Assembly: GCA_005798285.1 (NCBI GenBank)
Contig: SYKE01000088.1
Location: 1-32,428 of the forward strand
From: Actinomycetota bacterium
Lineage (GTDB): Bacteria > Armatimonadota > SYMT01
DNA: 32,428 nt
Direction of reading: 5' to 3'
A model generated the notes under the pieces. That model did no database searches and was not told the origin of the DNA. It saw nothing but the letters and a program-made list of their open reading frames with translations. A program made the translations under genes and the position numbers. Positions 1-32,428 of this stretch are shown piece by piece. Every line of letters begins with the position of its first letter. Positions within the stretch are counted from its first letter, which is position 1.

Positions 1-64
1 CGATCAACTCTTGTCGCTTCCGCTGTGAAATCACCACGACGCACCCCTCCAAGTCCGGCCGAGG

Positions 65-1636
65 ATGGCAGGATGGATTCAGATTCTACATGCGGTGGTG
101 AATCGACCTCCGAACTGCCCAACTCTTGCATCGCACCCATCGGATGGGCTACCGCTCGGCGCTCCGTATCCTGTTGGTGAAACGACCATCACCTGGCGGG
201 CGGTCGACGCCGCCGGTAATGTGTCCGAGTGCCATCAGATGGTTACCGTCCACGATGAGGAGGCTCCCTCGATTGTCGTGCCCGGCAACATCAGCGCCTC
301 GAACGACGCCGGCCAGTGTGCCGCAGTGGTGTCTGTCGGTTCGGCGACAGCGACCGACAACTGCTCGGTTCACGCAGTAACCGGCGTTCGCAGCGACGGA
401 CTCCCCCTCAACGCGCCTTATCCCGTTGGAACGACCGTCATTACCTGGACGGCTGTGGATCACAGTGGAAACACCAGCAGTGGGGTCCAGGTCGTCACGG
501 TATCCGACACCGAGGCGCCCGTGCTCACTGCTCCGGGAAGCATCACCCGAAGCAACGACGCCGGCAAGTGCTCTTCCGCCGTCGATACCGGCACGGCCAC
601 GGCCACCGACAATTGCGGGGTCGTTTCCATCACCGGGGTCCGATCCGACGGAGCCGCGCTCGGCATGCCGTATCCAGTCGGCGTCACGACGATCACCTGG
701 ACGGCGGCCGATGCTGCCGGAAACACGGCTAGCGGCTCCAGCACGGTGACGGTCAACGATACCGAAGCCCCGGCGCTGACGCCGCCCTCAAACGTGAGTC
801 GGCCGAACGATGCCGGAAAGTGCTCGGCGACCGTTGGCGGAGTCGCGGCCGCGGCCACCGACAACTGTGGCGTCTCCGCGATCACCGGCGTGCGGTCCGA
901 CGGTGCAGCGCTCACGGCGCCCTACCCGGTGGTCACAACGACGATCACCTGGACCGCGACCGACGCCGCCGGAAACTCATCCAGCGGTTCCAGCACGGTC
1001 ACTGTGATCGATGCGGAATCGCCTGTTCTGACGGCGCCCGCGAACGTAACGCAGTCGAACGATCCCGGCAAGTGCTTCGCCACAGTCAATGCCGGCGCCG
1101 CAACGGCGACCGACAACTGTGCCGTGGCTGCGATTACCGGAGTTCGATCGGATGGGCAGCCGCTGAATGCCTCCTATCCGGTGGGAACCACGACCATCAC
1201 CTGGACCGTGACGGACACGGCTGGTCTGAGTGCCAGCGCCGTTCAGACGGTCACGGTGAAGGACACGGAAGCTCCCACCGTGGCATGTGTTCCGACAACG
1301 AATCCCTCGGGCGGGAACATCCCGTCCGCCGGAAACAACCCGAAGAGTGGCCAGAATCCGGATGGGTTCTACCAGCTTCTGTCGGCCGACAACTGCGATC
1401 TTTCCCCCAAGATCTACATCGGAGACACGGCCGGCAGCTTTGTCACCGGGCCGTTCAAGAGCGGCGACAAAGTCAAGATCACTCAAGCAGTCGGCAAGAC
1501 GCCCAGCGCCAAGCCGATGGCCGGCGTGATCATCTCGCACATCCAGATCCAGGGCGACGCCGTCCTCTGGGCCGTGGATGACAAGGGGAACAAATCCCCG
1601 GTTCACATCTGCTACGTCGCTCCCAAGCCGAAGTAG
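65..1636 (+). CDS. HYR-domain repeat protein (one partial plus four full HYR-like repeats); true start uncertain
   Basis: Repeated 'EAPVLTAP..ITxSNDAGKC...ATATDNCGV..ITGVRSDG.PL.APYPVGTTTITWTATDAAGN' units typical of the HYR family; first repeat lacks its N-terminal half; in-frame stop at 26-28. Confidence 0.85.
   Translation: MAGWIQILHAVVNRPPNCPTLASHPSDGLPLGAPYPVGETTITWRAVDAAGNVSECHQMVTVHDEEAPSIVVPGNISASNDAGQCAAVVSVGSATATDNCSVHAVTGVRSDGLPLNAPYPVGTTVITWTAVDHSGNTSSGVQVVTVSDTEAPVLTAPGSITRSNDAGKCSSAVDTGTATATDNCGVVSITGVRSDGAALGMPYPVGVTTITWTAADAAGNTASGSSTVTVNDTEAPALTPPSNVSRPNDAGKCSATVGGVAAAATDNCGVSAITGVRSDGAALTAPYPVVTTTITWTATDAAGNSSSGSSTVTVIDAESPVLTAPANVTQSNDPGKCFATVNAGAATATDNCAVAAITGVRSDGQPLNASYPVGTTTITWTVTDTAGLSASAVQTVTVKDTEAPTVACVPTTNPSGGNIPSAGNNPKSGQNPDGFYQLLSADNCDLSPKIYIGDTAGSFVTGPFKSGDKVKITQAVGKTPSAKPMAGVIISHIQIQGDAVLWAVDDKGNKSPVHICYVAPKPK
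260..1267 (+). repeat. Four tandem 252-bp (84-codon) HYR-encoding units
   Basis: '(E)(A/S)P' module starts at 260, 512, 764, 1016 and 1268, each exactly 252 bp apart. Confidence 0.85.
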
Positions 1637-1650
1637 CTCGTGCCGATGAA

Positions 1651-1683
1651 GGATCCCGTTCCGCGGCCTGTGGAATGGGATCC
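1651..1683 (+). terminator. Hairpin after HYR gene, possible terminator
   Basis: ggatcccgttcc ... ggaatgggatcc, 12-bp arms with one G-U pair, 15 bp after the stop; no T-tract. Confidence 0.4.
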
Positions 1684-1765
1684 GGATGGCTGGATGAGTC
1701 TTCGGGCGGGTTCAGCCATCCACATCGCCCACAGACGGCGCGAGGTCCGGATCGGGTAGCTATCC

Positions 1766-3625
1766 ATGGCGAAGTCAAGACCAGCAGTTTGTTGCATGGC
1801 GCTCGCCGTTTTCGCGCTGGGGACTCTTCCGCTGCTCCCCGGAAGTGGGGGAGTGGCCACCGCGGACGAGACCAGGCCTCAGGTCTCGCTGCCGACGGAT
1901 GCGCGTCTCGACCGCCCCATCAGCTTGCGGGTTCCTCGGCTCTCGTTGACCGAGTTGGGGAGCGAGTTGTCCTCAAAAGGGGGCGTCAAGCTCGTCGCCA
2001 CGCCCGAATTGGATGACGAGTTTGCCGCCGTCTTCTGCAATGACCGCCCGCTCCGGGAAGTGATGGAGCAGCTCGCACACCAGTTTGGCTGCCGATGGGT
2101 TCGTGAGGGGGGCGAAGGTGCGGCCACGTACCGAATGCTGCCGCCGTCCGGCCTGGAGCTCGACCCGATGGCGAGGGGGCGCGCCACCCTGCTGACCGCA
2201 GTCCGCGCGGAGGTCGGCCGGCTTCGGGCCCTCCGCGGCGTTGACCCAGAGGTGCTCAAGACCGAAGCGGACGGGCACGACCGCGAGTTTACACGAATAC
2301 GCTCCCTCCCTCCCGCCGATCAGACGGCGTTCTATCGAACCAACGAGGGGAAGTCTTTGCTGGCGCGGACTCCCGAGACCACACGGCGAAGGCGGATGGC
2401 GGATCCGGCATTTCGATCCCTGGTCGAGTGCTCGGCTCTGCTCTCAGATGCGGATTGGCAGCGTCTGGAGCGAGGCATGACGGTGCTGCTCGCTGTCCAA
2501 CCCCGATCCGGCGCCCGGATGCTGCCCCGTCAGCTCGCCGAGGAACTCCGAAAGGCGGGAGCGACTCGAGCTCCGAGCGGATCGACCCCTCAGCAGAGCC
2601 GCCGGCGGGAGGTCGATGCGTGGACTCAGGCTGCCGACCTCTGGGTGGCGCTCCGGCTGGAGCTGGATCCGATGGGTCCGGTTGGGAGGGGCACGCTGGG
2701 CCTCGGACTGTTTCCGATTCTGCCGGGCGGCAGCGGCCCGTCGCGCTCGCTGGTGTTTACGGTGGACGTGTTCGATCCCCTGTCAGCACCGATTCGCCCG
2801 CCGAGTGGAAGCATGGCTCCCTCGGCGGCAAAGGCGTTCGCACCTCCCGGTCCCCCAGGCGGCGCCGATGCGTCCACCGTGGGCTGGTTCACCCGGATGC
2901 TCCCGAGCCTGGCGGAAACTTACCAGCTCCAACTCGTTGCCGATGCCTATCGAACTCAGAGAGCGCCACTCGCCCCACCGGCAGCAATGATGGACCTCGG
3001 GGCGGACCAGGCGCTGAACCGGTATGTGCTCCCGGAGGCCGACTGGGTTCGGGACGGCCCGTTCGTACGCATCCGACGGCGCGATTTCACTCGACTGCGG
3101 CTGCGGGAGATTCCGACCGCGCTCGCGGCTCGGCTGGCGAAGCGGGCCACCGGAGTCGGGGTGATGCCGGTCGATGCTGCCGCGGAAGTCGTGGCGAGTC
3201 TCCGAGACGCCCAGATCGAACACCTCGTGCCGGCTCTCATGGAACAGGGGGTGCGGGTGATTGCGCCGAACGGCTGGGTGCGATCCGTGGAAGCCCTCAG
3301 GTGTTACGCCGCCTTGCGAGCGGAACAGCGACAGGCTCTGGCGGCGGCGCAGAGTCTCCCGCTAACAGCCCTCTCCGCGACGGCACGCCGCCACCTGGAT
3401 GCGGTGCTGCTCGGGCGGTTCGAGGAGTTTCCACGGCTCGTGCTTCAATCTGCCCCGGGCCGGATAGCCATGAGTGTGCGCAGCTCCGGTCCCGGACCGA
3501 CGGGTGGGGGTGTCGGGGAACTCCGGGCTACGCTGACCTACAGGCTCGACGACGGTCACAAGATCGACTTCGACCTCCAGATTCCACTCTTCCAACGCCT
3601 ACCGGCGGCAGCGCCGCAGGAGTAA
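1766..3625 (+). CDS. Secreted hypothetical protein; N-terminal region resembles an STN-like domain
   Basis: Long ORF, signal-peptide-like N-terminus (MAKSRPAVCCMALAVFALGTLPLL), 'LVATPELDDEFAAVFCNDRPLREVMEQLAHQFGCRW' STN-like pattern; followed 4 bp later by the next gene. Confidence 0.7.
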   Translation: MAKSRPAVCCMALAVFALGTLPLLPGSGGVATADETRPQVSLPTDARLDRPISLRVPRLSLTELGSELSSKGGVKLVATPELDDEFAAVFCNDRPLREVMEQLAHQFGCRWVREGGEGAATYRMLPPSGLELDPMARGRATLLTAVRAEVGRLRALRGVDPEVLKTEADGHDREFTRIRSLPPADQTAFYRTNEGKSLLARTPETTRRRRMADPAFRSLVECSALLSDADWQRLERGMTVLLAVQPRSGARMLPRQLAEELRKAGATRAPSGSTPQQSRRREVDAWTQAADLWVALRLELDPMGPVGRGTLGLGLFPILPGGSGPSRSLVFTVDVFDPLSAPIRPPSGSMAPSAAKAFAPPGPPGGADASTVGWFTRMLPSLAETYQLQLVADAYRTQRAPLAPPAAMMDLGADQALNRYVLPEADWVRDGPFVRIRRRDFTRLRLREIPTALAARLAKRATGVGVMPVDAAAEVVASLRDAQIEHLVPALMEQGVRVIAPNGWVRSVEALRCYAALRAEQRQALAAAQSLPLTALSATARRHLDAVLLGRFEEFPRLVLQSAPGRIAMSVRSSGPGPTGGGVGELRATLTYRLDDGHKIDFDLQIPLFQRLPAAAPQE

Positions 3626-3629
3626 GTCC

Positions 3630-4664
3630 TTGAAACAACTTGCAGGTCGAACGTCGGTCGTCGCAAAGGTTGCCGGCGTCGCTGTCTGTGTCGTCGTCCT
3701 GGGAACTACGTCATTGCGCCTCCGCGCCGCAGTCGGCCGACCGGCCCCGGGGGAGTTATTTGAGGTGACTCGGCGGGACGTCGGAAAGATCGGCGCGGGA
3801 GATCGGGTCGAGCTGAGCTTTCCGCTGACCAACTCCGGTTCGACTCCGCTGACGATTCTGGGGGTCGATGGAGACTGCGGCTGCCTCCAGCCCGAGTTTC
3901 CGCGCGAGTTGGCGGCGGGAGCCCGGGGAGAGGTCAAGGTTGTGTTCGTGCCGCTCTCAAGCTGGTCGGGCAAGGTGGAGAAGCAGCTCCGGGTTCGATT
4001 GGGATCTCAGCCCGCGGCGGACATCCGACTGACCGTCGCCGCCGACGTGACGCCCTTTGTGAATACGATCCCCGCCGGGCCGATCACCGTGACGTACCGA
4101 CCTGGGGAGACTTACCGACGAAAGGTCCAACTGTCAATTCGGAAGGGAGTGGCGATGGAGTTGGGGGCGCCTCAACTGGAAGCATCCTGGCTGAAAGCCA
4201 GCCTGAAACGCACACCCACCACCGCAGAAGGGTCGTACGAGCTGTCAGCGGAACTGGGTCCATTTCGTCGACCGGGCGACCAGACCACCCTTTTGAGGAT
4301 CCCCACCAACGAGCCGCGCTGCCCTTCGGTCTCGATCGTGGTGATGGCTCTCGCGTCGAGCGGTCCGGTGGTCTCGCCGACGGATCTCTCGGGACGCGTG
4401 GTGGATCCAGGCGACAGGGACGTTTTGCTGGGGCGGCTCCAGGTATTCACCCGCAGCGGAAGCCTGAAACTGCTTGGACTGAAGGCAGACTCGCCGGGAA
4501 TTGGGGCCCGCGTGTCCCCGGTGCGTGCGGGACAGTTCTACGAGGTGGCTGTGAGCTACACCGGGGGTCTGAAGTCCGGCGACGTGCGCAGCCTGATCCA
4601 CGTTCGGACGGACGACGCGAGGACACCTGTGATTGACGTGCCGGTCCGGTTTACCGTTCGCTGA
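3630..4664 (+). CDS. DUF1573-like secreted protein (TTG start)
   Basis: 'F.VTRRDVGKIGAGDRVELSFPLTNSGSTPLTILGVDGDCGCLQPEFP...ELAAGARGEVKVVF' matches the DUF1573 pattern including CGC. Confidence 0.75.
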   Translation: MKQLAGRTSVVAKVAGVAVCVVVLGTTSLRLRAAVGRPAPGELFEVTRRDVGKIGAGDRVELSFPLTNSGSTPLTILGVDGDCGCLQPEFPRELAAGARGEVKVVFVPLSSWSGKVEKQLRVRLGSQPAADIRLTVAADVTPFVNTIPAGPITVTYRPGETYRRKVQLSIRKGVAMELGAPQLEASWLKASLKRTPTTAEGSYELSAELGPFRRPGDQTTLLRIPTNEPRCPSVSIVVMALASSGPVVSPTDLSGRVVDPGDRDVLLGRLQVFTRSGSLKLLGLKADSPGIGARVSPVRAGQFYEVAVSYTGGLKSGDVRSLIHVRTDDARTPVIDVPVRFTVR

Positions 4665-4814
4665 GATCCGGGTTGTAGATGTCGCTCCGGCACACGCCGG
4701 GATCGGGCCGGCTCAATGGCGCACGTGAGAGGTTTCAACCGGCGGCTCGGGAGAGGATAGCAGCCACCCTTCCGTGCCGGCTCCGGCGGGTCCGACGTAC
4801 GCTGCAGGGAGCGG

Positions 4815-5939
4815 ATGATGAGCGGCACGGACACCATGGTCTTGCGCTTCGGCGAGGGAAAGATCAGCGGCATACTGTCCGCCGTGCTGGGACTCATGAG
4901 TCTCGCGGGAGTCCTGTGCTTTCACTTTCCGACCATTCTCACTACACCGGCTCTCACACAGCGAGTGGGTGTCGAGCACCTCCGCCTCTTATTGACCGTG
5001 GTGATGGCGTTCGCGTTTGCGCTCGGGCTCGTCAACTTCATGATCGGTCGGAGTCGGGAACTGGGTCTGCTGGGGATGATCTCGACGACGGTCACGCAGA
5101 TTCTGGGTGGGGCGTCGGTTCAGGTGGGAGCGGCCGCCCCTCATGGCCTCCTGCCGCTGGGGATGGATGCGCTGCTGTTGGGGCTGCTCTTCAACGCGCT
5201 GTTGTTCATTCCCATCGAGAAGCTATTCCCACTGCGCCGAGATCAACCGGTGTTCCGAAGCGAGTGGAGGGTGGATTTCAGCTACTTTGCGGTCACGAAT
5301 CTGCTGGCGTCGGTGCTGATGGCGATCGTGACCGCTTCGGGTCCTGGTCTGGTGGGATGGCTGGTGGTCTCGCCGATCCACGACTGGGTTCGGAGTCGGC
5401 TTCCAATTGTTCAGTTCGGGATGATGGCGCTCGTCGCCGATCTGGCCCAGTACTGGATCCATCGTGCTTTCCATACGCCGCGGCTGTGGCCGCTCCACGC
5501 GATCCACCACTCGACCCGAACCATGGATTGGCTCGCGGGATCGCGGCTCCATCTCCTGGAAGTGCTCTGTACCCGTGTGTCGGTCTTCCTGCCCCTGTAC
5601 TGGTTGGGATTCCCTCAAGATACGCTTTACGCGTACATCGGTTTTGTCTCCATCCACGCGGTGTTCATCCACGCGAACGTCGGCATCAACTTCGGGATCC
5701 TTCGGTACCTGCTGGCGACCCCCCAGTTTCATCACTGGCACCACACTGACGAGCCGGAGTACGCGGATAAGAACTTTGCGGTCCACTTCCCCGTGCTGGA
5801 TTTGATCTTCGGCACGCATCACCAGCCGAGAGGGAAGTGGCCCCAATCCTACGGTGTGATCGGCGAGTACCCTCCGTCAGGGATGCTCGCCCAACACGTG
5901 CACGCTCTTCGGCGGGTGTTCTCCCGCATCCATCGCTGA
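4815..5939 (+). CDS. Sterol desaturase / fatty acid hydroxylase family membrane protein
   Basis: His clusters HRAFH, HAIHHS, HHWHHTDE, GTHH; multiple TM segments. Confidence 0.9.
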   Translation: MMSGTDTMVLRFGEGKISGILSAVLGLMSLAGVLCFHFPTILTTPALTQRVGVEHLRLLLTVVMAFAFALGLVNFMIGRSRELGLLGMISTTVTQILGGASVQVGAAAPHGLLPLGMDALLLGLLFNALLFIPIEKLFPLRRDQPVFRSEWRVDFSYFAVTNLLASVLMAIVTASGPGLVGWLVVSPIHDWVRSRLPIVQFGMMALVADLAQYWIHRAFHTPRLWPLHAIHHSTRTMDWLAGSRLHLLEVLCTRVSVFLPLYWLGFPQDTLYAYIGFVSIHAVFIHANVGINFGILRYLLATPQFHHWHHTDEPEYADKNFAVHFPVLDLIFGTHHQPRGKWPQSYGVIGEYPPSGMLAQHVHALRRVFSRIHR

Positions 5940-5966
5940 TCGGTCGGGGGCTACTCGTCGCGCCGC

Positions 5967-7394
5967 TCACGCGGCGCCGGTCTGCATTTCCATCCCCGAG
6001 CCCGACTTGCGGGAGAGCAGGTCGAGGATTGGTGTGGTGGCGAGCGTGGTGATCACCGCCATCAGCACGAGCATCGCGAACAGTCGAGGAGAGATGACCC
6101 CCAGATCGAGGCCGATGTTCAGCACGATCAACTCCATCAGTCCGCGGGTGTTCATCAGAATTCCGACGGATGCCGAGTCTCGCCAGCCCATGCCGGTGAG
6201 TCGCGCCGCGACGATCGTGCCGCCGAACCTTCCAACGCAGGCCGTCAACGTGATCAGGCCACACAGCAGCCACTGGTCACCGTGGATCAACCCGATCTGC
6301 GTCCGAAGTCCGGTGAAGGCGAAGAACGCCGGGAGAAGCAGCACGATCACGAAGTCCTGCAGCCGGCTGTGAAGGGTTCGAGCCACCACGGAGTCTTGCG
6401 GGATGATGGCGCCGAAGAGGAACGCGCCGAAGAGGGTGTGGATCCCGATGAACGCGGTGGCCAGGCTGGACAGGAGCATGACCACGCAGATGACGGCCAT
6501 CACGGGTTGGTCGAGCACCGGCTTGTTTGCCCATCGAGCTACCGCCTTTAGCACGAGCGGCCGGAGCACGGCGAACATCGCGACGATGTAAACCAGGGTC
6601 AACAGCAGGGTAATCCCGGCGCCCCACACGCGCGCCTGAGTGACGCCGACCACGAAGGCGAGCAGACACCACGCTGTGGCGTCGTCCACCGCCGCACACG
6701 TCAGGGCGACAATTCCCATGCGTGTGCCCTGCATCCCCCGGTCCGTGAGGATCCTCGCCAGCACCGGAAACGCGGTGACGGACATGGAAATCCCGAGGAA
6801 CAGCGAAAAGGCTGTAAACGAGACATTGCTGGTGGAGAGGGTGGGGTAGAGCCAGAGCGCCAGAGCGCTGCCGAGAATGAACGGCGTTACTATGCTGGCG
6901 TGTGAGATCGCCACGGTAAAGTGGGTCTTCTCGCGCAGCACGTCGGTGTTTAACTCCAGGCCGACGAGGAACATGAACAGAAGCACGCCGAGTTGCGCGA
7001 TCACACCCAGCAGCGGTGTTACTTTGCCCGGGAAGAGCATCCCTGAGAGTTCGGGCGCGATCCAGCCGAGGAGGGATGGACCCAGAAGAATCCCTGCTAT
7101 CACCTCGCCGATCACGGCAGGCTGGTGAAATCGCTTGAAGACCCAACCGAGTGCTCGGGACACGACGATGATGGACACCAGTGCGACTAGAACCTGCAGC
7201 AGGCTGCCGCCCGAGCTTGCAGCTCCGGGTTGAATCGCCCCTCCCTCCGGCGGCGCCGGCGCAATCAGGCCCTCTCCCTGGCGCCGGATCCAGAGAAAGA
7301 GGCCGATACAAACCGCGATCATGAGGCCGTATCCTCCGACCGTGCGTGTTGCGGAGGGAGATTGGCTCGAAGCCCGGGTTAGTGAGTTGTGCAT
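5967..7394 (-). CDS. CPA2-type cation:proton antiporter (Kef/NapA-like)
   Basis: 'HQPAVIGEVIAGILLGPSLLGWIAPELSGMLFP...LGVLLFMFLVGLELNTDVLR' and other Na+/H+ exchanger motifs; start chosen at MHNSLTRAS (7394), as upstream codons look noncoding. Confidence 0.9.
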   Translation of the reverse strand: MHNSLTRASSQSPSATRTVGGYGLMIAVCIGLFLWIRRQGEGLIAPAPPEGGAIQPGAASSGGSLLQVLVALVSIIVVSRALGWVFKRFHQPAVIGEVIAGILLGPSLLGWIAPELSGMLFPGKVTPLLGVIAQLGVLLFMFLVGLELNTDVLREKTHFTVAISHASIVTPFILGSALALWLYPTLSTSNVSFTAFSLFLGISMSVTAFPVLARILTDRGMQGTRMGIVALTCAAVDDATAWCLLAFVVGVTQARVWGAGITLLLTLVYIVAMFAVLRPLVLKAVARWANKPVLDQPVMAVICVVMLLSSLATAFIGIHTLFGAFLFGAIIPQDSVVARTLHSRLQDFVIVLLLPAFFAFTGLRTQIGLIHGDQWLLCGLITLTACVGRFGGTIVAARLTGMGWRDSASVGILMNTRGLMELIVLNIGLDLGVISPRLFAMLVLMAVITTLATTPILDLLSRKSGSGMEMQTGAA

Positions 7395-7570
7395 GAGTGA
7401 GAGTCCTGGAATCTCGGTTGGTGAGGAGAAACCGTGTGCCCTTAGCCTGTGCGGTCCCGCCGGTGTCCCAAAGCCTGGTTGAATTGTGCGGTCCTTGGCG
7501 TGGATGAGAGACCTCGGTGCCGCGAGCGCCTGACCGCACGTTCGGCGGTGACCGAGGAGCGGACGGTGCG

Positions 7571-7626
7571 GTTGTTCATCACAATTCGGTCGGGGGCCAC
7601 CACGTGGAGTGGTCGCGATGAACAAC
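7571..7626 (-). other. Perfect 10-nt inverted repeat in the putative antiporter leader
   Basis: gttgttcatc (7571-7580) and gatgaacaac (7617-7626) with the CCACGTGG palindrome between them. Confidence 0.6.
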
Positions 7627-7857
7627 TGGTCCAGGATGGCCGAGTTGTCCCGCGCCGTCGGGAGCGCTTGCTGTGGGACACGCCGGACGGTATGTGGTTG
7701 CGGTGAAGCTGTGGGCTCGCAGGAAGGGCTATCCAGGCTCCGGACCGCACACCGGCAGCAGGCCTTCCCCAGTTGCTCTCTGTCTCGAAGGTTCACGCGG
7801 GAGACGGCGGCCAAGGCGGTCCGCAACGTGCGGGACTGCCCGACAGGGGCCGGGGGA

Positions 7858-8970
7858 TTAGCGGTGGGGCCATCCTGTCGGTTGGTAGAAGTGATCGCTG
7901 GGGTTGTGGGCGAGCAGTGGCCGGGACCAGATCAGCCGGAGATGCTTCCACTGGAACCGCCGCTCCTGGTAGTACGCGGGGTAGGCGGATTGAAGCGCCA
8001 CGCCGGCCGCCCGCAGGTGGTACCACGGGATCTGGGGCGCCAGGTGGTGAGGAAGATGAATATTGATGTCGAGCCACAGCCACTCGAGCAGCCGGGGAAA
8101 TCGAACCTGAAACGTCGAGAGTACCTGTCCACGCATGGGGGTCCACTCACGTCGATCGAAGACGAGTGCGCGCTCACTCGTGTGGTGGAGCAGGGTGAGC
8201 ATAGAACCGATCGCAGCGGCCAGAGTCGCCGGCGTAATAAAGTGGATCAAGAGCCCTGGCCCGCCACCGTTGACCAGGAGCGCAGAAGTGAGCGTGCCCA
8301 GCACAAGGATCATAGAAGCGTTTGAGGCGAGCACGCGTCTCCGGTCACCCTTTGTCAGCCGGAGTTGAGGATAAGCCAACTTCGGGGCGAGACGGCGGAG
8401 CACGCCGGACCAGAATCCCAGCAGCACGCCGAGGGGCGACCCGAAACCCGCAGAGGTTCTGAACCGCCCGCTCAACGATTGCCGTTGAAACTCCGAGTAT
8501 GTCACCATCCCCTCCGGCCAATCGGTATCCTCCCCTCGAATCTGCGTGTGGGTGTGGTGATGATTGTGTGCAATTCTCCAGGAGTGAAACCCCGTCAGGA
8601 GAGGCGCCATACAGAGGTGGCCGACGACGTCGTTGAGCAGCGGGGCCGGTGAGAATGAGCGATGGCCACAGTCATGACCCAGCACAAACAGGCCCACGAA
8701 GCCACATGCAAGTGCGAACCAAAGGGGGATGAGCAACATCACCCGAAGGATTTGGGCCAAGTCGGGGCGACTTCCGACGACGTAGATCAACCACTGGAAT
8801 GTGCCAATGAGAAACAACGATCGGATCAAGGCGAGCCAGCTTCGGAACGGGTGGAGCTCCAAGCAGTGGTCCGGGATGGCTCGCCGGAGGTCCGACACTG
8901 TCAAGCCATCGATCTGATTCAACGCAATCAGTTCGGCAGGAGTTAAGGGGGCATCGCGCATCCCCGTCAT
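7858..8970 (-). CDS. Membrane fatty acid desaturase
   Basis: Three His boxes HDCGH, HNHHH(T), HLPHH with TM segments. Confidence 0.92.
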   Translation of the reverse strand: MTGMRDAPLTPAELIALNQIDGLTVSDLRRAIPDHCLELHPFRSWLALIRSLFLIGTFQWLIYVVGSRPDLAQILRVMLLIPLWFALACGFVGLFVLGHDCGHRSFSPAPLLNDVVGHLCMAPLLTGFHSWRIAHNHHHTHTQIRGEDTDWPEGMVTYSEFQRQSLSGRFRTSAGFGSPLGVLLGFWSGVLRRLAPKLAYPQLRLTKGDRRRVLASNASMILVLGTLTSALLVNGGGPGLLIHFITPATLAAAIGSMLTLLHHTSERALVFDRREWTPMRGQVLSTFQVRFPRLLEWLWLDINIHLPHHLAPQIPWYHLRAAGVALQSAYPAYYQERRFQWKHLRLIWSRPLLAHNPSDHFYQPTGWPHR

Positions 8971-9320
8971 TCCGTGGTCTCCCGGTCAACCTCCAGGGTG
9001 CGGGATCGCTGGGCAGACAACTCTGTTTGCAGCACTGCCACCTGCTGAAGAAGATCATCCAGACGGGCCTCGATCGGGAGAGCCCGCTGAGCGGCGATGG
9101 CGGGGGCAGTGAAGGCGACAGCGGCCACGAGGGCGCCCCACGCCAGACCGTTGCGTTCAATCTGGTTGAACAACAGAACCCAGAGCAGCAGCGCCACTCC
9201 GGTGTAGAGGATCGCGGCTCTTCGTCGCGTGGCCAGACTCGACGGACCAGATTGAAGGCCCATCACTTTTCTCCAATGAGCTTCGCGAGCAGTGATTGAG
9301 CGATGTGCGCCAGGTTGCAC
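8967..9320 (-). CDS. Small membrane protein with coiled-coil-like C-terminus; start may be internal
   Basis: Two hydrophobic segments, 'LDDLLQQVAVLQTELSAQRSR'; stop overlaps the desaturase start (ATGA). Confidence 0.6.
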   Translation of the reverse strand: MQPGAHRSITAREAHWRKVMGLQSGPSSLATRRRAAILYTGVALLLWVLLFNQIERNGLAWGALVAAVAFTAPAIAAQRALPIEARLDDLLQQVAVLQTELSAQRSRTLEVDRETTE

Positions 9321-9532
9321 CCCATTCGGTAGTCGTTCAACCCGGTTGGCGACTCAACGGCAGAGTTTGAACGACCTCTGACGCAACCCAATCGCAATCA
9401 CCTAGAATGAGTTTGTGGGTGATTGCGCGAGATCCCTACCCTTCTCCCACAAACATCAAGGCGCAGGCCGATCAGAATTACGGGGGGCGGCGGGGAAAAG
9501 CGCGAGAGCCGTGCGGCGGGAGAATGCAAGGG

Positions 9533-9565
9533 CTGCCGGACTACCGCAAGGCGGGCGTCCGGCAG
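9533..9565 (-). terminator. Hairpin just downstream of the FAD-dependent oxidoreductase gene
   Basis: ctgccggac/gtccggcag perfect 9-bp arms 11 bp past the stop; no U-tract. Confidence 0.4.
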
Positions 9566-9575
9566 CGCGCGGGGA

Positions 9576-10811
9576 TCACGCTTCGGCAGCAGCCATCTCG
9601 GCGCGCATCGCATCCATGAGCGGGAACACATCGCCGACCCCTTCTTTCCAGAGGGCCCCGATCAGCAGATCGGTGAGGTGGCCCTTGTAATCGGGGTGCT
9701 TCTTGACGAAGGCTCCGAAGCTGAAGCCATCGTAGTACTCGCACACGAGACGGCGCATGCGATCCATGCCTTCGCGGAACGACGGTCCCCAATGGCCCAG
9801 CGCTTCACCCGAGAGATTGCCCGAGCTGAGGGCATCGCCGACCGCGTCCGCAGCGAGCTCCCCACTCTTCAGCGCCAACAGCACGCCGGATGAGTAGAGT
9901 GGATCGAGAAAGCCGTGAGCGTCGCCCACGAGCACCCAGCCGTTGCCGGCCCACTGCTTGGCCTTGTAGCTGTAGTCTTTGGTGGCGTAGAACTTGTCGC
10001 AGCGGGCGCCGAACGCGACTCGCCGTTTCACCTCGGCGCAGTTCTCCACCTCTTCGTTGTAGATCTCTTCGTGCTCCCGGTTTCCCGCGAAGAGCTCATC
10101 GAATGCCCGAACGATCCCGACGCTCACGATATCGTTGTGGAGCGGAATGTACCAGAACCAGCCCTTCTTGCCTGGCGTCTGGATGACCATGGTCGCCCCT
10201 GCATCGCGACCCGGGTCGCGGAAGGCGCCCTTCCAATAGGTCCAGACGGCGCCTTTCTTCAGGTCCGGGTCTTTGTCCATGATCTTGAGGCGGCTCCCGA
10301 TCAACGTGCTTTGCCCCGACGCGTCGACGACGACCCTGGAGTGAACATCCTCCTCGCGCCCATCCTCATGCTGGATTCTGACACCGCACGCGCGATCGCC
10401 GTCCCAGATCACTTCCCGAACGCGAACGCCTTGCTCAACCTGAACCCCATGCTCGGCGGCGTTGTTCAGCATCAACTCGTCGAATTCACTCCTGAGCACC
10501 TGCCAGGTTTGAGAGCACTCGTGGGGGTTATGGTCGGTGAAGTAGAAGGGCTCCGACACTCTTCCACTCTGGCTGACGAACTGGACCGAGCACTTGACGA
10601 CGAAGGCGCTCTTCTTCATCTTCTCGAGCATGTTCAGTCGCTTGAGAGTCCAGTAGGTCTCCGGAATCAGCGATTCCCCGATATGGAAACGGGGAAAACG
10701 GTCTCGCTCGAACAGCCGTACGCGGTGACCCTTTTGGGCGATCAGTGTGGAACACGTGGCCCCGGCGGGCCCTCCCCCGATAACTACTACATCCGTGGCG
10801 GTCGTCGACAT
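9576..10811 (-). CDS. FAD-dependent oxidoreductase, flavin-dependent halogenase-like
   Basis: N-terminal GGGPAG Rossmann motif, 'FPRFHIGESLIP', WFWYIP (WxWxIP), 'GDAHGFLDPLYSSGV'; start chosen at MSTTATDVVVIGGG. Confidence 0.85.
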   Translation of the reverse strand: MSTTATDVVVIGGGPAGATCSTLIAQKGHRVRLFERDRFPRFHIGESLIPETYWTLKRLNMLEKMKKSAFVVKCSVQFVSQSGRVSEPFYFTDHNPHECSQTWQVLRSEFDELMLNNAAEHGVQVEQGVRVREVIWDGDRACGVRIQHEDGREEDVHSRVVVDASGQSTLIGSRLKIMDKDPDLKKGAVWTYWKGAFRDPGRDAGATMVIQTPGKKGWFWYIPLHNDIVSVGIVRAFDELFAGNREHEEIYNEEVENCAEVKRRVAFGARCDKFYATKDYSYKAKQWAGNGWVLVGDAHGFLDPLYSSGVLLALKSGELAADAVGDALSSGNLSGEALGHWGPSFREGMDRMRRLVCEYYDGFSFGAFVKKHPDYKGHLTDLLIGALWKEGVGDVFPLMDAMRAEMAAAEA

Positions 10812-11016
10812 TCGGCTCTCCCCGAACGGCCGAGAATCTGGCCCGGGCCGGTCGGACTCCAATGGAACGGGGCGACACCCGTTCGGACGCCGGCTTCCTG
10901 GAAAGCGACCTCCAAACCGGGATGGCCCCATTAACCTGTATCACGTTGCAACAGCCACGCTCCGCCGCACGCCAAAAGGCATCTCCCGGTGTGCGGCGGC
11001 ATCTTATCGTCCGAAG

Positions 11017-12006
11017 CTAGCGCGAGTTCCCTCCGCCGGCGCCGGGCGCAGGAGGCGCCGACGGCCTTGCGGCTCGCACTTCCTCGGGCATCCATCCGTT
11101 CGCGGGGTAATCCAAACCGTAGGCGTCGGCCATCCGGTTGAAGAACGCAAACAGCGATGTGATGAACGAGGCCTCGAAGATCTGCTCGTCGGTCCAACCT
11201 GTCTTGCGCATGGCCTGCGTGTGCGCATCTCGCACATTAGAGGGCTCAAGCGTCAAGACCTTCACGAACTCCAGCAGAACGCGCTCCTTCTCGGGCACCG
11301 CAGCTTTGTCGGCCGTGCCTCGAGCGATGGCGTCCACATCCTTTTCGTTCTCTCCCTGCAACTGCAGGAAGCGCGCGTGGCTGCCCACTCAGTATTTACA
11401 CTTGTTCAGCGCCGAAACGTACGTGGCGATCATCTCCTTCGTCCGGCGATCCAGGAAGCCATCCGAGAAGTGAGCTTTGCGGGAGAGATCGTTGATGTAA
11501 GCAAGATACTGGGGCTGGAGACTCATGGTTCGCAGGATCCCACCGGCGACTCGGCGCCCGAGCAGCTTCTCGACCTCCGCCATCCGGGGATCGTCATCGG
11601 CGGCCCAGTCGATTCGCATCACGCCGAGCGCCTGGTTGACGCCGGTCCGCAGTGCGGCGGGATCGGAACTTCGAACGACCAGTTTTCCGCGACGATCGAA
11701 TACCAGACCCGTCGGAGTCTCCTGGATTTCATACTGCTTCGGCAGGGCCTCGCTGCCCGACTTGACCGCGATCCAGCGAAGGCCGACTCGTCCCGCCAGT
11801 TCCTTCTGGTACTGGTCGGCCAACGATCTCTCCATGGCGCTTTCGGGCCGGTAGAAGAGGAAGAGCGTCGGCTTCTCGGACTCCAGACGGGAGCTGAGGC
11901 TCGTGGGCCGATCGGCCGAGAGTTTCACGGGCATCCCGTTGGAAGCGGGTGCGGCGGGCGATCCCGCCGCGAGGGATGCCGCAAGTAAGAGGGCGCCGAG
12001 TGCCAT
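11017..12006 (-). CDS. Candidate selenoprotein: thioredoxin-like N-terminus fused to AhpD/carboxymuconolactone decarboxylase-like domain, in-frame TGA (11389-11391) read as Sec; 329 aa if read through
   Basis: Contiguous same-frame ORFs flank one TGA: '...DRRTKEMIATYVSALNKCKY[TGA]VGSHARFLQLQGENEKDVDAIARG...'; TGA sits at the second Cys of CxxCxxxH; signal-peptide-like start at 12006 preceded by GGGAGG; downstream hairpin 11352-11371. Confidence 0.8.
11352..11371 (-). promoter_or_regulatory. Candidate bacterial SECIS element apical stem-loop
   Basis: Minus-strand RNA CUUCCUGC-AGUU-GCAGGGAG: 8-bp stem (one U-G), 4-nt loop starting 26 nt after UGA with G as second loop base. Confidence 0.6.
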
Positions 12007-12008
12007 GC

Positions 12009-12857
12009 CTAGTCCTCCCGGAACCACGCCTGGGCGTTGGGGGCCAGGGACCGCCGATAGGCCACCCCGATGAGGCTTCGGTCGTTCCAGGATGCCGGAC
12101 CCTTGAACCACTTCGCATGCCCATCTACCATCAGGTAAACGGCGCCCTGAGCGTGTTTGTAACGGGCTGCACAGTAGACCGCAGCGCTTCCCATGATTGG
12201 AGGCACGCCGACCACACCCTGCTCGTTCCCTGTGCAACCACTGCTCACGTCGTCGCCGGCCAACGCCGGACGGGTGCCCAACCCGTGCGTGACCAGAACA
12301 ACCGAAGCGGGCGCCGAGATGCTGGGGAGTCCCTTAGGGGGCTGCCCGCCGGGAAACCAGGGGCTGTTGGGAAGAAGCGCTCGGTTGGCCATTGGCATGA
12401 TCCAGCCATTGCCCGAGTAGCTCATCGCTCGAGTCACGTTTGCCGCGGGGAACACCGGGACGGGCGGGGCGCCGGCGCGGACCGGAATCTCATTGCTGTC
12501 GAAGTTTGGGCAGATGTAGAACGTCCTTTGGGGTGATCCGGCATATCCGAAGCCCGCTGCTCCCACCTTGACGTACGGTTCTGTCAGATCGTAGTACGTG
12601 TTGGTTACCGCTCCGAGGTTCGACGCCGCCCACGGGAAAGTCTCGTCGAAGTCCTGGGCATACATTGAGAGTGCGACGCCGATCTGCTTGAGGTTTGAAG
12701 TGCAAGCCGTCTTCCGAGCAGCGTCTCGCGCCTGAGCGAAGACAGGAAATAGAATCGCTGCAAGAATAGCTATGACAGCGATAACTACCAACAATTCAAT
12801 GAGGGTAAAGCCGCGTCCTCGGCGGCTCTGGCTGAACGCGGGGTTTGATGTCCGCAT
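12009..12857 (-). CDS. Type IV prepilin-like protein (DUF1559 / H-x9-DG type)
   Basis: [47 protein letters not shown]-terminal H-x9-DG ([12 protein letters not shown]). Confidence 0.92.
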
Positions 12858-13059
12858 CGGTGGATCCCTTCGTAGGTTTGTGCTGAAACGGGAGCGCCGT
12901 GGGTTGGTTCGCACCGATGCGGCCAAGCCACGGAACTGTTCAGCTTCAACTACGACCGAGAGTTGTGCTAGAGTTCCTCGGTGGACGAAAATTTTTCGCC
13001 ACAATCATTTCAACCGGCCGACTCGAACCGCACCTCGCGCCTTGCAACTTCAACGACAA

Positions 13060-13101
13060 CAAGGGGGCGAGCGTGGCCTGAAGCCCTCACTCGCCCCCTT
13101 G
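13060..13101 (-). terminator. Strong hairpin downstream of the DUF1552 gene
   Basis: caagggggcgag/ctcgcccccttg perfect 12-bp arms; minus-strand tail TTGTCGTTG is weakly U-rich. Confidence 0.6.
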
Positions 13102-13134
13102 TGGAAGCGCCGGGATGACCTTCCAGCCGTGCGG

Positions 13135-14484
13135 CTAGATCCCGACGAGGCGGGTGTCGGCGTCCCCGAAGCGAGGCAGTTCAACCCCCATTCGATCCAT
13201 GATCGAGAGATAGAGGCTGCAGAGCTTGCGGTTCTCGTCGCCCTTGTCTCGGAAGTTGAGGACCCGTCCCGTTGCGAGTGAGCCGCCGAGCCCGCCGACG
13301 GTGAGGACCGGCAGGTGGGTGTTGTCGTGCTTGGAGCCGGACCACATGTTCGAGAGCCACAGTAGGCAGGAGTTGTCGAGCACGCTGCCTTCGCCTTCCG
13401 GCATAGCGGCGAGTTTGCCGGCGAGATACGCGAGCTGGCTGACGTAGAACCGGGCCACTCGCTCGTAGGCATCGCCCGTGTCGTAGTGCGATGCGGGATG
13501 GTGCGCGTCGCGAACGTCCAGGAACGGGTAGAAGAGCCCAGAGAGGTCTCTGCACATGAGCATGGTCGCGATGCGCGTCTTGTCCGTTTGGATCGCCAGC
13601 GCCACGATATCGCACATGAGCCGCATGTGTTCGCGGATATCCTCGGGCAGACCGTTGTCAGGTCGTTTCATGGCGACCATCGGCTTGCCGCGATCCGCTG
13701 CTCGCGTAGCGGCCTTGTCCATGTCGGTGCGGAGCTTCTGAGCCCGCTGCTCCACCTCGCGTACACTGGTGAGGTACTCATCCAGCTTGGCGCGGTCTCC
13801 GGCGCTGATCCTCTTGCGCAGCCCTGTCGCCTCGTCTCGCACCCGATCCAGGATGCTCTGGTTTCGCCGGCTGCCGTTGTTTTCGAAAAGGCTGTCGAAG
13901 GCGAGAGACGGGTAAACCTCGGTCGGGACCGGCGAGTCTGACGACTGCCACGAAATGTGCGAGCTGTAGGCCATCGAGAAGTTGCTCTCGTGATAGCCCG
14001 TGAGCGGCTGTTCGCAGGCCAAAACGAGACTCGGCTGCACTGTCTCCTGGCCGATTCGCGACGCCAGTACCTGGTCGATGCTGATCCCGCCCTGCAGCAC
14101 CGCGCCCCTCTGGAGGGGCATGCCCGAAAGAATGTTCCCAGTCATGCCCGGGTGGATCCCCACACCGGTAGACGGCTTGTTGAAGAGTCCGCCAATCACG
14201 TTCAGCTTCGTCTTGAACGGCTCCAGCGGGGAGAGGCTCTTGCTGAGCTCCATCCCGGCGCCTTCACCTTTGGCCGACCACTGGTCCGGATTGATGCCGT
14301 TGCCCATGAACTGGACAACAAAACGCTGTGGGAATGCCGACTTGCCTTTGGCATCGGGCTCGGCTCCCCAAACGGGAACCGATTCCAGCCATGGCAACGC
14401 CATTGCGACTCCGGCTCCCCTGAGGAACAGCCGGCGGGATACAGGTTGGACCGGGCGGTCGGTGTTCATTTCTCTGCTCGACAT
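13135..14484 (-). CDS. DUF1552 family secreted protein
   Basis: Tat-like 'SRRLFLRGAGVAMALPWLESV', 'FVVQFMGNGINPDQW', 'SKSLSPLEPFKTKLNVIGGLFN', 'LLWLSNMWSGSKHDNTHLPVLTVGG'. Confidence 0.88.
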   Translation of the reverse strand: MSSREMNTDRPVQPVSRRLFLRGAGVAMALPWLESVPVWGAEPDAKGKSAFPQRFVVQFMGNGINPDQWSAKGEGAGMELSKSLSPLEPFKTKLNVIGGLFNKPSTGVGIHPGMTGNILSGMPLQRGAVLQGGISIDQVLASRIGQETVQPSLVLACEQPLTGYHESNFSMAYSSHISWQSSDSPVPTEVYPSLAFDSLFENNGSRRNQSILDRVRDEATGLRKRISAGDRAKLDEYLTSVREVEQRAQKLRTDMDKAATRAADRGKPMVAMKRPDNGLPEDIREHMRLMCDIVALAIQTDKTRIATMLMCRDLSGLFYPFLDVRDAHHPASHYDTGDAYERVARFYVSQLAYLAGKLAAMPEGEGSVLDNSCLLWLSNMWSGSKHDNTHLPVLTVGGLGGSLATGRVLNFRDKGDENRKLCSLYLSIMDRMGVELPRFGDADTRLVGI

Positions 14485-14489
14485 GGAGT

Positions 14490-17400
14490 TTAGTTCCTCG
14501 CGAAGGCGGTGGTTCCTCGCCGGTTTCGGAACTGCCGGCTCGTTACGATGGAGTCAATCAGGGTGCTAAAGCGGTATCCGCCGGCCGTGAGCTTTCGACG
14601 CATCTCGGCGAGCGTCGGGTCGTCGGACGGGATGAGGGTTCGGCCCACACCATAGGACAGCAGTTTCCGGCAAAGGTTGTCCAGAAAATCGCTCTCCCGA
14701 CGTTCCTTTACAAACTGGCGGAGCCCGACCAGCCCATCTCGATCAGCGCCCCCGGGAAAGGGCGCCCGGGTATCGACCGGCTTTCCACCGAGGTCTCGTG
14801 CACGGAGCTCCCCGATTGGGCCGTAGTTCTCGAACACCAATCCGAAGGAGTCGAACCGGGCGTGACAACCAGAGCAAGCAGGGTTTTCCCGGTGCTGAGC
14901 CAGCACCTGTCGCAGGGTCTGATCTCCCAGCTTGCGTTCGTCTTTGGGGAGTTCGGGAACCACCGCGGGTGGCGCGGGGATGTGTTCGCCGAGCACACGC
15001 TTCACAACCCAGTATCCGCGCTTGACGGGACTGGTTCGCAGGCCGGGGGAGTTCTTGGTGAGGAAGACCGCCATCGGGAGCAGGCCGCCACGGGAGAAGC
15101 GGGAGGCGTTGTCCACGCGAACCCAACCGGATGAGGGGACTTCCGCCGCATCCATCCCGTAGTGTCGGGCCAGCGGCGCGTTTACAAAGGTGTAGCTGCC
15201 GTACAGCATGTCGAGCACCGAGCGGTTTCGTTGAAACGTGTCCAGCAGAAAGTGCAACGGCTCCTCAAACATGGACTGGCGAAGTTCATCGGTAAAACTC
15301 GGAAAACGCTCGCGGTCCACGGCCTGATGCTCTTCAAAACGGCGGAAGTCGAGCCAGTTCCCGCCGAACTCCAGGGCAAGGGCTCGCACCTTTGGGTTCT
15401 GAAGCATTCGCCGGGCTTGGGCCGCCAGAACCTCGGGCTTCTTCAAATCGCCCGCCGCCGCCCGCGCCAGGAGTTCTTCATCGGGCATGCTCGACCAGAG
15501 GAAGTAGCTCAAGCGGCTCGCGAGCGCGTAGTCGGAAATGGGCCGCAGCCTGGGTGCGCTCTGCGGTTCGGCCGTCGTGGCCAACCGGAGCGCCGCATCC
15601 GGCTGAAATGTCCCCGCATCCGCTTCCAGGTCAACCCGGTAGAGGAAGTTCGGCGACATCAAAACGCTGACGACGCAGTCGCGCATCGCGTCCTCATGCG
15701 TCAGCCCATCCTTCTGGCGGAGGTTGCGGTAGAAGGTGCTGAGGTCGGCACGCTCCGTCGGGTTGAGGGGCCTGCGGAATGCGCGACGAGCAAAGTCGAG
15801 CAGACTGGCGAGATGGGACGGCTCCGCCGCCTTCCGCGCCTTCTCAATGGCTCGAAGATTGTCGTTCGTGAATTCGAAGTACTCCTCGATCGCCTCGATG
15901 GCGGTCGGGTTCCCACCACTCGAACTGAGACTCTGTCGGGCCTTGCTGAGGTAGACCTCCCCCAAGCGAGCCAACTTCACCTCCGAGGTGGCGTCTTTGT
16001 CCTCCGATCGGGCGAAATCGAACTCCTGGCCCTTGATGGTCCCGGACTCGGCGCGCTCGTAGAAGATGAACTCCAGGTGCATTCTCTCAGGCACGAACGC
16101 CACAAAGTCGAACTCCAGCCACAAGCGATCCAGTTGCTTACGTCCGGCGTCATCCAGCACCAACTCCATGAGCGGGACATCGTCGCGGAAGTAACCCATC
16201 GCGTTGTGCAGTCCGGCACTCAGAAGACGGCCACGGTCGTTGGGGTCATCGAGGAACATCCTGCCCCGTTCGGAGATGAAGAACGCGTCGGGAAACACAC
16301 TGCAGAAGCGCTTGAACGCCTCCAGGTAAGGTGTTCGTTCCTGCTCATCCCTGGGAACAAAGAGGTCCGGATCGGGCGGGTCGATCACCACGCGCGGCTG
16401 CTGGTTGGTGGCGCCGCCGTTCCCACGGGTGGGGGTGATGGTTCGTGGCTTGACCTCTCCGCCGATCTGCAAAGCATTGGGGTTGAGCTCCCTTCGGTGG
16501 GAAGCGTACTGCCGATTCTTCCACATCACGAAGCACTGGCCGCCCGGCGAGAACCCGCGCAGGCTTAGATTGTCGAACTTCCACGCCACCTTCTTTCGAA
16601 GCGTGACCACGTAGTTGCGCATCGCCACAATCTCGGCCTGAGGCGCCGATGCTCCGGGGGCGGATGGAGCCGGCAAAGCGTTCCACATCGACTGAAGTCG
16701 GGCAATCGGCCCCACTTTCTCGTTCGGCGCATTCAGCGTCGCCCAGATCGTCTCCAGATACTTCGAGCTTACGTTGGACTGGGCCGCAGTTTGAGCGAGC
16801 GTGGCGTTGGACTGATTGAGGGCGGCCCGATGCCGGAAGCGCCAGGCTGCCGTGAAGTAGTCCGCCAGATCGGTCGGCTGCTTTTTGTAGAAGTCCACGA
16901 TGCGGAGGATCGAATACTTGTCGCGGTCCGTCTCCACCAGTACGGGATGCGGAGCGAAGTCGAACCCGGACGGCTTCAGAACGAGGTGGTCCGCCACGGT
17001 TCGTGCGGCCTGAAGATACTTCTTCATCAGGGCCGGCGAGACGGTGAGCGATTCCCCCGTGTTGTCGAAACCCTCCTGGTTGGCGGGATCGACGGGGAAC
17101 TCGCGGGTGGGCCTGAGATCGTGGCCGGTGAGATCGCGAATCGTGTAGTCGTACTCCGAGTTGCTCAATCGACGGGCAAGCACGGGACCGGGATCGCCGG
17201 CGGAACGCTCGGCGATCTCTCGGCGCATGCCTTTGATCCAACTCACTGCCGCGAGCTTTTGGGCCGCGGACGGCTGACGTGAGCCTTTTGGAGGCATCTC
17301 TCCGGCTTCGAGCTTTTGCAACACCAGAGTCCAGTGGGCGTAGTCGCGCACCACGGAGGCCATTGTGCTGTAACCGCTTAGGTCCAGCGAGGCCTTGGGC

Positions 17401-17615
17401 TGGTTCTTCCCATGGCAGCCGACGCAGTAGGATCTCAGAAACGGGAGCACGCTGGCGGTGTAGCTCTTCTCCAATTGCCCCCGCGTGCCGGCCGCCGCCG
17501 CCCGAGTTCCACCTGCGCTCGATGCGCTGCTGGAGAGCACCAGCGCTGCCATGAATCCGGCTGCGCCGGTGAACCACCCCAGCGCTCGGCGCTCACGATA
17601 TCGTCCGGACCACAT
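14490..17615 (-). CDS. PSCyt-type cytochrome-like protein (DUF1587/1592/1588/1585 multidomain)
   Basis: CVGCHGKNQPKASLDLSGY heme motif, 'RRLSNSEYDYTIRDLTGHDL', 'SYFLWSSMPDEELLARAAAGDL', CSGCHARFDSFGLVFENYGPIGELR; start chosen at MWSGRYRERR. Confidence 0.9.
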   Translation of the reverse strand: MWSGRYRERRALGWFTGAAGFMAALVLSSSASSAGGTRAAAAGTRGQLEKSYTASVLPFLRSYCVGCHGKNQPKASLDLSGYSTMASVVRDYAHWTLVLQKLEAGEMPPKGSRQPSAAQKLAAVSWIKGMRREIAERSAGDPGPVLARRLSNSEYDYTIRDLTGHDLRPTREFPVDPANQEGFDNTGESLTVSPALMKKYLQAARTVADHLVLKPSGFDFAPHPVLVETDRDKYSILRIVDFYKKQPTDLADYFTAAWRFRHRAALNQSNATLAQTAAQSNVSSKYLETIWATLNAPNEKVGPIARLQSMWNALPAPSAPGASAPQAEIVAMRNYVVTLRKKVAWKFDNLSLRGFSPGGQCFVMWKNRQYASHRRELNPNALQIGGEVKPRTITPTRGNGGATNQQPRVVIDPPDPDLFVPRDEQERTPYLEAFKRFCSVFPDAFFISERGRMFLDDPNDRGRLLSAGLHNAMGYFRDDVPLMELVLDDAGRKQLDRLWLEFDFVAFVPERMHLEFIFYERAESGTIKGQEFDFARSEDKDATSEVKLARLGEVYLSKARQSLSSSGGNPTAIEAIEEYFEFTNDNLRAIEKARKAAEPSHLASLLDFARRAFRRPLNPTERADLSTFYRNLRQKDGLTHEDAMRDCVVSVLMSPNFLYRVDLEADAGTFQPDAALRLATTAEPQSAPRLRPISDYALASRLSYFLWSSMPDEELLARAAAGDLKKPEVLAAQARRMLQNPKVRALALEFGGNWLDFRRFEEHQAVDRERFPSFTDELRQSMFEEPLHFLLDTFQRNRSVLDMLYGSYTFVNAPLARHYGMDAAEVPSSGWVRVDNASRFSRGGLLPMAVFLTKNSPGLRTSPVKRGYWVVKRVLGEHIPAPPAVVPELPKDERKLGDQTLRQVLAQHRENPACSGCHARFDSFGLVFENYGPIGELRARDLGGKPVDTRAPFPGGADRDGLVGLRQFVKERRESDFLDNLCRKLLSYGVGRTLIPSDDPTLAEMRRKLTAGGYRFSTLIDSIVTSRQFRNRRGTTAFARN

Positions 17616-17969
17616 CAACTGTTGCACTCCAACCGTCCCCGGGACAGACCAGCCCGACGGCAGCCTGAGATAAGGACGCCTACATTCTCTCATGAGTCGA
17701 ACGGGTCCCCCGTGAGTCCCGTGCCTCGGGGTTGCACCCGGAGCATGCGCCCCGACGACCGTCGGGAGACATACTCCTCTGGGGAGTTGATCCGACATTC
17801 GGGCTCGCCCCGTGTTTCAGGTACCTGACTTCCCCGGCGCCGAGAAGTCGGGTCTCGTTCACGTCTCGGAGCCCCCTGGGGAACGGTGGACTCCACGGGT
17901 TGGGAGAGTCCGAGTTCGCCAGGGGAAATAGCTCAGGCGCCTGCTGGTCTCTACCGGGACGAGCCCGTC

Positions 17970-19010
17970 TCAGTTCGGGCGAGGCGAGTCTTCATCGTCT
18001 TCGTCCTCATCCTCATCTTCGTCGTCGTAATCTTCGTCGTCGTCGAAGTCATCGTCATCGTCGTCGTCGAAGTCATCGTCGTCGTCGAAGTCGTCGTCAT
18101 CAATTTCGGCATTCTCGGCGTCTGCCGGGTCCGGGGTGTCCTGAAACTTCACCGGCTCTGGGGGGGGCCGCAGCAGGTCGAGGATCTTCGGATTGATGAC
18201 ACCCATAAATGCGCCCGCAAACAGGAGTTCTCTGGCAATTCTGCGCTCCGCCCGCGCCCAGTTTCGCCGCTTGTAGTAGCCGGAGTTGTCGGATGCGCTG
18301 TGAAGAAGGTCGAGTTCCTGCAGCATGTCCAGGATCGCCACCACATTCGTGTGGGCCCGCTTCAACTCGACTGCGTATTGGGTCTTGGTGAAGCTGTTTC
18401 CGAGCCAGAGTCCGCAGCCGGACTCGCTGAGCGTGGAGAGGCCGATGTTCACCGTTTCGGAACCCTCTCCGGGGTGGATGTAGAGCACGTAGCCAAGGCT
18501 CAACTGCACCCGTGCGAAAAACGAGAGGATCGCCTCTCGATTCACGGTTAAGCCGTAGAAGGGAGGGTTGGGGTCGATCACGTCGACATCCAGCGCCTCC
18601 ATTCGGTGTTGGCCGAACGTCTGGTATCCGTCTCGCACCCACTTCGGATAGTTCTTCGGGTCCCAGAGATCGGTGCGATGGATCAGCTCGAGCGTGGGCT
18701 GGAACCAGCGCTCCACGAGTGCTCGGTCGCTGAAGGAGTTGAACATTGGATCCAGGGTGAGGCAGTGAATCAGCACTTCCTTGTCATCCCGCACCTGGTC
18801 CAGCAGCGGCGCAATCGAAGGTGGGATGGGCAACTTGAGCCCGTCAATGAGGCGAAGGAACGGAGAGCTGACCACCGGCTTTACCCGGATGATGTCGCTG
18901 GTGCTATCGATCGGGAGCTGATGAACGCGGTTTCGCAGCACGTTCAGTTTGTGAAGCAGGTCCTCTTCTTCGCCTTCGAACTTAAGCCGATAATCGACGT
19001 AGATTCCCAC
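17970..19010 (-). CDS. Hypothetical protein with long Asp/Glu-rich C-terminal tail (GTG start)
   Basis: Long ORF with GGAGG upstream of GTG at 19010; C-terminus IDDDDFDDDDDFDDDDDDDFDDDEDYDDEDEDEDEDDEDS. Confidence 0.7.
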   Translation of the reverse strand: MGIYVDYRLKFEGEEEDLLHKLNVLRNRVHQLPIDSTSDIIRVKPVVSSPFLRLIDGLKLPIPPSIAPLLDQVRDDKEVLIHCLTLDPMFNSFSDRALVERWFQPTLELIHRTDLWDPKNYPKWVRDGYQTFGQHRMEALDVDVIDPNPPFYGLTVNREAILSFFARVQLSLGYVLYIHPGEGSETVNIGLSTLSESGCGLWLGNSFTKTQYAVELKRAHTNVVAILDMLQELDLLHSASDNSGYYKRRNWARAERRIARELLFAGAFMGVINPKILDLLRPPPEPVKFQDTPDPADAENAEIDDDDFDDDDDFDDDDDDDFDDDEDYDDEDEDEDEDDEDSPRPN

Positions 19011-19152
19011 GGTAGCCTCCCCCTGAGTCTCACGCTGAGGTTCTCGTCGGGGTGGAACCGCTCCTTCACCAGCAGGCACGTGTCGATAGCCTTGCCACCC
19101 GCGCCGAAATCGGTGTGGTCGCGAGACGCGGGCTGCCGCAGGTTCGATATGA

Positions 19153-19899
19153 CTAGGGCGGCAGTGGCGTCGCTGTGGGAGGATGCGATCCCGGCAAGCG
19201 GAACTCGCTGTCTCGAAAGGTCGAGGGCTTGCGCCAATTCACGTGCCCATCGTAATAGAGAACGTTTTGCCCTTCGCTGTGGCGCGGTGGGTAATGGGTG
19301 GCGGCAGCAGTTCCCGTAAGCGGTGTGAATGGCGGCTTCTGCGCCGCGGTTGGGTAGTTCGTGGTGTCCGCGCATCCGGGCGTCCGAGCGTGATCCCAGA
19401 TCACCATGACTCGGCCGATGTCCGGGAACGCGTTCACCGCGGCGTCTGATGCGCCCATCGGACCGCCACTCACGTAGGACATCGCATAACCAACCTGGCC
19501 CGTGTAATCCGGGCAACGGAATATCCCGTAATCCTTCACGTAAGGCGCCAGCAAGCCGGGGCGATTAATCGCTCTGGGCGGCACGTCCCACGACTGGGTC
19601 GAGTCCTGGGGGGCCCACCATGCCTCGTTCGGCCCGGTGTCCGCCGTGGGGGGCGCATGGGTGAGGCAGAGGGGATCTCCGGCTCGGTTGGGGCACACGC
19701 GATACCGGCAGTTGGTTTCCTCGTAGTCCGATCGGTACATCGTGAGAGCCGCGGCCATCTGCTTCAGGTTGGATTGGCAGATCGACTTACGTGCCGCCGC
19801 GCGCGCCTGGGCGAAGACGGGGAACAGGAGCGCAGCCAGAATAGCGATTATCGCGATCACAACGATCAGTTCGATCAGCGTTAAGGCGCGTCTCACCAT
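19153..19899 (-). CDS. Type IV prepilin-like protein (H-x9-DG type)
   Basis: [60 protein letters not shown]-terminal motif; alternative start 19929. Confidence 0.9.
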
Positions 19900-20110
19900 C
19901 GACCTCACCTTCCGTCGATTGCCGTCCATCGCAACGTAGGCCGAGGATTACATCCGCAAGTGTTTCTAACTCCATGTTTATCAAGATTGCGCCAGATTGG
20001 CCAGTTTGACTGACCACATGTCTATCCAACTTGCGGAAGACTGGCAGGCAGCGCGCTCTCCTCGCCTGCTAAACTTGCTCCGAGTGATGCAGTAGGAGCA
20101 GCAGTCGAAA

Positions 20111-21247
20111 ATGGACAGCGGGGTGCGGAACAATCTGCGAGCGGCGCGCGCGCGCCTCGGTTTGAGCCAACAGGTTCTCGCCGCGTCGGCAGGAGTTACC
20201 CGACAGACCGTGGGGGGTATCGAGGGCGGACTGTACGCCCCGTCGGCAGCCGTGGCGCTGCGACTCGCGAAGGCACTCGCTTGCCGAGTCGAAGACCTGT
20301 TCTGGCTGGAGGAAGACCTGCCTGACCTGATCGGCGTCCTCGCGGGAGAAGCCCAGCAAGGCAGGGAGTTACGTGTGACGCTGGCGGAAGTCGGAGGCCG
20401 TTGGGTCGCCCACCCGCTCCACGGTGCTGCAGCGTTTCGATCTGAGATGGTGCCGTGCGACGGCCTCGGGACCTTGACCGGACCGGGGTCGGAGCTGAGG
20501 GTTCGTCCACTCGGCGAGCTCCAGACCCTGCGCCAGGGCGTTGTCCTTGCGGGCTGCACGCCGGCGCTCTCTCTCTGGGCGCGGGCGGCGGAGCGGTGGC
20601 ACCCGGGCCTGCGTGTCCACTGGACTTTCGCGAACAGCACGGCCGCGCTCCACGCGCTTGGCGCCGGGGAAGTTCACGGCGCCGGAGTTCACCTTGGCGA
20701 CCCGGATTGTGGCGAGGACAACACGGCGGCCGTAGCTCGCACGCTTCCAGGCAGAGAGGTTGTTCTGGTAAACCTCGGCGTCTGGGAAGAGGGCATGCTA
20801 TTGCCGCCCGGGAACCCGAAGGCCATCCGGGGTGCGGCAGATCTGGCGCGTCCGGACATCGGTATCGTCAACCGGGAGATTGGATCCGGCTCGCGGCGGG
20901 TGCTCGACGACTTGCTACACGTTCACGGGGTACCGTCGGGTGCGGTCCGAGGTTACGATCGGATAGCTGCGAGCCACCAAGAGGTTGCTGAAGCGATGGC
21001 AGCGGGCGTAGCGGATGCCGGGGTGAGCAGCGCCTGCGTCGCCGCGGCCTATGGGTTGGACTTTCTCCCGGTCCGGCTGGCCCGGTATGACATGGTGTTC
21101 TTGAAGGAGTACCTGAACCACGAGCCGGTTCGGCAACTCCTTTCAACCCTGGATCACCGGTGGGTTCGGTCCCAGTTGTCCGTACTCGGGGGCTACGATA
21201 CCTCCCGCACTGGCGAAGTCGTCGCGGCGATCCTCAACTCGGGTTGA
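20111..21247 (+). CDS. Transcriptional regulator: XRE-type HTH plus periplasmic-binding-protein-like effector domain
   Basis: 'NLRAARARLGLSQQVLAASAGVTRQTVGGIEGGLYAPSAAVALRLAKALACRVEDLF' HTH; C-terminal 'GYDRIAASHQEVAEAMAAGVADAGVSSACVAAAYGLDFLPV' PBP-like. Confidence 0.88.
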   Translation: MDSGVRNNLRAARARLGLSQQVLAASAGVTRQTVGGIEGGLYAPSAAVALRLAKALACRVEDLFWLEEDLPDLIGVLAGEAQQGRELRVTLAEVGGRWVAHPLHGAAAFRSEMVPCDGLGTLTGPGSELRVRPLGELQTLRQGVVLAGCTPALSLWARAAERWHPGLRVHWTFANSTAALHALGAGEVHGAGVHLGDPDCGEDNTAAVARTLPGREVVLVNLGVWEEGMLLPPGNPKAIRGAADLARPDIGIVNREIGSGSRRVLDDLLHVHGVPSGAVRGYDRIAASHQEVAEAMAAGVADAGVSSACVAAAYGLDFLPVRLARYDMVFLKEYLNHEPVRQLLSTLDHRWVRSQLSVLGGYDTSRTGEVVAAILNSG

Positions 21248-21505
21248 TGGCGCCGGCGCTTGATCCTCACGAAGTCACGACGCGGGCGTATCTCTGAAGA
21301 TTGCGCGAAGAGTGCTACTGGGAGACGTTCCGGTTTGGCGCCACGCAAGTAGCGTTCGAGGCGATAGCCCGAGCCCTTGCGGACGCCGCTCGCCCATTCA
21401 GGGGATCGGATAGGAAGTCTCGACCTGGTTCAGGATCGCGCCGGTCTCGCACGGCATCCCGACAGGGAGGGTGCTCGCGTATCTGCGTGCCGAGCCAGGC
21501 ACGAA

Positions 21506-21578
21506 TGAGCCGGGTGGGACTCGAACCCACGACCACCTCCTTAAAAGGGAGATGCTCTGCCGACTGAGCTACCGGCTC
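21506..21578 (-). tRNA. tRNA-Lys (anticodon TTT)
   Basis: GAGCCGGTAGCTCAGTCGGCAGAGCATCTCCCTTTTAAGGAGGTGGTCGTGGGTTCGAGTCCCACCCGGCTCA folds as a complete cloverleaf; no encoded CCA. Confidence 0.96.
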
Positions 21579-21620
21579 GCGGCGGCGGGATTATAGCACG
21601 ACGCTGGGGGTGGGTAGAAG

Positions 21621-21644
21621 CCCCGCCGGGTGGGTCCGGCGGGG
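21621..21644 (-). terminator. GC-rich hairpin between the DUF3467-like gene and tRNA-Lys
   Basis: ccccgccgg/ccggcgggg perfect 9-bp arms, 22 bp past the stop. Confidence 0.45.
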
Positions 21645-21665
21645 AGAGAGTTCGGGCGGCGGGCG

Positions 21666-21947
21666 CTACCAGTCTTCGGTGGGGCTGATGCCGAGGCTCT
21701 GCATTACGCCGGGGTGCACCTGGATTGGGCGGCCCATCTGCGCTTCGAAGTCCTTGAGTTGCTTCCTCAGGATGATCGCCATCACCTTGGCGTGCTCGGG
21801 GCTCATGCGAATGTCCGCCACGGAGCGGGGTGGCAGGTTCCCGCGGTTGGGAGAGTTGGAGATGGTAAACATCAAAGCCACCGTGAACGGAGCGCAGCCG
21901 ACGGAGAGGCCATCGCTGTAAACGGGTTCGGGATCTTCGGGTTGCAT
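21666..21947 (-). CDS. DUF3467-like small protein
   Basis: 'NRGNLPPRSVADIRMSPEHAKVMAIILRKQLKDFEAQMG'. Confidence 0.65.
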   Translation of the reverse strand: MQPEDPEPVYSDGLSVGCAPFTVALMFTISNSPNRGNLPPRSVADIRMSPEHAKVMAIILRKQLKDFEAQMGRPIQVHPGVMQSLGISPTEDW

Positions 21948-21967
21948 TGAGGCTCCTTGCGCCGACC

Positions 21968-22918
21968 TCAGCGGACGGCAGGTTCTAGAACGGTGAGGGT
22001 GCGGTGGTCTGCGTCCAACTCCACCCGGATGCCTTGAGGGATGGTGACTGGGGACGGCAGGTGTCCCAATGGCCAGCCCAACACCAACGGCTTGTTGAGG
22101 GGACCCAGCACATCAAGAACGACCTGCTCCACGGAGAGGTAGCCGGCGCGCTCCTCGTCTGACGCGGTGCAGGGGAAGCCGCCGAGGAGTATTCCGTGGA
22201 CCGGTCCAAGCATGCCGCTGTCGCGGAGCTGGCAAAGGAAGCGCTCCACCCGGGCGGGAGACTCGTGAATGTCTTCGAGAAACAGCACACTTTCGTGGAG
22301 ATCCGGCGCCCATCGGGTCCCAAGGGTGGCAGCGAGCAGCGCGAGCGTGCCGCCGACCGCCCGGCCCACCGCACGACCTCCCACCAGCGTTTCGGCGGCA
22401 TCGCACCGATCGTCGTGGTAGGTTCCGGCGGCCACGGGCTCCGAAATCAGCCTCAGGAGCCAATCCCAGTCCTGGCTCCGCATTCCCTTTGAGAGATCGG
22501 ACGAGACCATCGGGCCGAATAGCGTGGCCAGGCCGCACTCTCGGTCGATCCCGAGGTGGAGACTGGTGATGTCGCTGTACCCGATGAAGGGTTTTGGATG
22601 CTCCCGGATGCATCCCCAATCGAGCATCGACAGCAGCCGGAGTGAACCGCTGCCGCCTCGGGCGCACCAGACTGCGTGGATCTCCGGATCGGAGAAAAAC
22701 GCCTCCAGGTCTGCCGCCCGGTCTCGATCTTCCCCCGCAAGGTGACCGCGGCGGTCGAACACGTGCGGCGCCAGGCGAACCGAATAGCCTCGCGCTCGGA
22801 GTGCATCCACGCCCCGCTCCAGGGCCCCCGGCGGTACGGGGCTGGAAGGGGCGACGATGCCGATCACGCCCCCCTGCGGCAGTCGGGGCGGAAGCAGTCG
22901 AGGTGGACCACTGCTCAT
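21968..22918 (-). CDS. LD-carboxypeptidase (peptidase S66 family)
   Basis: 'GVIGIVAPSSPV', 'DPEIHAVWCARGGSGSLRLLSMLDW..IREHPKPFIGYSDITSLHL', 'FGPM'. Confidence 0.92.
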   Translation of the reverse strand: MSSGPPRLLPPRLPQGGVIGIVAPSSPVPPGALERGVDALRARGYSVRLAPHVFDRRGHLAGEDRDRAADLEAFFSDPEIHAVWCARGGSGSLRLLSMLDWGCIREHPKPFIGYSDITSLHLGIDRECGLATLFGPMVSSDLSKGMRSQDWDWLLRLISEPVAAGTYHDDRCDAAETLVGGRAVGRAVGGTLALLAATLGTRWAPDLHESVLFLEDIHESPARVERFLCQLRDSGMLGPVHGILLGGFPCTASDEERAGYLSVEQVVLDVLGPLNKPLVLGWPLGHLPSPVTIPQGIRVELDADHRTLTVLEPAVR

Positions 22919-24225
22919 GCTACTCCCACCCGCACCTCGCGAAGCCCCCGCGCGGTGGCTGCTCCGAACAAGCCGATCACGGCGCCGAGCACAAAGATGA
23001 CGGGATAGCCGTAATGACGGGCCAGTTCACCCAGGATGAGGGGAATGGGTACCGTCAGCAGGCCAACGGTGTTCACCGCGCCCAGCGCCATCGCGTGATC
23101 CTTCTGCTCCACGATTTCCAAAAGGTAGTTGGTGAGGAACTGGTAGAGGGGGAAGCGGAGGCCGATGAGAGTGTAAACGCCGAGAAACCAGAACCAGTTA
23201 CTGCGAAACGGCTCCCATCCCCCGAGCACCCAGGCCGTCAGCGGCACGGCGGCTTCCATCCAGAGCAGCACGCAGATGAGCACACGATTGCCTTTGCGAT
23301 CCGCCACGCCGCCCAGAATGCTGCTGCTCAAGGATTGCCAGAACACCTGAAACACGGTTGCCATCACGAGGGCCCCCGGTGTCATGGTGCCGTGCGTGCG
23401 CCAGTAGCCGGTATAGAACTGCAGCATTCCCCCCAGCACATTCACTGCGGCGTTTACAGCCATCAGGCGAGCGAGATCCTGATTGCCGCGGGCCAGCGCG
23501 ACGAAGTATCTCAGGCTCCCCGCGAGGCTGTGTCGTCTCACGGGACTGTTTGTGTCGGGCTCTTTGACCCAGAGCAGCGCTACGCCGGCCATCAAGAACA
23601 GGACGGTGGTACAGGTGAAGGAGAGCGCGTAGTTCTTGGGTTCCGGGAAGCCGCCGTGCTGCACCAACCGGTAGATGAGAAGTACGCCGCCGACATTGAC
23701 GAGACCCGACAGGCTCATCCCCATTGCGAGGCTCTTGCCGCGCATGTCGGCCGGGATGATCTTACCGAGCACCGCGCCCTGAGCCACGGTGACCGCGCCG
23801 AGAAACACAAAGAACAGCGTGTAGCAGACGCCGAAGACCCAGAGCGCAACGTTGGGATTCATCGCGGACGGAGTCCACAGATACACCGTGAGCACCGCCC
23901 AGATCGCCACCGTCGCCACCCAGAACAGCAGCAGAGCGTTGCGTTTGCTGTGGAAGCGATCCACGATGGGGGCCGCAAACAGCGGGGCCAGGTTCCTTCC
24001 GGCTCCGTTCAACGCCGTGAACATGCCCATCACGGTGGGGGAGGGTGCGAGGTAGCTGACCAGGCCGGCCATCATCGTCGCTTCCATCTTGAATTGCCAG
24101 CCAATTCGATAGAACGACTGGTAGAAGACCCAGGCGAAAAAGTTGGCGCGACGAAGCGGGGCGGAGCCGAACGGATCTTCCTCAGCAGACCCGCCGGTTC
24201 CGGCCGAAGATGGCGGGGAAGGCAT
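22915..24225 (-). CDS. MFS transporter
   Basis: About 12 hydrophobic segments with MFS-like pattern; stop overlaps the start of the S66 gene (ATGA). Confidence 0.85.
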   Translation of the reverse strand: MPSPPSSAGTGGSAEEDPFGSAPLRRANFFAWVFYQSFYRIGWQFKMEATMMAGLVSYLAPSPTVMGMFTALNGAGRNLAPLFAAPIVDRFHSKRNALLLFWVATVAIWAVLTVYLWTPSAMNPNVALWVFGVCYTLFFVFLGAVTVAQGAVLGKIIPADMRGKSLAMGMSLSGLVNVGGVLLIYRLVQHGGFPEPKNYALSFTCTTVLFLMAGVALLWVKEPDTNSPVRRHSLAGSLRYFVALARGNQDLARLMAVNAAVNVLGGMLQFYTGYWRTHGTMTPGALVMATVFQVFWQSLSSSILGGVADRKGNRVLICVLLWMEAAVPLTAWVLGGWEPFRSNWFWFLGVYTLIGLRFPLYQFLTNYLLEIVEQKDHAMALGAVNTVGLLTVPIPLILGELARHYGYPVIFVLGAVIGLFGAATARGLREVRVGVA

Positions 24226-24271
24226 AGCCTAGCCTATCGCAATCCTTAACATCGCCGGGTCGGCCCGGACC

Positions 24272-25834
24272 TCATTGTCTTCGACGAGTTCGCGCACCCG
24301 TCCCGACCGGCGCCGGACCCCGGGCCTTTTCCCATGTGTCGTACGCATGGGTACGGGCGCCGAGGTAACGATAGGTCTCGAACACCGCGGCGTTGCCGTT
24401 CAGCCGGGGGTCCCCCTCGGCCTTCAGCGCCGTATCCATTTCCGTTCGGAGTTGCTTCTTCAGCGCTGCGAGGGTTGGATCCCCCGCCAGGTTCTTCACG
24501 CAATCGCTATCCTCGTCCACCCGGTACAGCTCCTCTTCCGGGCGGTAGCCGAAGCAAAGCCGATAGTAGTCGTCGAACCGGAACGTGATGAACGTTTTGG
24601 TGGGTCCGTTGTCACAGTTGGGGTAGTTCGTCTCAGGGTTACCAACCGGCCATCTCTCCGGGTGGTAATTGTGGACATAGAGGTACTCCGGTGTTCGTAT
24701 GGCGCGCACGGGATATCCCCAGTCGTTGGGGCGACCGATATCGTGGCGCTCTTTGCCGATGAGCATCCGATTCCGGGACCGATCCACCCAACCCGAGGCC
24801 GGCTTCAACAGAACATCAAGAAAGCTCTTGCCGGTGATGGAGGACGGCCGTGTCACTCCCGCCGCTTCCAGAAACGTCGGCGCAAAGTCGCGAACGTTGA
24901 TGAAGTCGTCGACCGTGCGCGCGGACTTCACGCGCGAGCCCCAACGGATCGCGAGCGGGACGTGGAATCCGTGCTCGTAGATTTGACCCTTGACCCGCGG
25001 GAACGGCATCCCGTGGTCGCTGGTGACCACAATCAGCGTGTTGTCGAGCTGACTTCTGGCCTCCAGCAGTTTGAGGGCGCGACCCAGGTGGGTGTCGAAC
25101 CACTCTACCTCCACGGCGTAGTCCAGCATGTCGTTCCGGGTTACCGCCGCATCCGGCAGGTACGATGGGACCGTGACGTCCGCGGGCTTCTTCCCGGCGC
25201 GCATACCGGAGCCCGGCTCGTAGTCTCGGTGCGGCTCCTGGCCCCCGAGCCAGAAGCAAAACGGCTTCGACGGATCGCCGGACGCGAGGAAGTCGTTGAA
25301 GTTCCCGGCATAGTCCGTATTTGAGATTCCACCCGCAGGCGGAGGGTTCTTGCGGGCTTGAAAGCCCGGTCCGGCGGGGTTCCGGGTGAAGCCGCCGGCC
25401 TGAAAGTCGCCGGGCCCCCAGCCCTTGCCGGTGAACCCGACGCGATAGCCGGCTTCTTCGAGCAGATCGGGGTAGACCGCCCACTTCTTGGGGAAGATCC
25501 CGAAGTGACAGATGGCGTTCTCGGTCTGCCAGCTATTTCGACCGGTAAGAATGCTGGCCCGGCAGGGGCTGCACTTGGGGTTGGATGTGAAGCAGTTCTT
25601 GAAAAGGACTCCTTCACTCGCCACACGGTCGAACGCGGGGGTCTTCAGCCAGGTAGCGCCGTAAGCGCCGGCGTGCGGCCATCCCCAGTCATCCGCGATC
25701 ACGAAGAGAATGTTGGGTCGACTGCCTCCCTGTGCCCCCGCGGCGCCTGCCGTCCGAACAGCGCCCATGAGGGTGGCGGCGAGCAGAAATGCCGCTCCGG
25801 CACGCACCGACTTCCGAATCATGGATAACATCAC
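24272..25834 (-). CDS. Sulfatase (heparan N-sulfatase-like), secreted
   Basis: NILFVIADDWGWPHAGAYG, sulfatase signature CSPCRASILTGR (C-x-P-x-R), VVTSDHGMPFPRVKGQIYEHG. Confidence 0.93.
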   Translation of the reverse strand: MMLSMIRKSVRAGAAFLLAATLMGAVRTAGAAGAQGGSRPNILFVIADDWGWPHAGAYGATWLKTPAFDRVASEGVLFKNCFTSNPKCSPCRASILTGRNSWQTENAICHFGIFPKKWAVYPDLLEEAGYRVGFTGKGWGPGDFQAGGFTRNPAGPGFQARKNPPPAGGISNTDYAGNFNDFLASGDPSKPFCFWLGGQEPHRDYEPGSGMRAGKKPADVTVPSYLPDAAVTRNDMLDYAVEVEWFDTHLGRALKLLEARSQLDNTLIVVTSDHGMPFPRVKGQIYEHGFHVPLAIRWGSRVKSARTVDDFINVRDFAPTFLEAAGVTRPSSITGKSFLDVLLKPASGWVDRSRNRMLIGKERHDIGRPNDWGYPVRAIRTPEYLYVHNYHPERWPVGNPETNYPNCDNGPTKTFITFRFDDYYRLCFGYRPEEELYRVDEDSDCVKNLAGDPTLAALKKQLRTEMDTALKAEGDPRLNGNAAVFETYRYLGARTHAYDTWEKARGPAPVGTGARTRRRQ

Positions 25835-25911
25835 ACTGTCTCCCCCGCGGAGCCGACCGCTGCGGGCGGTTGCGCAGGCTACCAGCCAACATTCTGTAAT
25901 TCGAAGAGTTT

Positions 25912-26757
25912 ATGCCCACAGACCTGCCCGGACCCCCTGGAGACGAAAGCGAGATCCGACGCGCCCCCGCCACTGCGTTTGTACTTGGCATGGTGTGGGG
26001 GGGCCTCCTCACCCTGGTCGGTGGAGGCATTGGCCAGCTCATCGTGCCGGGGTTGATCCTCTGGCTGCGGATCACGGGGTCCCGCGCCGTGGCGACCGCG
26101 CAAACGACCGTATTCATTGCGGGAAGCGCGGCCACGTGGCTCTACCACCACGATTTGGTCCGCCGGGAGTTGGGAGGACTGAGCCTGTCCTGGATCCTGT
26201 TTCTGTCGATTGGCGGCCTGGTCGGGTCGCTCTGCGGCGCCTTCGCCAAGGGGACACTCGCGCCGGCGTGGCGACCTCGAGTGGTTGGATGGGCAGTGTT
26301 GATGGCCGGCCTCATGCTGATGGCGAAATCACTGCGGTGGTTGCCGTTCGATGCCGGGTGGTCGTCCGAACCGCTCCACCTCGGACTGGTGAGCGCGCTC
26401 TGTGCGATGGTGATGTCCCTCGCTCGGATGGGGGCGGGCGTGCTGTTCGTCCCGATCGCCGCCCTGGTTTTCGATTGGGATCAGCACCTCAACCAGGGCA
26501 CGTCCATCGCCGTGGGCACGGCGCTCTCGGCGGTGGCGTTACCCATCAACGCATTGCGAGGTCGGATCGCCTGGAACCATGTCGCGCCGCTTGCAAGTGG
26601 AGCGCTGTTCGGCGTGCTGGTGGCGGCTCCCCGCGTTTCGGCGCTGACTTCTCCGGCGCTACAGGCCGCGGCGGCAGTATTCGTGATACTTTTCGGGGCT
26701 GGGATCCTTAGAACACGGGTTCCGGAATCCCCCGGAGAGGGCCGCGATGGAGCGTGA
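25912..26757 (+). CDS. Sulfite exporter TauE/SafE family (DUF81) membrane protein
   Basis: Glycine-rich TM repeats 'GLLTLVGGGIGQLIVPGLILWLRI..SRAVATAQTTVFI'. Confidence 0.8.
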   Translation: MPTDLPGPPGDESEIRRAPATAFVLGMVWGGLLTLVGGGIGQLIVPGLILWLRITGSRAVATAQTTVFIAGSAATWLYHHDLVRRELGGLSLSWILFLSIGGLVGSLCGAFAKGTLAPAWRPRVVGWAVLMAGLMLMAKSLRWLPFDAGWSSEPLHLGLVSALCAMVMSLARMGAGVLFVPIAALVFDWDQHLNQGTSIAVGTALSAVALPINALRGRIAWNHVAPLASGALFGVLVAAPRVSALTSPALQAAAAVFVILFGAGILRTRVPESPGEGRDGA

Positions 26758-27355
26758 CGAATGGAAGTCGGAAGACCGCTTCCTGTATCTGAACGGTGAG
26801 TTTTCAGACGAACAGACGCACCAGATTGTCGAGCGCCTCACCCAGCACTGGGAGCGGGAGTTCCTGCTGGTCATCAACTCCGATGGAGGATCGAGCTTCA
26901 ACGCGCTCTGCGTGACGAACTTGATGAAGGCCCATGCCCGAGTAGATACGCTTTGCGTGGGAGTTGCGCTCTCCGGCGCGGCAGACGTGCTGGCGGCGGG
27001 TCGGCGAAGGTTCATCGTACCGGGCGCAATTGCCATGCTGCACCAGGTGTCGTGGGAGTTGGGCCGAGAGTATGCCGGCAACCTGGTGAAGAACGCTCGA
27101 TTTCTAGATCGGCTCAATAGCTTCCTCGCCGACCGCCTCTCCGAAGCCACGGGCAGGCCGAGAGAGGAACTCGACAGAGACATGTCGACGGACTTCTACC
27201 TGATCGGACAGGAGATCATCGATTACGGGCTTGCAGACGCCTACTGGTCTCCCGAGGATGTACTGAAGCCTGCCGCTTCTCGCCGGAAGCCGGCGAGGAT
27301 TCAAGCGGAGGCGAACGATACGGGGCGCAAAAAGGCCCAGGAGACGGATCGGTGA
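26747..27355 (+). CDS. ClpP/crotonase-fold serine protease-like protein
   Basis: '[36 protein letters not shown]' (Ser, His) and '[24 protein letters not shown]' (Asp) align with the ClpP triad regions; overlaps TauE gene by 11 bp. Confidence 0.82.
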
Positions 27356-28389
27356 TCATCGACCTTCGCAGTGACACCGTGACACAGCCGACCGACGCGA
27401 TGCGCGCCGCGATGGCCTCCGCCGAGGTGGGTGATGATGTTTACGGCGAGGATCCAACCGTCAACCTCCTTCAGGAGGAGGCAGCTCGGGTGGTGGGAAA
27501 GCAAGCGGCCCTGTTCGTTCCCACTGGAAGCATGGCCAACCTGCTTGCGGTGAAGTGTCACACTCAGCCGGGTGACGAGGTGCTCATCGACCGGAATGCC
27601 CACATTGTCCAGTATGAGATGGGCGGGCTGGCATGGTTCAGTGGCGTGCTCCCGCAGGTTCTGGATGGAGTTCGAGGTGTGCTCGACCCCGACGTGGTGC
27701 GGGCAAATATTCAGGCCCACGTGCCGTATTACCGAATGCGGACGACGCTGGTCTGTGTGGAGAACAGTCACAACCACGGCGGCGGCAGCATTTATCCGCT
27801 TCCTTACCTGAAGGCGATCCATGAAGCGGCGTCCGAACAAGGGGTCCCGGTGCATATGGATGGCGCCCGGCTCTTCAACGCCGCGATTGCTTCGGGTGTT
27901 TCGGCTCAGGAGATTGCCGGTCACACCGACTCCTTGATGTTTTGCTTTTCAAAGGGACTCTCGGCGCCTGTCGGTTCGATCCTGTGCGGTACGCGTGAGT
28001 TCATCGACCGGGCGCTACGCGCACGCCGTGTGGTGGGTGGAGGCATGCGACAGGCGGGTCACCTGGCGGCGGCGGCCCGGATAGCGCTTTCCGATATGGT
28101 GGAGCGCCTGGCTGAGGATCACACCGCGGCGCGGCGCCTCGCGGAGGGACTGGCGGAAATGCCCGGCCTCGTGATGGACCCCGCCACCGTTCAGACCAAC
28201 ATCGTGATTTGCCGCCACGAGGGCGGGGCTGCGGTGTGCGAGCCGCTGGTTCGCGCACTCAAGGCGAGGGGAGTACTGGTCAGTCAGCTCACCCGCGACT
28301 CAATTCGGCTTGTGACTCACCGTCACATAGGACCTTTGCAGGTGGATGCGGCCCTCGGAGCGATTCGAGAGTGTCTGCCGGGGGTCTGA
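27352..28389 (+). CDS. ltaE: Low-specificity L-threonine aldolase (GTG start)
   Basis: '[65 protein letters not shown]', '[11 protein letters not shown]', '[15 protein letters not shown]'. Confidence 0.94.
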
Positions 28390-28401
28390 GGAGAACACGG
28401 A

Positions 28402-29724
28402 ATGGTTTTTGGGTTCGAGCATGTCCGCCGGATGGATCCGGTGGCGTACGATCTGGCCGTTAAGGAGGCCCGGAAGCAGTCGGAGCAGATCCGGCTGATC
28501 CCCTCGGAGAATTACGCTTCATCGGCAGTGCTCGAAGCGCTTTCCACCTCCTTTGCGAACAAGTATTCGGAAGGGTACGCCGGCCGCAGGTACTACGAGG
28601 GGCAGGAGTTCGTCGATCAGGTGGAGCTTCTGGCGATCGAGAGAGCGAAAAAGCTCTTCGGAGCGGAGTACGCGAACGTCCAGCCTTACTCCGGCTCCCC
28701 GGCAAACCTGGCGGTTTACTTCGCTTTGCTTCAGCCGGGCGACCCGGTTATGGGGCTGGGCCTGCCGGCCGGGGGGCATCTGACTCACGGCGCCCGCCTG
28801 AATTTTTCCAGCGTCTACTATCAGAGCCACCCGTATGTGGGTCGAGAGGACGGCTGGCTCGATTACGACCAGATACGCGACCAGGCGTTGAAGGTGCGGC
28901 CTCGACTGTTAATCGCGGGAGGAACCGCCTACCCCCGGCTCTGGGACTTCGCGGCCATGGCTGAAATCGCTCGTGAAGTGGGGGCCTACTTGCTCGCCGA
29001 TATCGCCCACATCAACGGCCTGATCATCGGCAAGGTTCACCCGGACCCGGTGCCGCATTGTGATGTGGTGTCATCCACCACCCACAAGCTGCTCCGAGGG
29101 CCTCGCGGGGGACTGGTGCTTGGCAAGGACAGGGCCCTTCAGGGAGTTTCCGAAGCCGATGCCCTGAAGCGAATCAACCGCATCCCCGGTCGCATCGATC
29201 GAGCCATCATTCCGGGCATCCAGGGCGGCCCCCACGTCAATCAGATTGCCGCGCTTGCTGTGGCGTTGGAGGAAGCCTCTCGGCCGGATTATGCGGCGTA
29301 CGCGGCGCAAGTCGTGAAGAACGCCAGAGCCCTGGCGGAGGGGCTCCTTGATCGTGGGTTTGACCTGGTGACGGGGGGAACGGACAACCACCTGATCCTC
29401 ATCGATCTCCGGAACAAGGGGATCCCAGGCTGGCGCTTCGCTCGAGTGCTGTACGAGGCGGGCATTGAAGCCAACATGAACAGCGTACCGAATGATCCGA
29501 ACCCGCCCCTGAAACCGGCGGGTGTTCGGATTGGTACTCCCGCGGTTACCACTCGTGGAATGAAGGAAGCCGAAATGGCTCACATCGCTCGCTGGTTCGG
29601 AGAACTGGCCGATGCCATGAGCGGTGAAGAGGTGGTTCGCCCTGAAGTTGTGGACCGGGTGCGGTCGGAGATCCTGGAGGTCACCGGCAGCGGCAGATTC
29701 CCGGTGCCGGGTATCGACTTCTAG
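28402..29724 (+). CDS. glyA: Serine hydroxymethyltransferase
   Basis: 'LIPSENYASSAVLEA.STSFANKYSEGYAGRRYYEGQEFVDQVE', 'ADIAHINGLI', 'VVSSTTHKLLRGPRGGL'. Confidence 0.97.
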   Translation: MVFGFEHVRRMDPVAYDLAVKEARKQSEQIRLIPSENYASSAVLEALSTSFANKYSEGYAGRRYYEGQEFVDQVELLAIERAKKLFGAEYANVQPYSGSPANLAVYFALLQPGDPVMGLGLPAGGHLTHGARLNFSSVYYQSHPYVGREDGWLDYDQIRDQALKVRPRLLIAGGTAYPRLWDFAAMAEIAREVGAYLLADIAHINGLIIGKVHPDPVPHCDVVSSTTHKLLRGPRGGLVLGKDRALQGVSEADALKRINRIPGRIDRAIIPGIQGGPHVNQIAALAVALEEASRPDYAAYAAQVVKNARALAEGLLDRGFDLVTGGTDNHLILIDLRNKGIPGWRFARVLYEAGIEANMNSVPNDPNPPLKPAGVRIGTPAVTTRGMKEAEMAHIARWFGELADAMSGEEVVRPEVVDRVRSEILEVTGSGRFPVPGIDF

Positions 29725-29766
29725 GCAGCCGTTTCGGGTCAACCCCGGCTGGATCGAATTGTAAAA

Positions 29767-29795
29767 AGGGGCCCCTCTCGGAGAGAGGGGCCCCT
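29767..29795 (-). terminator. Rho-independent terminator of murA (convergent with glyA)
   Basis: aggggcccctctc-gga-gagaggggcccct perfect 13-bp stem, 3-nt loop; on the minus strand the stem runs into TTTTTAC. Confidence 0.85.
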
Positions 29796-29840
29796 CTTGC
29801 ATTGGATTGGGCGAACGTCGCGGTGGGCTCCGGCCCTCCG

Positions 29841-31163
29841 TCACACAGCCCGGAAGAAAGACCTCGGCTCCGTCAGGTCGGCGCGAACTATGTCGGCGCC
29901 GGCTCCCCGAAGTTTTTCCACCAGGCCGCTGTACCCACGGTCGATGTGATCGATACCCGAGATTACTGTCTCGCCATTGGCGGCGAGAGCGGCAACCACC
30001 AGAGCAGCCCCGGCGCGGAGGTCGGTGGCGAGCACGCTTGCACCGCAAAGCCTTTCCACCCCGGTCACAAACGCACTGCGTCCCTCCACCCGGATGTTGG
30101 CGCCCATTCGGGCCAACTCACTGGCGTACTTGAACCGATTTTCGAAGACCTGATCGGTAACCGTGGCCGTCCCCTGGCTCACCGACAGCAGCGAAGCGAT
30201 CGGCTGCTGGAGGTCGGTGGGGAAACCCGGGTGAGGCATCGCGAGAATGTCGACACATTGCGTCCGGGCCGTGGCCCGAACTCTGAGCCGTCCCAACTGC
30301 TCGGGTTCGGACGTGTCCAGTGGCAGGACCTCCACGCCCATATCTTGCAGCTTCACCAGGACCGGGAGCAAGTGGGAGGGAACCACACGATCCAACACCA
30401 CGTCGCCACGCGTGATCGCAGCCGCGCACGCAAAGGTACCGGCTTCGATGCGATCCGGAAGAATGGAAAACTCCATCTCGGTCTTGAGTTCTTCCACGCC
30501 GTCGATATTAATGGTGTCGCTGCCTGCGCCGTCGATGCGTGCCCCCAGATGATTCAGGAACGCAGCCAGATCGGAGATCTCCGGCTCGGTCGCCGCGTTT
30601 TCGATGGTGCTCTTCCCCGGAGCCAGACAAGAAGTGATCATCAGGTGCGTTGTGGCGCCCGCACTCGGGAAATCGAGGTAGAGCTGGGCGCCATGCAGCC
30701 GCGCGGCTTCTCCACGAACGATGCCGCCGTTGACTTCCACCTTGGCGCCCAGCGCCTGCATACCCTTGAGGTGAAAGTCGATCGGCCGGGCCCCGATCTC
30801 GCAGCCACCGGGCTGAGATACTTCCGCTCGACCGAGTCGAGCCAGCATCGGTCCGAAGACGTAGAATGAAGCTCGCATGGCGCGCACGAGAGATTCGGGC
30901 GCCTGGGTACGATCAAAACTCGTCGCGTCGATGCAGACCGACCCGTTGCCGAGGAACTCGACCTCGGCTCCCACCTGCCGGAGCATCTCCCCCATGGTGT
31001 AGATGTCGCGGATGTCCGGAACGTTGTGAAGGGTCGTCTTTCCCTTCACCAGGAGCGCCGCAGCCATGATGCCAAGGCAACCATTCTTGCTACCGCTCAC
31101 CCTGATGGTTCCGTGCAGTGGACGACCGCCTCGCACGAAGAACTGTTCCACGTCTTTGTTCAC
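29841..31163 (-). CDS. murA: UDP-N-acetylglucosamine 1-carboxyvinyltransferase (GTG start)
   Basis: 'GTIRVSGSKNGCLGIMAAALLVKGKTTLHNVPDIRDI', 'QPGGCEIGARPIDFHLKGMQALGA', 'HPGFPTDLQQP'. Confidence 0.96.
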   Translation of the reverse strand: MNKDVEQFFVRGGRPLHGTIRVSGSKNGCLGIMAAALLVKGKTTLHNVPDIRDIYTMGEMLRQVGAEVEFLGNGSVCIDATSFDRTQAPESLVRAMRASFYVFGPMLARLGRAEVSQPGGCEIGARPIDFHLKGMQALGAKVEVNGGIVRGEAARLHGAQLYLDFPSAGATTHLMITSCLAPGKSTIENAATEPEISDLAAFLNHLGARIDGAGSDTINIDGVEELKTEMEFSILPDRIEAGTFACAAAITRGDVVLDRVVPSHLLPVLVKLQDMGVEVLPLDTSEPEQLGRLRVRATARTQCVDILAMPHPGFPTDLQQPIASLLSVSQGTATVTDQVFENRFKYASELARMGANIRVEGRSAFVTGVERLCGASVLATDLRAGAALVVAALAANGETVISGIDHIDRGYSGLVEKLRGAGADIVRADLTEPRSFFRAV

Positions 31164-31211
31164 TCCAGAAACCCGTCAGCGTCGTCGGGCTTCAACCCGC
31201 TCGGCGTGACT

Positions 31212-31244
31212 GCACGCCCTCAGGCGGGATTATCGGCAACCTTC
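31212..31244 (-). other. Structured hairpin in the murA upstream region
   Basis: Minus strand CCCGC-CTGAG-GGCGTG-CAGT-CACGCC-GA-GCGGG. Confidence 0.5.
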
Positions 31245-31382
31245 AGACCCAGCGACAGTCTTTCCGCAGGGTTTTCTACCGGAAGCAAGGCGCCCCACTG
31301 GGACTGCTTCTCGCAGGATGGTTCCACGCAGGGCTGGGGCAGAGCCCAAAACGGTCCCGCGAAATCCTATCCACCCCAGGAG

Positions 31383-32105
31383 TCAGCCGTCAACCGGATC
31401 CCCTGCCGGGTCGCCCGCAAGGATGAAGAGTTCATTGGATGCAAGCATGCGGCGAAACACAGTCCTCAGGAAAGGATTCATCGTCTGGCTGACGTGGCAG
31501 GAGAGCGCACGCTGCTTGGTGCGGTAGGCGAGATCATCCAGCTCGACTTCACCCCAGTTGAGTTCCGTCAGTTCGGCCGGCGGAAGCAGCCGGTGACGAG
31601 AGCTGTGGCTCACGGTGGCTCTGAAGTGGCTGTGATGAATGAGATACTCCAACCGCAGTCCCTTGAAGGCGACCCGTGCGGTTGCGCGAGCCAGAGCTTC
31701 GTGATCGGGGTGGCGGTCGTAGGAACTGGGTCCGACCAGCACCGTTGGGCAGCACCCAAGGAGGACATCTTCCACGTGAGCGGTCAGTTCTCTCTCGGAA
31801 ACACGGCTCAGGGACCCGTCCCGATAGGTGGACCGTTCCAGGAGAGAGATTCCAGTTCCGAGACAACTCAGCGCCCGCCGCAGTTCCCCAGTGCGGAAGT
31901 GACCGAGCCCACGACGATTCCCGTCCGTTGCACAGGCCACCCAGCAGGTGGCCCCTTGAGCGGAAGCCGCGGCCAGCAAGCCACCCGCTCCGAGAGTCTC
32001 ATCATCCGGATGGGGCGCCAGCACCAGGATCCGCTCCCCGGAAATCGGCGCCCGAAGGCGGATCAGTCCGATCTCGAACTCTCCGAGGTGAGACTGAGAT
32101 CGCAA
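31383..32105 (-). CDS. PIG-L family deacetylase
   Basis: 'ISGERILVLAPHPDDETLGAGGLLAAASAQGATCWVACATDG', 'PSSYDRHPDHEALARAT'. Confidence 0.9.
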   Translation of the reverse strand: MRSQSHLGEFEIGLIRLRAPISGERILVLAPHPDDETLGAGGLLAAASAQGATCWVACATDGNRRGLGHFRTGELRRALSCLGTGISLLERSTYRDGSLSRVSERELTAHVEDVLLGCCPTVLVGPSSYDRHPDHEALARATARVAFKGLRLEYLIHHSHFRATVSHSSRHRLLPPAELTELNWGEVELDDLAYRTKQRALSCHVSQTMNPFLRTVFRRMLASNELFILAGDPAGDPVDG

Positions 32106-32314
32106 CCGGAGGCCGTGGGATTGGCGAGAAGCCGTTCCCGGATTGCGGCAGCGTCCAGGGGGCGGCCGAGGTGATATCCCTGGCCAATGGCACAGCCGAG
32201 TTCCCGTAGTTGTCGAACCTCATCCGCGGTCTCGACCCCCTCAACAGATACGCCCAGATCCAGTGCAGCCGCGAGCATCAGGATGGCCCGGACCAATTCC
32301 CGGCTAGTGGTCTG
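32063..32314 (-). pseudogene. 3' remnant of an EAL-domain (c-di-GMP phosphodiesterase-like) gene truncated by an IS element
   Basis: 'SRELVRAILMLAAALDLGVSVEGVETADEVRQLRELGCAIGQGYHLGRPL' is the EAL C-terminus; upstream sequence changes to transposase code at 32315. Confidence 0.75.
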
Positions 32315-32428
32315 TCAGGCATCTAATGAGGGGTAGAGGCGAGCGAGGCGATTTCGCGCCTTGGCAGTTGTGAAGCGCCATCTCATTGGGCACAGCGCTT
32401 GGTTGCGTTCGGCTTTCCAAGCGCTGAC
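32315..32428 (-). mobile_element. IS630-like transposase C-terminus (partial, runs off the window)
   Basis: Minus strand 'VSAWKAERNQALCPMRWRFTTAKARNRLARLYPSLDA*' matches the IS630 C-terminal pattern (RF/QFTT.DAR.KL.RLYP). Confidence 0.72.

Follow-up and report, generated by a model that had tools for sequence, protein, structure and literature searches.

Two open reading frames on the minus strand of the 32,428-nucleotide stretch of DNA analysed here (the window) follow each other in one frame with nothing but a TGA codon between them, and the locus raises the question whether this is a broken gene or a single selenoprotein in which the TGA encodes selenocysteine (Sec). A sequence-only reading had proposed a secreted Sec-containing enzyme of 329 residues with a thioredoxin-like and an AhpD-like domain, and the contiguous frame, its coordinates and its sequence all agree with that description. 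The frame runs from an ATG at 12006 to a TAG ending at 11017 and comprises 329 codons, with the TGA at 11391-11389 as the sole interruption. This span is indeed the right gene; the mechanical upper reading frame, which extends to 12237, runs into the preceding prepilin-like gene. Two same-frame reading frames parted by a TGA alone are poor evidence by themselves, and a mechanical scan of the GC-rich window for TGAs preceded by 150 or more open codons and followed by 100 or more returned 15 such cases. Among these, only the TGA at 11391 hits a known catalytic Cys. It is raised far above chance by the CMD domain that reads across it, by the TIGR01926 match, by its conservation and by the selection downstream of it. 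Judged from these sequence data, the locus very probably encodes a single two-domain selenoprotein, which standard gene calling would split at the TGA or lose. The features are collected in Table 1.

Table 1. Features of the predicted selenoprotein locus, in window coordinates.
Feature	Position	Strand	Basis
Predicted selenoprotein gene, complete, 329 residues, TGA read as Sec at codon 206	11017..12006	-	frame, Pfam, TIGR01926, homologues, selection
In-frame TGA (putative Sec206) in place of the second Cys in the CxxC-type centre	11389..11391	-	eight further two-domain homologues with TGA; TGT in the tandem copy of G014; GGG in L018
SECIS-like hairpin, core CCUGC-AGUU-GCAGG at 11355-11368 (+21 to +34 after UGA), apical-loop G conserved	11352..11371	-	covariation, absent in Cys homologues
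Predicted proton-relay residues E191, C203, Y205, U206, H210	11377..11436	-	spacing as in AhpD proteins
AhpD/carboxymuconolactone-decarboxylase-like domain, residues ~136-301	11104..11601	-	Pfam, TIGR01926, Foldseek
Predicted thioredoxin-fold domain, residues ~27-131, no CxxC (FYRPESAME there), cis-Pro-type TPT kept	11614..11928	-	model, Foldseek, profile
Signal-peptide-like hydrophobic N-terminus, residues 1-21, weak n-region	11944..12006	-	composition, inferred
Upstream neighbour, DUF1559/prepilin-type protein, ends 2 nt before ATG	12009..13004	-	annotation of window

The Pfam CMD match spans the TGA (residues 165-244, E 9.4e-18), and the TIGR01926 model of AhpD-like, peroxidase-related proteins gives 89.3 bits, above its curated cut-off of 81.8. 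With the TGA read as U, the active-site stretch is C203-K-Y-U206-V-G-S-H210, and besides U206 the protein contains C203 as its only Cys. The TGA occupies exactly the place of the second AhpD Cys (CKY-U-VGSH). The proton relay of the M. tuberculosis AhpD consists of E118, C130, H132, C133 and H137, that of P. aeruginosa PA0269 (2O4D) of E36, C48, Y50, C51 and H55 (PMC3141380). The window protein has the spacing E-x11-C-x-Y-U-x3-H of PA0269, and the E/C/(H or Y)/C/H pattern is identically spaced in both reference proteins; it differs from them by Sec in place of the second Cys and by its extra N-terminal domain. In the AlphaFold2 model the AhpD domain is all-helical, and the AhpD-like matches found with Foldseek, including 3c1l and 6k40, reach E values of about 1e-8 to 1e-7.

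Scanning one genome per species gave three relatives of full length: L016 with 66-69% identity and L017 with about 50%, both of which have TGA at the equivalent codon, and L018, from a different MAG and about 44% identical, which has GGG (Gly). When 292 genomes from the window's phylum were searched with a profile, the two-domain protein turned up as ten genes in eight genomes, L016 being the member from genome G001 and L017 that from G026. All ten genes carry TGA at the Sec codon except one TGT copy. Besides the window gene, there are hence eight TGA homologues in seven genomes and five families of the phylum (G001, G026, G022, G014, G027, G006 and, twice, G055). The TGT copy is a paralogue in G014 that stands in tandem with the TGA copy, and both Sec (TGA) and Cys (TGT) thus occur at this column. 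The two G014 copies lie at L031:2387-3298 and 1498-2574 (G014:C1 about 1467980-1469717), the Cys copy being without the hairpin described below. Between the window and L016, dN/dS is about 0.17 upstream of the TGA (dN 0.252, dS 1.52) and about 0.16 downstream of it (dN 0.185, dS 1.16). With the remaining copies, dN is likewise clearly smaller than dS upstream and downstream, and dS is often saturated. Because the ratios are alike on both sides, the downstream half appears to be translated in the same protein, and by this comparison of sequences both sides are one protein under one constraint.

These data bear on the explanation that an AhpD gene was simply broken by a nonsense codon, in a pseudogene or through an assembly error. 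The 15 long frames in the window that are parted by a TGA would fit such an accident, but the equivalent TGA recurs in eight separately assembled homologues, purifying selection is equal on either side of it, no further in-frame stop appears before the end of the domain, and the close homologues are free of random stops. The conserved TGA and the selection beyond it refute a broken gene, and we give this explanation a negligible probability.

Read-through alone is silent on the residue inserted, and a reassigned code or a suppressor tRNA could place another amino acid at the TGA. We consider this very improbable and reject code reassignment, since the paralogue has Cys at the column, the neighbouring genes read normally with table 11, a SECIS-like hairpin follows the TGA and the host has the full Sec machinery. 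In the host genome, which is 69% complete, we found a tRNA-Sec with anticodon UCA (64.8 bits against a cut-off of 47), selA (567 against 268 bits) and selB (366 against 242 bits). The host selD, recognised by eye from its sequence and not by a family search, has an in-frame TGA itself, at the expected place (KCGGUASK). With selC, selD and selA clustered on contig C20 and selD placed between tRNA-Sec and selA, all four of selA, selB, selC and selD are present; selD lies in L025 (G000:C20) at about 9436-10330 on the minus strand. An ARAGORN tmRNA call at the tRNA-Sec locus proved spurious, as it overlaps the tRNA-Sec and a neighbouring tRNA. Each of the other seven genomes in the phylum that carry the fusion likewise has selA and a tRNA-Sec above the cut-off (7/7).

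The hallmark of bacterial SECIS elements is a hairpin directly 3' of the UGA with a G in a small apical loop (PMC1088965), and the window has such a hairpin in the published position and with the loop G. Most Sec copies carry CCUGC-RGUY-GCAGG at +21 to +34, related single-domain copies have CCUCC-GGUC-GGAGG and the G006 copy has CUUGC-AGUU-GCAAG, which are compensatory changes. Across 16 sequences, which as homologues are not independent, 77/80 pair cells (96.3%) hold standard pairs with both-sided changes in five cells, and the covariation score was matched by 0/500 shuffles and by none of the slid versions. The hairpin is not formed in 3/3 Cys copies examined, and the five-pair stem is not formed in one of the two G055 copies (L058). 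Codon-shuffle tests of single sequences gave a moderate result, often with p about 0.1-0.2 and with the stem arising in about 10-20% of the shuffled versions of a gene, because the amino-acid sequence by itself favours the stem. The Leu codon that provides the loop U is TTG in 8/8 copies reading QLQG (the Gly copy together with seven Sec copies, six of them two-domain and one single-domain), against a background TTG share of 11-12% among Leu codons. For the gene region, Rfam at permissive thresholds returned nothing beyond chance-level matches. Single-domain AhpD selenoproteins of the CFYU type (L039-L045, L049, L050, L054, L055 and others) have a differently placed hairpin, ACGCAGA-GUU-UCUGCGU, which lies some 10 nt beyond the UGA and shows a compensatory change in L043.

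The proposal that the TGA encodes Sec in a 329-residue enzyme thus stands on the conserved TGA, the selection across it, the hairpin and the host machinery. Those checks suggested with the sequence-only reading that sequence data allow all turned out in its favour. In the mechanism we envisage, SelB would be directed by the downstream hairpin to bring Sec-tRNA(Sec) to the UGA, so that the ribosome would read through to 329 residues.

The N-terminal part had been taken for a thioredoxin fold without CxxC, and an AlphaFold2 model, Foldseek and a weak profile match support this assignment. The model was made from a four-row alignment and has a mean pLDDT of 71 and a pTM of 0.45, so that the arrangement of the two domains in it is unreliable. 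The N-domain itself has a pLDDT of mostly 77-93 and is fairly confidently predicted as thioredoxin-like, with the order beta-alpha-beta-alpha-beta-beta-alpha (strands 47-52, 74-80, 99-103 and 109-113; helices 57-70, 87-91 and 116-127). Foldseek matches it to the thioredoxin 4knd (E 2.3e-4, TM 0.74 by target), and its profile matches thioredoxins weakly (E 0.0024). Pfam gave no significant match for the isolated domain, and a viral structure library returned weak generic thioredoxins only. Where thioredoxins have the WCGPC motif, 11/11 members lack a Cys and read FYRPxSTME or similar, and all of them keep the TP of the presumed cis-proline loop. As it has no Cys, the domain cannot cycle electrons like a thioredoxin; it would rather position the enzyme or bind a partner or substrate, and docking of either is probably its role.

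Because the UGA comes after the entire N-domain, a regulated dual product may be considered, in which a stop at the UGA would release a free thioredoxin-fold protein and Sec supply would give the full enzyme. However, the UGA interrupts the AhpD domain midway, and a product ending there would include a truncated piece of it. Moreover, the N-domain was never found alone, outside the fusion, in the 292 genomes of the phylum (eight positive). A dual product is therefore very unlikely. The description of the enzyme as secreted would hold only in part. Most members have a signal-like start and are, by their sequence, probably exported, but the N-terminus of the window protein is hydrophobic without basic residues. 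As the Sec copies of family f14 (L017 and L031) have no signal-like segment, export would be variable.

The catalytic unit would be the C-terminal AhpD-like domain, in which C203 and Sec206, the latter at the position of AhpD Cys133, may act as a redox pair of the selenenylsulfide type, with E191, Y205 and H210 serving as proton relay. The enzyme is likely a (seleno)thiol peroxidase or an AhpD-type disulfide exchanger, and the reaction would accordingly be a (seleno)peroxidase reaction or an AhpD-type thiol/disulfide exchange. There is a substantial chance, somewhat short of even, that Sec is inserted and the enzyme is no peroxidase at all, acting instead as an AhpD-type disulfide adaptor, as an envelope thiol oxidoreductase or on another substrate, for example in a reductive dehalogenation. 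This contests the reaction and not the selenoprotein reading. AhpD serves as adaptor to AhpC (PMC3141380), most members look exported to where cytoplasmic AhpC partners would be absent, no peroxiredoxin occurs among the neighbours examined, and the Foldseek list includes Bmp8, an AhpD-like debrominase. Bmp8 is a more distant match there than the peroxidase-related structures 3c1l, 6k40 and 2prr, though, and a substrate-specific signature was not found. For the fused proteins as a whole we can offer a tentative and rather doubtful picture: they may form a distinct selenoenzyme subfamily in which a redox-dead thioredoxin fold was recruited for docking or substrate binding. The AhpD selenodomain may thereby have become a peroxidase or disulfide exchanger that is self-contained, acts mostly outside the cytoplasm and has no need of AhpC or a cytoplasmic thioredoxin.

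Co-transcription with the upstream DUF1559/prepilin-type gene is possible. Genes of the DUF1552 and DUF1592/PSCyt types are found close to the fusion both in the window (13135-17798, minus strand) and in G014 (L057 10049-13500, minus strand), and none were seen at the other loci examined. Since they accompany the fusion at only these two of the loci examined, the operon context gives no firm function. Downstream, at 9576-10931 on the minus strand, the window contains an FAD-dependent halogenase/monooxygenase-like gene (Trp_halogenase, 2.1e-26).

The enzyme type is known. AhpD-like CxxU selenoproteins have been described since 2005, in the Sargasso Sea data (PMC1088965) and in the GOS study of 2008 (PMC2398784), and a 2026 review inventory contains several (PMC13188914). 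With those of the TIGR01926/COG2128 type the window protein shares the CMD/AhpD domain, Sec as second residue of the CxxC and a SECIS element directly downstream; it differs by the Cys-free thioredoxin-fold domain that precedes the AhpD domain. This architecture does not appear in the consulted passages of the inventory table (PMC13188914). An AhpD-type CxxU domain is likewise fused to a partner in the arsenite methyltransferase/AhpD domain selenoprotein NF041537, but there, according to the same review, the partner is a methyltransferase with a further Sec. The NCBIfam model NF041238 (AhpD_rel_CFYUT, (seleno)protein) has the AhpD-related CxxU domain and a similar protein length; the window protein scores 67.8 bits, below the cut-off of 175, and matches model positions 157-336 but not the N-terminal half. 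None of the NCBIfam selenoprotein models recognises the fusion above its cut-off. Sestrins (PA26) show a distant similarity in the AhpD-like domain (E 1e-4, under the Pfam cut-off); they are animal proteins without Sec and with a different partner domain. Our searches of open-licence papers turned up no account of a thioredoxin-AhpD selenoprotein fusion and no selenoprotein work for the window's phylum. The new part appears to be this fusion of a Cys-free thioredoxin-like domain to a Sec-AhpD domain, which extends the prokaryotic selenoproteome by one domain architecture, and the surprise is limited to it and to the Sec/Cys/Gly series around the gene.

In a maximum-likelihood tree of AhpD domains, to be read with caution as to root and long branches, a single branch separates the fused proteins from the rest (support 97/95, 98% of bootstrap trees), and they adjoin single-domain CPYU selenoproteins. 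The Cys and Gly copies are nested within the fused group, which points to one fusion in a Sec-containing ancestor. Most simply, this tree suggests that the fusion arose once and that Sec was lost at least twice. A Sec or Cys is not strictly required at the column, as L018 has Gly there. This Gly should abolish AhpD chemistry, and it reflects either an assembly problem or a Sec residue lost recently. The related copies, with Sec, Cys or Gly in one enzyme and the hairpin present or gone, are a compact natural experiment in which it becomes directly testable what advantage Sec brings to a single active site. The Gly (GGG) copy, at L018:4544, retains a complete SECIS-like hairpin including the TTG codon, and it comes from a genome (G292) with tRNA-Sec and selA, in which a further AhpD-like gene contains a TGA. 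In a sample of L018's phylum, 107/395 genomes have a match, most of them with a TGA somewhere inside, counted irrespective of its position, and L018's own genome is the only one with a full-length two-domain match. Single-domain AhpD-like genes with TGA at the equivalent position are widespread in the window's phylum. The host itself has a second AhpD-like selenoprotein of the CPYU type without the thioredoxin-fold domain (G000:C245:8381-8929, L059), which adjoins the fused group. Finally, the genome of L016 (G001) bears the submitter label Actinomycetota, yet it falls into the window's own family, whose phylum also includes L017, a record named Armatimonadetes.
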